NCBI GenBank assembly: GCA_937919825.1
Contig: CALFPA010000091.1
Coordinates: 1 to 64,000, forward strand
Source of the DNA: an uncultured Spartobacteria bacterium
GTDB lineage: Bacteria > Verrucomicrobiota > Verrucomicrobiia > Chthoniobacterales > Terrimicrobiaceae
Reading direction: 5' to 3'
DNA length: 64,000 nucleotides
The notes beneath the pieces are model-generated. The model searched no databases. It was not told the origin of the DNA and worked only from the letters and a program-made list of their open reading frames with translations. Positions 1 through 64,000 of the stretch are shown here, one piece after another (the stretch's first letter is position 1; every line of letters starts with the position of its first letter). Made by a program: the position numbers and the translations under genes.

Positions 1-248
1 ATCACAGCGATGATGTAAATAAAATCATCCTCGCACGAATAAAGGACAGCATAGGGAAAAACATGAACAAGCACACGCCGAATATCACCATCGAAAAGCC
101 GCCACCTCTCGGGTGCGCTACACGCTCGATTGATCGCAGAATATACTGCATCTATGAAACGAATCTCCAATCCCTTCTGGCAGTTAGCGTAATAATCGGC
201 TGCCGCCTCAAGCTCAAAGAGAGCTTCAGGGTGAAACTCATGTTTCAT
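1..248 (-). CDS. ParE/RelE-type toxin, partial (cut by window edge)
   Basis: Reading the minus strand from the ATG at 248 gives an uninterrupted frame to the window edge (about 82 residues) beginning MKHEFHPEALFELEAAADYY and containing NRACSAPERW and RRVLVHVFPYAVLY. This is the pattern of type II ParE/RelE toxins: an N-terminal helix pair, an E-R-W segment and the R(R)xxxxxFPYxVxY strand. In this family the toxin inhibits gyrase or cleaves mRNA on the ribosome; which of the two cannot be told here. The ATG overlaps the antitoxin stop (ATGA), the usual translational coupling. The C-terminus lies outside the window. Confidence 0.8.
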   Translation of the reverse strand, partial: MKHEFHPEALFELEAAADYYANCQKGLEIRFIDAVYSAINRACSAPERWRLFDGDIRRVLVHVFPYAVLYSCEDDFIYIIAV

Positions 249-478
249 CGCGGATATTTTTGTCGCAGTCTAATAAGGGCTTCCTCTCCGGAAACTCCGA
301 CTACTTTACCGGATCGCAAATCCTGTAATCTTCGATTCGCCTCGTCTGCCCATAGGTTGTGAATGGTGCCATCTTCTGCTGGATCCAGGCTTTCAACGAG
401 CCGATCTGCGAGCAAGGCCCTAGCCTCACTCGGAAGCTCAAGGGCTACATCAGTTAAGTCCTCAACACGCATGGTCAT
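245..478 (-). CDS. Antitoxin of the addiction-module (PF09720-like) family
   Basis: A 77-residue protein with the family's typical layout: an N-terminal helix (VEDLTDVALELPSEARALLA), the LADRLVESLD segment and a C-terminal part with W, E and R residues. Proteins of this 'addiction module component' group neutralise ParE/RelE toxins encoded directly downstream. Here the toxin follows with a 4-base overlap. The protein has no obvious DNA-binding domain, as is usual for this group. Two in-frame ATGs lie at the start (478 and 472); the first is used. Function is inferred from family and neighbour. Confidence 0.82.
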   Translation of the reverse strand: MTMRVEDLTDVALELPSEARALLADRLVESLDPAEDGTIHNLWADEANRRLQDLRSGKVVGVSGEEALIRLRQKYPR

Positions 479-486
479 AATAAAAA

Positions 487-513
487 ATTATCGATTAATG
501 GGGGCGATGGCAA
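487..513 (-). promoter_or_regulatory. Possible promoter of the toxin-antitoxin pair
   Basis: On the minus strand, TTGCCA (513-508) precedes GATAAT (492-487) by 15 bases; the start codon follows at 478. The -10 matches 5 of 6 consensus bases, but the spacing is short. Transcription would begin very close to the antitoxin ATG. Confidence 0.3.
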
Positions 514-606
514 TGGAAGGTTTAACTGAACATAAAGACGCCTGAACCGATTCCCTCGCCATGGAGAAATTGCGCGTCTTCGTTTCCAACCTTCCCGGCA
601 AACGGG

Positions 607-2655
607 CTACGCCGGGGCGGGAGAGGGGAGGCCGCCGGTGGGGAATTCGGGTTTGATCGATTCGGGTGGTTGGTGGGCGGAATCGGTGGGCGGGGGAGGA
701 AGTGGCGGCGGGGCGGCTTCGACGATCGGTGGGTTTTTGATTTCGCCGTGCTCGAGGATTTCCTTCACATGAGAGGCGTCGAGGGTTTCGTATTCGAGGA
801 GGGCTTTCGCGAGTTTTTCAACGGCGGTGCGGCGCTCTTCGAGCATGCGCTGGGCGCGGGCGTAGGCTTCGTCAATGATGCGTTTGACCTCGGCATCGAT
901 CTGCTGGGCGGTGGCTTCGCTGTATTCGCGGGGACGGGAGAGGTCGCGGGCTAGGAAGACATGCTCGCCGCCTTCGGCGAAGCTGATCATGCCGAGCGAG
1001 CTCATGCCCCACTCACAAACCATCTTGCGGGCCAGGCTGGTGGCCTGACGGATGTCGCCGGCGGCGCCGTTCGAGATGTCGTTGGTGAACATTTCCTCGG
1101 CGATGCGACCGCCCATGGTAACGGCGAGGAGGTCGAGGGCTTCTTTTTGCTGCGTGGAATATTTATCACCCTCGGGGAGATACATCGTGGCGCCGAGGTA
1201 GGGGCCGCGCGGGATGATGGTGACCTTGTGCAGCGGGCTGGTGTGCTCGAGGAGGACATTGAGGATCGCGTGGCCGGCCTCGTGCCATGCGGTGGAGGTT
1301 TTTTCGCGTTCGCTCATGGCCATCGAGCGGCGTTCCTTGCCCCAGCGGACCTTGTCGCGGGCTTCTTCGAGTTCGCGCATGCCGACGCCTTTAAGATTTT
1401 TGCGGGCGGCTAGGAGGGCAGCTTCGTTGAGGACATTCGCGAGTTCCGCACCGGAGTAGCCAGGCGTGCCGCGAGCGAGGACGCCGAGATCGACGCCTTC
1501 GGCGACCTTCACTTTTTTCGCGTGGACCTTGAGGATTTCCTCGCGGCCTTTCACATCGGGGAGCGAGACAGTGACCTGGCGGTCGAAGCGTCCTGGGCGC
1601 AGGAGCGCGGGGTCGAGGACATCGGGGCGGTTCGTGGCGGCGATGATGATGACGCCTTCCTGGGTATCAAAGCCGTCCATCTCGACGAGGAGTTGGTTGA
1701 GAGTCTGCTCGCGCTCGTCGTGACCACCCCCCATGCCGTGCCCGCGGTGGCGGCCGACAGCGTCGATTTCATCGATGAACATGAGGCAGGGTGCGGATTT
1801 TTTGCCCTGCTCGAACATATCGCGGACGCGCGAGGCGCCGACCCCGACGAACATTTCCACGAAGTCCGATCCGCTGATCGAGAAGAACGGCACATCGGCC
1901 TCGCCGGCGATGGCGCGGGCGAGGAGGGTTTTGCCGGTTCCCGGGGAGCCGACCATGAGGATGCCCTTCGGAATACGGCCGCCGAGTTTTTGGAATTTTT
2001 TCGGATCTTTGAGGAATTCGACGAGTTCCTGGACTTCGTCCTTCGCCTCCTCGACGCCGGCGACATCCTTGAAGGTGATGCGGTTTTTATCCTTCGAGAG
2101 CATGCGGGCTTTCGACTTGCCGAAGTTGAACGCGCCCTTGCCCGCCATTTTGATCTGCGAGCGGAAGAAGAAATAGAGGATGACCAAAAACAAAACGATC
2201 GGCAGGAAGCTGACGATGGCCGAGGCGAGGAGGTCAGTCTTCGGCGTGATGGCCGGGGTGATGCCTGCGTCGCCGAGGACTTTTTCGATTTCAGAGCCGT
2301 TGAACTGCGTGAAGATCGGAGTGCGGAATTGCATCGGCACTTCCTCGCCGGTGGCGGGCGACGGGAGTTTGACCTTGCCCTCGAAATACTGCGTGTTGCG
2401 GCCCTCTTCGACCACGAGTTGGAGCGGGGCGTCGGCAGAAACCACGATCTTGCCCTGCTTCACGAGATCGATAAAACGCGGGTATTGGATTTGCTGGATC
2501 TGGGCGAAATTGTTTCCCCGGAAGAGAAACGCGCCGCCGATGAGAGCGAAGGCGATGGCGAAAAGGACAAGCCCGCGCCAGTTGAGTTGAGGATCCTGAC
2601 CGCCGCCTTGGCGTTGGCGGTTGTCATTGGGTGGCTTCGGGTTTTCGTCTGACAT
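607..2655 (-). CDS. ftsH: ATP-dependent zinc metalloprotease FtsH
   Basis: Membrane-anchored AAA+ protease that extracts and degrades membrane and short-lived cytosolic proteins. With the start at 2655 ([10 protein letters not shown]) it has 682 residues. Visible in order: a hydrophilic Pro/Gln-rich head, TM1 (about 27-45), a periplasmic domain, TM2 (about 142-164), Walker A GSPGTGKT (236-243), Walker B LMFIDEID, the second region of homology around [20 protein letters not shown], the zinc motif HEAGH (458-462) and the third ligand Asp (about 534, GAAGDIRQ). The C-terminus is an unusual Pro-rich tail (APPPLPPPP). A longer reading frame exists upstream (to 3090), but it runs through the divergent deacetylase gene and lacks family similarity, so the start at 2655 is preferred. 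Confidence 0.97.
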
Positions 2656-2675
2656 TCGCGCAACTTTCGCGCAAG

Positions 2676-3455
2676 ATGCCCTCTTGGCAAATGCAAAAAA
2701 CTCCCACTGATCGAGCCCTCGTCGCCTCCATCCACGATGTGAGTCCATCGACCCGGCTGCAAACGGACCGGATTCTCGAGGATTTGGGTAAGCTGGGCTG
2801 CGCCAAAACCTCCCTGCTGGTGATCCCTGATCATCACCGGAGAGGGAGGATTTCGGCGGATGCAGGGTTTTGCGATTGGCTGAAAGCGAGGCTCGCCGAG
2901 GGTCATGAGGCGGTGCTTCACGGGTATTTCCACCTGCGCGGGCAGAAGGCGGAGGATGGTTTGGCGAAAAAACTGGTGACGCAAAGCTACACCGCAGGCG
3001 AGGGGGAGTTTTTCGATCTTCCGCGCGAGGAGGCGGCGCGGCTTTTGCAGGATGGTTTAAATGAATTCGCAGCGCTGGAAATAGTGCCAAAGGGATTCAT
3101 CGCGCCCGCTTGGCTCCTCGGGCGCGAGGCGGAGCAGGCCGTGCGCGAGGCGGGTTTTGGCTACACCACGCGGATTGCGACGGTGGTGGATTTTCAAACA
3201 GGAACGACGCATCAGTCGCGGAGTTTGGTTTGGAGTGTGCGCGCGCGGTGGCGGCGGGTTTGCAGTCTGGCTTGGAACCGCACTTTGTTCCTCGCGACCA
3301 AATCCTCCCCTCTTCTTCGAATCGGCATTCATCCACCGGATTGGGATCATCGTGCGATCTGGAGTCAGATTTTATCGCTGACCCGTGCGGTGCTTGCCGA
3401 CCGCGAGGCGATGACCTATCAGCAATGGCTACTCCGTCAGAGGAGTCGCCCATGA
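2676..3455 (+). CDS. DUF2334-type polysaccharide deacetylase-like protein
   Basis: About 259 residues from the ATG at 2676 (a second ATG lies at 2691; one at 2631 would overlap ftsH). It shows the DUF2334/NodB-like pattern: VASIHDVSP near the N-terminus (metal-binding Asp), [10 protein letters not shown] (His pair) and GIHPPDWDH near the C-terminus. Such enzymes remove acetyl groups from sugars of polysaccharides or glycoconjugates; the substrate is unknown. The stop overlaps the next ATG (ATGA at 3452), so it is probably co-translated with the PHP/glycosyltransferase fusion. Divergent from ftsH with only about 20 bases between starts, so the two promoters must overlap or lie inside the genes. 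Confidence 0.8.
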
Positions 3456-5863
3456 ATCGTTCCATCACCCGCGCCGACCTTCACATCCACTCGCGCCACA
3501 GCACGCGCGCGGCGGATTGGGTTTTGCGGCGGCTGGATTTTCCGGCAAGCGCCTCGGATCCGCTGGAGCTTTACGGAATGCTGCGGGGGGCAGGGATGCG
3601 GTTCGTCACGCTCACGGACCAAAACACCATCGACGGCTGTCTCGAAATCGCCCACATGCCCGATGTGATCCTTGGCGAGGAAGTCGCCACGGTTTTCCCC
3701 GAGGACGACTGCCGCATTCATGTGCTCGTGTGGGGACTCAACGAGGCTCAACACCGCGAGATCGAGAAGGCCCGAGAGAGCATTTACGACCTGCAGGCTT
3801 ATCTCTTCGCCGAAAACCTCGCGCATTCCGTTGCCCATCCCTTTCACAGCCTGAACGGCAAACTCGGCCCGCTGCATCTGCAAAAGCTCGCGCTGATGTT
3901 CCGTCATTTCGAAGGCATCAACGGCCGTTATGGCGAGCTGGCGAGCACTTCGACGCAATCGCTTCTTGGCAACCTCACGCCGCGCCACATCGAGATTTTC
4001 AATGCCCGCACCGGCCTAGAGCCGACGCATGCCGAACCCTGGCGCAAGGTTTTCACCGGCGGCTCCGATGACCATGGCGGCACGCATCCGGCGGGGGCTT
4101 TTACGGAAACCGCAGCCTGCGCGACGGAGGAGGATTTTTTGGAAAACATCCGCCAAGGCCGTTGCAACGCCGCTGGTCGGGCGGGAACTCCCCTCGCGAT
4201 GGCACATGGCACCTACAGCACAGCGTTCGAATACGCGAAGGCGCGCCTGCCGCTGAAGCCCGGTGACCCGACCGCCGCGCTGCTCGAGAAGATCACCTCG
4301 CGGTTCATGGAGGGCCGCGACCCGACCGAGTTTTCGCTCATCGACAAATTCGGATTTCTCACCCAAGGCATCCTCACGGGAAAAATTTTTGAGATCGCAA
4401 AATCCGGCAATCGCTCGATCTGGAAGCAGCTCTCCGACTCGCTGAACCAACCCGAACTCAAAGCCGCGATGGCGCGAGAAACGGCTGGCGTGGAAGAAGC
4501 CGAGCGCCGAGCGTTCTTGATGGCGAACCTCATCGCCAATCGGCTCGGCTACCGCTTCGTCACCGATTTCATCCAGCAAATCTCGAAGGGAAAATTCCTA
4601 GAGAGCATCCAGACGATCATCCCGCTCGCGCCAATCGCCGCGCTGCTCAGCCCATACATCCACGGCTTCCGTCTGCCGAAGCGCGATTGGCTGCGAGCCA
4701 ACGCCCAAGAACTCTCCGGCAGCATTCCGGATTTCCTGAAAAACAAGCGGCGCGCGTGGTTTACCGACACGCTCGAAGATGTGAATGGCGTCGCCACCAC
4801 GATCCGCAAAATGACCGCCGCCGGAGTCGCTGCCGGACGGGATCTCACGATCGTCACTTGCCGCTCCGAGGTCGCCGACCACGGAGTTCCCTTGAAAAAC
4901 TTCGCGCCCATCGGCGAGTTCGAATTGCCCGAATACGAACTCCAGCGCCTGAGTTTTCCTCCGGTGCTCCAGATTTTCGATTGGCTCGAGCGAGAGAAAA
5001 TTTCCGAGCTGATCATCAGCACGCCTGGGCCGATCGGGCTGTGCGCGCTCGCCGCCGCGAAGTCGCTCGGCCTGCCCGCCGTCGGCATCTACCACACCGA
5101 CTTCCCCCAATATGTTCGCATCCTCACGGACGATTCGTTCATGGAGACGCTCACCTGGAATTACATGCACTGGTTCTACAGCCAGCTCGACATCGTCTAT
5201 GTGAATTCCGAGGACTACCGCAAATGCTGGATCGAGCGGGGCATCCCAAGCGAGCGGCTCCGAATCCTGCCGCGCGGGCTCGACACCAAGTTGTTCCATC
5301 CAACCAAGCGCGACCGAGGCTTTTGGACCGCGAGGGGCCTGCGCGAGGGCGAGGTCGGGATGCTTTTTGTCGGCCGGGTTTCTAAGGAGAAAAACCTCGA
5401 CCTGATCGTATCGGCAACGCGGCGGCTTGCCGAATGGCGCACGCCGGTGCGGCCGATCATCGTCGGCGATGGGCCCTACATGGCCGAGATGAAGCGAGTC
5501 CTCGGCGATGCGATTTTCACCGGCTACCTCGGCGGGGAGGATTTGGCGAAGGCCTACGCCTCGGCCGACCTCTTCGCGTTCCCCAGCACGACCGACACTT
5601 TCGGTAATGTGATTCTCGAGGCCCAGGCCAGCGGAATTCCCGTGGTCGTCTCCGATGTCGGCGGCCCGCGTGACCTCGTGGCGAACGGCAAGGATGGATT
5701 CGTCACCAAGGCCAACGACGCCGCAGACCTCGCCAATGCCATCCGCCAACTCGCCGACAACCCCGCCCTGCGCGCCTCGATGGGTCATGCTGGCAGGCGC
5801 CGTGTCGAGGACCGCGACTGGTCTGAGGCATTTGAGAAATTTTGGAACTACTCGCCCGAGTGA
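3452..5863 (+). CDS. Fusion protein: PHP metallo-hydrolase domain + GT4 glycosyltransferase
   Basis: An 803-residue two-part protein. Residues about 9-220 carry PHP-domain motifs: HIHSRHS (His11, His13), TLTDQNTIDG, GEEVATVF, RIHVLVWG, SVAHPFH and GGSDDHGG. In the second motif the usual TDH reads TDQ. A helical spacer follows, and from about residue 430 a GT4 glycosyltransferase begins with FTDTLEDVNGVATTI, followed by HTDFPQYVR, MLFVGRVSKEKNLDL and DTFGNVILEAQASG, resembling MgtA/SqdX-type mannosyl- or sugar-transferases acting on lipid acceptors. Start at 3452 has AGAGGAG upstream and overlaps the deacetylase stop. Role is inferred: assembly or modification of an envelope glycolipid or polysaccharide. 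A longer frame upstream (from 3110) is a shadow of the deacetylase. Confidence 0.88.
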   Translation: MNRSITRADLHIHSRHSTRAADWVLRRLDFPASASDPLELYGMLRGAGMRFVTLTDQNTIDGCLEIAHMPDVILGEEVATVFPEDDCRIHVLVWGLNEAQHREIEKARESIYDLQAYLFAENLAHSVAHPFHSLNGKLGPLHLQKLALMFRHFEGINGRYGELASTSTQSLLGNLTPRHIEIFNARTGLEPTHAEPWRKVFTGGSDDHGGTHPAGAFTETAACATEEDFLENIRQGRCNAAGRAGTPLAMAHGTYSTAFEYAKARLPLKPGDPTAALLEKITSRFMEGRDPTEFSLIDKFGFLTQGILTGKIFEIAKSGNRSIWKQLSDSLNQPELKAAMARETAGVEEAERRAFLMANLIANRLGYRFVTDFIQQISKGKFLESIQTIIPLAPIAALLSPYIHGFRLPKRDWLRANAQELSGSIPDFLKNKRRAWFTDTLEDVNGVATTIRKMTAAGVAAGRDLTIVTCRSEVADHGVPLKNFAPIGEFELPEYELQRLSFPPVLQIFDWLEREKISELIISTPGPIGLCALAAAKSLGLPAVGIYHTDFPQYVRILTDDSFMETLTWNYMHWFYSQLDIVYVNSEDYRKCWIERGIPSERLRILPRGLDTKLFHPTKRDRGFWTARGLREGEVGMLFVGRVSKEKNLDLIVSATRRLAEWRTPVRPIIVGDGPYMAEMKRVLGDAIFTGYLGGEDLAKAYASADLFAFPSTTDTFGNVILEAQASGIPVVVSDVGGPRDLVANGKDGFVTKANDAADLANAIRQLADNPALRASMGHAGRRRVEDRDWSEAFEKFWNYSPE

Positions 5864-6087
5864 CACGCCGGCGTTTGCATTTTTCCCAAAAAAACCCCTT
5901 GCAGTGCCTTGGCAATTCCTGTCTTTAGTCACCGTTCAAATGATGGATCGCAAAGGTTTTTGCTTCACACAGATTTCTAAATCGTCGGCATGCGGCGCTT
6001 GAGTTACTTCTTCACGCGCACATCGCGCGCAGTCATCCATCTTCGGGACGCCTTGATTCCAAGGTGCTCCGTTTTCACCATCCAGCC

Positions 6088-6104
6088 AAAGGGGACCAGC
6101 TATT
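6088..6104 (+). promoter_or_regulatory. Ribosome-binding site and AUU start codon of infC
   Basis: AAAGGGG at 6088-6094 is followed, 7 bases later, by ATT at 6102. The IF3 frame is open from 6057, and no ATG, GTG or TTG occurs in it before the GTG at 6150, which would remove the conserved NERIRA segment. AUU starts in infC are known in other bacteria and allow IF3 to repress its own translation. Confidence 0.85.
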
Positions 6105-6710
6105 AATATTCGGGATATTCGCATCAATGAGCGGATTCGCGCCCGCGAAGTGCGCGTAATTCTTGCCTCGACCAATGAACAACTCGGCGTCTTGCGCCTC
6201 GACGAAGCCATCCGCCGCGCACGCAGTCTGGGGCTTGATCTCGTGGAGATCGCTCCAAACGCACAGCCACCTGTCTGCCGCATCGTGGACTTCGGCAAAT
6301 TCCGCTACGACCTTTCGAAGCAGGAGAAAGATAAAAAACATGCCGTCAGCAAGGTGAAGGAAGTCAAATTCCGCGTGAACATCGACGAGCACGACTACCT
6401 CACCAAAATCCGGCACGCTGAGGATTTCCTCGACAAGGGAAACAAGGTGAAAATCCAACTCCAGTTCCGCGGCCGCGAAATGGCGCACAAGGAACTCGGC
6501 ATGGATGTCGTCCAGCGCGTTCGCACCGATCTCTCCGGCATGGCGCATGTGGATATGGATCCGAAGCTCGTCGGCCGTGCGATCGGCATGACGCTCAGCC
6601 CGCTCCCGGCGAACAAGCGCCACCGCAAATTCTCCAAGCATGGTGAAATCCTCGAACCCGAGCCGGTCGATCACGACCACGGGGACGACGAGGATGCAGG
6701 GGATGAGTGA
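6102..6710 (+). CDS. infC: Translation initiation factor IF-3
   Basis: 202 residues from the ATT at 6102. IF-3 binds the 30S subunit, discriminates against wrong start codons and prevents early 50S joining. Conserved segments: INERIRAREVRVI at the N-terminus, LDLVEIAPNAQPPVCRI.DFGK.RY in the N domain, the Lys-rich linker (KQEKDKKH), and KEVKFRVNIDEHDY and QLQFRGREMAHKELG in the C domain. The acidic C-tail (DHDHGDDEDAGDE) is longer than in E. coli IF-3. In many bacteria rpmI and rplT follow infC; here a HAD hydrolase does, overlapping the last bases. Confidence 0.95.
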   Translation: MNIRDIRINERIRAREVRVILASTNEQLGVLRLDEAIRRARSLGLDLVEIAPNAQPPVCRIVDFGKFRYDLSKQEKDKKHAVSKVKEVKFRVNIDEHDYLTKIRHAEDFLDKGNKVKIQLQFRGREMAHKELGMDVVQRVRTDLSGMAHVDMDPKLVGRAIGMTLSPLPANKRHRKFSKHGEILEPEPVDHDHGDDEDAGDE

Positions 6711-7377
6711 CCGCCGACTTCTACTGTTCGACATCGACGGCACGCTGATCGCATCGGGTGGCGCGGGCGAATGGGCCTTGCGCGATGCGATGAAGACCCA
6801 CTTCGGGGTTGAGGAGGATTTGGGTGGAATTCTTCTGGCGGGTGCCACGGACAAGAAAATCGCCGTCGCCATGTTGGAAAAAAACGGCCTGTCTCCGAGC
6901 CTGGAAAACATCACCGCGTTGCTCGACGAATATCTCTCTCACCTGGAAACCCGAATGCCCAAACACAACGGCCGCGTTCTTCCCGGCATGATCGAGTTGC
7001 TCGAAGTCCTCGCCAAGCGCGAGGAAGCGGTTCTCGCGCTTCTCACTGGCAATGTCGTGCGCGGTGCGGAAATCAAACTCACGCACTATGGCGTCTGGCA
7101 CCACTTCGAGTTTGGCGCATTCGCTGACGACCACCACGACCGCAACGAGCTTGGAAAATTTGCCCGTGCGCGCGCGCTAGACCGCCACGGGATCGAATTC
7201 CCGCCCGAGAAAATTTATGTGATCGGCGACACGCCGCGCGACATCGAGTGCGGCCGCGCGATCAGCGCCAAGACGGTCGCCATCGCTACCGGACATTACT
7301 CGTTCGAGGAACTCGCTGAGCACACGCCGGACTTTTTGTTTCGGGATTTTTCCGAGACCGAGCGCGTCGTCGAGTGT

Positions 7378-7389
<12 letters not shown>
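6703..7389 (+). CDS. HAD-superfamily hydrolase (phosphoglycolate-phosphatase-like)
   Basis: 228 residues. HAD motifs are all present: LLLFDIDGTL (nucleophile and acid/base Asp), LALLTGN (motif II), a Lys before FARARALDRH region, and YVIGDTPRDIECGRA (motif III/IV). The cap is a small helical C1 type. This points to a Gph/PGMB-like phosphatase for a small phosphorylated metabolite; the substrate cannot be read from sequence. The ATG at 6703 overlaps the end of infC and has GAGG 9 bases upstream; an alternative ATG lies at 6694. Its stop overlaps the tail of the convergent lipoprotein gene by 12 bases. Confidence 0.85.
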
Positions 7390-9295
<1,906 letters not shown>

Positions 9296-9323
9296 GCAAG
9301 TTGCAGGAAAGTAAAACAAAACC

Positions 9324-9352
9324 TTGACGGAATTCGGGCTGAATCCGAATGT
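9324..9352 (+). promoter_or_regulatory. Possible mreB promoter
   Basis: TTGACG (9324-9329) is a good -35; 17 bases later comes GAATGT (9347-9352), a weak -10. The 156-base gap before mreB otherwise shows no recognisable structure, and no Shine-Dalgarno sequence precedes the mreB ATG. Confidence 0.35.
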
Positions 9353-9451
9353 TCGCGGCTCAAATTACAAAGAAAAGGCTCATGCTCTTAGGTGCTTTGA
9401 AACCCGCCCCATTTGAACAAACCGAGCCGCTACAATTCCTCATCACATTAG

Positions 9452-10489
9452 ATGTTTGACAATCTTCTTGGACTTTTCTCGAGCGACATAGGCATCGATC
9501 TCGGCACCGCAAACACACTTGTTTATGTCAAAGACCAGGGAATCGTGCTTCGCGAACCCTCGGTCGTTGCCGTTCAACAGGGCACTAACCGCGTCCTCGC
9601 CGTGGGCAACGAAGCCAAGCGCATGCTCGGCCGCACGCCCGGCAACATCGTCGCCATCCGCCCTTTGAAGGACGGCGTGATCGCCGATTTCGAGATCACC
9701 GAGGCCATGCTTCGCCACTTCATCAGCAAGGTTCACAACCGCCGCCGCATGGTTCGCCCACGCGTGGTGGTGGCCGTTCCCAGCGGGATTACCGAAGTGG
9801 AAAAACGCGCCGTCAAGGACTCGGCCACGCACGCCGGAGCGCGGGAGGTTTACTTGATCGAGGAGCCCATGGCAGCCGCGATCGGTGTCGGCCTCCCCGT
9901 GCAGGATGCGGCAGGAAATATGATCGTGGATATCGGCGGAGGCACGACCGAGGTCGCCTTGATTTCCCTTTCCGGAATTGTCTTCAGCCGCAGCGTGCGC
10001 GTGGCTGGTGACGAACTCGACGAAGCAATCACGAACTACATGAAGCGGGCCTACAATCTCATGATTGGCGAGCGCACCGCTGAAGAAATCAAAATCAAAA
10101 TCGGCTCCGCCTACAAACTCGAGAAGGAGGTCGCCCTCGAGGTGAAAGGCCGTGATCTCGTGGCAGGCCTTCCCAAAACCATTTCCATTACCTCGCAGGA
10201 AATCCGCGAGGCGCTCATGGAGCCGCTCTCGACAATTGTCGACTCCGTGCGAATCACGCTCGAGCGCTGCCCGCCCGAACTCTCCGCCGACTTGGTCGAT
10301 CGCGGTCTCGTGCTGGCCGGCGGTGGGGCACTCCTTCGCGGCCTCGACCGCCTGCTCTCGGAGGCCACCGGCCTTCCCGTGCATGTCGCCGAGGATCCTT
10401 TGAGCGCCGTGGCGGAAGGCACCGGACGCGCTCTTTCGGAGATTAAATTCCTCCGGGCCGTATCTGCCGAGCGCCCGCACGGGCGTTGA
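9452..10489 (+). CDS. mreB: Rod-shape determining actin-like protein MreB
   Basis: 345 residues, family length. MreB polymerises on the inner membrane and guides lateral peptidoglycan synthesis. Actin-fold motifs: [16 protein letters not shown] (phosphate 1), [14 protein letters not shown] (phosphate 2), the adenosine-site segment [18 protein letters not shown], and [17 protein letters not shown]. The N-terminal [10 protein letters not shown] is an amphipathic membrane-binding stretch. First gene of mreB-mreC-mreD-mrdA; mreC starts 40 bases downstream. Confidence 0.97.
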
Positions 10490-10529
10490 TTCCGAGGATC
10501 GGAGTGGAAATTCCGCTTCCTGAACCTGG

Positions 10530-11339
10530 ATGAACAAACTTCACATCGCTCTGGTCGTCGCCGTTCTCGCGGTGGTGCTTTATCTTTCGACTTTGTCCAC
10601 GGCGGCCATGCAATCCCTGCAAGCCGGGTTCATGTCGATTTTCTCGCCGTTTCTTCGCACGAGCTCCGCGGTTCAAGAAAACATTGGCTCGGTCGGGCAA
10701 CGGCTCAAAACTCTCGACGAACTCGAGGTGGAAAATCGCCAACTCCTTACGGAAAACAACCAGCTCCGCGCCGCCAATAGCCTGCTTCGCGAGCTTCAGG
10801 CCGAGAACAGCCGCCTCCGACTCGCCTTGGATTTCCGCGAGCGCGCTTCCTTCAAGCTCCTGCCCGCACAAGTCATCTCGCGCGACGCCTCGACTTGGTG
10901 GAATACGATCCGGATCAACCGCGGCTTCGAAGATGGCGTCGAGGCCGATCAACCCGTCCTCACCGACGCCGGACTCGTTGGAAAAATCACCACGGTCTCG
11001 AAAAACGAGGCGATCGTGGTGTTGATCACCGATGAAACCTGCCGCATTGGCGCGAAGATCGAGGGCACCCGCGAGCAGGGCATCGTCTCGGGATTTCGCG
11101 TTCAGGAAGACGACGCCATGGGACTCCTTCAAATGAACTTTTTGTCCAAGAACGCCGAGATCACCCCGGGCCAGGAAGTCATGACGGTGGGTGTCGCCCA
11201 CGGCTCCTTCCCGCCCGGAGTCGTGATCGGCAAAGTGAAAGAATTCATCCGCCGTCCTCTCGACGGCCAAGCCATTGTGGAACCCGCCGTGCATCTTGCC
11301 TCGACCGAGGATGTGTTCGTGCTGGTTGGGAAAAAATGA
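10530..11339 (+). CDS. mreC: Rod-shape determining protein MreC
   Basis: 269 residues. An N-terminal membrane segment (about residues 5-22) is followed by a coiled-coil (about 55-105, LDELEVENRQLLTENNQLRA and LRELQAENSRLRLALDFRE), then the two beta-barrels of MreC with PAQVISRDASTWWNTIRINR and GLVGKITTVSKNEAIVVLITD. It is periplasmic and links MreB filaments to the PBP2/RodA synthase. Stop overlaps mreD start (ATGA at 11336). Confidence 0.93.
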   Translation: MNKLHIALVVAVLAVVLYLSTLSTAAMQSLQAGFMSIFSPFLRTSSAVQENIGSVGQRLKTLDELEVENRQLLTENNQLRAANSLLRELQAENSRLRLALDFRERASFKLLPAQVISRDASTWWNTIRINRGFEDGVEADQPVLTDAGLVGKITTVSKNEAIVVLITDETCRIGAKIEGTREQGIVSGFRVQEDDAMGLLQMNFLSKNAEITPGQEVMTVGVAHGSFPPGVVIGKVKEFIRRPLDGQAIVEPAVHLASTEDVFVLVGKK

Positions 11340-11887
11340 AGACGCTGATCGACCTGGCGGCTCTCTTCATCGGGGTCGTGTTGGCTTTTATCATCCAGCA
11401 CGCGATGCCGCCGATGGATGGCATGCACGGGGCTCATATTTTGTTGGTGCCGCTGGTTTTTTTCTACTCGGCGATGGTCTTGCCCTTCCCGGCGATGCTT
11501 GTCGCCGCGGTCTACACCGGGTTTTTGAGCGACCTCATGTATCTGCATGTCGTGGGTGGAAAGGTTGAAATCCCGATCGGCTTCTCTATTCTCTACTTCA
11601 TGTCCACCGGCTGTGTCGCCAATGGGTTCAAACCCGCCATGAGGGAAGGTAATGTCTTGCCTTTCGTTCTCACGAGCGCCCTCGGCACATCGCTCTATCT
11701 TTTCATCCAATTCGCGGTGATCACCTGGCAACGGGGAGACTTCATTTGGGAAAATGCCATCGCTTGGCGCATTTTAGCGCCCGGAGTCATGGCGGCGCTC
11801 ATCGCGCCATTGTTCTACTGGACCCTTTCTCACATGGATCGTTTGCTTCCCGATGGCTCCCGCAAAGCGAGGACCATCAAGAGATGA
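11336..11887 (+). CDS. mreD: Rod-shape determining membrane protein MreD
   Basis: 183 residues, very hydrophobic, with about five membrane segments (for example DLAALFIGVVLAFIIQHAMP, LLVPLVFFYSAMVLPFPAML and VMAALIAPLFYWTLSHM). Sequence conservation in MreD is low; the call rests on size, topology and position between mreC and mrdA, with 4-base overlaps on both sides. It is part of the elongasome in the inner membrane. Confidence 0.85.
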   Translation: MKTLIDLAALFIGVVLAFIIQHAMPPMDGMHGAHILLVPLVFFYSAMVLPFPAMLVAAVYTGFLSDLMYLHVVGGKVEIPIGFSILYFMSTGCVANGFKPAMREGNVLPFVLTSALGTSLYLFIQFAVITWQRGDFIWENAIAWRILAPGVMAALIAPLFYWTLSHMDRLLPDGSRKARTIKR

Positions 11888-14145
11888 AGCGAACCCGCTC
11901 CGGATCACGCATCCTTTTTCTTGCTTTGCTGGTGTTGGTCGCGATGGGCGCCATCACATGGCGGCTTTGGGAAGTTCAAGTCCTCAAAGGGTCCGAATAC
12001 GCCTCACGCGTCAGCAGCGGCTCGCAAGTGACTGTCCGACTCCCCGCCGTCCGCGGCGAAATCCTCGATCGCAACGGGATCAAACTCGTCGAAAACCGCG
12101 CCAGCTTCGAAGTGGATTTCTACCTCCCCGACATGGTCCGCGCCTATAAGGAAGCCAAGGGGGCCGTTCCGATGGTCAGCTACCGTGGCAAGGTCCACAA
12201 CATGCCCCGCGATCTCAAAGAGGCCGATGTCGTCAAAATTGTTTCCGAAACCGTCATCCCCAGACTCGAGGAAATTGGCGTCGCCAAGGATTACAGCGCC
12301 AATGCTCTTCAGATCCACTACCGCACCAATCGGGAAGTTCCCTACAATTACCGCCAAGACCTGAACTTCGATGAGATGGCTCTCTTTTCGGAAAAAAACC
12401 TCGGCCTCGCCGGAGTGAGTGTCAGCGTCAAGCCCGTGCGTTGGTATGTTTACGGCTCCGTGGCCGCCCACATCCTCGGATATGTCGGGTCCCCGCGCGA
12501 CCTCGATAAACTCCCCGACCTGCGCTCTTTCAACTTTTACGAGCCCGATGTCGAAGGAAAGGCCCAGATCGAGCTTTCGATGAACGAACACCTCAAGGGC
12601 AAGCCCGGCGCCCGAATCCTTCGTCGCAACGCCAAAGGCGTGATCGAAGGCGAAAGCAGCCGACGCGAACCAGTCCAAGGAAATAATGTTCACCTGACTC
12701 TTGATGCAAAAATCCAAGCGATCGCCGAAGAAGCCCTGCGCGTCGTCGGTCGCGGAGCCGCCGTGGTGCTCGATCCGCGCAATGGCGACATCCTCGCGAT
12801 GGCCTCCGTGCCGTCCTACGATCCGAATGTTTTCATCCCTTCGATCTCCGCAACGGATTGGAAAAATATTAACAAGGAAGAAACCAATCCCATGGTCAAC
12901 CGCGCCATCAGTGCCTACGCGCCAGGCTCCACCTATAAAATTCCCATCGCCCTCGCCGGCATGCGTGCGGGCCTCGAGGACAAATCCTTCTCCTGCTACG
13001 GAGGCGTTCAATACGGCGACAAATACATGCGCTGCTGGATCGCGGAAAAAAAACGCACCCACGGCCAACTCTCTCTCGAGGACGCCATCAAGGTTTCCTG
13101 CAATGCCTACTTCTACCAATTCGGCAACGCCGCCGGCATCGAGCAAATCGTCGCCATCGGCAACATGCTCGGCCTCGGCCAAAAATCCGGCATTCCCATC
13201 TCTGGCGAATCCCCGGGCGTCCTTCCCGGCCCCGAGTGGTTGAACAATATTAATCCCCGCGCGCGCTGGTCGAATGGCCTCACCGCGAACACCGCCATCG
13301 GACAAGGCGATGTCCTTGCCTCCCCGCTTCAAATGGCCGTCGTCACCGCCGCTCTGGCTAATGGCGGCACCGTTTACTACCCTCGACTCATCGACCGCAT
13401 CGTTTCGCAGGACGGCAAAGTCGTTCAACAAGACCCTCCCCGCGTGCGCTCAAATCTTCTCACCGATGCCGGACTCACCGCCGAGCAAATCGAACATGTC
13501 CGTCGAGGCATGTGGAATGTCGTCAATGAGGGCGGCGGCACCGCAGGCCGCGCCAAAAACTCGGACATTCCCACCGCTGGAAAAACCGGCACAGCCCAGT
13601 TCTGGCGGTCCGGAGTGAAAGACAACCACACTTGGTTCATCTCTTTCGCCCCTTTCGAAAACCCGGAGTATGTCGTCGTGGTGTTTGTCCAAGGCGCGAA
13701 GTCCGGAGGCGGCGTCTCCGCCCCGATCGCCGCGAAAATTCTCGATGGAATCCAGAAATACAAAACCGGCAAGGAGGACATCCAACTCGCCGCACTGGAA
13801 CCCGCCAAGGGCAATTTCCTTTTCACCGAGAGCGTCGACTTCGGCCGCGATGTCGCCGCCACCAATAAACTCTTCGACGACGGCGAGACCGCCGAGAGCC
13901 CCTCGGCCACTGGCCAGGAAAACCGCCCCGCCGCCGAACCAACCGTGCGCGCCGATGCAGACGAAGCCGGCCGCGTGCAAAACAAAACCCAACCCCGTGT
14001 CGAAAAAGCCCAACCAGCCACCGCCGGAGCCCAGCCAGGCGCCGCCAAACCCAAATCCAATCCCATCGGAAACTTCTTCAATTTCCTCGGAGGAAAAAAA
14101 GAAAAGTCCAAGGAGACGAAGCCCGAGAAGAAAGAAAACCGATGA
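11884..14145 (+). CDS. mrdA: Penicillin-binding protein 2 (peptidoglycan transpeptidase)
   Basis: 753 residues; class B PBP that cross-links peptidoglycan during elongation. An N-terminal membrane anchor (about 10-28) precedes the pedestal with VRGEILDRNGIKLVENRASF. The transpeptidase motifs are STYK (Ser349, Lys352), SCN (Ser405) and KTGT (Lys567). The pedestal holds a long insert after DFYLPDMVRAYKEAKG. After the catalytic domain comes a tail of about 130 residues rich in Ala, Pro, Lys and Glu, ending in GGKKEKSKETKPEKKENR, which is not typical of PBP2. The ATG at 11884 overlaps mreD. The tail end overlaps the unresolved 5' part of the RNase gene region. Confidence 0.95.
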   Translation: MKRTRSGSRILFLALLVLVAMGAITWRLWEVQVLKGSEYASRVSSGSQVTVRLPAVRGEILDRNGIKLVENRASFEVDFYLPDMVRAYKEAKGAVPMVSYRGKVHNMPRDLKEADVVKIVSETVIPRLEEIGVAKDYSANALQIHYRTNREVPYNYRQDLNFDEMALFSEKNLGLAGVSVSVKPVRWYVYGSVAAHILGYVGSPRDLDKLPDLRSFNFYEPDVEGKAQIELSMNEHLKGKPGARILRRNAKGVIEGESSRREPVQGNNVHLTLDAKIQAIAEEALRVVGRGAAVVLDPRNGDILAMASVPSYDPNVFIPSISATDWKNINKEETNPMVNRAISAYAPGSTYKIPIALAGMRAGLEDKSFSCYGGVQYGDKYMRCWIAEKKRTHGQLSLEDAIKVSCNAYFYQFGNAAGIEQIVAIGNMLGLGQKSGIPISGESPGVLPGPEWLNNINPRARWSNGLTANTAIGQGDVLASPLQMAVVTAALANGGTVYYPRLIDRIVSQDGKVVQQDPPRVRSNLLTDAGLTAEQIEHVRRGMWNVVNEGGGTAGRAKNSDIPTAGKTGTAQFWRSGVKDNHTWFISFAPFENPEYVVVVFVQGAKSGGGVSAPIAAKILDGIQKYKTGKEDIQLAALEPAKGNFLFTESVDFGRDVAATNKLFDDGETAESPSATGQENRPAAEPTVRADADEAGRVQNKTQPRVEKAQPATAGAQPGAAKPKSNPIGNFFNFLGGKKEKSKETKPEKKENR

Positions 14146-14401
14146 TCTTCCCGCCGCCGAGTCCAACACCCCAGCTCCTGCAATCCCTCAGGAAATCCCA
14201 GCCCCTCCCCCGCCGGACGCCCCCACTTCTTCCGACGCTGCGCCCCAATCCGGGGAACAACCCCGCCGCCGAAATCGCCGAGGACGCCGGGGTCGCGGAC
14301 GCCGTCACTCTCAAACCCCGCCTCAGGACACATCCACTTCCAACCAAGCGGTCGCCGCTCCGGCTCTGACCAAAACTTCAACACCCAAACCCGAAAAACC
14401 C

Positions 14402-15979
14402 ATGCTAGTAGAAGCCGTAAAAAGACTTTTAGGCCTGAAGAAAAAAACAGGCATCAAACTCATCGTTAGTTGCGAGAAACTCGAGAAACGCGTCGCGCTT
14501 CTCGAGAACAACCGCCTCGAGGAATATACCATCGAACGCGAGACCGACCGGAACATCGTCGGCAGCATTTACAAAGGCAAAGTCCGCAACATCGAGCCAG
14601 GCATCAAGGCGATGTTCGTCGACATCGGATTCGAGAAAAATGCGTTTCTCCAATTCTGGGATGCCATCCCCGCCGCACTCGACAGCGGAATCGAAACGAT
14701 CAACCGCGCAGGCGGCAACAAAAAGAAAGCCCCTCGCATCACTCACAAGGATGTGCCGAATATCTATCCAGTCGGCTCCGATGTTTTGGTGCAGGTGAAA
14801 AAAGGCCCGATCAGCAACAAGGGCCCGCGCATCACAACCGATATCAGTCTCGCCGGCCGCTACCTCGTTTTGATGCCGTTCAATGACCAGTTTGGTATCT
14901 CCCGCAAAATCGAGGATCCGAAAGAGCGCGACCGCCTCCGCACCATTCTCCGCGAACTCGATGTCCCCGAGGGAATGGGCATCATCATGCGAACTGTCGG
15001 GGCCGGCCAGCGCGCCCGCTATTTCGTGCGCGATCTCAGCCTGCTGCTCGAGCAGTGGGCGCAAGTCCAAAGCGGCATGGATCAAAAACAGGCACCGGCC
15101 TGCCTCTTTGAAGAACCCGACCTCGTCGAGCGCACCGTGCGCGATTTTCTCACCGACGAAGTGGATGCCATCATCGTCGATGATGCCAAGTCCGTGGAGC
15201 GCATGCAGGACATCGTCGGCCATATTTCGAAGCGCGCGAAAAAATCCATCCAGCACTACACCGGCGCCCAGCCGATCTTCGAGTGCTTCGGCGTGAAGGC
15301 CCAGATCGAGGCCGCTTTCCACCGCCAAGTCTGGCTCCCGTGCGGCGGCTACATCGTCATCGATGAAACCGAGGCGATGATCGCCGTGGATGTGAACACC
15401 GGCCGGAACAAAGGCGCGAAGGACATGGAAAAAACCATCCTTCAAACCAACCTCGAAGCCGCCGAGGAAATCGCCCGCCAACTCCGCCTCCGCAATATCG
15501 GCGGACTCATCGTTGCCGACTTCATCGACATGAAGAACCGCAGGGACCAGCAAGCCGTCTACCAGCGCGTCAAGGACCGCCTCAAGCGCGACAAAGCCCG
15601 CACTCATGTGCTGCCGATCTCCCAACTCGGCCTCATGGAAATGACCCGCCAGCGCGCCAACGAATCCCTCGCCAGCACGCTCTTCATGCCCTGCCCGCAC
15701 TGCTCCGGCAAAGGCGTCATCAAGAGCCCCATGACCATGAGCGTGGAACTCCAGCGCTCCCTCCACTCCGTCATGCGCAAACATCAGGAGAGCATTCACG
15801 AGATTCGCGTCACCGTTCATCCCGACCTGCTCGCCCGACTCCGGACGGACGATGAAGACCACCTCATCGACATCGAGCGCCGCTACGCGGGCCGCTTGAT
15901 TTTCCGCGCCGACCCGACCTTCCATCAGGAAAAATTCGTCATCGCCAACGCCCAAACCGGAGAGGAACTCAAAGCCTAA
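14402..15979 (+). CDS. rng: Ribonuclease E/G family protein
   Basis: 525 residues from the only canonical start in this part of the frame. Endoribonuclease for rRNA/mRNA processing. Visible: S1 domain (NIVGSIYKGKVRNIEPGIKA, MFVDIGFEKNAFLQF), the RNase H/DNase I-like catalytic core with IDETEAMIAVDVNTG and GGLIVADFIDM (the two metal-binding Asp regions), and the Zn-link CPHCSGKG. Length is close to RNase G. No Shine-Dalgarno lies before 14402. The frame stays open upstream and encodes, in the otherwise empty 14146-14401, a Pro/Ala-rich stretch with an Arg-rich block ([15 protein letters not shown]), so the true N-terminus may be longer (see findings). Probably the last gene of the mre operon. 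Confidence 0.9.
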   Translation: MLVEAVKRLLGLKKKTGIKLIVSCEKLEKRVALLENNRLEEYTIERETDRNIVGSIYKGKVRNIEPGIKAMFVDIGFEKNAFLQFWDAIPAALDSGIETINRAGGNKKKAPRITHKDVPNIYPVGSDVLVQVKKGPISNKGPRITTDISLAGRYLVLMPFNDQFGISRKIEDPKERDRLRTILRELDVPEGMGIIMRTVGAGQRARYFVRDLSLLLEQWAQVQSGMDQKQAPACLFEEPDLVERTVRDFLTDEVDAIIVDDAKSVERMQDIVGHISKRAKKSIQHYTGAQPIFECFGVKAQIEAAFHRQVWLPCGGYIVIDETEAMIAVDVNTGRNKGAKDMEKTILQTNLEAAEEIARQLRLRNIGGLIVADFIDMKNRRDQQAVYQRVKDRLKRDKARTHVLPISQLGLMEMTRQRANESLASTLFMPCPHCSGKGVIKSPMTMSVELQRSLHSVMRKHQESIHEIRVTVHPDLLARLRTDDEDHLIDIERRYAGRLIFRADPTFHQEKFVIANAQTGEELKA

Positions 15980-16021
15980 AACACCCGATCTTCGCGAGCG
16001 GGAAAATTTCGGTTTTTTCGC

Positions 16022-16049
16022 TTGCAAGACAAAGAGTGATCCCTAGTCT
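16022..16049 (+). promoter_or_regulatory. Probable rpsL promoter
   Basis: TTGCAA (16022-16027), 16 bases, TAGTCT (16044-16049), about 80 bases before rpsL. The -35 lies in a weak inverted repeat formed with 15994-16000 (GCGAGCG/CGCTTGC); no T-run follows, so it is not read as a terminator. Confidence 0.4.
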
Positions 16050-16127
16050 CCACCCTCCCGCAAGGTGTTGGGGGAATGCCGAAGCCGCATTCCCGCCGCG
16101 TCACGCGTGTTAGAAAACGATTCGAGA

Positions 16128-16538
16128 ATGCCAACCATCAATCAACTCGTCCGCAAAGGACGCCAGAAAACCAAAATCAAATCGAAGTCGCCAGCGCTGG
16201 TGAATTGCCCTCAGCGTCGCGGCGTCTGTGTGCAGGTCATGACCCGCACACCCAAGAAGCCCAACTCCGCTCTCCGCAAGGTTGCCAAGGTTCGACTCAC
16301 AAATGGCCAAGAAGTCATCGCCTACATTCCCGGCGAAGGCCACAATCTCCAAGAGCACTCGATCGTCCTCGTTCGCGGCGGCAAGGTGAAAGACCTTCCC
16401 GGCGTGCGCTACCACATCGTGCGAGGAACACTCGACAGCCTCGGGGTTGACGGTCGCCGCCGCGGTCGTTCGAAATACGGAGCCAAGCGTCCGAAGCCCG
16501 GCCAGGAAGACAAGGCAGCCAAGGGCAAAAAGAAATAA
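16128..16538 (+). CDS. rpsL: Ribosomal protein uS12
   Basis: 136 residues, with a basic C-terminal extension ([12 protein letters not shown]). Decoding-centre protein of the 30S subunit. Conserved segments: [29 protein letters not shown] (the streptomycin-linked Lys region), [12 protein letters not shown] and [19 protein letters not shown]. The ATG at 16128 (MPTINQ) is the universal start; an upstream in-frame extension to 16065 is discounted. First gene of the str cluster. Confidence 0.98.
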
Positions 16539-16559
16539 TCAACAGAATTCTTATTCATT

Positions 16560-17033
16560 ATGTCACGCCGCCGCAGAGTTATTCATAAAGAAGTCAAAAA
16601 GGACGCCCGCTACGCGAGCCCCGTTGTCGCCAGCCTCATCAGCACCGTCATGCGCGAGGGCAAAAAATCGACAGCTGAGCGTATTGTTTACACCGCCATC
16701 GAAAAAACCCGCGAGGGCACCGACACCATCGATCCTCTTGAGACCCTTAACAAGGCCCTCGAGAATGTGAAGCCCCGGCTCGAGGTGAAGTCCCGCCGCG
16801 TCGGTGGAGCCACTTATCAAGTGCCGATGGAAGTTCCCGCCGCCCGCCAAGTTTCCCTCGCCATGCGTTGGCTCGTGACTTTCGCGAACAACCGCAAGGG
16901 AGTTCCGATGGAGAACGCCCTCGCCTACGAGCTCAAAGACGCAGCCGCCGGCCAAGGCAATGCGATCAAGAAGCGCGACGACATGCACAAGATGGCTCAG
17001 GCCAATCGGGCTTTCGCGCACTTCCGCTGGTAG
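16560..17033 (+). CDS. rpsG: Ribosomal protein uS7
   Basis: 157 residues, family length. Primary 16S-binding protein that nucleates the 30S head. Recognised by MSRRRRVIHKEVKKDARY at the N-terminus, TAIEKTREGTDTIDPLETLN, KSRRVGGATYQVPMEV and the C-terminal KKRDDMHKMAQANRAFAHFRW region. 21 bases after rpsL, so co-transcribed; a clear hairpin terminator follows at 17050. Confidence 0.98.
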   Translation: MSRRRRVIHKEVKKDARYASPVVASLISTVMREGKKSTAERIVYTAIEKTREGTDTIDPLETLNKALENVKPRLEVKSRRVGGATYQVPMEVPAARQVSLAMRWLVTFANNRKGVPMENALAYELKDAAAGQGNAIKKRDDMHKMAQANRAFAHFRW

Positions 17034-17049
17034 CATGATTTTCCCAAGC

Positions 17050-17089
17050 GGGCGGTTTTTTCCCCACAGGAAAAACCGCCCTCTTTTTT
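17050..17089 (+). terminator. Rho-independent terminator after rpsG
   Basis: GGGCGGTTTTTTCC (17050-17063), short loop, GGAAAAACCGCCC (17069-17081), then TCTTTTTT. It lies between rpsG and fusA, so the elongation factor gene may need its own promoter or depend on read-through. Confidence 0.85.
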
Positions 17090-17129
17090 ATCCACGAGTC
17101 CCGATTTTTTAAAAGAAACACAAAACACC

Positions 17130-19286
17130 ATGGCAGCCACGACCGACACCTCGAACCCAAACTCCCCCAACCGCGCTTTCCCTCTCGAGCGCACACGCAA
17201 CATCGGCATCGCCGCGCACATCGATGCCGGCAAAACCACTCTCACCGAGCGAATCCTTTTCTACACCGGCATGATCCACAAGATCGGTGAGGTGCACGAG
17301 GGCACGACCGTCACCGACTGGATGGAGCAAGAGCGCGAGCGCGGCATCACGATCACCTCCGCGGCCACCACTTGCTCGTGGATGCAACGCCTGGAGGAAG
17401 GCATCTACAAAGCCTACTCGGGAATCAAAATGCGAGTGAACATCATCGACACTCCAGGCCATGTGGACTTCACGGCCGAGGTCGAGCGCTCATTGCGCGT
17501 TCTCGATGGCGCAATCGCCGTGTTCTGCGGCGTCGCTGGCGTCCAACCCCAATCCGAAACCGTCTGGCGCCAAGCCACCAAATACGGAGTTCCCCGCATC
17601 GCGTTCGTCAATAAAATGGATCGCACCGGTGCGGATTTCGACAATGCCGTCAACTCCATGCGCCAAAAACTCGGCGCCAATGCCTGGCCAATCCTCATCC
17701 CTCTCGGCCGCGAGGACTACCTCAAGGGCCAGATCGATGTCATCAACCAGAAGGCCGTCATCTATCATGACAACGACGCGATGGGCTCCACCTACACCAT
17801 CGAAGAGATTCCCGAGGAAATGAAGGACACGGCCAAAGCCGCCTACGACGACCTCGTTTCCCAAATGTGCGACCTCGATGAGGAAATCGGCATGCTCTAC
17901 CTGGAGGAAAAACCCATCTCCATCGAGCAACTCAAGGCCGCCATCCGTCGCCAGACCATCGCGAACAAATTCGTCCCCGTCGCCGGCGGATCCGCCTTCA
18001 AAAATAAAGGCGTCCAATACCTTGTCGATGCCGTCATCGACTACCTCCCCGGCCCGCTCGACATCGCTCCAGCGAAAGGACAAAACCCCGACACCGCCGA
18101 GCCCATCGAAGTCGTTTCGAATGACAATGGGAAATTCTGCTCCCTTGCCTTCAAGCTCTGGAGCGATCCCTTCGTCGGAAAACTCGTTTTCTTCCGCGTT
18201 TACTCCGGCAAGCTCTCCAAGGGCGATACCGTTTACAATCCCCGAACCAACAAGCGCGAACGCATCAGCCGCCTCATCCAAATCCAAGCCGACAAGCGCG
18301 AAGATATCGATACCTGCTACTCCGGCGACATCGCCGCCATCGTCGGCATCAAAAACATCACGACCGGTGACACGCTCTGCGACGAAGATCACACCATCCT
18401 CCTCGAGCCACCATCCTTCCCCGACCCCGTCATCTCGATGGCTGTCGAACCAAAGACCAAGATCGACCAAGAAAAGATGGGCAATGCGCTCCAGCGCCTC
18501 GCTGAAGAGGATCCGACCTTCCGCGTCTTCACCAACGAGGAAACCGGTCAGACCATCATCGCCGGCATGGGCGAGCTCCACCTCGAGATCATTCGCGACC
18601 GCATGATGCGCGAGTTCAAGGTCGAGGCCAACTCCGGCAAACCCCAAATCGCTTACAAGGAAACCATCCTCAATCCAGCCGAAGGCGAAGGAAAACTCGT
18701 CAAGCAATCCGGCGGTCGTGGTCAATACGGCCATGTCGTTTGCAAAGTCCGTCCCAACGAACGCGGCAAAGGCCTCACGATCGAAAACAAAGTCGTCGGC
18801 GGAACCATTCCCAAGGAATTCATCCCAGCCGTCGAAAAAGGCTTCAAAGAGGCCGTCCTCAACGGCGTCGTCGCGGGCTACCCCGTCATCGATGTCCATG
18901 TGGACATCACCGATGGCTCCTACCACGATGTGGACTCGAACGAAATGGCCTTCAAAATGGCCGCTATTTTCGCACTCAAGGACGGTATGAAAAAAGCCAA
19001 GCCGATCCTTTTGGAGCCAATCATGAAGGTGGAAAATGTGACTCCAGACGAGTTCCAAGGCGACATCATGGGCGACCTCAACCGCCGCCGCGCCCGCATC
19101 CAAGGCATGGAAACCAAAGGCAACCTTTGCACCATCAACGCCGAAGTTCCGCTCGCGGAAATGTTCGGTTATGCCACAGCCATCCGATCCCTCTCGAAAG
19201 GCCGTTCCTCCTACTCGATGGAACCTTCGCACTTCGAAGAAGTCCCTGCTCAGGTCAAGGCCGCCATCCTCGAGCAGAAATCCTAA
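17130..19286 (+). CDS. fusA: Elongation factor G
   Basis: 718 residues. GTPase that drives ribosomal translocation. Motifs: [14 protein letters not shown] (G1), [11 protein letters not shown] (switch I), DTPGHVDFT (G3), [10 protein letters not shown] (G4), and the domain IV/V segments [29 protein letters not shown] and [15 protein letters not shown]. The N-terminus has about 20 extra residues before the G domain ([14 protein letters not shown]). tuf does not follow; a bidirectional terminator does. Separated from rpsG by a terminator. Confidence 0.97.
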
Positions 19287-19300
19287 AACCCAAACCTCTC

Positions 19301-19342
19301 AACAAACGCCGGACCTTGGAAACAGGGCCCGGCGTTTTTGTT
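19301..19342. terminator. Bidirectional terminator between fusA and glycosyltransferase
   Basis: AACAAACGCCGG (19301-19312) pairs with CCGGCGTTTTTGTT (19329-19342). It has a T-rich 3' arm on the plus strand and an A-rich 5' arm, so it can serve fusA (plus) and the convergent GT4 gene (minus) alike. Confidence 0.75.
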
Positions 19343-19344
19343 GA

Positions 19345-20628
19345 CTACTCGCCGAAGAGGGATGCCAATCTCGCCTCAAGCTTTCGGCGAAGAACGGCGC
19401 GGGAAAAATATTTCAACCCGAGCTCATAATTTTTTACCGCCCAATCAGCCCGAATTTTTTCATCGGATAGAATCAGCCGGGTTTTCTCCACCGCCGCGCG
19501 GGTGACAATCTGGGACATACCGATCGTCTCGAATCCCAACGGGGCGATATCCCGGACGTATACAGCGTAATTGTTCACAAAAACCGGTTTGCCGAAATAA
19601 ACCGCCTCGAGGAATGCATTGCCAAAGCCCTCGTAGTGGCTCGGGTAGGTCACCAGGTCGGCATGGGGGTAGACATCAAAGAGGGTGTAAATTTTACGCC
19701 CGTCCGGGGTGATTCCACGGCTCTCGCCAACGCGGTCTGCGATGAATACAGCCTCAATGCCCGCATCGGCTATCCGCTCGTTGATGAGTTGCATGTAGTC
19801 GTTGCCCTCATCGCCAGCCGGGTGTGAAAGGACCAACTTCATCCGGGGATCACCCAACTGCCGGAGGAGGTCGATCGCGTGCTCGATCCCCTTGCGAGCC
19901 ACCACCCGGGTGGGCTGGAGAACAAGAATGTCGTCGTCCGAGAGGCCGATTTCCCTGCGAAGATCGGCGTTGTAGGCGTCGATTCCAGGCGGCGGGGTTT
20001 CGAAATCGAGCACATTTGGAATGAAGGTGGATGAAAGGCCGTAGCGGCGCGCGAGTTCCTTTTGAGCCATCGAATTGATGACCACATGCTCAATATGAAA
20101 GAGCGAAGGGGGAAAGGCCGCCATCAGGTAGTCCGATGCCGAGGTGGTTGTAAAACGCTCGCGCTCCCAAGTGAAATCGTGGTGGTGGGCGATGGTCGGG
20201 ATCCCCGTCTCCGCGATGAATTCCGTAATGGCGAGGCCCAGCGCAACATGCATCGGAATGGCCAGTGTATTCTGGGGAATAAGCAGGCCGATTTCAAAAC
20301 GATCGACAAAAGCATAAAGCTCATCCTTGAGCCGGTCTTTGATTCCGTTGATCAGGGCGGTTGTTCGACGGGAGCGGGTGATCTGGCCAAAAAGCTCCGC
20401 CTGGGACTCGAGCACTTCAGGGTGATTGAAAAATGCCAGCGGCACAAGCCGACTTCTCTCGGGAGGCGTATCGAGAAGTCCTCCCATCCAACAACACTCC
20501 GCCCCGGCCGCAGTCAACTCCTCCGCCCATTTACGGGCCTCGAGAGTCACCCCATCGGTGCCGTGAAATCTTGTGGAAACAAATCCAACGCGCCTAGGTA
20601 ATCGTGTGCAAGTAAGTCGAGGGCTCAT
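19345..20628 (-). CDS. GT4-family glycosyltransferase
   Basis: About 427 residues from the ATG at 20628; a GTG at 20649 is an alternative. GT-B fold features: N-terminal VGFVSTRFHGTDGVTLEARK (Gly-rich loop region), HHHDFTWERERF, LVLQPTRVVARKGIEHAIDL (start of the C domain), and the EX7E motif YEGFGNAFLEA followed by FGKPVFVN. It transfers a sugar from an activated donor; the acceptor is unknown. It is divergent from the GH13 phosphorylase and shares its HHHDF signature with the second GT4 of this island at 23042, so the two are probably related partners. Inferred to act in the glycosylglycerate-type pathway encoded here. Confidence 0.82.
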   Translation of the reverse strand: MSPRLTCTRLPRRVGFVSTRFHGTDGVTLEARKWAEELTAAGAECCWMGGLLDTPPERSRLVPLAFFNHPEVLESQAELFGQITRSRRTTALINGIKDRLKDELYAFVDRFEIGLLIPQNTLAIPMHVALGLAITEFIAETGIPTIAHHHDFTWERERFTTTSASDYLMAAFPPSLFHIEHVVINSMAQKELARRYGLSSTFIPNVLDFETPPPGIDAYNADLRREIGLSDDDILVLQPTRVVARKGIEHAIDLLRQLGDPRMKLVLSHPAGDEGNDYMQLINERIADAGIEAVFIADRVGESRGITPDGRKIYTLFDVYPHADLVTYPSHYEGFGNAFLEAVYFGKPVFVNNYAVYVRDIAPLGFETIGMSQIVTRAAVEKTRLILSDEKIRADWAVKNYELGLKYFSRAVLRRKLEARLASLFGE

Positions 20629-20677
20629 GAAGCAAGTCGCAGGTTGCACATGAGGACTGGTCAGTCAATCATCAGCT

Positions 20678-22351
20678 ATGAATTGGAAGGACAGATTACG
20701 GCGCGAATTGGAATTCGTTTATGGGGCGGTTGAGGGTCCCAAACTTGCAGAGGCCTTGATCAAACTCGCCGAATCCGAGCGGGTAGAAAACTTCCATCAA
20801 GATTTCAACAATCCCAGCGAGGTGATTCTGATTACCTATGGAGACCAGGTTCAGCGTGATGGCGAACCTCCCCTCGCCACCTTGCGATATTTTTTGAGGA
20901 ACCATATTAAAGACCTCGTGGATGGAGTTCATCTTCTCCCATTCTATCCGTGGTCCTCGGATGACGGATTTTCCGTAATGGATTTTTTCGCCGTCGATCC
21001 CTCGCTTGGAACTTGGGAGGATATCCGCGCTTTGGGTAGCGATTTTAGGTTAATGTTTGATGGGGTTTTCAACCACGCCTCAGCGAAAGGAGTGTGGTTT
21101 GCCAAATTTTTGAACGCGGAGCTTGGTTACCGCGATTTTTTTACCACTGTCGAGGGCTCCCCCGATCTTTCAAAGGTAGTGCGCCCCCGCGCGCTGCCTC
21201 TTCTTACGGAATTCCAAACCAAAGAGGGTCTCCGGCGGGTTTGGACCACATTTAGCGCCGACCAAGCCGACCTGAACTTCCGCGATCCCTTCGTCATGCA
21301 TTCCTTGTGCGAAGCCCTGCTGTTTTACCTGCGCCAAGGCGCGCGCCTGGTGCGCCTGGATGCGATCGGCTTTATTTGGAAGGAAACTGGCACAAGCTGC
21401 ATCCACCTTCCCCAAGCCCATGCGCTGGTCCGCGCTTGGAGGGCGATTGTGGACGGCGCAGCGCCGGGAGCGAGGCTGGTGACGGAAACAAATGTCCCGC
21501 ATGCCGACAATGTCTCATATTTCGGAGACGGCAGTAACGAGGCCCACATGGTTTATAATTTCGCCTTGCCACCATTGGTTCTTCACACGCTCCGCTCCGG
21601 CTCTGCTGTGGCAATCAATCGATGGGCTAGTAATCTGGAAACCCCATCTCAGGAAACCGCCTTTTTCAATTTCCTAGCCTCCCACGACGGGATCGGCCTC
21701 AACCCGGCCCGGGGAATCCTTTCCGAATCCGAAATCAATGCTCTGGTTGCTGCCGTGCGGGAAGGAGGAGGCTTTGTTTCGATGAAAGCCCTACCTGGAG
21801 GAGGCGAAGCCCCCTACGAACTTAATATGAATTTTCTCGATGCACTGGCCGTCGGAACAGATTTTGATACGGCCGTCGCACGATTCCTCTGCGCCCATGC
21901 CATCGCCTTTGCACTGGCAGGAATTCCCGGAATCTATTTCCACTCTCTCTTCGGATCGCGCGGCGATGTGAAGGGTGCACAAATCTCTGGAATCCCGCGT
22001 CGGATCAATCGCGAGAAATTTGAACTCCACAATCTCGAAGAGGAACTTGGGCGCCCCGACTCGCTGCGTAGTCAGATTTTTCAAGGGCTTGCTAGCCTGC
22101 TGCGTGCCAGAAAAAGCCTCTCCGCTCTCGCTCCGGCGTCTCCACAGTGGATTGAGGATTTCGGCAACAGTGTTGTTGCGATCCGCCGGGGGAGCGAATC
22201 CAACCCGGTTATATGCTTTCATGAAATCTCCGGCGTCCCAGTAGAATTTCCCTTGGATGGTAGCTGGAGGGATGCCATCTCCGGGTGCATCCACACCGAC
22301 TCCGTGAAACTGCCCCGCCTGGGAATCGCTTGGCTCAGCCGTGTTTCTTGA
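20678..22351 (+). CDS. GH13_18 sugar phosphorylase (sucrose / glucosylglycerate phosphorylase-like)
   Basis: 557 residues; TIM-barrel enzyme that splits a glucoside with phosphate. Catalytic residues expected for GH13 are visible: nucleophile Asp228 (LVRLDAIGF), acid/base Glu270 (LVTETNVPHADNVSYFG) and stabiliser Asp337 (LASHDGIG). PFYPWSSDDGFSVMDF resembles the substrate-site strand of sucrose phosphorylases. Classical sucrose phosphorylases have about 490-505 residues; the E. coli YcjM type (glucosylglycerate phosphorylase) about 560, which fits better. The neighbouring GT81 gene supports glucosylglycerate as substrate. Substrate assignment is inference. Its last 17 bases overlap the convergent HAD gene. 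Confidence 0.85.
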   Translation: MNWKDRLRRELEFVYGAVEGPKLAEALIKLAESERVENFHQDFNNPSEVILITYGDQVQRDGEPPLATLRYFLRNHIKDLVDGVHLLPFYPWSSDDGFSVMDFFAVDPSLGTWEDIRALGSDFRLMFDGVFNHASAKGVWFAKFLNAELGYRDFFTTVEGSPDLSKVVRPRALPLLTEFQTKEGLRRVWTTFSADQADLNFRDPFVMHSLCEALLFYLRQGARLVRLDAIGFIWKETGTSCIHLPQAHALVRAWRAIVDGAAPGARLVTETNVPHADNVSYFGDGSNEAHMVYNFALPPLVLHTLRSGSAVAINRWASNLETPSQETAFFNFLASHDGIGLNPARGILSESEINALVAAVREGGGFVSMKALPGGGEAPYELNMNFLDALAVGTDFDTAVARFLCAHAIAFALAGIPGIYFHSLFGSRGDVKGAQISGIPRRINREKFELHNLEEELGRPDSLRSQIFQGLASLLRARKSLSALAPASPQWIEDFGNSVVAIRRGSESNPVICFHEISGVPVEFPLDGSWRDAISGCIHTDSVKLPRLGIAWLSRVS

Positions 22352-23045
22352 CCGCCTGGCGAAGCTCAGCCCAATCTCCGTCGCCATCCCGATGCAGATG
22401 CCAGGTTTGGAATTCCATTGCTCGGGCGGGCAAGATGTCGTTGTCCATGCGATCTCCAATCATCAAGCAGTGGCATGGTTCCAACCCGCGAGCGAGCAGG
22501 CGGGATGCAAGAGTCTGAAAAAAATAGGGATCCGGCTTTGAGAAGCCCAATCTCCACGACCAGATGGAAAGGTCTTGAGAGAAAATTCCAACCGTCAACC
22601 CTAAGGGTAAAAGCGCAGAGCTCAGCTCTTGAAGGGTGTATGCCTGTGCATTTGAGGCGATGCCGAGTGGAATATCAGCAGCAGTCCAATCCATGAGGCA
22701 AGTGGCCGCGCCTTGAGAGAGCGAGGTGCTTCTAAAGAGACTCTGTTGGGCGACTTGGAAATCCATAGCCGCGCCTGGGGGTAATTCTTCGAATTCAGGC
22801 AACACCCTGCCGAGCACCCTATGCCACTGCACCTCCGGAAACCGGATGCCGCGATTTTTGGATTTCTCATGGAGATTAGTGATTTCCGACCGGCAGGCCA
22901 TTTCGAATTCCCTTAAGCCAAAAGAGGGGGGCTTTCTAAAAAATTGTTTAAAAAGCTCCTCCCATCGCGCATCTAAATCTCCCAGTGGAGTTTCCACATG
23001 AAGGACTGTTCGGTAGATATCACAAATGATGGCTTGGTATTTCAC
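22335..23045 (-). CDS. HAD-superfamily hydrolase with DxYxT motif
   Basis: 236 residues from a GTG at 23045 that overlaps the upstream glycosyltransferase stop (GTGA). HAD motifs: YQAIICDIYRT (Asp9; the second Asp of the phosphatase motif is Tyr11), LGIASNAQ (motif II), FSKPDPYFF (Lys) and LMIGDRMDNDILPARAM (motif IV). DxYxT is typical of haloacid-dehalogenase-like members, but also occurs in uncharacterised HAD proteins. Position suggests a phosphatase for a glycosyl-3-phosphoglycerate, which would conflict with the missing acid/base Asp. Function unresolved. Confidence 0.75.
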   Translation of the reverse strand: MKYQAIICDIYRTVLHVETPLGDLDARWEELFKQFFRKPPSFGLREFEMACRSEITNLHEKSKNRGIRFPEVQWHRVLGRVLPEFEELPPGAAMDFQVAQQSLFRSTSLSQGAATCLMDWTAADIPLGIASNAQAYTLQELSSALLPLGLTVGIFSQDLSIWSWRLGFSKPDPYFFQTLASRLLARGLEPCHCLMIGDRMDNDILPARAMEFQTWHLHRDGDGDWAELRQAVKKHG

Positions 23046-24592
23046 AGTTCGGTGGAAAAAAGCAAAGGGTAGAGGTTTCGGGTGCTGAGACGGTCTCGCA
23101 GAAAGGCACGAAGGGTATGCGAGGGGGCATCCAGAGAGACCTTGGGCGCGCATTCAGCCATCTTCACAGCGGTGCAAAAATTTTCCCGGAATCGTTCCGG
23201 CGAGAGTGAGTCGGCTCCGGAATCGTTAAAGCCAGCCGGCGGCAGGTTGACGGCATTACCTTGGATGGCTGCAAGTTTTGGATTTAGCGGCGCTAGGGCC
23301 GCATGAAGGTCCTCTGAGCTTGAGGACAGGACTTCTTCCTGCGCCATGAATGTAAGCCGGCTGAATGCCACCGGCTCTGTAGCCTGGCTAAGAAAGCCGG
23401 GTTCTTCGCAGAAAGCTGCTGCCTCGGAAGGAAGTCCCGCGCGCCAGGTATTCCACCGTTGGCGCTGTCGCTCCACCTCGGCATTCGAATCGAAGAGATC
23501 GAGTGGCACGACAACCTCCTCATAGGTGGTTGGAGCTAGCAGGCCAGCGGAAACTAGATCCGGCATCACATTTGGCAGAGAACGCGCTAGCAGTGGTCTT
23601 TCCCCAGAAGCAGCCTCCAAATAAGGAAGCCCGAAGCCCTCCTGCAGGGAGGTCAGAAGAACCGTCTCCGCCCCAGCAATCAAAGCGGAAACCGGTGGGG
23701 GGTTTTTTACATCAACCAGAATCCCGAGGTCGAGTCTCCATCCATGCTTGGCAGCAGCTAAGGCGAGCCCCTCGGCGTAGTTCGATTCTTCAGCAGATGT
23801 CGGGGCACCCGTAGTCATGATATGGGCCTCGGGACGCAGCCAGCGAGCTAGTAAAACCGCCTCTGCCATGTTTTTTCTTCGAAGAAGTCGGCAGGGAAGA
23901 AGCCAATAGGGGCCGGCGAAGCCGGTTCGGGAAGCAACCCACTGCAAGGCCGATTGAGCCTCAGCGGAGCCATGCGCGGCGGGAGTCACCGCATTGGGAA
24001 TCCAAAGGGCCCCCGACCCGAATCCTGCTGCCAGGCACTCGTGGTCGGCACGATTAATCGCGACATGGACGATCCGACTTCCGACTGGAAAAACGGCGGC
24101 AGCGGCAGCGTCGAGCGTGGCGGTTCCACCGGAACGCATTTCGGGCCAACGGTTCCAGCGGTTGTCGAAAAAAAAGTCGTGGTGGTGGGAAACAAAAACA
24201 GCCCCGGTTGCATCGACGGCTTCTGCCCAAGCGGAAGCCAGAGCAATATTTCTCCCCAGTCCGAGATTGTGGGCCCACAGGATCGCATCGGTCCCACTGC
24301 AATCCGCAAGAAGACGCTTGCAGATATCAGGAAGATTTTTTGTCCTCTCACGGGCGTCATCCCCCAGTTCGGACCAATAGAGAAACTCGGGGTGAACGCG
24401 GATCTCCAGAGGGGTTCCATCAAGCGAGACCCGCAAACGCTCGATCCAGGTGGATTCTGCCGACTCACCCACGGCCAGAATGACGCGCGCCATCCGGCCA
24501 CCTCCAGCAAGCAGCGGCATCGCGGTTTCGATGACGCGGCGAACACCTCCGGGTCTGAGATGATAGTGCGAAACAACGAGTGTCCGGTTCAT
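23042..24592 (-). CDS. GT4-like glycosyltransferase, large
   Basis: 516 residues from the ATG at 24592 (MNRTLVVSHYHLRPGGVRRV). GT-B features: a Gly-rich N-terminal loop (YHLRPGGVRRVIETA), HHHDFFFDNRWNRWP, PYWLLPCRLLRRKNMAEAVL (C-domain start) and the EX7E motif QEGFGLPYLEA. A C-terminal extension of about 130 residues beyond the usual GT4 size has no recognisable domain. Upstream of and overlapping the HAD gene; divergent from the GT81 gene (43 bases between starts). In MGG-producing bacteria a second transferase lengthens glucosylglycerate; a similar job is possible here but unproven. Confidence 0.75.
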   Translation of the reverse strand: MNRTLVVSHYHLRPGGVRRVIETAMPLLAGGGRMARVILAVGESAESTWIERLRVSLDGTPLEIRVHPEFLYWSELGDDARERTKNLPDICKRLLADCSGTDAILWAHNLGLGRNIALASAWAEAVDATGAVFVSHHHDFFFDNRWNRWPEMRSGGTATLDAAAAAVFPVGSRIVHVAINRADHECLAAGFGSGALWIPNAVTPAAHGSAEAQSALQWVASRTGFAGPYWLLPCRLLRRKNMAEAVLLARWLRPEAHIMTTGAPTSAEESNYAEGLALAAAKHGWRLDLGILVDVKNPPPVSALIAGAETVLLTSLQEGFGLPYLEAASGERPLLARSLPNVMPDLVSAGLLAPTTYEEVVVPLDLFDSNAEVERQRQRWNTWRAGLPSEAAAFCEEPGFLSQATEPVAFSRLTFMAQEEVLSSSSEDLHAALAPLNPKLAAIQGNAVNLPPAGFNDSGADSLSPERFRENFCTAVKMAECAPKVSLDAPSHTLRAFLRDRLSTRNLYPLLFSTEL

Positions 24593-24618
24593 AAGGGTTG
24601 ATCCTCGCAATGATTGGC

Positions 24619-24624
24619 TAGACA
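24619..24624 (+). promoter_or_regulatory. Possible -10 element of the GT81 gene
   Basis: TAGACA lies 10 bases before the ATG at 24635; TTGATC (24598-24603) lies 15 bases further upstream. If used, the mRNA would be nearly leaderless. Spacing is poor, so support is weak. Confidence 0.25.
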
Positions 24625-24634
24625 ATCAAAACCT

Positions 24635-25843
24635 ATGGCTGATTTCTTTCAAACAGGTGCAATGGCGACCCTCCATCGGCTCGGAAATTCTGGGGTGGAA
24701 CGCCTCGAGGAGCAATTGCGCTTCTTTGTTCAGGACATGCCGATCGCTCTGGTGCTTCCCTGTCACATCGATGAACTTGGCACCCCCGCATTGCGCAATA
24801 TTTTACGCGAACTAGACGGAGTGGATTATCTCAAGCAGATCATTGTCGGGATCGACGGGGCATCCGCCGCGCAATGGCGCAAAGCCCGGGCTTTTTTCTC
24901 GAAATCCCGCCACAGCCCGACACTCCTGTGGAACGATGGTCCAAATATGCGGCGTCTGCTGGACAAGATTTCTGATGCAGACCTGGATCCCGGCAAGCGA
25001 GGAAAGGGAAGGAACATGTGGCTTTGCTTTGGCTATGTTCTAGCGACCGAGGAGGCAAAAGTTATCGCGTCGCATGATTGCGATATCCTCACCTATGACC
25101 GGGAGCTTCTTGCGCGACTCTGCTTCCCTGTGGCCAACGACCGCCTGGGGTTTGACTTCTGCAAGGGCTATGCTGCCCGATTCACCACCCGGCTCAATGG
25201 GCGCGTGATGCGATTGATGTTCACTCCGCTGATTCGCTCGCTGGAGAGCATCATAGGCCCTCATCCCTTCCTGAACTATATGGATACTTTCCGCTATCCC
25301 CTTTCGGGCGAAATTTGCGTCGATCTGGATGTTGTCCGCCGCGCTCGCATGCCCTCCGATTGGGGCGTGGAGGTAGGAATGCTTGCCGAGGTCTTTCGGG
25401 TAACCTCCCCGAAAGCGATCTGCCAGGTGGAAATCGGCGACCGTTTCGACCACAAGCACCAGGAACTCTCCGCCCGGGATCCCTCGAAAGGTCTTAACAA
25501 AATGGCGACAGATATCGCGCGCTGCATATTCCGGACCATGGCGGCAGAGGGCATCCGACTGGACTCAGGCCTTTTCGATGCCCTCTTGAGCGCCTATCAA
25601 CGAAAGGCCGAGGACACCATCCGCTTCTATAACGCCGACTCGGCCATCAATGGGCTATCGTTCGACCGTCACCAGGAGGAGTTGGCCGTATCAACCTTTG
25701 TTAAGGGAATCCGAACCGCCGCCCGCGAATATATGGAAGATCCGCTCAGCGGTTCACTCATCCCGAACTGGAACCGCGTCGAGTCCGCCTTGCCCGATTT
25801 TTTGGATGAACTTCGCGAGGCGGTTGCCTTGGACAACAAATAG
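24635..25843 (+). CDS. gpgS: Glucosyl-3-phosphoglycerate synthase-like enzyme (GT81)
   Basis: 402 residues. GT-A fold: IALVLPCHIDELGTPALRN and IIVGIDGASAAQWRKAR (nucleotide-sugar half), SHDCDILTYDRELL (D-C-D, the metal/nucleotide site), the acceptor region LSGEICVDLDVVRRARMPSD, WGVEVGMLAEVFRV and DRFDHKHQELSARDPSKGLN (His residues as in GpgS). Such enzymes join glucose (from NDP-glucose) to 3-phosphoglycerate, the first step to the compatible solute glucosylglycerate. Together with the GH13_18 phosphorylase this supports a synthesis-plus-recycling island. An alternative TTG start lies at 24614. It could also use mannose or another sugar; assignment by motif memory, not by search. Confidence 0.72.
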   Translation: MADFFQTGAMATLHRLGNSGVERLEEQLRFFVQDMPIALVLPCHIDELGTPALRNILRELDGVDYLKQIIVGIDGASAAQWRKARAFFSKSRHSPTLLWNDGPNMRRLLDKISDADLDPGKRGKGRNMWLCFGYVLATEEAKVIASHDCDILTYDRELLARLCFPVANDRLGFDFCKGYAARFTTRLNGRVMRLMFTPLIRSLESIIGPHPFLNYMDTFRYPLSGEICVDLDVVRRARMPSDWGVEVGMLAEVFRVTSPKAICQVEIGDRFDHKHQELSARDPSKGLNKMATDIARCIFRTMAAEGIRLDSGLFDALLSAYQRKAEDTIRFYNADSAINGLSFDRHQEELAVSTFVKGIRTAAREYMEDPLSGSLIPNWNRVESALPDFLDELREAVALDNK

Positions 25844-25902
25844 ACGCTTGTGAAAGGCCGCTAGAGTTGACCTGAAAACATTCTTCCCTGATTGCGGGAT
25901 GC

Positions 25903-25931
25903 TTGCGCCCGCCGCCGCGCTTTTCTAGCTT
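25903..25931 (+). promoter_or_regulatory. Probable metY promoter
   Basis: TTGCGC (25903-25908), 17 bases, TAGCTT (25926-25931); predicted start about 25938, 17 bases before the metY ATG. The 110-base gap shows no SAM-riboswitch-like pairing. Confidence 0.45.
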
Positions 25932-25954
25932 TGGCGCTCTTACAACGGAATCCC

Positions 25955-27235
25955 ATGAAACTCGAAACCATCTGCCTTCACGGAGGCGCCGCTCCTGATC
26001 CCATAACCCTCTCGCGCGCTGTGCCGCTCCACCGCACGAGTTCGTTTGTTTTCCGCGACACCGAGCACGCGGCGAATCTCTTCGGCCTGCGTGAACTCGG
26101 GAACATCTACACGCGCCTGATGAATCCCACCCACGATGTGCTTGAGAAACGCGTCGCCGAACTCGAGGGTGGCGCCGCCGCTCTGGCACTGGCTTCCGGG
26201 ACGAGTGCGATTTTCTACACTGTCATCAACCTCTGCGCGGCGGGCGATGAGATTGTATCGGCAAACAATCTTTACGGCGGCACTTTCACGCAGTTCCACG
26301 ACATCCTCCCGCAGTTCGGCATCAAGGTTCATTTCGTCGATCCCAAAAACCCCGAGAATTTCGCCAAGGCGATCACGCCAAAAACCAAGCTCCTCTTCTG
26401 CGAAACGGTTAGCAACCCCGGCCTGGATGTTGCCGACCTCGAAGCGATCGCTGCCATCGCCCATAAAAACGGCCTCCCGCTCGTGGTCGACGCGACCTTC
26501 AGCACACCCTACCTCACCCGCCCGCTCGACCATGGCGCGGACATCGTCGTCCACTCGCTCACGAAATGGATGGGCGGCCATGGCACCGCCATCGGCGGCA
26601 TTGTTGTTGATTCCGGCAAGTTCAACTGGAACTCCGAGAAATTCCCGCTTATGACCCAACCCGACGCCAGCTACCACGGTGTCCGATGGGCCACAGACAT
26701 CGGGCCGCTTTGCCCGGTGGCTTTTGCGATCCGCATGCGCGTCATCCCACTCCGCAACCTCGGCGCATGCATCTCGCCCGACAATGCCTGGATGTTTCTG
26801 CAAGGCATCGAAACCCTCCCGCTGCGCATGGAGCGCCATTGCGAGAACGCGCTCGCCGTTGCCAAGCACCTCAAAAACCATCCGAAGGTCGAGTGGGTGC
26901 GCTTTCCCGGCCTGCCGGACGATCCGAATTTCGAACTCAACAAAAAATACCTCCGCGGCAAGGGCGGATCGATGGTCGTCTTTGGCATCAAAGGCGGCAA
27001 CGCGGCAGGCACGAAATTCATCGAGAGTCTGAAGCTGTTCTCCCACCTCGCGAATGTCGGCGACGCCAAGAGCCTCGCCATCCACCCCGCCACCACCACG
27101 CACTCGCAACTCACCCCCGACCAGCAGGCCGCCGGCGGTATCACACCCGAACTCGTTCGCCTCTCCGTCGGCATCGAGCACATCGACGACATCCTCGCCG
27201 ATCTCGACCAGGCCCTCGCCACCGCGGCTCAATAA
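25955..27235 (+). CDS. metY: O-acetylhomoserine sulfhydrylase
   Basis: 426 residues. PLP enzyme (Cys/Met metabolism family) that makes homocysteine from O-acetylhomoserine and sulfide. Motifs: YTRLMNPTHDVLEKRVAELEG, SGTSAIFYTVINL, LYGGTFTQF, CETVSNPGLDVADLE, VVDATFSTPYLTRPLDHGAD and the PLP Lys204 in HSLTKWMGGHG. The C-terminal segment NVGDAKSLAIHPATTTHSQL is characteristic. The gene is followed after 8 bases by metX, which makes its substrate. The ATG at 25955 is chosen; upstream codons lie over the predicted promoter. Confidence 0.95.
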   Translation: MKLETICLHGGAAPDPITLSRAVPLHRTSSFVFRDTEHAANLFGLRELGNIYTRLMNPTHDVLEKRVAELEGGAAALALASGTSAIFYTVINLCAAGDEIVSANNLYGGTFTQFHDILPQFGIKVHFVDPKNPENFAKAITPKTKLLFCETVSNPGLDVADLEAIAAIAHKNGLPLVVDATFSTPYLTRPLDHGADIVVHSLTKWMGGHGTAIGGIVVDSGKFNWNSEKFPLMTQPDASYHGVRWATDIGPLCPVAFAIRMRVIPLRNLGACISPDNAWMFLQGIETLPLRMERHCENALAVAKHLKNHPKVEWVRFPGLPDDPNFELNKKYLRGKGGSMVVFGIKGGNAAGTKFIESLKLFSHLANVGDAKSLAIHPATTTHSQLTPDQQAAGGITPELVRLSVGIEHIDDILADLDQALATAAQ

Positions 27236-27243
27236 TTTTTCAA

Positions 27244-28398
27244 ATGTCCCAAGGCGTCGGAACAGTCGAAACGAAATTTTTAACTTTTGGCAGCGTGGGC
27301 GAGCCCTTCGTCACCGCGGACGGCGGCGTGTTGCCATCGGTCACGATCGCCTACGAGACCTATGGCAAACTCAATGCCGACCGCAGCAACGCGATCGTGC
27401 TTTTTCACGCCCTGAGCGGCGCCCAGCACGCCGCCGGCACCAACAAATCCGTGCCCGGCACCGACGACCGCTGGACCGAAGAAATGCACACCGGTTGGTG
27501 GGACAGCTTCATCGGCCACGGCCGCGCGCTCGACACCGACAAGTTTTTCATCATCTGCGCGAACTACCTCGGCAGTTGCTACGGCTCCACCGGCCCGGCC
27601 TCGACCAACCCCGCCACCGGCAAGCCCTACGGCTCCAGCTTCCCGCGCGTCACGGTCCACGACATCGTCCGCTCGCAACTCCCCATCCTCGAGACGCACG
27701 GCATCGAAAAACTCCACGCCGTTGTCGGAGCCTCACTCGGCGGCATGTGCGCGCTCGACTTCGCTTTCCACTTTCCCGAGCGCGTCACGAATGTCATCCC
27801 GATCGCTACCGGCCTCCGCTCCCACGGCCTCCAGCAGATGCACAACCTGGAGCAGATCATCGCCATCACGCGCGATCCAGCGTTCGGCAGCGGCGACTAC
27901 TACGGCACCACCGGCCCGGTCCACGGCCTTGCGCTCGCCCGCATGATCAGCCACAAGACATTCTTCTACGCCGATGCGATTGAGGAGCGCGCGAAGGTCG
28001 CGATCGTCCAACCCGAGACCGACATCCCCTGGTATCGAATCTCCAGCGTTCTCGAGAGCTACATGCTTTATCAGGGACAAAAATTCGTCCGCCGCTTTGA
28101 TGCGAATAGCTACCTGCGAATCATCGACGCCTGGCAGCAGTTCGACCTCTTCAAGGACGCCAAATCCTCGGGTGCGCATCCGCTTTTCTCCCGCTGCCGC
28201 GACCAGCAATACCTTGTCTTCTCGATCGATAGTGATTGCTGCTTCTACCCCGACTACCAATCGGAAATTTGCGCCGAGCTGAAAAAAGCCGATGTCCCGC
28301 ACCTGCGCCTCACCGTGCATTCCGAAAAAGGCCACGACAGCTTCCTGCTCGAGCCCAAGCTCTACACACCGCACCTTGCCTACGCCCTCGGGCACTAA
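27244..28398 (+). CDS. metX: Homoserine O-acetyltransferase
   Basis: 384 residues. Alpha/beta-hydrolase fold enzyme that activates homoserine with acetyl-CoA for methionine synthesis. Evidence: YETYGKLNADRSNAIVLFHALSG near the N-terminus, GWWDSFIGHGRALDTDKFFI, NYLGSCYGSTGP, nucleophile Ser164 in VGASLGGMCALDF, Asp in FSIDSDCCFYPDY and His in HSEKGHDSFLLE. Lies directly behind metY. Acetyl versus succinyl specificity cannot be told from sequence alone, but the MetY partner favours acetyl. Confidence 0.94.
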   Translation: MSQGVGTVETKFLTFGSVGEPFVTADGGVLPSVTIAYETYGKLNADRSNAIVLFHALSGAQHAAGTNKSVPGTDDRWTEEMHTGWWDSFIGHGRALDTDKFFIICANYLGSCYGSTGPASTNPATGKPYGSSFPRVTVHDIVRSQLPILETHGIEKLHAVVGASLGGMCALDFAFHFPERVTNVIPIATGLRSHGLQQMHNLEQIIAITRDPAFGSGDYYGTTGPVHGLALARMISHKTFFYADAIEERAKVAIVQPETDIPWYRISSVLESYMLYQGQKFVRRFDANSYLRIIDAWQQFDLFKDAKSSGAHPLFSRCRDQQYLVFSIDSDCCFYPDYQSEICAELKKADVPHLRLTVHSEKGHDSFLLEPKLYTPHLAYALGH

Positions 28399-28502
28399 CC
28401 TCGCTGACCCGCGAATTTTAGCTTGGGCAGGACGGCTGGAACCACGCATTCTCCCGCGATGATTTTTGGTAGAAAAAACGAGCTCTCGCGGAGGCTCACT
28501 CA

Positions 28503-29759
28503 ATGATTCAGGGCTTGCCCGGGTTTCGGGATTTTTTTCCAGAGGACTGCGCGAGGCGGAATCATGTGGTTGCCACCTGGCGGGAGATTTCGCGCCGATA
28601 CGGCTTTGTGGAGTTTGATGGGCCAGCCTTGGAAAGCACGGATCTCTATCGAAAGAAAAACGAAGCCGGCGCGGAGATTCTCGAGCAACTCTACTCCTTC
28701 ACCGACCGCGGGGGCCGCGAGGTGGCGCTCCGCCCGGAAATGACTCCGACCCTCGCGCGGATGGTCGCCGCCCGCGAGAAGCACTACCGCAAACCGATGA
28801 AGTGGTTTTGCGTGTCGAATTTCTTCCGTCACGAGCGCCAGCAAAAGGGCCGCTTGCGCGAGTTTTTGCAGTTCAACGCCGACATCCTCGGCGAAACGTC
28901 GCCTCAGGCCGACGCCGAGATTCTCGCGCTGGCGATCGACTTAATGAGGTCCTTCGGATTCACCGCCGAGCATTTCGTCGTTCGTCTCAGTGACCGCAAG
29001 GCGTGGATGGATTTTCTCCAATCGCGTGGCTGCGACGAGGCCGCCTGCCGCACCACCCTCGCCTGCGCCGACAAACTCGAGCGCGAGCCCGAGGAAAAAC
29101 TCAACGCCAAGCTCGCGGCGACGGGCCTCACCGTTGCCGATCTCAAAGCGTTCATCGCGGCCGGAAGCCCCGAGGCGTTTGCACCCGTTCTCGAGGCCCT
29201 CGCCGCGCGGGGGCTTTCCGGATTTGTCCAACCCGATCTCTCAATCGTGCGCGGCCTCGCCTACTATACCGGCGTCGTCTTCGAGATTTTCGACCGCTCG
29301 AAAAACCTCCGCGCCCTTGCTGGCGGAGGTCGCTACGACGGCCTCGTGAAGGGCCTCAGCGATGGATCCGCCGACCTACCCGCCATCGGCTTTGGCATGG
29401 GCGATGTCGTCCTCGGCCACCTCATCGACGAAACCCCAGCCGCAGCTGAAAAACTCCGCGCCGCTCTCGCCGCATCGACCGATGTTTTCGTCGTCATCGC
29501 CGACGAATCCCGCCGCCCGGAAGCCCTCCAGATCGTCCAAACTTGTCGTGAACTCGGCCTCTCCACCGACTTCCCGCTTAAGCCCGCCAAGGTCGGCAAG
29601 CAATTCCAGGAGGCCGAACACCTCGGCGCCACCCATGCCGTCGTGATTGGCCAGGAATGGCCGCAAATCAAACTCAAACACCTTGCCACCCGCGCCGAGG
29701 AATCCCTCGACCACGCCGCGCTCGCTCCGACTCTTAAAACTTACAAACTTCATTCTTAA
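28503..29759 (+). CDS. hisS: Histidyl-tRNA synthetase
   Basis: 418 residues, class II synthetase. Motif 1 region GLPGFRDFFPEDCARRN, ALRPEMTPTLARM, motif 2 FCVSNFFRHERQQKGRLREF, the HisA motif DLSIVRGLAYYTGVVFEIFD and motif 3 LPAIGFGMGDVVL; the C-terminal anticodon-binding domain is about 330-415. The gap of 104 bases upstream carries GGAGG 7 bases before the ATG. aspS follows after 7 bases. The catalytic histidine-binding Arg/Tyr motif favours a true synthetase over HisZ. Confidence 0.95.
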   Translation: MIQGLPGFRDFFPEDCARRNHVVATWREISRRYGFVEFDGPALESTDLYRKKNEAGAEILEQLYSFTDRGGREVALRPEMTPTLARMVAAREKHYRKPMKWFCVSNFFRHERQQKGRLREFLQFNADILGETSPQADAEILALAIDLMRSFGFTAEHFVVRLSDRKAWMDFLQSRGCDEAACRTTLACADKLEREPEEKLNAKLAATGLTVADLKAFIAAGSPEAFAPVLEALAARGLSGFVQPDLSIVRGLAYYTGVVFEIFDRSKNLRALAGGGRYDGLVKGLSDGSADLPAIGFGMGDVVLGHLIDETPAAAEKLRAALAASTDVFVVIADESRRPEALQIVQTCRELGLSTDFPLKPAKVGKQFQEAEHLGATHAVVIGQEWPQIKLKHLATRAEESLDHAALAPTLKTYKLHS

Positions 29760-29766
29760 AACTCCG

Positions 29767-31542
29767 ATGACCTACCGCACTCACCACTGCAACGCCCTCC
29801 GCTCCGAACATTCTGGCACCGAAGCCACCCTCTGCGGCTGGGTCGCCTCCCGACGTGACCACGGCGGACTCATCTTCATCGACCTCCGCGACCGCGAAGG
29901 CATCACGCAGGTTGTTTTCCGCCCCGAGGAAAATCCCGACGCCGCGAAGAAATCCCACGAACTTCGCAGCGAGGATGTCATCCGCGTCACCGGAAAAGTC
30001 GCCCCCCGCTTGGCTGGAACCGAAAACTCGAAATTGGCCACCGGCGCGATCGAACTTGTCGCCAGCGCGCTCGACATCCTCAACGCCGCCGAAGTCCTCC
30101 CTTTCCAGCTCGACGACAAGGTTTCCAACGAAGACCTCCGTCTCACCTACCGCTACCTCGATCTGCGGCGTGAAAACATGGCTCGCAACCTCCGCCTGCG
30201 CCACCGCGTCGTGAAGACCATGCGCGATGTGATGGACTCCGAGGGTTTCCTTGAAATCGAGACTCCGATCCTTTCGAAGAGCACGCCGGAGGGCGCACGC
30301 GACTTCCTCGTTCCCTCGCGTCTCACGCCCGGAGCGTTCTACGCGCTCCCTCAGGCCCCGCAGCAATACAAGCAACTCCTCATGGTCGCCGGGGTAGAAA
30401 AGTATTTCCAAATCGCCCGCTGCTTCCGCGACGAGGATCTGCGCGCTGACCGCCAGCCCGAATTCACCCAGCTCGATGTCGAAGCTTCGTTCACCACTCA
30501 GGACGAAATCCTCGCGCTGATGGAAAAAGTCATCGCCGCTGTTTTCCGCGAGTCGAAAGGCATCGAAATCCCGACCCCCTTTCCGCGCCTGACCTACAAG
30601 GATGCGATGAACCGTTACGGCAGTGACAAGCCCGACACCCGCTTCGGCATGGAGATCACCGACCTCGGCGATGTCTTCCGCGATACTCAGTTCAAGGTCT
30701 TCCGCGGCGCGCTCGATAGCGGCGGCGTCGTGAAGGCGATCAACGCCAAAGGCCTCGCCTGCATCACCACCGGCCAGATCGAAAACCTCACCGAACTCGC
30801 CAAGCAAGCCGGAGCGAAAGGCCTCGCCTTCATTAAGGTCGAGAACGGCGAGTGGAAATCCCCGATCGTCAAATTCTTCACCGACGCCGAAAAAGCCGCG
30901 CTCACCGAACGCCTCGCCATCAAGGAAGGCGACCTCATTTTGTTCGGTGCCGACAAGTGGGAAACAGCCTGCGAAACCCTGGGCCGCGTCCGCCTGCGCG
31001 TCGCCGAAATGCTCGGAACGCTGAAAGATTCCACCGCGCTCAATTTCCTCTGGGTCGTCGATTTTCCGCTCCTTGCTTGGAACGAAGAGGAGCAAAAGTG
31101 GAACGCCGTCCACCACCCGTTCACCCGCCCCTGCGCCGAGGATCTTCCACTGCTCGAGGCCGGCGAATACGGAAAGATCCGCGCCGTCGCTTACGATGTC
31201 GTTCTCAACGGCGTGGAAATCGGCGGCGGGAGCCTTCGAATCCACGAGTCCGACCTCCAATCGAAGATGTTCAGCATCCTTGGCGTTGACGCGGAGAAGC
31301 AACAACTCCTCTTCGGGCACATCCTGAAAGCCTTCCAATTCGGCGCCCCACCCCACGGCGGCATCGCGCTTGGTTTGGATCGCCTCGTCATGCTCATCGC
31401 CGGCGAGGAAAGCATCCGCGATGTCATCGCCTTCCCGAAAAACAACCGCGGCGTCGAAATGATGACCCAGTCCCCCGCCGAAGCCGACTTCAAGCAACTC
31501 CGCGAGCTTTACATCCAAAGCACGGCAAAGAAGCAGCCATAA
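29767..31542 (+). CDS. aspS: Aspartyl-tRNA synthetase
   Basis: 591 residues, bacterial type: anticodon OB domain first (TLCGWVASRRDHGGLIFID), catalytic core with FLEIETPILSKSTPEGARDF, motif 2 YFQIARCFRDEDLRADRQPE, the bacterial GAD insert (about 290-420), and motif 3 GGIALGLDRLVMLIAG. His in SRRDHGG and Gly in LAGTEN match the positions that mark non-discriminating AspRS in Pseudomonas, suggesting it may also charge tRNA-Asn, with amidation by GatCAB. That is an inference. Co-transcribed with hisS (7-base gap). Confidence 0.94.
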   Translation: MTYRTHHCNALRSEHSGTEATLCGWVASRRDHGGLIFIDLRDREGITQVVFRPEENPDAAKKSHELRSEDVIRVTGKVAPRLAGTENSKLATGAIELVASALDILNAAEVLPFQLDDKVSNEDLRLTYRYLDLRRENMARNLRLRHRVVKTMRDVMDSEGFLEIETPILSKSTPEGARDFLVPSRLTPGAFYALPQAPQQYKQLLMVAGVEKYFQIARCFRDEDLRADRQPEFTQLDVEASFTTQDEILALMEKVIAAVFRESKGIEIPTPFPRLTYKDAMNRYGSDKPDTRFGMEITDLGDVFRDTQFKVFRGALDSGGVVKAINAKGLACITTGQIENLTELAKQAGAKGLAFIKVENGEWKSPIVKFFTDAEKAALTERLAIKEGDLILFGADKWETACETLGRVRLRVAEMLGTLKDSTALNFLWVVDFPLLAWNEEEQKWNAVHHPFTRPCAEDLPLLEAGEYGKIRAVAYDVVLNGVEIGGGSLRIHESDLQSKMFSILGVDAEKQQLLFGHILKAFQFGAPPHGGIALGLDRLVMLIAGEESIRDVIAFPKNNRGVEMMTQSPAEADFKQLRELYIQSTAKKQP

Positions 31543-31554
31543 GGCTTCCGCTTA

Positions 31555-34335
31555 TCACGCCGCCGCCATCGGCGGGCAGGAGCAGAAGATGTGGCGGTCG
31601 CCGTGGACATTGTCGATGCGGGCGACGCTGGGCCAGAACTTGTGCTGGCGTAGCCACGGGGCGGGCCAGGCGGCTTGGGTGCGTGAGTAGGGGCGCGTCC
31701 ACTCGTCGCTCGTCACACACGCGGCAGTGTGTGGGGCGTTTTTGAGCGGGTTGTTGGTTTTGTCCAACGCGCCGGATTCGATGGCGAGGAGCTCGGCGTG
31801 GATCGTAATCATGGCGTCGCAGAAGCGGTCGATCTCGGCGAGGGATTCGCTCTCGGTCGGTTCGACCATGAGCGTTCCCGCAACCGGCCAACTCATCGTC
31901 GGGGCGTGGAATCCAAAATCCATCAGGCGCTTCGCAACATCCTCGACCTCGATGCCGGCGCGTTGTTTCCACTCGCGCAAATCGAGGATGCATTCGTGGG
32001 CGACGCGGTTGGATTTTCCCCGGTAGAGGATGGGGAAACATTTTTCGAGACGGGCGGCGATGTAGTTCGCGCTGAGGATCGAGACGGCTGTGGCGTCACG
32101 CAGGGCGCGGGGGCCCATCATGGCGATATACATCCAGGAAATGACGAGGATACTCGCGCTGCCGAGATTTGATTGCGATACGGGACCAACGGCGTGGTTT
32201 TTGCCGAGCGGGTCGCCAGGCAAGAAGGGCGCGAGGTGTTTGGCGACGCCGATCGGGCCGACGCCTGGACCGCCGCCACCGTGGGGAATGCAGAAGGTTT
32301 TGTGGAGATTGAGATGGCAGACATCGGCTCCAAAATCGCCGGGACGGCAGAGGCCAACCTGGGCGTTCATGTTCGCGCCATCCATGTAAACCTGACCGCC
32401 CGCTGCGTGAACGATCTCGCAAATCTCGCGGATGCCTTCCTCGAAAACGCCGTGCGTGGAGGGATAGGTCACCATCACGCAGGCCAGCGTGTCGCGATGC
32501 GCGTCGGCTTTGGCGCGGAGGTCGGCGAGGTCGATGTTGCCGGATTGGTCGCAGGCAACGGGGACGACTTTCATGCCGGCCATGACGGCGCTCGCGGGGT
32601 TCGTGCCGTGAGCGGAAACGGGGATGAGGCAATCGGTGCGCTGGGTTTCGCCGCGAGAGCGGTGCCAGGCACGGATGGCAAGGAGACCGGCGTATTCGCC
32701 TTGCGAGCCGGCATTCGGCTGGAGCGACACGGCGGCGAATCCCGTGATTTCGGCAAGCCATTCCTCGAGCTGGCGCGCCATTTTTTGATAGCCGAGGGAT
32801 TGGTCAGCGGGCGCGGCGGGGTGGAGCGAGGAGACGGAATCCCAAGTCACCGGGAGCATCTCGGAGGTGGCGTTGAGCTTCATCGTGCACGAACCCAGCG
32901 GGATCATGGAGGTCGTGAGCGAGAGGTCCTTCGCCTGCAACCGGCGGATGTATCGGAGCATCTCGGTCTCGGTGTGGTGCGTGTTGAAGACAGGGTGGGT
33001 GAGGAAGGGCGAGGTGCGACGGGGAGTTTTTGCGGGGGATTCGGCGAGCGTCGCGCCGAAGAGATCGAGTAGTGGCGAAAGATCTTCGGTGGTTTCGTCG
33101 AGCGAGATTGTGATCGTCGTCGGGTCGAGGAGACGGAGGTTGATGCCGGTCTTTGCGGCGCGGGCGACCAAGGCGGGGGCGGAATCATTTTTCGGAGTCA
33201 CGCTGATCGTGTCGAAAAACGCGGCGTGGTGGACGGTGTGGCCAGCGTTTTTCAAGGACTCGGCGAGATTGGCGGCGTGTCGGTGGATGCGCTCGGCGAT
33301 GGAGCGGAGCCCCTCGGCACCATGATAGACGGCATACATCGAGGCCATGACGGCGAGAAGAACTTGGGCGGTGCAGATGTTGCTGGTCGCCTTGTCGCGG
33401 CGGATGTGTTGCTCGCGGGTCTGGAGCGTGAGGCGCAGGGCGGGATTGCCGGCCGCGTCTTTGGAAACCCCCACAAGGCGGCCGGGGAGGCGGCGCTTGT
33501 GTTCATCGCGCGTGGCGAGAAAAGCGGCGTGCGGGCCGCCGTAGGCGGGAGGAACTCCGAAGCGCTGGCTCGAACCGATCACGACATCGGCCCCACATTC
33601 GCCGGGGGGCTTCAGGAGCGTGAGAGCGAGAAGATCGGCAGAAACGATCGCAAGCGCTCCCGAGCTGTGGACGCGGGCGATGAGTTTTTCCAAGTCGCCA
33701 ATCGAGCCGTCGGTGGCAGGGTATTGAAAGAGGGCGGCAAAGAAGGGTTCGGTGGGAGGATTTTCGGCAGGGCCAGTGAGGACCTTGATTCCAAGTGGCT
33801 CGGCGCGGGTTTGGAGAACGGCGCGGGTTTGGGGATGGACATGGTCGGCGACGAAAATCGCATCGCCGCCTTTAATGTCGTGGCAAAGCGTCATCGCCTC
33901 GGCGGCAGCGGTGGCCTCGTCGAGAAGGGAGGCGTTGGAAATCTGCATCCCGGTGAGGTCGCAAACCATCGTCTGGAAATTCAAAAGCGCCTCGAGACGG
34001 CCTTGTGCGATCTCGGCTTGATAGGGGGTGTAGGCGGTATACCAACCGGGATTTTCAAGAATGTTGCGGCGAATGACGGCAGGTGTGTGGGTGCCGTGGA
34101 TGCCCATCCCGAGATGGTTCGCGGCGATTTTGTTCTCCGACATGATGGCGCGGAGGTCGGCAAGGGCCTTTTCCTCAGAGCGCGCAGCGGGGAGCTTCAG
34201 GTCGTTTTTAAGCCGGATCAAGGCGGGAACGGTTTCGTCGATCAAGGCGTCGAGCGAGGGCACGCCAACAGCGGCGCACATGGTTTCAATTTCCTTGGAG
34301 TCGGGGCCGATATGGCGGTGGGCAAATGCGGTCAT
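31555..34335 (-). CDS. gcvP: Glycine dehydrogenase (decarboxylating), P-protein
   Basis: 926 residues, single-chain (fused) P-protein of the glycine cleavage system; PLP enzyme that decarboxylates glycine and loads H-protein. Evidence: [17 protein letters not shown] at the N-terminus, [77 protein letters not shown], and the PLP site [19 protein letters not shown]. Start at 34335 ([10 protein letters not shown]) matches the family; the longer frame to 34473 crosses the nucleotidyltransferase gene. It lies downstream of that gene, separated from gcvT-gcvH. Confidence 0.95.
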
Positions 34336-34393
34336 GTCGAGATGCGGGAGTATGCGAAACCGACCGCGAATGGAGAAGAAAATTGCGAGAAAA

Positions 34394-34870
34394 TCAGGCG
34401 AGCTTTTGGCGCAGGGCTTGAAGCTCGAGAACGGCCTGGAGGTCACGCGGTCGGCCCATTGCCCGCTTGGCATCTATCAGGGCATCGAGCGTAAGCGTCC
34501 GAATTTCCAACCCGGAAATCCGGATCGTTTGACTCAGCGGCAGGCACTCTTGGTAGCCGCCCAGCCCCTTGATTTTGCCAAGACAGTCGAGCTGCCCCCA
34601 ATCCGTTCCAAGATAAAGGTTTTTTAATCCGGCTGCTTGTGCTTGCTCAGGTGTGAATGGGAGCCTTTGGGGTGTCATTCGGTGACAGGGATTCAGTTCA
34701 CTCAAGGCCTCGAAAATTCGTCGCAGATTTTCCGAATCCATCGGGCAAACTATATCCACATCTCGCGTAAGAAGAGATCCTCCATGCAGGAGCGCAGCGA
34801 GTCCTCCGCAGATAATGAAATCCACATTCGAGCGGGCAAGCCTTTCAGTGATTCTCTCCAGAGTTTTCAT
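34394..34870 (-). CDS. Nucleotidyltransferase-fold protein (AbiEii/MNT-like)
   Basis: 158 residues. A minimal nucleotidyltransferase pattern: [16 protein letters not shown], then TRDVDIVC (T-x-D-x-D, the metal-binding Asp pair) and a C-terminal [17 protein letters not shown], which in this superfamily ends the fold (K-x..R-x-K-D). Members act as toxins or AMP-transferases; many are of unknown role. It overlaps the preceding small gene by 26 bases. Together they form a two-gene unit between gcvH and gcvP. Confidence 0.72.
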
Positions 34871-35069
34871 TTAATCCGGCGAGAGCAGCCTGCAGGGCCT
34901 CAGCCTCATTCAGCAAGCGGTCATTTTGGCGGAGGCGTTCCAGCGGGGTGAGGCGAAGATTTTCGTCCAGAAGCGAGAGATCCATCCCGAAAAGTTCCGC
35001 GCGCTGGATGTCGGTCAGACCGTCGTCGGTGCGCCAGAAGCGTTCGAGTTCGGAGGGCAGTGAATCCAT
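34845..35069 (-). CDS. Small hypothetical protein, partner of the nucleotidyltransferase
   Basis: 74 residues, mainly helical and charged (ELERFWRTDDGLTDIQRAEL, LTPLERLRQNDRLLNEAEAL). No family recognised with certainty; the LTPLERLRQND pattern resembles small proteins often encoded beside minimal nucleotidyltransferases. It starts 13 bases after gcvH and overlaps the nucleotidyltransferase start by 26 bases. The pair could be a toxin-antitoxin-like unit; this is inference. Confidence 0.65.
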   Translation of the reverse strand: MDSLPSELERFWRTDDGLTDIQRAELFGMDLSLLDENLRLTPLERLRQNDRLLNEAEALQAALAGLNENSGENH

Positions 35070-35082
35070 GGTGCGAAGGGCG

Positions 35083-35463
35083 TTATCCTCCGATCTGGGC
35101 TCGGTAGGCGGTGGCGTCTTTGAGGGAGTCGAGGTCGGCGGGGTTGGTGAGGCGGATTTTGAAAATCCAGCCGGTGCCGAAGGGGTCGGTGTTGAGGAGC
35201 GAGGGGTCGGCTTCGATGGCGTCGTTGCGTTCGACGACCTCGCCGCTGACGGGGGAGTAGATATCGCTGGCGGCTTTGACGGATTCGACGACGGCAGCGA
35301 TGTCTCCGGCTTTCACGGTTTTTCCGATAGCGGGAGGCTCGGCAAAGACGATGTCGGTGAGTTCGGCTTGGGCGTGGTCGGTGATGCCGACCGTGCCGGT
35401 GTCTCCTTCGACGAGGATCCATTCGTGGCTGGTGGCGTAGCGGAGGTTTTCGGGAACATTCAT
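35083..35463 (-). CDS. gcvH: Glycine cleavage system H protein
   Basis: 126 residues. Lipoyl carrier that shuttles the aminomethyl group between P-, T- and L-proteins. [40 protein letters not shown], lipoyl Lys63 in [10 protein letters not shown], and [19 protein letters not shown]. The ATG overlaps the gcvT stop (ATGA), so coupled translation. Confidence 0.97.
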
Positions 35464-36521
35464 GGTTTTTTAAGGAAAGGTTTTTTGACGACCTCGGCGC
35501 GGAAGCGGCGGTCGCGGACTTCGATTTGGACTTCCTGGCCGAGGTCGCAATACGCGGGCGGCAGGTAGGCGAGGGCGATGCCGTAGCCCAGGCTCGGCGA
35601 GAGGGCACCGCTGGTGGTCTCGGTGACGGGCTCGCCGTTTACAAAAACACGGTAGTGTGAGCGGATCGGCGGGGATTTGTCGGTGACGCGCAGGGCGCAG
35701 AGTTTGTGCGGGAGGACGGAGTGTTGCTTTTGGGCAAGAAGGGCGTCGCGGCCGAGGAAGGCGGGCTTTTTCAGATCGCAGAAAAAACCAAGTCCGGCTT
35801 CGAGCGGGGTGCGGTCGGGCGAAAGGTCGGAGCCGTTCAGCGGGTAACACATCTCGAGGCGGAGCGTGTCGCGGGCACCGAGTCCGCAAGGAGTCGCGCC
35901 GGCAGCGAGGGCGGCTTGCCAGGCTGAAACGGCTTCCGTGGCAGGAATGACCCATTCGAAGCCAGATTCACCTGTGTAGCCAGTGGTGGCGATGAACGAG
36001 CCGGGCTGGATTTCCAGCACACGGTTGCGCTCGGTAGGCATTGGCTTTTGGAAGAGTTTTTCGAAAACGGCAGCGGCTTTGGGGCCTTGGATGGCGAGGG
36101 CGGCAAATTCGGGACTGCGGTCAGTGAATACGACACCGGGCACGGCGTGTTTACGGAGCCAGGCGGCGTCTTCATCGATCTTCGCGGCGTTGACGATGAG
36201 GAGGTATTTTTCCTCCGCGAGGCGGTAGGCGAGGAGGTCGTCGATCACGCCAGCACGCTCGTTGAGGAGCAGCGTGTATTGGGCTTGGCCGACGGGGACA
36301 GATGCGAGGTTGTTTGTGAGGAGGGAGTCAAGCCAAGCGGTGGCGCCGGGGCCTTCGACGAAAAACTCGCCCATGTGCGAGATGTCGAACACGCCGCAGG
36401 ATTCGCGCACGGCTTTGTGCTCTTGGAGGATTCCGGTGTATTGGACCGGCATTTCCCAACCGGCGAATTCGACAATGCGGCCGCCGGCGGCGAGGTGTTG
36501 GTCGTGAAGTGGGGTGCGCAT
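35460..36521 (-). CDS. gcvT: Glycine cleavage system aminomethyltransferase (T protein)
   Basis: 353 residues. Uses tetrahydrofolate to release ammonia and form methylene-THF. [66 protein letters not shown] and the folate-site Asp/Glu region [13 protein letters not shown] and [13 protein letters not shown] are visible. Its ATG shares one base with the speA stop (TGATG at 36521), so it is translationally linked to arginine decarboxylase. Confidence 0.96.
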
Positions 36522-38464
36522 CAGGCGGTGGGCGGCTTGGCGTGTTGGTCGTCGAAGTTCAAGTAAGTGTAGAGCGTGAGACTTTTCTCGTAGTCGTCAA
36601 GGAGTCGCATGGCCTCGTTGGGCTTGAGGCGGTCGGATTTGATAGCGGCGTCGGTCTGGGCCTTCATGCGGCGCGCGAGTTCGTTGACATCCCACTGAGT
36701 GAGGCTGAGAACTTGGCCGATCGTGCTGCCGGGGAGGATTTCTTCGATGTAGTAACCGCTGTCCTCGTCTTCATCGAGGTAGATGTGCATTTCGTTGACG
36801 CGTCCGAAGAGATTGTGGAGATCGCCCATGATGTCCTGATAGGCCCCGGCAAGGAAGAAGCCGATGTAATAGGGCTCACCGGATTTCCAGCGGTGAAGCG
36901 GGAGGGTTTCCTTCACATCCTGGATGTCGATGAACTTCGCGACCTTACCGTCGGAGTCGCAGGTGATGTCCACGAGCGTGGCGTTGCGATCGGGTGCTTC
37001 ATTCAGGCGCTGGATCGGCATGACGGGGAAAAGTTGGCCGAGCGCCCAGTGGTCGAGGAGGGATTGGAAAACGGAGAAGTTGCAGAGGTATTGGTCGCCA
37101 AGGGCGTTTTGGATTTCCTGCACCTCCTCCGGCAGGGGCTCAGATTTGTCGAAAAGCTCCACGGTGCGCGTGGCGATCTGCCAATAGACGGTCTCGATGC
37201 CTGCCTTCGTGCGGAGGTCGAGCAGGCCGAGATCGAACATCGACTGCGCGCGTTCGCGGATTTCCTGGGCGTCGTGGAAATTCTCGAGGCGGCGATCCAT
37301 CGAGAGTCCCGATTGGATTTCCAGAATGTCGGCGAGGAGGTTCGGCTGGCCGTCAGGGGCGGGCGTGGGAGGAATCTCTATGTGGCTGGCTTTTTCGATC
37401 GCGCCGAAGGCCTCGACAATCAACACGGAGTGCTGGGCGACGATGGCGCGGCCGCTTTCGCTGACAAGAACGGGGTGCTGAACGGACTCGGAGTCGCAGA
37501 CCTCCTTCACGGTGTAGACGATGTCGCGCACATATTCGTCCATCGAATAGTTCATCGAGCTATCGAATGTGGTGCGCGAGCCGTCGTAGTCCACACCGAG
37601 GCCGCCGCCGACATCGAGGTAGCCGAGTTCGTGGCCCATCTTGAAAAGCTTTGCATAGAAGCGGGCGGCCTCTCGGACGGCGCGCTTGATGGTTCCGATG
37701 TCGGGAACCTGCGAGCCGACATGGAAGTGGACGAGCTTGAGGCAATGAGCGAGCCCGGCGGCGTGGAGCATGTCGCTGGCCTCGACGAGATCGGCGGTCG
37801 AGAGACCAAACTTGGCATTCTCACCGCCGCTGGTGGCCCACTTGCCAGCGCCCTTCGAAAGAAGGCGGACGCGCAGGCCAATCATCGGCTCGATTTTCAT
37901 GTCCTGCGACACGCGGAGGATGTGGGCGAGTTCCTCGAGTTTTTCCACGACGAGGATGACTTTTTTTCCGAGCTTCCGGCCGAGGAGCGCGCTGCGGATG
38001 AAGCTGGTGTCCTTGTAGCCGTTGCAGATCACAAGGCTTTCGGGGTCGGTGTGGACCGAAAGTGCGGCGAGGAGTTCGGGCTTGCTGCCCGCCTCTATGC
38101 CGAAATGCCAAGGCGCGCCGGCGTCGAGGATTTCCTCCACGACCTCGCGGAGTTGATTGACCTTGATCGGGAATACGCCGCGATAGGGCGCGGTGTAATT
38201 TGCCTCCGCGATGGCTCTGGCAAAGGCTTTATTGATCGTCTCGACACGGTCGCGCAGGAGGTCGTGGAAACGCACCACCAGCGGAAAAGCGAGCTTGTGG
38301 GCGCGGGCCTCGGCGACGACTTCCATAAGATCGATCGTCTCGCCGTTGCGCTTGGGATGGACGACGACATGGCCTGCGTCGTTGATTCCGAAATATCCCC
38401 CGCCCCAGCGGTCGATGCTGTAAAGATTGGCGGCGTCCTGAATGGAAAACGAAGGCTGAGTCAT
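36521..38464 (-). CDS. speA: Biosynthetic arginine decarboxylase
   Basis: 647 residues, family length. PLP enzyme converting arginine to agmatine, the first step of the ADC route to putrescine. PLP Lys101 in YRGVFPIKVNQ; HFHVGSQ, GGGLGVDYDG, YFGINDAGHVVVHP and SESGRAIVAQHSVL are conserved. Downstream gcvT overlaps by one base, and the secreted C39-type peptidase ends 7 bases upstream of the start. No agmatinase or agmatine deiminase gene is present nearby. Confidence 0.95.
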   Translation of the reverse strand: MTQPSFSIQDAANLYSIDRWGGGYFGINDAGHVVVHPKRNGETIDLMEVVAEARAHKLAFPLVVRFHDLLRDRVETINKAFARAIAEANYTAPYRGVFPIKVNQLREVVEEILDAGAPWHFGIEAGSKPELLAALSVHTDPESLVICNGYKDTSFIRSALLGRKLGKKVILVVEKLEELAHILRVSQDMKIEPMIGLRVRLLSKGAGKWATSGGENAKFGLSTADLVEASDMLHAAGLAHCLKLVHFHVGSQVPDIGTIKRAVREAARFYAKLFKMGHELGYLDVGGGLGVDYDGSRTTFDSSMNYSMDEYVRDIVYTVKEVCDSESVQHPVLVSESGRAIVAQHSVLIVEAFGAIEKASHIEIPPTPAPDGQPNLLADILEIQSGLSMDRRLENFHDAQEIRERAQSMFDLGLLDLRTKAGIETVYWQIATRTVELFDKSEPLPEEVQEIQNALGDQYLCNFSVFQSLLDHWALGQLFPVMPIQRLNEAPDRNATLVDITCDSDGKVAKFIDIQDVKETLPLHRWKSGEPYYIGFFLAGAYQDIMGDLHNLFGRVNEMHIYLDEDEDSGYYIEEILPGSTIGQVLSLTQWDVNELARRMKAQTDAAIKSDRLKPNEAMRLLDDYEKSLTLYTYLNFDDQHAKPPTA

Positions 38465-38471
38465 TGTTTAA

Positions 38472-39737
38472 TTAAAATGTGATAATCTGAAAATCGTTCT
38501 GGCTAACAGCCTGTGCCTCCTCAGGCGTGACCCAGCGCTCGGAAAATTCAGGTCCCCACGAGTCTGAAACTGCAATTTCGTCTGTTTCTTTGTTGTAGCC
38601 GATAATCATACAGACATGGGCCGTGTCTGTGAATTTTTTGAATCTTCTGCCAGACTTTCGGGCCTCGGAGAGCGTTTTTTTCCATTCTTTGGAGTCTATT
38701 GAAGTCTCCAAGCGCATTTTCTTCCGTGAGTTGGCGGCTTCGTTGAATTCATTTGTTGAAAACATGGCCCAAATCAACGGAAGGCCACGGTCGATATATT
38801 TCGAAACATTGATGGGGTTTGGCTTGATTTTAACTCGTTCAATTTTTCGACCAGAACGAATCACGGATTCGCGGGCTCCTTCAGCAATGTCGGTTAAATT
38901 TGTGCCTCCCCCCTCTTTTGTTTCTCCAGCCATTGCGAGGACATACATGTCGGCTGGAATCCCCATGTAGCGCATCACGCGTTCCCATGTCGCAGGCACG
39001 CAGTAGCCCTTGGGGCCTTGGTTAACCATCGGCATGTCTTTCAGAATCACATCCCCATTCGGACGGTTCTCAACTCGCGCAGATACCCGAGCGCGGATTT
39101 CACTATCGAGTATCCGGGATTTACCGCCGGCATCAGCTGATTCCGTGGGCATGATTCGTATTGCGACATATTCATCGCGGGGAGATGCCAAAAGAAAAGC
39201 ATGCCCATTCCAGTCCCAGCGCTTCACATTTTCTCTGGTTTCACGCCCTTGACCATAGCGATCAACAACTGGTTCCCCGAAAAGTTCGGTCAAGGCGCTT
39301 TGAATCTTATTTTTATCTTCGCGTATCAACTTAGGAAGATCACGAACTTGCTTATTCTTTGTGCGGATCGTTGCCCGATCGGATTCTGAAGTTGAGTAAA
39401 CAACGGCATCGCCTTTGTTCGCGAATACCAGTGACAAGCTCGAGGGCGAGCCCTGTTCCGCCAGAAGAACAGTGGAATACGGGCGGCAATCCAGAATTCG
39501 TTCATCGGTTCCGGGGTATTTTCGAAAGCTTGAATCTGTTGAAGTCTCGGATTCGAGTGGCCAATCAAGTCTCTGCGCCGTGGCACTTGCATCGTCGTCC
39601 CAGAGGTTGTCGTCATCAAAAAGTTTCACACCCAACGCGGAGTTAACATCGGCAGCGGAGGGAGCGGAGTCTTGAGCATGCAGAGTGCCCAAGATCAAAA
39701 GAGCGATAAGAAATGGAAAGCTTCGCCGCTGAAACAT
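38472..39737 (-). CDS. Secreted C39-type (papain-fold) cysteine peptidase
   Basis: 421 residues from the ATG at 39737, beginning with a signal peptide (MFQRRSFPFLIALLILGTLHA). The N-terminal half (about 25-230) is of unknown fold, with the acidic repeat-like stretch KLFDDDNLWDDD. The C-terminal half has a C39/papain-like triad: Cys246 in MVNQGPKGYCVPAT, His374 in TAHVCMIIGYN and Asp392 in VSDSWG. C39 domains of ABC exporters cut leader peptides; this one has no transporter domain and is predicted periplasmic or secreted. It follows the squalene/phytoene synthase gene by 60 bases and precedes speA by 7. Base use looks less GC-rich than in its neighbours. Confidence 0.72.
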   Translation of the reverse strand: MFQRRSFPFLIALLILGTLHAQDSAPSAADVNSALGVKLFDDDNLWDDDASATAQRLDWPLESETSTDSSFRKYPGTDERILDCRPYSTVLLAEQGSPSSLSLVFANKGDAVVYSTSESDRATIRTKNKQVRDLPKLIREDKNKIQSALTELFGEPVVDRYGQGRETRENVKRWDWNGHAFLLASPRDEYVAIRIMPTESADAGGKSRILDSEIRARVSARVENRPNGDVILKDMPMVNQGPKGYCVPATWERVMRYMGIPADMYVLAMAGETKEGGGTNLTDIAEGARESVIRSGRKIERVKIKPNPINVSKYIDRGLPLIWAMFSTNEFNEAANSRKKMRLETSIDSKEWKKTLSEARKSGRRFKKFTDTAHVCMIIGYNKETDEIAVSDSWGPEFSERWVTPEEAQAVSQNDFQIITF

Positions 39738-39797
39738 GAAAGTGGCGGGCACACTAGGACTCTTCGGGAAAATTTCCATGCGAAAGCGTGGGTATTT

Positions 39798-40679
39798 TTA
39801 GGGTGAATTGAGGAATGATTTGGCGAAGGCCAGCCAGACTTTGTGGCGGGGGACTTTGACGCGCAGGCCGAGGGGGTGTTCGGCAACGAGAGCGAGGGTT
39901 TGGCGGGCGAGGTCGAGCGGGAGTTTGCAGGCGGCGCGGAGGGCGCGAGGCTTCACGGCAGAGGCATACTGAGTGCCGGCTTCGAGGAGTTCGGAGGCGC
40001 GTTGCAACTCGGGATAAAACCGCTCGTCGGGGATGTAAACGCGGCCCGAGTCGGCATCGCGGCGGCGGTCGCGGAGGATGTTCACCATTTGCAGGCCTTG
40101 GCCGAAGATTTTCGCAAGCGGGAGCATTTCGTCGACGGGTTTGGAGGCGTAGTCGGGGATGTGGCGGAAGCACATGCTCGTCCAAAATTCGCCCACGCTG
40201 CCGGCGACGAGTTGGGTGTATTCGACGAGTTCCTCGGGCGAGAGAGGTTTTTGGGGGGCACCATCCGTGGATGGTTCGAAGCGCTCGAGGTCGAAGATTT
40301 GCCCGCGCAGGATGACACGCCAGGCGGCCTTGATTTTTGCGGCGTCGGGTAGGGCTTCGAGGGCTTTGAGGAGATCGGGCAAGCGGATGAGCAAATCGCG
40401 TTCGTCGCCTGCGAGGCCGAGGTCGGGGCTTTTTTCCGGATAGGAATCAGGCAGGGCGCGGAGGAGGGCGAGTCGTTGGAAGGTTGGCGCAGTCGAGGCA
40501 TCTGCGATCGAGTCGGAAGCGCGAGCAAGCATGTAGGCCAGCGACAAGGCCGGACGGATCGAGGCTGGAAGAATGCGGAGTGACAGCGCGAAGGTGCGCG
40601 CGAGTTTTTTCAGCAAGCGCTCGTAGCCTGCGGTATCAAGGACCGTGAGGGCGAGGGCCGGAGGTTTGGTAGAACTCAC
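39798..40679 (-). CDS. Squalene/phytoene synthase family protein
   Basis: 293 residues from a GTG at 40679 that overlaps the alpha-E gene stop (GTGA). All-helical isoprenoid synthase: first Asp-rich motif SDSIADA and second motif LRDRRRDADSGRVYIP; FALSLRILPASIRPALSLAYML and GEFWTSMCFRHIPDYASK are family-like. It would join two prenyl diphosphates (squalene, phytoene or a HpnC/HpnD-type step). Product unknown; no squalene-hopene cyclase or carotenoid gene is in view. A longer frame to 40901 is a shadow of the alpha-E gene. Confidence 0.82.
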   Translation of the reverse strand: MSSTKPPALALTVLDTAGYERLLKKLARTFALSLRILPASIRPALSLAYMLARASDSIADASTAPTFQRLALLRALPDSYPEKSPDLGLAGDERDLLIRLPDLLKALEALPDAAKIKAAWRVILRGQIFDLERFEPSTDGAPQKPLSPEELVEYTQLVAGSVGEFWTSMCFRHIPDYASKPVDEMLPLAKIFGQGLQMVNILRDRRRDADSGRVYIPDERFYPELQRASELLEAGTQYASAVKPRALRAACKLPLDLARQTLALVAEHPLGLRVKVPRHKVWLAFAKSFLNSP

Positions 40680-41635
40680 AGCCACCGACAATAGGTCTCG
40701 GCGAGCGCGTTGGAAATACCGTTCAAACGGATTTGCGTTTCCTCCAAATATTGGTGGAGTCCGGTTTTGAAAATCGACCCGATGTTGGCGAAGTCGAGGT
40801 TCGAGCGGAGCAAGCCGGAAAGGCGCTCGGCCTCGTTCTCGAAATGTCCGCGGTCGGTGCCCGAGATGCGGTGAAGGGCTGAGTCGAGCGAGTCCACGCA
40901 AAAGCGGATCGAGCGGGGAAAAGAATCGTGGAGGATGAGAAATTCAGCGACCTCCCAGCTCGATACGCGGCCGTTGGAGATTTTGAAATAAGCCTCCATG
41001 GCACTGCAGGAGCGGAGGACTGCCATCCATTGAGTGACATCGATGTTGCCGCCGACCTTTTCGCCTTGGGGCAGGAGGACATGGTATTTGAAATCCAGCA
41101 CGCGCGAGGTGGAGTCGGCGCGCTCGAGGAATTTGCCCGCTTGGAGAAATTGCCAGCCCTCGCCGTGCGTCATCGTGGCATCCGTGATGCCTTGGAACGA
41201 GTGGAGGTTTTCGACAAGGGTGCGATGGAAACCGATCGGGCTCTCGCGGTGGGCGGCGCGAGCGGAGGGGCTTTGGAGGTAGAGGTAGAGGCGGTTGATG
41301 CGCTCCCACATCTCGCTCGAAATCTGCTCACGGACGGTGCGGGCATTTTCGCGGGCGTGGGTCACGGAGGCCAGGATCGAGTTCGGGTTGGTTTTTTCGA
41401 AGGTGATGAACTCCATCACGGCATCGCCGCTGATTTTGTCGTGGAGTTGGAGGAAAAGCTCTTGGTCCTCGAGAGTCGCGAGGATCGGCAGCCATTGCTG
41501 GTTCGAGTCCGAGTAATTCAGCGCCTCGAAATCCAGCACGAGCTGCATATTCACATCCAAGATTCGGGAACTCGACTCCGCGCGCTCGATGTAACGGCTG
41601 AGCCAGAAGCAGGAATCAGCGACGCGGCTTAGCAT
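40676..41635 (-). CDS. Alpha-E domain protein (DUF403)
   Basis: 319 residues, all-helical. [26 protein letters not shown] is the family's hallmark N-terminus; [16 protein letters not shown] and [24 protein letters not shown]-like segments continue it. In other genomes it sits directly beside a circularly permuted ATP-grasp protein, as here (7-base overlap). Together they are predicted to make or transfer amide-linked peptides; the biochemistry is not established. Confidence 0.9.
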
Positions 41636-43086
41636 GGCTGCTCCTCCCCTTCATCGAGAACCCAAGTATCCTTCGTGCCGCCGCCCTGCGAGGAATTCAC
41701 AACGAGCGAGCCTTTTCGCATGGCCACACGGGTGAGGCCACCCGGGATGATCGTCGTTTTTTCGCCCATGAGAATGTAGGGCCGGAGGTCGATATGGCGG
41801 CCTTCGAATTTCCCATCCACGCGGGAGGGAGAGCGGGAAAGACTCACCACGGGCTGCGCAATGTAGCCGCGCGGGTCGGCGATGATCGCTGCGCGGAATT
41901 TTTCGATCTCCTCCTTCGTCGCGTGAGGCCCGATCATCATGCCGTAGCCGCCGCTTTCGTTTGCCGCTTTGACAACGAGATTTTCGAGATTTTCGAGAAT
42001 GTATTTCCGGTCGGATTCTACGGCGGAAAGGTAGGTGTCCACATTCGGGAGAATCGGTTCCTCGCCGAGGTAGAATCGGATCATCGCGGGCACATAGTAA
42101 TAGGTGACCTTGTCGTCGGCGACGCCCGTTCCAAGGGCATTGGCGAGGTTCACATTTCCCTCACGGTAGGCGTTGACGATGCCGGGGACGCCGAGGACGG
42201 AGTCCTTCCGGAAGACCGTCGGGTCAAGGAAGTCGTCATCGATCCGGCGATAGATCACATCGACCTGCTTGAGGCCTTTGGTGGTCTTCATGAAAACCCG
42301 CGAATTCTGCACAACCAGGTCTTGGCTAGTGACGATCTCGATGCCCATCGCGCGGGCGAGGAACGAGTGCTCGAAATACGCGGAGTTGTAGATGCCCGGC
42401 GTGAGCACAACGACGGTCGGATCGGGATTTCCACCCGGCGCGACATAGCGCAATGCGGCGAGGAGTTCCTGCGGATAGCGGTCTACCGGCCGAACACCAT
42501 AGCGGCTGAAAAGTTTCGGGAAAACCCGCTTCATCGCTTGGCGGTTTTCCAGCACATACGAAACACCTGAAGGACACCGGCCGTTATCCTCGAGCACAAA
42601 ATACTGACCGTCCGCCCCGCGCACGAGATCGGTTCCGCAGACATGAATGTAGATTCCATGAGGGACATCCAGACCGACGAGTTCGGGGCGGTAATGTTTC
42701 GCGGTGCGGATGATTTCGAGCGGAATCACTCCTTCCTTCACGATGCGCTGATCGTGGTAGACATCGTGAAGGAAAAGATTCAGTGCGCGCAGGCGTTGCT
42801 CCAACCCGCGTTCGAGGTGTCGCCACTCGTCCGCCGGGATGATGCGAGGCACGAGGTCGAACGGCATGATGCGTTCGGTGCCCTCGTCGCCGCGATAAAC
42901 CGTGAAGGTGATTCCTTGGTTGAGATAAGCGCTCTCCGCCATCGCGCGCTTGCGCTCGAAAGTGGCGGTGTCCATATCGGAGAAACGCCCGAGAAGTCGC
43001 TCGTAGTGTGGGCGGACCTTGCCATCCGCCTCGAACATCTCATCGAAAAATCCCTCCGTTTCGTATTGATCGAAAAGGCCCTGCAT
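41629..43086 (-). CDS. Circularly permuted ATP-grasp protein (DUF404/DUF407 type)
   Basis: 485 residues. Conserved segments: [95 protein letters not shown], and [12 protein letters not shown]-like end [15 protein letters not shown]. The fold predicts ATP-driven amide-bond formation between a carboxylate and an amine. The stop overlaps the alpha-E start. A GNAT acetyltransferase is encoded 57 bases upstream, as seen in several such amidoligase neighbourhoods. Confidence 0.9.
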
Positions 43087-43143
43087 TTGCCCGATGTTTT
43101 GCCCAACGGCCGCGCCGTGAAAAGAGAAAAATCTCGTGCCGCT

Positions 43144-43668
43144 TCAGCGAGCAGCAACTTGTAGAGGATCCAGCGCGCAGGAAATCTGATGGCTGCCGAA
43201 CTTCGTATAAATAAATCGCGCCGATGTGGAGTTCGCTCGCGTCACGCCGCGAACTTTGTCGAGACCCTCCGTGCGGAGAAAATTCAGCGACGACGCCAGC
43301 AGGGCACTGCCTAGGCCGCGGTTGCGGTATTCATGAAGGATCATCGGTCCGCTGGAGAGGTGGTTCATTGAGTCGGGATCCGTATCCATCACCGAGACAC
43401 CGATAATTCGCGAACCATGCTGGGCCACAACGCACGAGGGTGTGGCCTGTTTTTTCTCGAAGGCCTCTTCCACAAAGCGCTCCATGCTTTCATCCAAGCG
43501 CCGACTGATATCGCCCCAGGAAGAATCCATGGAAAACGCGGTGCGGAGGACCTTGCCGACGACCTCTTCGTCCTCGCGGTTAGCAGGTCGGATCGCCAGA
43601 GAAGCTGGCGCGGGCACCGAGTAATCTGCAGACACCGTGTCCCATTCAAAGCAAAGCCAAGGTTGCAT
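43144..43668 (-). CDS. GNAT-family N-acetyltransferase
   Basis: 174 residues. Acetyl-CoA pyrophosphate loop YRNRGLGSALL (R-x2-G-x-G/A), a strand with GSRIIGVSVMDTD before it and TRANSTSARFIYTKFGSHQ after it; all fit the GNAT fold. The N-terminus (MQPWLCFEWDTVSADYSVP) is not part of the domain, so a later start is possible. The acyl acceptor is unknown. First gene of the minus-strand run; ATP-grasp follows after 57 bases. Confidence 0.82.
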   Translation of the reverse strand: MQPWLCFEWDTVSADYSVPAPASLAIRPANREDEEVVGKVLRTAFSMDSSWGDISRRLDESMERFVEEAFEKKQATPSCVVAQHGSRIIGVSVMDTDPDSMNHLSSGPMILHEYRNRGLGSALLASSLNFLRTEGLDKVRGVTRANSTSARFIYTKFGSHQISCALDPLQVAAR

Positions 43669-43874
43669 TCAGTAATTCAGGTTAAATCCCTTCCGACTAC
43701 ACAGGTCAGGAAACCCCCTGATCATTGCGGCTGACCCACCATACGCACCCCAGAAAAACGGCGCAGACCATTCCAAATGCAGAAAATGAAAACATGAACA
43801 GCTTTGTGGTTTTTCAGAACCCTCTCCGTCGGTCAATGAAATTCCCGGAGCGAACGGGAAAAACACCGAATTGC

Positions 43875-43903
43875 TCGACAATGGCACATCCCTTTCCTAG
43901 AAG
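43875..43903 (+). promoter_or_regulatory. Probable promoter of the class I aldolase gene
   Basis: TCGACA (43875-43880), 17 bases, TAGAAG (43898-43903); predicted start about 43910, some 20 bases before the ATG. The rest of the 262-base gap upstream (43669-43874) holds no clear gene. Confidence 0.45.
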
Positions 43904-43930
43904 TCGCGGTTCAACTAAAAATTCCACACC

Positions 43931-45001
43931 ATGATCGACAACATCGTCTCAGCGCTCGGCGACAAGGCCGACTACCTTCTCAAGCACACTTCGAAGACCG
44001 TTTCGAAGGACCAACTCCATCTTCCCGGCCCCGATTTTGTGGACCGCATTTTCGCCCACACCGACCGGAACCAGCGCGTCCTGAATAATCTCCAGTGGAT
44101 CTACAATTCCGGCCGCCTCGCAGGCACCGGCTATGTTTCGATCCTGCCTGTCGATCAAGGTATCGAGCACTCCGCCGGAGCCAGCTTCGCCAAAAACCCC
44201 GCGTATTTTGATCCCGAGAATATTGTGAAACTCGCCATCGAGGGCGGTTGCAACGCCGTCTGCTCGACCTTCGGCGTCCTCGGCTCAGTCTCGCGCAATT
44301 ACGCGCACAAGATTCCATTCCTTGTTAAAATCAACCACAACGAACTCCTCACCTACCCGAACGCCTTCAAGGAGATTCTCTTTGGAAAAATCAAGACCGC
44401 CCACGACATGGGCGCAGCCGCTATCGGCGCCACGATTTACTTCGGCTCCGACGACGCCCATCGCGAGATCGTCGAGGTCGCCGAGGCTTTCGCCTACGCC
44501 CATGAGCTTGGAATGGCAACTGTCCTCTGGTGCTACCTCCGCAACTCCGCCTTTAGCATCAAAGGCGACAAGGATTATCATCTCGCCGCCGATCTCACCG
44601 GCCAGGCCAACCACCTCGGTTGCACGATCCAAGCCGACATCATTAAACAAAAGCTCCCCGAGAATAACGGCGGCTTCAAAGCCCTCAACACCGGCGGCTC
44701 CAGCTACGGCAAACTCGACGAGCGCATTTACACCGAACTCACCACCGACCATCCGATCGACCTCTGTCGTTATCAGGTCGTGAACTGCTACATGGGCCGC
44801 GCCGGCCTCATCAACAGCGGCGGCGCGAGCGGCAAGAACGACTTCAACGAAGCCGTCTTCACTGCGGTCGTCAACAAGCGCGCGGGCGGCACCGGACTCA
44901 TCTCCGGCCGCAAGGCCTTCCAACGCCCGATGGCCGAAGGAGCCAAGCTTCTCCACGCCATTCAGGATGTCTACCTCGCCAAAGAGGTCACCATCGCCTG
45001 A
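43931..45001 (+). CDS. fbaB: Class I fructose-bisphosphate aldolase (DhnA/FbaB type)
   Basis: 356 residues. Metal-independent Schiff-base aldolase of glycolysis/gluconeogenesis. [71 protein letters not shown] and the Schiff-base Lys239 in [12 protein letters not shown] are typical of the archaeal-type class I group. Monocistronic: a strong terminator follows at 45032. Frames on the opposite strand are shadows. Confidence 0.93.
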
Positions 45002-45031
45002 TCACCCGGCGCGAAAGTTCCAAACAAAACA

Positions 45032-45063
45032 CAGCCGCAACTCCCCTTGCGGCTGTTTTTTTT
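45032..45063 (+). terminator. Rho-independent terminator after the aldolase gene
   Basis: CAGCCGCAA (45032-45040), loop CTCCCC, TTGCGGCTG (45047-45055), followed by eight T. The next ATG (45069) lies only five bases beyond the T-run. Confidence 0.9.
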
Positions 45064-45068
45064 GAAAG

Positions 45069-46073
45069 ATGGACACCGAAATCCTGATCGTGGGAGCGGG
45101 GCTTTGCGGGCTCCACGCCGCCACCCAGTTGCAGGCCGCAGGCCGCTCCGTGCTGGTGCTGGAGAAAAGCCGCGGCCTGGGCGGACGCGCCGCGACAAGG
45201 CGCTGGAACAATCGGCCTGTCGATCACGGCGCCCAATTTTTCACCGCCAAAAATCCGCAGTTCGTCGCGCAGGTCGCGCGCTGGCTGGAATCCGGCGTCT
45301 GTCACGAATGGACGCGTGGTTTGCACCACTTCTCTGGCGGCCAACTTCACGAACCCACCGATCACTCCCACCCCCGCTACGCCTGCCGGTCCGGAATGGC
45401 CGCGCTTGGCCGCACCTTGGGTGGTCCACTCGGTGAGATCGTGCAGCGCGAGTCCAAAGTCTCGCGCCTCGCCGTGGTCGAAGGACAATGGCAAGCCACC
45501 CTGGAGGATGGACGCCTCGTGCGATCGCGGAGCGTTTTGCTCACTCCTCCGCCCGCGCAAAGCAGAGCCCTCCTCGCCGAATCAGCGCCGATGGCGGCTC
45601 AAGAACTCAACCTCCACCCCTCGTGGCCTTGTCACGCGGTGGCAGCTTGTTTTTCGCGAATGGAACTTCCTTGGCAAGGCATCCAAGCTCCCGATGACGA
45701 GGTGCTGACCTGGATCGGCCACGACACCAGCAAGCGCCCGGAACTTCACCCCGAGCACACGATTCTCATGCTCCATGCCGCACCAGGTTTCAGCACAACC
45801 AACGCCGACGCTTCGGAGGGAGAAATTGCCGCCGCCTTGCTCCGCCGCGCCTCGGAGATGACCTCGCTCGATTTGCATTCGCCGCTCGAAATCTTTTTGC
45901 AGAGGTGGCGCTATGCGCTGCCGACTTCTAGCAAAACGCCATGCAGCCCGATCGCCCACACTTTCCCCGCGCCTCTCGTCGTAGCCGGCGATTGGTGCCA
46001 TGGTGGTCGGATCGAAGGCGCGTGGATGGCGGGCCGCGATGCGGCGGACCGCCTCCTAGCAATACTCCGCTAA
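45069..46073 (+). CDS. Renalase-like FAD-dependent oxidoreductase
   Basis: 334 residues. N-terminal FAD-binding motif LIVGAGLCGLHAATQLQAAG followed by SVLVLEKSRGLGGRAATRR, VDHGAQFFTA, and near the end LVVAGDWCHGGRIEGAWMAGRDAA, the pattern of COG3380/renalase-type amine-oxidase-fold proteins. Human renalase oxidises unusual NAD(P)H isomers; the bacterial substrate here is unknown. Start directly after the aldolase terminator; convergent with the DedA gene. Confidence 0.85.
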   Translation: MDTEILIVGAGLCGLHAATQLQAAGRSVLVLEKSRGLGGRAATRRWNNRPVDHGAQFFTAKNPQFVAQVARWLESGVCHEWTRGLHHFSGGQLHEPTDHSHPRYACRSGMAALGRTLGGPLGEIVQRESKVSRLAVVEGQWQATLEDGRLVRSRSVLLTPPPAQSRALLAESAPMAAQELNLHPSWPCHAVAACFSRMELPWQGIQAPDDEVLTWIGHDTSKRPELHPEHTILMLHAAPGFSTTNADASEGEIAAALLRRASEMTSLDLHSPLEIFLQRWRYALPTSSKTPCSPIAHTFPAPLVVAGDWCHGGRIEGAWMAGRDAADRLLAILR

Positions 46074-46096
46074 AGGCGAGCAGAAGCAGCCTTTGC

Positions 46097-46747
46097 CTAG
46101 TTGGCGCTTTTGCGTTTTTCCAACCAGGCTTTCGCGAATTCCCAAACGATCGGCAGGACCGAAACAACGATGATGCCCAGGATGACGAGCTTCATGTTTT
46201 TTTGAACGATCTCTAAGCCGCCGAAGTAATATCCGCCGCCGAGAAAAATCCCCACCCACAGGAATGCGCCGGAGACATTGTAGAGCGCGAATTTGGAATA
46301 GGTCATCGATCCCACGCCGGCGACGAATGGCGCGAAGGTCCGGACGATCGGAACGAAGCGCGCCAGGATGATCGCGCGGCCACCATACCTTTCATAGAAC
46401 GCATGGGCCTTCATGAGGTGGGCCTTGTTCAAGAAGCGGCTTGACTCGTATTGAAAAACTTTTGGCCCCATCCACTTTCCAATCGAGTAGTTGACGGCGT
46501 CGCCGAGGATGGCCGCGACGAGAAGGAGCGGGGTGACGATCTCGACTTGAATGAGCTGTTTTCCAGCGAGGGCTCCGACGGCAAAGAGCAGCGAGTCACC
46601 GGGCAGGAACGGAGTCACGATGAGACCTGTTTCGCAAAAGATGATCGCGAAGAGCAGGGCGTAAATCCAGAAGTCGTAATTCTTGATGAACCACTCCAAG
46701 TGGCGCTCGGCATGGAGAAAAAAATCGATGAAGTCGGCGAATGTCAT
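46097..46747 (-). CDS. DedA-family membrane protein
   Basis: 216 residues, several membrane segments. FCETGLIVTPFLPGDSLLFA, GDAVNYSIGKWMGPKVF, and the conserved ARFVPIVRTFAPFVAGVGSM mark the DedA/VTT family. Members act in membrane lipid (undecaprenyl-phosphate or phospholipid) translocation and in proton-motive-force homeostasis. Convergent with the oxidoreductase gene; TerC is divergent, 124 bases away. Confidence 0.9.
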   Translation of the reverse strand: MTFADFIDFFLHAERHLEWFIKNYDFWIYALLFAIIFCETGLIVTPFLPGDSLLFAVGALAGKQLIQVEIVTPLLLVAAILGDAVNYSIGKWMGPKVFQYESSRFLNKAHLMKAHAFYERYGGRAIILARFVPIVRTFAPFVAGVGSMTYSKFALYNVSGAFLWVGIFLGGGYYFGGLEIVQKNMKLVILGIIVVSVLPIVWEFAKAWLEKRKSAN

Positions 46748-46871
46748 GGGCTGTCCTTATCAAGGTGCGAAACGCCTCTGGCAACGATAAATCCCCCGCG
46801 ACTCCAAAATGACGCCATCCGTCCGCCCGCCTGTGTTCGTGTTTTCCTAAGAATTCGTTCGGAATCGTGGA

Positions 46872-47912
46872 ATGGTCAAAACCATCCCCATCCCCCATGA
46901 TGCGGCGATGAACTTGTTTCCTTTCGCCGATTACTGGTGGTTTTACTGCGGCTTCACAGTTTTTGTTTTGATCGTGTTGGCACTCGATCTCGGGGTGTTC
47001 CACCGCAACGCGCATGAGGTCAAATTTCGCGAGGCCCTCGCGTGGAGCGTCGTGTGGGTTGCGATGGCGGTTCTGTTCGGCTGGCTATTCGGAAAATTTG
47101 CGGAGTTCCGTTTTTTCAATGATGCCCGACTACTCGCCATTTCTGGCTTCGATCCGTCGGTGGAGGCCCACCGCGCGATGCTTCAATACTTCACCGGCTA
47201 TATCGTCGAGAAGGCCCTCTCGGTGGACAACATCTTCGTGTTCGTTGTCATTTTCACCTACTTCAACATCCCGGACAAATACCAGCACCGCGTCCTTTTC
47301 TACGGCATCATCGGAGCGCTCATTTTCCGCTGCATCTTCATCGCGGTCGGGGCGGCTCTCATCCAATATTACTGGGTCGTCGTTCTTTTCGGCGTCTTCC
47401 TCATCCTCACCGGCATCAAAGTTATACTCGCCCCGGAAAAGCCGCTCGATCCCGAGAAAAATCCGATTCTGAAATTCTTGAAGCGCGTCCTGCCCATCAC
47501 GCCGCAACTCGAGGGCCAGCGGTTTTTCCTGCGTCAAAAGGGGACGCTGATGGCGACCCCGCTCTTTGTGGCGCTTATTTTCATTGAGATCTCTGATGTC
47601 GTTTTCGCTGTCGATTCCGTGCCGGCGATCTATGCGATCACCAAGGAGCCGATGATTGTTTTCACCTCAAACATCTTCGCCATCCTCGGCCTGCGCGCGA
47701 TGTTCTTCCTCCTCGCCGGCGTCGTGCACAAATTCCGTTTCCTCAAATACGGCCTCGGTCTCGTGCTCGTTTTCGTGGGTCTGAAAATGGTCTGGCTGAA
47801 CCAACTTTTCGGCGGCCATTTCCCGATCGGTTGGTCGCTCATGATCATCTCGGTGCTCATCGGCTCATCGATTGCCGCCTCGTTTTTGATCCCTGCGAAG
47901 AAGGAATCCTAA
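46872..47912 (+). CDS. TerC-family integral membrane protein
   Basis: 346 residues with about nine membrane segments: FCGFTVFVLIVLALDLGVF, EALAWSVVWVAMAVLFGWLF, EKALSVDNIFVFVVIFTYF, VALIFIEISDVVFAVDSVPA (Asp in conserved membrane helices) and KYGLGLVLVFVGLKMVW. TerC proteins export manganese or other metals and were linked to tellurite resistance. No other ter genes are nearby, so metal homeostasis is likelier. Start at 46872 has GGA upstream; an ATG at 46908 would begin directly at the first membrane helix. Confidence 0.92.
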   Translation: MVKTIPIPHDAAMNLFPFADYWWFYCGFTVFVLIVLALDLGVFHRNAHEVKFREALAWSVVWVAMAVLFGWLFGKFAEFRFFNDARLLAISGFDPSVEAHRAMLQYFTGYIVEKALSVDNIFVFVVIFTYFNIPDKYQHRVLFYGIIGALIFRCIFIAVGAALIQYYWVVVLFGVFLILTGIKVILAPEKPLDPEKNPILKFLKRVLPITPQLEGQRFFLRQKGTLMATPLFVALIFIEISDVVFAVDSVPAIYAITKEPMIVFTSNIFAILGLRAMFFLLAGVVHKFRFLKYGLGLVLVFVGLKMVWLNQLFGGHFPIGWSLMIISVLIGSSIAASFLIPAKKES

Positions 47913-47920
47913 AACTGGTC

Positions 47921-49483
47921 TCAACCGAGCTCCAGACCCGGCAGGGTCGGCTGGAGATTTTTTGCACTGCGGCGAGCGGGGGCTCGTTTGCGGCTTCCGT
48001 GACGGACAAAAACCGCCTTGGCCTCAACTCGCGTTTCCGTTTGACGACGCACGGCCGAGATTTTATCCCGAGCCTCTTTCACCGCTGCTGTGTGTTCCAC
48101 AATCGGAGCAGGATAGTTTTTCCCGATGACGCATCCGCAGCGGCTCTGAATTTCGGAGGGCATTTGCTCCGGCCGTGACAGCCAGGAAACGGGAACCTCG
48201 CGGAGTTCTGGCAGCCAGTAGCGAATGAATACGCCGTCGGGGTCTTGCTCGAGGGCTTGTTTGGCCGGGGAATAAATCCGCAGCGTGTTGATCCCGCTCG
48301 TGCCACTCTGCATTTGGAATTGGCTGAAATGAATGCCCGCCTCGAAGTCGAGGAAGTGGGACCCCAGCCAGACCGCCGGTTCGCGCCAGTGGAGCCAGAG
48401 ATGATACGCGGAAAAACTCGCGAGCATCGCCCGCATGCGGAAGTTGAGCCAGCCCGTCGCCTTCACGCAGCGAATGCACGCATCCACCATCGGGTAACCG
48501 GTGAGCCCCTCCTTCCAAGCATCGAACCGCCGGCGGCCTTCAGGGCCATCTGTGAATTCCTCCCTCAGCCCATCGTAGGTCCGAACGAAATTTCCAAACT
48601 CGATGCGCGGCTCGTCCTCGAGTTTTTGCATGAAGTGGCAGTGCCAGCGCAAACGGGACCCAAAACTCTGTAGCGACCCGAACCATCGCCGATCCACCGC
48701 CGCACCAACCTCCCGAGCGGCGCGGAGAGCTAAACGGCGCTCCCCGAGTTTTGCGACCACCGTGCGCATTGAGATGCAGCCAAAGGAAAGATACGGGCTG
48801 ATGCGCGAGCAGGCGGTCCAACCCTCGAGGGGGCTCGACATCGCCGCGCGGTAATTCACCCCCCGCTCCGTCAGAAACGAGTGGATCGTTCGGCGAGCCG
48901 CCTCTTCACCGCCCTTTTGCGCGTCCGGCTTGTCGGAGGGAGGCAAACCCAATTCCTCGAGACCGAGAATCCCCTCGCTTCTCAACCCCTCCACTCCGCG
49001 AATCCCCGGCACCGAACTCGCTGGCCCCCGCATGAATTCCTCCCAATTTTTCGACCATCCATTGCGGGATCGCAGTCGGCGCACAACGCCGTCCTGCCGA
49101 AATTCATTCCATGGAATTCCCCGCTCGCAGCACCACTCGCCCACCTCGCGATCCCGCCGGTAGGTCAACCCGCTACCCGTCTCCTCGTGCGACCAAAGTT
49201 CGGCAAAGGAAATTTCCCGCCACAAGGTTTGCAGCACTTCCGTGACCGCCCCCCACCTCAAGACGAGATTCCCGCCTATCTCCCGCAATAAGTGATCCAG
49301 GGACCTCAGGGATTCGTTCAGAAAAACCAGATGCGCCGAGGTGAACTCCGCGCTGCCGTGCAGTTCCGGCTCGTAGACATACAGGCACGCGACCGGGCCG
49401 CGCTTCGCCGCCTCAACCAACGGACGGTGATCTTCCACGCGCAGGTCGCGCTTGAACCACACGAGTTGCGTTGGCCCCTTCAT
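47921..49483 (-). CDS. Photolyase/cryptochrome family protein
   Basis: 520 residues from the ATG at 49483. N-terminal photolyase domain ([17 protein letters not shown]), middle helical part, C-terminal FAD-binding domain with [59 protein letters not shown] and [12 protein letters not shown]. Light-driven repair of pyrimidine dimers or blue-light sensing; the exact class was not decided. The ATG overlaps the stop of a 49-codon DUF2256 gene (ATGA). Convergent with terC (8 bases apart). Confidence 0.9.
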
Positions 49484-49629
49484 CGCATGGAGGGTCGGAC
49501 GCGGCGGCACTTGTCACTGCAGTAGCGCACTTCCGCCCAGACGCGTTCCCATTTTTTTCGCCAAGAAAATGGCCGCCCGCAAGTGACGCAGATCTTTGAG
49601 GGCAAATGTTCTTTTTTCACGCCACGCAT
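49480..49629 (-). CDS. DUF2256 small zinc-binding protein
   Basis: 49 residues, shorter than usual ORF cut-offs. From the ATG at 49629: [10 protein letters not shown], then [20 protein letters not shown] and YCSDKCRR. The four cysteines (14, 17, 37, 41) form a likely zinc site and KKxEHLPxKxCxxCGRPFxWRKKW is the DUF2256 pattern. The stop TGA overlaps the photolyase ATG. DUF2256 proteins are commonly encoded beside photolyase or cryptochrome genes; their function is not known. Confidence 0.88.
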
Positions 49630-49696
49630 GTCTCGCAAAGTTACGAGCGGGGGCGCAGTGCCGATGCGGAGAATCGTGAAAAAGGTGCCGCCGGCT

Positions 49697-50152
49697 TTAC
49701 TTCCCGGCGGGGCGCTTGCGAATCGTGATCCGCTTGAGGCGGTCCTCTTCAGGCGGGCTCCAAGTCTGAATCTCGGCGTCGTCTTTAAAGAGATTGTGAA
49801 CGATGCGTCGGTCGTAGGAATTCAGCGGCGCGGTCTGCATCGGACGGCCCGTGGCGCGCACGACATTGGCGAGTTGTTTGACCTTCGAAACCAGGGCGTC
49901 GTCGCGCATGGCACGGTGGTGCTGCACATCCACGATCACGCGCGGGGCGGGGGGATTTTGGGCGAGAAGGAGCCTGTTCACGAGATGCTGGAGGTCCTCC
50001 ATCACCTCCTCGCGGCGGCCGATCAATCGCTGGGGTTCGTGGGTGAGGATTTGGAGGACGGGTGTGCCCTCGTGCTCCTCCAGCTCGATGGACGCCACAA
50101 AGCCGAGATACCCGAGAATGGTGTCGAGGATTTCAGCGGGTTGTGGGTTCAT
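49697..50152 (-). CDS. khpB: KhpB/Jag-type RNA-binding protein (KH + R3H)
   Basis: 151 residues: a KH-like part with [20 protein letters not shown] and VNRLLLAQ, then an R3H part with [20 protein letters not shown] and [18 protein letters not shown]. The N-terminal Jag domain of Bacillus-type proteins is missing. Binds RNA and in Firmicutes influences cell division and sRNA. Position downstream of yidC with ATGA overlap (50149) is conserved in many bacteria. Confidence 0.9.
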
Positions 50153-51876
50153 GGCGAGTGGCGGTTTTTCTTGTTCTTCTTTGCCTCAACCGCCGCGCGC
50201 TTGGCAACAATGCTTTTCTTTTCAAGCGTCGGCAGGGGTTTGTTCCGAGTGAGGTAGAGCTGCACAATCGAGAAGAGGTTTTGGGTTGTCCAATAGAGGG
50301 CGAGGCCGCTGGCGTAGTTGTAGCAGAACACCAGGAAGATGATCGGCATGAAGTAAAAAATCCGCTGCTGCATGGCATCGCCGGTCTTCGGTGTGATGAC
50401 CATTTGCCAGACCATCGTGCCGGCCATAACGATCGGGAGGACATTGATCGGAAGCCCGAGGATGTAGCCGATGGTGTCAGGCTGGGAAAGGTCGGCGACC
50501 CAGAAGAACGAGCTGTTGCGCAGCTCGATGGCGGTGCCAAGCATGGAATAGAAGCCGAAGAAAATCGGGATCTGAACGAGGAGCGGCAGGCAACCGCTGA
50601 AGGGATTCACGCCATACTCCTTGTAGAGCTTCATCACCTCCTGGTTCATCTTTTGCGGGTCGTCTTTGAACTTCTCCCGCATCTCGGTCATTTTCGGCGA
50701 GAGGAGCGCCATCTTGCGCATCTCGTTCGTGGCTTTGTTCTGAACCGGCCAGAGGGCGAGCTTGATGAGGATGGTGAGGACAATGATCGACCACGCGTAA
50801 TTGCCGATGAGGGCGTGGAGGCTGTTCATCGCCCAGAGGAGAAATTCGCTCACAAATCCGAAAACCCCGAAGCTCATGACTTGCTCTTGCGTGGAGCCGA
50901 GTTGGCGGAGGCGCTCGAGTTCTTTGGGCCCGGCGTAAATCTGGAAAGACCGCGTCTCCGTGGCGCCCGGCGCAAGCGAAGGCCCGCCTTGGACAAGCCC
51001 GCCTTGGACGCCAAAAATGTCACTGCCGTTGAGCTTGGGAGCCTCGAAGCGTTTGGCCCAAACCGATTTCGTTGGCACCGTGCCTTGCGGGGTCACAATC
51101 GTGCAAAAATACTGGCTCGCGACGGCGGCCCAGCGGATCTCAGGCTCGCTCTCTTGGTAAAGCTCGCGCTCCCCGTGAATCTCGATGCCGATGAGCGGAA
51201 CCGAACTGGCCGAGAACCAATTCACATCGATGTTCGACATCGAGTTCCCGTGCCCCCAATCGAAGCGCGTATACATCGGCATGTCGTAGATGTGGATTGG
51301 CGCCGCGCCGCCGGCAGCGACAAAAAAGTCAGGCACCTGCTGATGTGTCGCGCCCGTATTTCGAAACGAGACATCGAGCGTAACGATGTAGGATTTAGTT
51401 TTGTCACCCGGCGGCGGAAGCTGAAAGCGCTTGGTGATTTCGAGGCCGCCCTCACGCACGAGGTTGAAAACCGCCGCGCCCTTCGCGGGATCGGTGGTCA
51501 TGTTGAATCCCCCAAGCACCTCGCCGGGCTGGAACCCAATCGCGCCGATGGGCAGCGTGCGGCTGCGGTTCAGAGAGACATGGGATTTGTTCTCGCCCAT
51601 ATGCATTCCCAGCACGACTTGCTCGATGCCGCCGGTGTCATTATTGAAAACAAACTCGGCGCCTTCGCCTTTGAGAGTTTCCTTGAGAGCGGTCATAACC
51701 GCTGGCGCCGGTGTCGCGGCCACCACAGGTTCTGGAACTGGAGTGGCTGATGGCGGGGTGGCCGGGGCTTGAGCGACTGGTGCCGGCGGCGGCGCCATGT
51801 ATTCAGAGACATACCACTGCCAGGCGAAGAGTCCGATGACGGAGATGATGATGGCGATCCAGGATGTGCGGTCCAT
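50149..51876 (-). CDS. yidC: Membrane protein insertase YidC
   Basis: 575 residues. N-terminal membrane segment (MDRTSWIAIIISVIGLFAWQ), a large periplasmic domain (about 70-350) typical of Gram-negative YidC, then the conserved insertase core with NYAWSIIVLTILIKLALWPV, KMALLSPKMTEMREKFKDDP, NPFSGCLPLLVQIPIFFGFY and a basic C-tail ([10 protein letters not shown]). Inserts and folds inner-membrane proteins. Abuts yidD (stop and start adjacent at 51877/51876). Confidence 0.96.
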   Translation of the reverse strand: MDRTSWIAIIISVIGLFAWQWYVSEYMAPPPAPVAQAPATPPSATPVPEPVVAATPAPAVMTALKETLKGEGAEFVFNNDTGGIEQVVLGMHMGENKSHVSLNRSRTLPIGAIGFQPGEVLGGFNMTTDPAKGAAVFNLVREGGLEITKRFQLPPPGDKTKSYIVTLDVSFRNTGATHQQVPDFFVAAGGAAPIHIYDMPMYTRFDWGHGNSMSNIDVNWFSASSVPLIGIEIHGERELYQESEPEIRWAAVASQYFCTIVTPQGTVPTKSVWAKRFEAPKLNGSDIFGVQGGLVQGGPSLAPGATETRSFQIYAGPKELERLRQLGSTQEQVMSFGVFGFVSEFLLWAMNSLHALIGNYAWSIIVLTILIKLALWPVQNKATNEMRKMALLSPKMTEMREKFKDDPQKMNQEVMKLYKEYGVNPFSGCLPLLVQIPIFFGFYSMLGTAIELRNSSFFWVADLSQPDTIGYILGLPINVLPIVMAGTMVWQMVITPKTGDAMQQRIFYFMPIIFLVFCYNYASGLALYWTTQNLFSIVQLYLTRNKPLPTLEKKSIVAKRAAVEAKKNKKNRHSP

Positions 51877-52128
51877 TTAGTGAGAAAGGGTCTTGAGTTG
51901 CGTGGGAACCGGGTCGTGTCCACATCCGCCCCAGGGTTGGCATCTAGCGAGGCGGCGGAGTCCCAGGAGGCAACCGCGCCAGGCTCCATGGGCGCGGAGG
52001 GCTTCTATACAATAGCTCGAACACGAGGGCTCGAACCGGCAGCCACAGCCAGGGCCGCCGATCACCTGTAGGAATGGCGAGAGCGTGAGCTGGTAACAGC
52101 GCACGAGAGCGATAAGCAGGTATTTCAT
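51877..52128 (-). CDS. yidD: Membrane protein insertion efficiency factor YidD
   Basis: 83 residues from the ATG at 52128. [38 protein letters not shown] and GLRRLARCQPWGGCGHDPVP are diagnostic. Assists YidC. The ATG overlaps the rnpA stop. A frame to 52173 would add residues not found in the family. Confidence 0.95.
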   Translation of the reverse strand: MKYLLIALVRCYQLTLSPFLQVIGGPGCGCRFEPSCSSYCIEALRAHGAWRGCLLGLRRLARCQPWGGCGHDPVPTQLKTLSH

Positions 52129-52526
52129 TGAGAGTCGGGCAAAATAGAAAGTCGGCGGGCGAGAAGCAACCATTCCGCTCTCAATTCGTCGAAAGTGGCA
52201 CTCGCGGCCGTGGACTTGGCGACAACCACGATGTCAAACCCCGGAGCGAGTCGAGGACGGTCGGCGCGGATGATTTCACGAAGTCGGCGTCGGGTTTTAT
52301 TACGATCCACTGCTCCACCGACGCGTTTGGAAGTCACGAGACCAATCCGGCTGGACTGTGCGGCGGAGTCCTTGAGAACACCAAGACGGAGCAGCCGACC
52401 TTGCGAGGATTTTCCTTTATCCCGAACCTTGCGAAAGTCGCGGCTATTGAGGAGACGAGCGGTTTTTGGAAAACGCAGTCGAGCCCGCTCAGGCTTGGGT
52501 GTGTCTGGCGAAGTGGACTTCGACAC
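52125..52526 (-). CDS. rnpA: RNase P protein component
   Basis: 133 residues from a GTG at 52526. The conserved region [19 protein letters not shown] (RNR motif) is present, with [20 protein letters not shown] at the start of the domain and [12 protein letters not shown]. Binds the RNase P RNA to process tRNA 5' ends. The first 13 codons lie within rpmH in another frame (38-base overlap). No ATG/GTG/TTG follows before the domain; a non-standard CTG at the LRFPK segment is the only later possibility. Confidence 0.93.
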
Positions 52527-52662
52527 CTTTCGGGAGAAGCCGCTTGCGGCCGTGACGGCGGCGGCGGCTCAGGATGGCGCGGCCGGCCCTGGTCTTCATG
52601 CGGGCGCGGAAGCCGAATTGCTGTTTGCGCGTGCGCTTGGAAGGCTGGTATGTGCGTTTCAT
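52489..52662 (-). CDS. rpmH: Ribosomal protein bL34
   Basis: 57 residues, not listed among longer frames. [20 protein letters not shown] and [20 protein letters not shown] are unmistakable L34; the C-terminus ([17 protein letters not shown]) is about 10 residues longer than in E. coli (46), and this extension is where rnpA begins. First gene of the rpmH-rnpA-yidD-yidC-khpB cluster, often next to oriC, but no dnaA or DnaA-box cluster is present here. Confidence 0.96.
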
Positions 52663-52823
52663 AAAATTGGCAAATGGAGGCGAGAGATTAGGAGGATTTC
52701 GCAGGGCGTCAACCCCAAATCCCGCCCCCCCTAAAAATCTCCGGCCGGCGGGGAACGATTCCCATCAGGCACCGGGATTTTTCGGGCTGGCACGAGGCCA
52801 TGCCGGTGCTTACGATCCGGTCC

Positions 52824-53183
52824 ATGGCGCGAAATATTTTGGGAGGTGATCTGGAGCCTTGCTGCTACGAACCGATGACGGGGTTTTTCCGTGATGGCTA
52901 TTGCCACACCGGGCCGGGAGATTCGGGGGTTCACACCGTCTGCGCGGTGATGACGAAGGAATTTCTGAAATACTCTTTCGAGCAGGGCAACGACCTCTCG
53001 ACGCCCAGGCCGGACATGCAATTTCCTGGACTCAAGCCGGGTGACCGCTGGTGCCTTTGCGCAAGTCGGTGGAAAGAGGCTTTCGATGCCGGGATGGCCC
53101 CGAAAATCCGACTCGAATCGACTCATGCCTCGACTCTGGAATTTGCGAATATCGAGGATTTGAAAGCCTGCGCCGCCGAGTAG
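52824..53183 (+). CDS. DUF2237 family protein
   Basis: 119 residues. MARNILGGDLEPCCYEPMTG, FFRDGYCHTGPGDSGVHTVC, VMTKEFLKYSFEQGNDLSTP and GLKPGDRWCLCASRWKEAFD match the conserved family pattern. Several Cys (two adjacent CC and later YCH, WCLC) suggest metal binding, but no function is known. Start at the ATG 52824; the frame could open at 52800. Divergent from rpmH by 160 bases, where nothing else is visible. Confidence 0.85.
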   Translation: MARNILGGDLEPCCYEPMTGFFRDGYCHTGPGDSGVHTVCAVMTKEFLKYSFEQGNDLSTPRPDMQFPGLKPGDRWCLCASRWKEAFDAGMAPKIRLESTHASTLEFANIEDLKACAAE

Positions 53184-53196
53184 CGGCCGGGGGATC

Positions 53197-54012
53197 TTAG
53201 CGGAAGCCTTTTGCGTTGTTTCGGTCGGCGACGAAGAGATTCGCGCCGCGCGATTTGAGAACAAAGGTATTATTGTCGCCGTATTTGGTCCAAGGGCCGG
53301 CGGGGACATCACGGGCTTCAACGAATTTCCAGTCGCACACATCCTTGCCGCCCATGCCGAGATAATCACGCACGGCCGGGGAGACATCGAGTCCCGCGCC
53401 TTGGTTGAGGTTCGGGCGGGGGCGCTCTTTGCCGAAGACATATTGCCAGTGGTCTGTGCGGAAAGGACCGCAATCCTCCCATTGGGCATAAGCGATGCGG
53501 TTGCCGTGGCGGATGGCGAGCCAGCGGCCTTTGCAAACCGACTTTCCGGGTTTCTCAAAAGCCTCGGGAAACCAAGGAATCACGCGGCGGGATTCGGGCT
53601 TGGTCGAGCCCCTGGTGACATCGTTGTAAGGGAGGGCGACATAGAAGGGGTTCTGGCGCGGGATGAAATGCTTCGGGAGAAAATTGCGGCGCGCGGCGGG
53701 GTTGGGGTTGTCGTATCCGCCGAAGTTTTTGTGCCAGTATTTGTCCCACGAGCTCTTGCAATTCGGGACCGGGTTGTTGCGGGTGGGTTGTTCGCCGACC
53801 CAGAAAACAGTGGTAACGATGTTGAGTTTCCACGGGTAGCGGCTGGAGGAAACTCCGGTCTGGGTGGCAACAATCGGGGGCTCGATTTTTTGGATCGCTT
53901 TTTCGCGCAGGGCCATGGCGAGTTTTTTAAAATCCGACGCGCTTGTTGCAGAAGCAAACACTGTCTGCAACGACGCCAAAACCAGACTGAGGAGAAATAC
54001 GCGGATGGCCAT
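53197..54012 (-). CDS. Secreted protein, double-psi-barrel-like C-terminal half
   Basis: 271 residues from the ATG at 54012, with a signal peptide (MAIRVFLLSLVLASLQTVFA). The C-terminal part has IAYAQWEDCGPFRTDHWQYV and GAGLDVSPAVRDYLGM, similar in pattern to RlpA/double-psi beta-barrel domains (D-C-G-P-F ... L-D-V-S-P-A), which bind or cleave polysaccharides. The N-terminal part has no recognised domain. Function not established. Convergent with DUF2237 (13 bases apart). Confidence 0.6.
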   Translation of the reverse strand: MAIRVFLLSLVLASLQTVFASATSASDFKKLAMALREKAIQKIEPPIVATQTGVSSSRYPWKLNIVTTVFWVGEQPTRNNPVPNCKSSWDKYWHKNFGGYDNPNPAARRNFLPKHFIPRQNPFYVALPYNDVTRGSTKPESRRVIPWFPEAFEKPGKSVCKGRWLAIRHGNRIAYAQWEDCGPFRTDHWQYVFGKERPRPNLNQGAGLDVSPAVRDYLGMGGKDVCDWKFVEARDVPAGPWTKYGDNNTFVLKSRGANLFVADRNNAKGFR

Positions 54013-54146
54013 TTCCGTAAGAGAGCCCAAGGTGGGGCAGGACCCCATATGGTGCAAACTAAAAAGTCCGCCAGCCAGTTTGTGGCCCCGCTCCCGCAGA
54101 CAAGAATGTTCGTGCAATTAGGAAATGCCGCCTTTTATTTCGCGCC

Positions 54147-55769
54147 ATGTCTCGCCTTCTGCCTTGGATTCTCGCCGCTTCGAGCGGGGTGCTCCTCGGC
54201 TTGTCCTACCCGCCTGCCGATCTCGGCAACCTCATCTGGATCGCACTCGTTCCGCTCGCGTGGGCGGTGTGGTTCACCAAGCCCGCGCCGCGCCGCGAAT
54301 GGCTCCGGCTCGCAGGGCTGGGGTATTTTTGCGGGCTGTTCTTTTTTCCCATGGGAGCCTTCTGGCTCACCGAACTGACTTGGCCGGGTTATATTCTGCT
54401 GGCTCTCTATTTCTCGTTCTACACGGCGGGGTGGGCGGTTTTCGCCGGGATGCTCAAAAGTCCAGATGCCGCAGATGCCTCCCCCTGGCTCGGCTCACTC
54501 CACAACCTCCGAGTCTGCGCGCTCGGCGCGGCGGGTTGGACTGCGATGGAATGGCTGCGCGGTGTGATTTTCCCCGCCTTCGGATGGAACGGCTTGGGCA
54601 TCGCGCAACACGCCAACATTCCGCTCATCCAAATCGCCGATGTCACCGGAGTCGGGGGCATTTCGTTTTTGATCGCCATGGCGAACCTCATGATCGCCGC
54701 CACGATCAAGCGCCTTTCGCTCGAACTCGGCAAAGGAGCCCGCCGCGCTCATCTCGATTTCGCACTCACCATCGCCCTCGTTGCGCTTACCTGGACCTAC
54801 GGAGTTCGCCAACTCCTCGACCCCGAGCCCGCCTCGACCGAACTCTCCTTCGCCGCCGTGCAAGCGAGCGTGCCGCAGCTGGAGCGCAACAATCCCGAGT
54901 TCGAAATGGAAATCCTCGAGAGCTACCAAAACCAAAGCCTCGCCGCCATCGCGATGCAGCCGGACCTCATCCTCTGGCCCGAGTCCGCCACGCCAAACCC
55001 CGTTCTCGGGCACCAGCACACCTGGGACCTCGTGCGCGGCCTCGCCGAGCAACACTCCGGCGATTTTCTCATCGGCACCGTGCATTGGGGGCAGGAGGGC
55101 GACTTCAACTCCATCGCGCTCCTCACCTCGCGCGGCTCAGAGGCCCAGCTCCACCACAAGATCCACCTCGTCCCGTTCGGCGAGTATGTCCCGCTCCGCG
55201 AGGCATTCCCCCTGCTCGCCCACATCGTTGGCGAACTCGTGCCTGATGATTTCGATCCGGGAAAAAAATTCACCCTTCTCGAAATGGAGGCCAAGCCGGT
55301 GAAACTTGGACCGCTCGTGTGTTTCGAGGACACACTCGGCGACCTCGCCCGCCGCTTTGCCGAACTCGGCGCGCAGGCCTTCGTCGTGGTTACGAACGAC
55401 GGATGGTTCAATGAAAGCTCCGGCTCGCTCCAGCATGTTCGCAACGCCCTCTTCCGTTGCGTGGAAAACAACATCCCGATGATCCGGGTCGCCAACACCG
55501 GCGTGACCTGCGCGATCGACCGCCACGGCGCCGTGCGCGAAATCCTCTGCGACCCGACCGGCAATACCTTCGGGCCAGGCATCCTCTTCAGCAAAATCTC
55601 CGCCCCACAAAACCCCTCGCCCACTTTCTACTCACGCTACGGCGAAATTTTCTCGATTTCGTGCCTCGTTCTATCCGCCATCCTCGCAGGGATTTCCCTC
55701 ATCCGCTCCAGACTTCAAAAAATTTCCCCTCGCCCGAACGATTCCAATCCGAAAATCTCCACGCCATGA
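54147..55769 (+). CDS. lnt: Apolipoprotein N-acyltransferase
   Basis: 540 residues. Several N-terminal membrane segments, then a nitrilase-fold periplasmic domain with the triad Glu279 ([11 protein letters not shown]), Lys338 ([15 protein letters not shown]) and Cys392 ([12 protein letters not shown]). It completes lipoprotein maturation in Gram-negative cells, fitting the DUF4410 lipoprotein at 7378. ATGA overlap with purS (55766); gene order lnt-purS-purQ is unusual. Confidence 0.95.
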
Positions 55770-55996
55770 AAGTCCATGTCTCCGTCCTGCCGAAACCATC
55801 CGTCCTCGATCCCCAAGGCGCCGCAGCCGCCGAAGCCATCCGCCACCTCGGTCTCCAAGGCGTGGGCCGCGTGCGCATCGGCAAGTTGATCGAACTCGAA
55901 CTCCCCGACGCCACGCCCGAGGCCGAAATCCACCGCATCGCCCGCGACCTTCTCTCAAACCCCGTCATCGAAGACTACTCGATCGCCCGCCCATGA
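55766..55996 (+). CDS. purS: Phosphoribosylformylglycinamidine synthase subunit PurS
   Basis: 76 residues. [40 protein letters not shown] and [13 protein letters not shown] are conserved. Structural subunit of the three-part FGAM synthase (PurS-PurQ-PurL) in purine synthesis. Overlaps lnt and purQ by 4 bases each; purL is not in the window. Confidence 0.94.
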
Positions 55997-56694
55997 AATT
56001 CGCCGTCCTCCGCTTCCCTGGTTCGAACTGCGACCAGGACTGCGTCCTCGCTCTCAACGCCCTCCCAGGCGCTTCCGCCGACTTCGTCTGGCACAAAGAC
56101 ACCTCGCTTGCCAGCTTCGACGCCGTCGTCGTTCCCGGCGGATTTTCCTACGGCGACTACCTGCGTTGCGGCGCGATCGCGAGGTTTTCGCCCATCATGC
56201 AATCGGTAAAAAATTTCGCCGCCGCCGGAGGCACCGTCCTCGGCATCTGCAACGGCTTCCAAATCCTCTGCGAGAGCGGCCTCCTGCCCGGCGCGCTCGT
56301 TCGAAACAAGGGCCTCCACTTCGTCTGCAAACACCAACACCTTCGTGTGGAATCCACGAACTCGCGCTTCACCAACTCCGCGACCAAAGGCCAAGTCCTC
56401 AACATCCCCATCGCGCACGGCGAAGGCTGCTACTTCGCCGATGACGCCACGCTGGCCAAGCTCAACGCCAACGACCAAATCCTCGTCCGCTACTGCGATG
56501 CCACCGGCGCCGTGACCGATGCTGCAAATCCGAACGGCTCCCGTGAAAACATCGCCGGCATTTGCAACGAGACCCGAAATGTTTTCGGCCTCATGCCCCA
56601 CCCCGAGCGCGCCTGCGACCCGGCTCTAGGCAGCACCGACGGCCTCGTGATTTTGCAAAGCCTCCTCACCGCCGAACCCGCAAAAGCAAGCTGA
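55993..56694 (+). CDS. purQ: Phosphoribosylformylglycinamidine synthase, glutaminase PurQ
   Basis: 233 residues. Class I glutaminase that supplies ammonia to Pur[38 protein letters not shown], nucleophile Cys86 in [20 protein letters not shown] and the His-Pro-Glu segment [11 protein letters not shown] are conserved. Follows purS with a 4-base overlap; convergent with pyk. Confidence 0.95.
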
Positions 56695-56703
56695 CTCCGA
56701 GCC

Positions 56704-58107
56704 TCAGGGCACGGTGCGGATCTGGATTGATTCGAAGCGCTCTTCGCCTTCGATGAGTTCGCGGAGGACGATGAGCTTGTCGCCGCTCGCGACGAGTTTT
56801 TGTTGGATCAGAAATTTTTCGGCTTCGGCGAAAGTCTCTTCCGCGTCGGTGGTGAAATCGAGTTGGAAGGCGTGGGAATTCCAATTCAGCGTCTGGTGGC
56901 GCACCTCTTCTTGCGTGGGAGTGAAAACAAAGATCGGTGCACGCTCAGGGCGCAGGTGGCTGGTTTGGTCGGCCATCTCGCCGGTGCGGGTGAAAACCAC
57001 GAGCTTCGAGTCCTCGATCGAGTTGGCGAGCATCACGGCGGAGCGGATGGTTTTTTGGCGCTGGGTGGCGAGGATGGCATCGTTCGCGTAGCCCGCGCCG
57101 CCGCTTAGGGCGATACGCCGCGCCACGCGGTCGAGGACTTTCACGCAATCAACAGGATATTTTCCCTGCGCCGTCTCGCCGCTCAGCATCACGGCATCCG
57201 CCTGCTCGAAGACGGCATTTGCCACATCGGTGATTTCCGCGCGGGTCGGAATGGGGTTCGTGATCATGCTCTCGAGCATGTGGGTGGCGACAATGACGGG
57301 ACGGCCAAATTGGATGCACTCCTTGATGATCCTCCGCTGAATGATCGGGAGTTCCTCCATCTTGCATTCGATGCCGAGATCGCCACGGGCGACCATGATC
57401 GAGTCGGCGGCGCGAACGATGTCCTTGATATAGCGGACAGCATTCTGGTCTTCGATCTTGGCGACCGTTCGCGCGTTCGAGCCGAGGTTGCGGAGCACGC
57501 GCTTGAGTTCCAAAATATCGGCGGCCTCGCGGCAAAAACTCAGCGCTACAAAATCCACGCCGACCTCGACGCCCAGTTCGATATCCTCGAGGTCCTTGGC
57601 GGTGAGCGGCGGGAGGTTGACCTTCACGCCCGGGAGGTTGATGTGGCGGCGGGAGCCGAGGTCGCCCTCGGTGAGAAGTTGGCATTTCACGCGGTTGGCG
57701 TTTTTTTTCAGCACCTTCATGTGGATCACGCCGTTGTCCACCAGCACGACATCACCCACATGAATGTCGTCCACGAGTCCGTCGTAGTTTACATCCACCG
57801 AGTAGTGCTCCTCGCTTTTCGCGCCACGAACGGTGAATTCAAAAACATCGCCGGGCTTGAGATTGAGCTTCGCCGAGAGATCGCCAGTGCGGATCGCGGG
57901 GCCTTGCGTATCGAGGAGAATGCCGCAATTCACATGGAGCCCGGCGGCGATACGGCGAATGCGCTTCACCACATCACGCACCCAATCGTGCCGGGCGTGG
58001 CTCATGTTCAGGCGGAAAATATTCGTGCCCGCGAGCATGAGGTCGCCGATGACGGCATCCGAATCCGAAGCAGGCCCGAGCGTGCAAATGATTTTGGTTT
58101 TGCGCAT
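56704..58107 (-). CDS. pyk: Pyruvate kinase
   Basis: 467 residues. [45 protein letters not shown] (Lys/Glu active-site strand), [20 protein letters not shown] (the Mg site), [19 protein letters not shown] and [20 protein letters not shown] are conserved. Converts PEP and ADP to pyruvate and ATP. The C-terminal domain (about 350-467) is present. Divergent from sucA. The large opposite-strand frames are shadows. Confidence 0.96.
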
Positions 58108-58169
58108 GCGCCTATCAACAGACTCGTCACAGGCTTGGCAAGCCGTGCTTTTCGCCGATTTTTCCCGTC

Positions 58170-58197
58170 TTGATCTTGAGAGCCGAATGTTTAGTTT
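58170..58197 (+). promoter_or_regulatory. Possible sucA promoter
   Basis: TTGATC (58170-58175), 16 bases, TAGTTT (58192-58197); about 50 bases before the sucA ATG. Confidence 0.35.
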
Positions 58198-58250
58198 CGC
58201 CCCCCACGGCCAATTTCTCTTAATCCCGGGCCGAAATCATCCACCACCGA

Positions 58251-60998
58251 ATGAATACATCAGTCCCCGCCCGTGCCAACGAGGCGATGATCGACGAACT
58301 CCACCAACGCTGGCTCCATGACCGGCGCTCTGTTTCCCCCGATTGGTCCGCTTTTTTTGAAGGCTTCGAACTCGGCCTCGAACGAAGCGTCGTCGAGGAA
58401 CAAAAAGAGGGTTTCGGCCTGTCCGCTTCGCCTCTCCAGGCCAAGGTAGACGAACTCGTGCGCGCCTACCGCTCGATCGGTCACACTTGCACGCACTTGG
58501 ACCCGATCTCCCCCGCACCGACTTTGAATCCCGCGCTCGAACCCTCGGCATTCGGTCTCGGCGACTCCGAGATGAACGAGGTGGTCTCCTCCCGCTATTT
58601 CCAAAACGGACGCACCCTTCCGCTCCGCGAAATGATCGAATCCCTCCGCAAAACCTACTGCGCCACGCTCGGTGCGGAGTTCGAGCACATCCACGACCGC
58701 GAGATTCGCGAATGGGTGGTGAGCCGCGTTGAGAACCGCGCCGCCGCCGACCGCAATGACCCCGCCCTCCACCGCCGCGTGCTGGAAACGCTCTACGAGG
58801 CCGAGACTTTCGAGTCATTCATCCACGCGAAATTCGTCGGCCAAAAACGCTTCTCCCTTGAAGGCGGCGAGTCGCTCATGGTCGCTCTCGACACGATCCT
58901 CCAAAACTGCCCCGCTTCGGGCGTTCAGGAAATCGTCATGGGCATGGCCCACCGCGGCCGCCTCAATGTCCTTTCGAACTTCGTTAAAAAACCCGCGAGC
59001 GTGATTTTTGGCGAGTTCCAGGACTTCTTTAACCCAGAGAAATTCGGCGGCGGTGAGAATGGCGATGTGAAATACCATCTCGGCTACCAAAACTCCCGCG
59101 AGCTGCCCGGCGGCGCCACGGTCGAGATTCGGATGGCCGCAAATCCCAGCCACCTCGAGGCAGTCGATCCGGTTGTTCAGGGCAAGGCCCGCGCCCGTCA
59201 ACGCGTGCTCGAGGACACCGCCACGCGGAAAAAAGTCCTCCCTCTCCTCATTCACGGCGACGCCGCGTTCATCGGCCAAGGCATCGTTGCCGAGACCTTC
59301 AACATGTCCCAGCTACCCGGCTACAAAACCGGCGGCACCATTCACCTCGTCGTCAACAACCAGATCGGCTTCACCACCCTGCCGATGGATGCCCGCTCGA
59401 CTTCCTATTGCACCGACATCGCCAAGATCGTCGATGCCCCGATTTTCCATGTGAATGGCGAGGATCCCCTCACTGTCGTCGAGGTCGCCCGGATCGCTCT
59501 CGAGTTCCGCCAAAAATTCGGCCGCGATGTCGTCATCGACATCTACGGCTACCGCCGCCACGGCCACAACGAGACCGACGAACCCTCCTTCACCCAGCCG
59601 GACATCTACAACATCATCAAAAAGCACCCGCTCCCGGGAGCGAGATTTTCGTCCGAACTCGCCGCGCTGGGAACCGTCTCTTCGAAAGAAGCCGAGAAAA
59701 TCCGCACCGGTTGCATCGAGCGCCTCGAGAAAGAACACGCCGAGGCCGCGAAAGAAATCGCCTCGCTGAAAAAGAAGAGCGCCTTCCGCGGCTCCACCGC
59801 GATCCACCAGGCCCCCTACTCGCACGTCCCGGTCAACACCGCCATCAGCAAAAACAAGCTCGACCGCATCATCAAAGCCATCACCACCGTCCCCGCCGGC
59901 TTTAATGTCGTCCCAAAAATCCAGCGCACGGTCCTCGACCGCCGCTTGCAGGTGTGGAAGGAAGGCGGCCCCTTCGATTGGGGATTCGCCGAGGCGCTGG
60001 CATTCGGTTCGCTGCTCGTCGAGGGAACTCCCGTCCGCGTCTCCGGCCAGGACAGCCGCCGCGGCACCTTCAGCCACCGCAACGCCGTCCTCTACGACGA
60101 AAAGTCCCGCGAGCCATTCATCCCGCTTCAGCACATCACGCCAAAGCAGGAGTCGTTCTGTATCTACAACAGCCCACTCTCCGAATACGCCGTGCTCGGT
60201 TTCGACTATGGCTACTCGATGGACTACCCCTCGATGCTCTGCATTTGGGAGGCCCAATTCGGCGATTTCTCGAACGGCGCGCAGATCATCATCGACCAAT
60301 TCATCGCCTCCGCCGAAGCGAAGTGGCGTCGCCCGACCTCCATCGTGATGCTTCTGCCTCACGGCTACGAAGGTCAAGGCCCCGAGCACTCCAGCGCCCG
60401 CCTCGAGCGTTTCCTCCAACTCTGCGCGCAGGAAAACATGCAGGTCGTCAACCCCACCACGCCGGCCCAGTATTTCCACTCCCTACGCCGCCAGATCCAC
60501 CGCGCCTACCGCAAGCCGCTCGTGATCATGACGCCCAAGAGCCTCCTGCGCTCCGAGGATTCCGTTTCACGAGTCGAGGATTTCACCAATGCCCGCTTCG
60601 AGGAAATCCTCGATGATCCCGCCATCAAGGATCCGAAAAAAGTCACGCGCATCGTGTTTTGCTCGGGCAAGGTCTACTTCGACCTCGTCCGCGCCCGCGC
60701 CGAAGCCAAGCAGGACGCCACCACCGCGATCATCCGCATCGAGCAACTCTACCCGCTCCACGCCGACCGCATCCGCGAAGTCGTCGCCCGCTACAAATCC
60801 GTGAAGCGTTTCGTCTGGTGCCAGGAGGAACCTGAAAACCAAGGCGCATGGCTCTTCCTCGCCCCGCGCATCGCCGGCATCGTCGGCTCGCTTATCGGCT
60901 ACGCAGGCCGCACCGAGAGCGCCAGCCCCGCCGTCGGCTCCTACGGAAAACACAAGGACCAACTCGCCAGCTTACTCAAACAAGCGTTCGAAATCTGA
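58251..60998 (+). CDS. sucA: 2-oxoglutarate dehydrogenase E1 component
   Basis: 915 residues. Thiamine diphosphate enzyme of the TCA cycle that decarboxylates 2-oxoglutarate. The N-terminus ([16 protein letters not shown]) interacts with the other subunits; [94 protein letters not shown] and [20 protein letters not shown] are typical. sucB follows after 17 bases. No lpd (E3) gene is near. Confidence 0.96.
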
Positions 60999-61015
60999 AC
61001 CACCACACCAAGAGC

Positions 61016-62101
61016 ATGAAAGTCGAAGTCAAAATTCCATCCGTCGGCGAGTCCATCACCTCCGGCGTCCTCTCCATCTGGCATAAAAAAGACGGCGAGC
61101 AAGTCGCCGCCGATGAACTCCTCTTCACGCTCGAAACCGACAAGGTTTCCCAAGAGGTCAACGCCCCCGCCGCCGGTGTCGTCAGCACCAAAGTCGCCGA
61201 AGGCACCGAGGTGAAAATCGGCCAACTCGTCGCCGAGATCGACCCCGCCGCCACCGGAGCCGCCCCCGCCACGCCCCCTCCCGCTCCTGCAGCCGCGCCC
61301 GCCGCCGCGCCAACCCCAGCTCCCGCGCCGGCCAAATCCTCCCCCGCACCAGCTCCTGCGCCTGTCGTTATCGAACCCGCGCCGCAGCCCGTTTCCTCGG
61401 ACTCCCGCGCCGTCCGCAAAAAAATGACACCCCTGCGCCGCAAGATCGCCGCGCAACTCGTCAAAGCCCAGCACACGGCCGCCATCCTCACCACTTTCAA
61501 CGAGTGCGACATGAGCGCCGTCATGAGCCTCCGCAAAGCGCTCCAGGAAGACTTCAGCAAAAAACACGGCGTCAAACTCGGCTTCATGAGCTTCTTTGTG
61601 AAAGCCGTCGTGGACGCCCTCCAAGCCGTCCCCGCCATCAACTCCCGTATCGATGGCGACGACCTCATTTTGAATAATTCCTACGATGTCGGCGTCGCCG
61701 TCGGCACCGAGAAAGGCCTCTTCGTCCCCGTCGTGCGCGATTGCGAAAAACTCTCCTTCGCCGACATCGAAACCCGCCTCGCCGCCTACGCCGCCAAAGC
61801 CCGCGAAGGCAAAATCTCCCTCGATGACCTCAGCGGCGGCGTTTTCACCATCAGCAATGGCGGTGTCTACGGTTCGCTCCTCAGCACCCCGATCCTCAAC
61901 CCGCCCCAAAGCGGAATCCTCGGCATGCACAAAATCCAAGAGCGCCCCGTCGTGGTGAACGGCCAGATCGTCGCGCGCCCCATGATGTATCTCGCGCTCA
62001 GCTACGACCACCGCGTGGTCGATGGCAAGGAGGCCGTGACCTTCCTCATCCGCGTGAAGGACTGCATCGAGAACCCCGCGCGCCTGCTCCTCGGGGCATA
62101 A
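61016..62101 (+). CDS. sucB: 2-oxoglutarate dehydrogenase E2 (dihydrolipoyl succinyltransferase)
   Basis: 361 residues from the ATG at 61016. One lipoyl domain (1 to about 77) with Lys43 in [13 protein letters not shown], an Ala/Pro linker (about 78-125), then the catalytic domain starting at [14 protein letters not shown] with CYDVGVAV-like [39 protein letters not shown] and the active-site [12 protein letters not shown] (His332, Asp336). No peripheral subunit-binding domain (the E1/E3-binding three-helix module) can be seen between linker and core; most E2 proteins have one. Longer upstream frames overlap sucA. Confidence 0.93.
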
Positions 62102-62121
62102 AAAAACCGGGGCACCCCCGG
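62101..62121 (-). terminator. Terminator of the tRNA-Pro gene
   Basis: On the minus strand the hairpin CCGGGG..CCCCGG (62121-62107) with a short loop is followed by six T (62106-62101), 10 bases after the tRNA 3' end. It overlaps the last base of the sucB stop codon on the other strand. Confidence 0.7.
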
Positions 62122-62130
62122 GTTGGAAAA

Positions 62131-62204
62131 TCGGGCCGGAGAGATTCGAACTCTCGACCTCTTGAACCCCATTCAAGCGCTCTACCAAGCTGAGCCACGG
62201 CCCG
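62131..62204 (-). tRNA. tRNA-Pro (GGG anticodon)
   Basis: 74 bases. Acceptor arms CGGGCCG/CGGCCCG pair fully, discriminator A; D arm GCTC..GAGC with AGCTTGGTA loop; anticodon arm CTTGA-ATGGGGT-TCAAG gives anticodon GGG with T33 and G37; T arm GAGAG-TTCGAAT-CTCTC. CCA is not encoded. Confidence 0.95.
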
Positions 62205-62292
62205 ATTTAAAGCAGATAATTTCGTTCCCCGATCCCCGAAACTCAAGAACGAATATTGCGGATTTCTTTGTTCGGACGGATGAAAAAATTGT

Positions 62293-62324
62293 AAAAAAAG
62301 GCGGCGGCCTTTTCGGACGCCGCC
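62293..62324 (-). terminator. Rho-independent terminator of eno
   Basis: On the minus strand GGCGGCG (62324-62318), an 11-base loop and CGCCGCC (62306-62300), followed by seven T (62299-62293), just after the eno stop at 62347. Confidence 0.8.
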
Positions 62325-62346
62325 TTTTAGTTGAAGGGCTGAAAAC

Positions 62347-63964
<1,618 letters not shown>

Positions 63965-63970
63965 CAAAAT

Positions 63971-64000
63971 GAACCACGGAGAACACGGAGCTCACGGAGA
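63971..64000. repeat. ACGGAGA-type short repeat, cut by the window edge
   Basis: Three copies of CACGGAG(A/C) spaced about 9-10 bases: CCACGGAGAACACGGAGCTC and ACGGAGA at the very end. Such degenerate 'ACGGAG' runs occur between genes in several PVC and related genomes. The element continues beyond the window. Confidence 0.55.

Follow-up and report, generated by a model that had tools for sequence, protein, structure and literature searches.

Does an island of five genes in the genome of an uncultured Spartobacteria bacterium (2.7 Mb in 143 contigs) make and recycle glucosylglycerate (GG) or a longer glycoside, as a sequence-only reading had proposed, and what would its two GT4 glycosyltransferases contribute? 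The window, by which we mean the whole 64,000-nucleotide stretch of DNA that was analyzed, carries all five open reading frames at the positions and in the orientations (- + - - +) given by that reading, bounded by fusA on one side and a metY-like gene on the other (Table 1). We favor, with a probability of about 0.62, the explanation that the island encodes a GG-based compatible-solute module comprising a phosphorylated arm, a free-GG arm and recycling by a glucosylglycerate phosphorylase (GGaP).

The intergenic spacings, together with a 17-bp overlap between the 3′ ends of the GGaP and HAD genes, resolve the island into two tight divergent pairs (GT4a/GGaP and GT4b-HAD/GT81) arranged tail to tail. 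As read in the sequence, the GTG start codon of the HAD gene and the TGA stop codon of GT4b overlap within the four letters GTGA. The GC content of the island (0.53–0.59) lies a little under that of its flanks (0.55–0.64). A -10/-35 scan of the GT4a/GGaP intergenic region returned no site, no excess of promoters or terminators was found in the island, and neither a salt-stress regulator nor a transporter was found within it. Just 3′ of fusA, between that gene and the convergent GT4a, we noted by eye a terminator-like inverted repeat with a T-run (window 19305-19339; stem AACGCCGG/CCGGCGTT, 16-nt loop).

Table 1. Features of the island (window coordinates) and the GpgS-GGaP fusions read through in other genomes
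Feature	Coordinates	Strand or spacing	Start	Assignment	Evidence
GT4a	19345..20628	-	probably ATG 20628 (alignment and reading; ORF opens at 20649)	GT4 glycosyltransferase, distant mannosylglucosylglycerate synthase homologue (MggS/MggA-like)	NF041101 match, EX7E, HHHDF
Intergenic GT4a/GGaP	20629..20677	49 bp, divergent		presumed shared promoter region	sequence
GGaP	20678..22351	+	ATG 20678	predicted GH13_18 glucosylglycerate phosphorylase	YcjM identity, TETN and PYELN motifs, tree
HAD-IA hydrolase	22335..23045	-	GTG 23045	presumed glycosyl-phosphoglycerate phosphatase	PF00702, motif I, fold, junction
GT4b	23042..24592	-	ATG 24592	predicted GT-B retaining glycosyltransferase, uncharacterized; partner of GpgS and HAD	AlphaFold model, EX7E, co-occurrence
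Intergenic GT4b/GT81	24593..24634	42 bp, divergent		presumed shared promoter region	sequence
GT81	24635..25843	+	ATG 24635	predicted glucosyl-3-phosphoglycerate synthase (GpgS, methanogen-type)	NF040724, HDCDI (DxD), GKGRN
GpgS-GGaP fusion	L179:7974-10979
GpgS-GGaP fusion	L180:7776-10742
GpgS-GGaP fusion	L182:5799-8777
GpgS-GGaP fusion	L183:7511-10498
GpgS-GGaP fusion	L184:3453-6479

The GH13 protein matches PF00128, and its best named NCBIfam match is to sucrose phosphorylase (TIGR03852; 177 bits, under the cut-off of 334), which would speak for a sucrose phosphorylase and a sucrose-related island. Against this, it shares 45% identity across 507 aa with Escherichia coli YcjM, a characterized glucosylglycerate phosphorylase, and displays both GGaP hallmarks given for GH13_18 (PMC7178133), which are (T/S)ETN and a loop-A Glu: the former is TETN at the tip of β-strand 5, and the latter is a Glu instead of Gln within the stretch GGGEAPYELN. 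The two hallmarks recur in 39/39 GGaP-like proteins collected. Eight GH13_18 homologues of lower score in the phylum carry N(L/V)D(I/L/V)YQ, the motif of sucrose phosphorylases; loop A of the window protein lacks it and has EAPYELN instead. In a maximum-likelihood tree, the GGaP clade including YcjM (100/100) was separate from the clade of homologues with the sucrose motif (100/100), and the window protein was placed next to the one from Chthoniobacterales. By every test available, then, the GH13 protein is a predicted GGaP and not a sucrose phosphorylase, as first suggested from its length; motif and tree contradict the sucrose alternative, to which we assign a negligible probability.

The GT81 protein finds its best family in the methanogen-type GpgS (NF040724), matching along its full length at 315 bits (7e-94), under a cut-off of 700 that was unreached in all 58 genomes searched around it; the active-site motifs HDCDI (DxD) and GKGRN are conserved in its alignment. 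A GpgS of another type, NF010496, scores above the curated cut-off in 51 genomes, and the two types never occur in one genome among the 289 genomes evenly sampled from the phylum. The slot beside GT4b/HAD is filled by GT81 or by an over-cut-off NF010496 protein, never by both, and in Alienimonas the latter heads the same GT4b-HAD-GT4a-GGaP run. Since one type replaces the other in an equivalent setting, there is good evidence that the GT81 protein of the window, a relative of the methanogen-type GpgS, would make glucosyl-3-phosphoglycerate (GPG). It groups with GpgS rather than with unrelated GT2 enzymes and holds the position of a trusted GpgS in related clusters, in agreement with its original assignment. 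An M20-peptidase-like gene repeatedly adjoins the NF010496-type GpgS (L192:10126-11310; L161:8693-9865; L127:3845-5095).

Of the two glycosyltransferases, GT4a matches mannosylglucosylglycerate (MGG) synthase, NF041101, over residues 21-424 at 196 bits; its relatives score 208-254 bits and a second group in the phylum 330-450. As GT4a falls far under the cut-off of 640, we regard it as a sister type, MggS-like rather than a proven MggS. GT4b reaches 17 bits with the same profile and otherwise gives weak matches to GT4 profiles, and its family could be matched to no characterized enzyme. Its AlphaFold model (pLDDT 89.6) has a GT-B retaining transferase fold and aligns with 4xsr with Z 23.3 and rmsd 3.5 over 342 residues; the fold neighbors are HepE (Z 23.3) and, near it, BshA, MshA and PimA, an answer that holds at the level of the fold. 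On this model, we consider GT4b an uncharacterized, predicted GT-B retaining glycosyltransferase. Both proteins carry EX7E, and their mutual homology is weak (25% across 258 residues, 4e-12). The HHHDF motif that they had been said to share is indeed present in both window proteins and is kept in six aligned relatives of GT4a; the GT4b family mostly has xxHDF, and judged from these alignments HHHDF does not characterize that family as a whole. The suggestion that the pair extends the solute as in MGG producers is plausible, given the NF041101 homology of GT4a and a relative of GDP-mannose pyrophosphorylase in the host genome, whose gene at C131:23830-24858 resembles mannose-1-phosphate guanylyltransferase (TIGR01479 at 287 bits; the cut-off of 373 is for the bifunctional form). 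As a test of the donor, GDP-mannose supply was set aside as not discriminating, since every genome checked has a relative of the guanylyltransferase. In a related genome, GGaP and GT4a are separated by genes for a bufferin-type MNIO maturase, a DoxX/HvfX protein and a DNA methyltransferase (L039:14541-17868).

The HAD hydrolase belongs to subfamily IA (PF00702). It retains the nucleophile Asp, the motif II Ser, the Lys and the motif-IV acids, yet its motif I reads D-x-Y-x-T, as in 21/21 aligned members, in place of the DxD that supplies the nucleophile and the acid/base Asp; the second Asp is missing, as in haloacid dehalogenases. A fold search, informative at the fold level, returned both the phosphatase-type YfnB and haloacid dehalogenases among the nearest folds. 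The second Asp is likewise missing from some HAD phosphatases, YihX for example, and the D-x-Y motif thus calls for caution and does not refute a phosphatase. Furthermore, HAD adjoins GpgS where GT4b is lacking in three genomes (G064, G108 and G267), and in two genomes without GT4b it directly follows GpgS, in both with overlapping codons. Such direct succession fits a phosphatase acting on the GpgS product, a phosphoglycerate glycoside. From its coupling to GpgS and GT4b, we presume HAD to be the phosphatase of GPG or of a glycoside of it.

We used the GT4a alignment for a profile scan of the contigs of named genomes, which retrieved 504 relatives, and examined the neighbors of the best 80 loci. 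Excluding frames antisense to module genes, the commonest genuine neighbors at these best 80 of 504 loci were GT4b (27), GGaP (20) and HAD (20); GpgS was present too, in two types, and all five families occurred at 7 of the 80. Full or partial sets were recovered from Verrucomicrobiota, Planctomycetota, Desulfobacterota, Spirochaetota, Kiritimatiellota and one gammaproteobacterium. In the 289-genome sample of the phylum, counted without correction for ancestry, GT4a is present in 37 genomes, GT4b in 51, HAD in 49, GGaP in 55 and GpgS in 74; GpgS accompanies GT4b in 51/51 genomes and HAD in 49/49. Thirty of the 289 genomes carry all five families, 13 of them within 20 kb, and each pair of families is associated at Fisher p of ~1e-18 to 1e-44, in genomes that are not phylogenetically independent. 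The association of the five families is not due to chance, and the genes are conserved together elsewhere. The sequence-only reading had further called the combination unusual; this claim does not survive the phylum survey and the published clusters of GpgS, GpgP and GGaP (PMC7178133, PMC10873239).

Gene order points to two subunits within the set. GT4b and HAD are adjacent in that order at 22 loci, 12 of which overlap by 1 or 4 nt. At 16 loci GGaP comes directly after GT4a, five times with an overlap; in Aeoliella, a single co-directional operon runs GT4b>HAD>GT4a>GGaP>GT81. From this coupling and from a genome (G110) in which an MggS-type transferase is directly followed by GGaP (L190:8550-11642), with no GpgS found and no GT4b, we infer the split into a GpgS-GT4b-HAD arm and a GT4a-GGaP arm; GGaP in G110 may run in the synthetic direction. 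In the phosphorylated arm, GpgS would transfer glucose from NDP-glucose to 3-phosphoglycerate to yield GPG, GT4b would attach a further sugar to GPG, and HAD, whose gene is translationally coupled to that of GT4b, would then take off the phosphate. In the other arm, the MggS-like GT4a would act on free GG, most likely with mannose from GDP-mannose, to give MGG, and an MGG-like product is plausible. GGaP would convert free GG into glucose 1-phosphate and glycerate once the solute is no longer needed.

Alternatively, both GT4 enzymes might act in series to place two sugars on glucosylglycerate, the longer glycoside being perhaps a primer or storage compound, like the starters of mycobacterial methylglucose lipopolysaccharide, and not a classical osmolyte. 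GT4b is also present in 34/37 genomes with GT4a, and the two share a single operon in Planctomycetota, as such a series would lead one to expect. The retention of GpgS and GT4b alone in highly reduced 0.9-Mb genomes of the same order (L186:7767-10228; L187:7403-9867) is likewise odd for a dispensable osmolyte, though one of these two genomes has GT4b broken up into two ORFs. Six genomes have GT4b and GpgS, with or without HAD, in the absence of GT4a (G031, G231, G268, G296, G304 and G329), which, with the converse pair in G110, indicates that each arm can act alone; we accordingly consider the serial scheme rather unlikely. Put forward tentatively, as less likely than not, is the proposal that GT4b typifies a new family with GPG as its only acceptor, working obligately together with GpgS and usually also with an atypical Asp-x-Tyr HAD phosphatase; its product would be an undescribed glycosyl-glucosylglycerate that ranks among the more common small solutes or primers in Verrucomicrobiota, Planctomycetota and Desulfobacterota.

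GT81 and GGaP matches lie in one open frame, with GpgS N-terminal and GGaP C-terminal, in at least 13 genomes of the phylum. Nine such fusions that were tested form one clade (100/100), and the five that we read through span 988-1008 residues; their identity with the window proteins is 43-46% for GT81 and 37-42% for GGaP. Each joins a synthase to a phosphorylase whose substrate is what the synthase makes, once dephosphorylated, and so ties making to breaking; no description of a GpgS-GGaP fusion was found in the literature searched. At 4/5 fusion loci with annotated neighbors, the adjoining gene codes for a Hydrolase_3 HAD, a different type of phosphatase. The occurrence of fusions beside this HAD without GT4 genes, like the published GpgS-GpgP-GGaP clusters (PMC10873239), would suit a plain cycle, with GG made by GpgS and HAD and broken down by GGaP, the GT4 genes of the island belonging to unrelated surface polysaccharide synthesis. 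This explanation is improbable in view of the GT4 genes themselves: GT4b never occurs without GpgS, 25 genomes have GT4a no more than 15 kb from GGaP, and overlapping start and stop codons join GT4 genes to their module partners.

In 13 genomes of the same genus, we found the divergent GT81/GT4b pair, with HAD, GGaP and a close GT4a absent from the regions read, so that not every member of the lineage has the full route. The GT81 proteins of same-genus genomes are 42-47% identical to that of the window, versus 81% for one from another family of the order; together with the partial sets in the genus, this suggests that the full island was probably gained or kept differently in the window's genome. 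The adjoining metY-like gene (window 25892-27235) has a close homologue in 1/8 same-genus genomes searched, and in an empty-site comparison the window sequence upstream of metY matched nothing in that one genome.

A make-and-recycle module for GG solutes, as we read the island, would be common in large, poorly cultured phyla of soil and sea, and a clear substrate hypothesis is now at hand for GT4b and for the D-x-Y HAD, both uncharacterized families of enzymes. In solute-making organisms, GGaP is co-inherited with the synthase and sometimes fused to it, which bears on the reason for its presence there. The in vivo purpose of GGaP was stated to be open in a review (PMC7178133), and the fusions and linked genes make it testable.

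The conjunction of synthase, phosphatase and GGaP is already known from the GpgS-GgaP-GpgP clusters of Synechococcus PCC 7002 (A2021-A2023) and Marinobacter (PMC10873239, PMC7178133). The island resembles these in pairing a predicted GpgS and a presumed phosphatase for synthesis with an adjacent GGaP for breakdown, and differs from them in its two GT4 genes, its candidate phosphatase of the HAD-IA type with D-x-Y-x-T, and its gene order. The novelty lies in the coupled GT4b family, in the atypical HAD and in how widely the five-gene set occurs. Unlike the window GGaP, E. coli ycjM belongs to an operon that includes genes for sugar transporters and none for GpgS. MGG is made by two routes in Petrotoga mobilis (GpgS/MggA and Ggs/MggS) and by GpgS/MggA/MggB in Rhodopirellula baltica. 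In the latter, a planctomycete, MGG accumulates (PMC3694870). With the pathways of both organisms, the island has in common a predicted GpgS, GT4 transferases and a presumed phosphatase, GT4a being homologous to MggS (NF041101); it departs from them in that GT4a scores under the MggS cut-off and a GGaP stands in place of Ggs. The favored explanation thus parallels the two MGG routes of Petrotoga, with a phosphorylase added for recycling.
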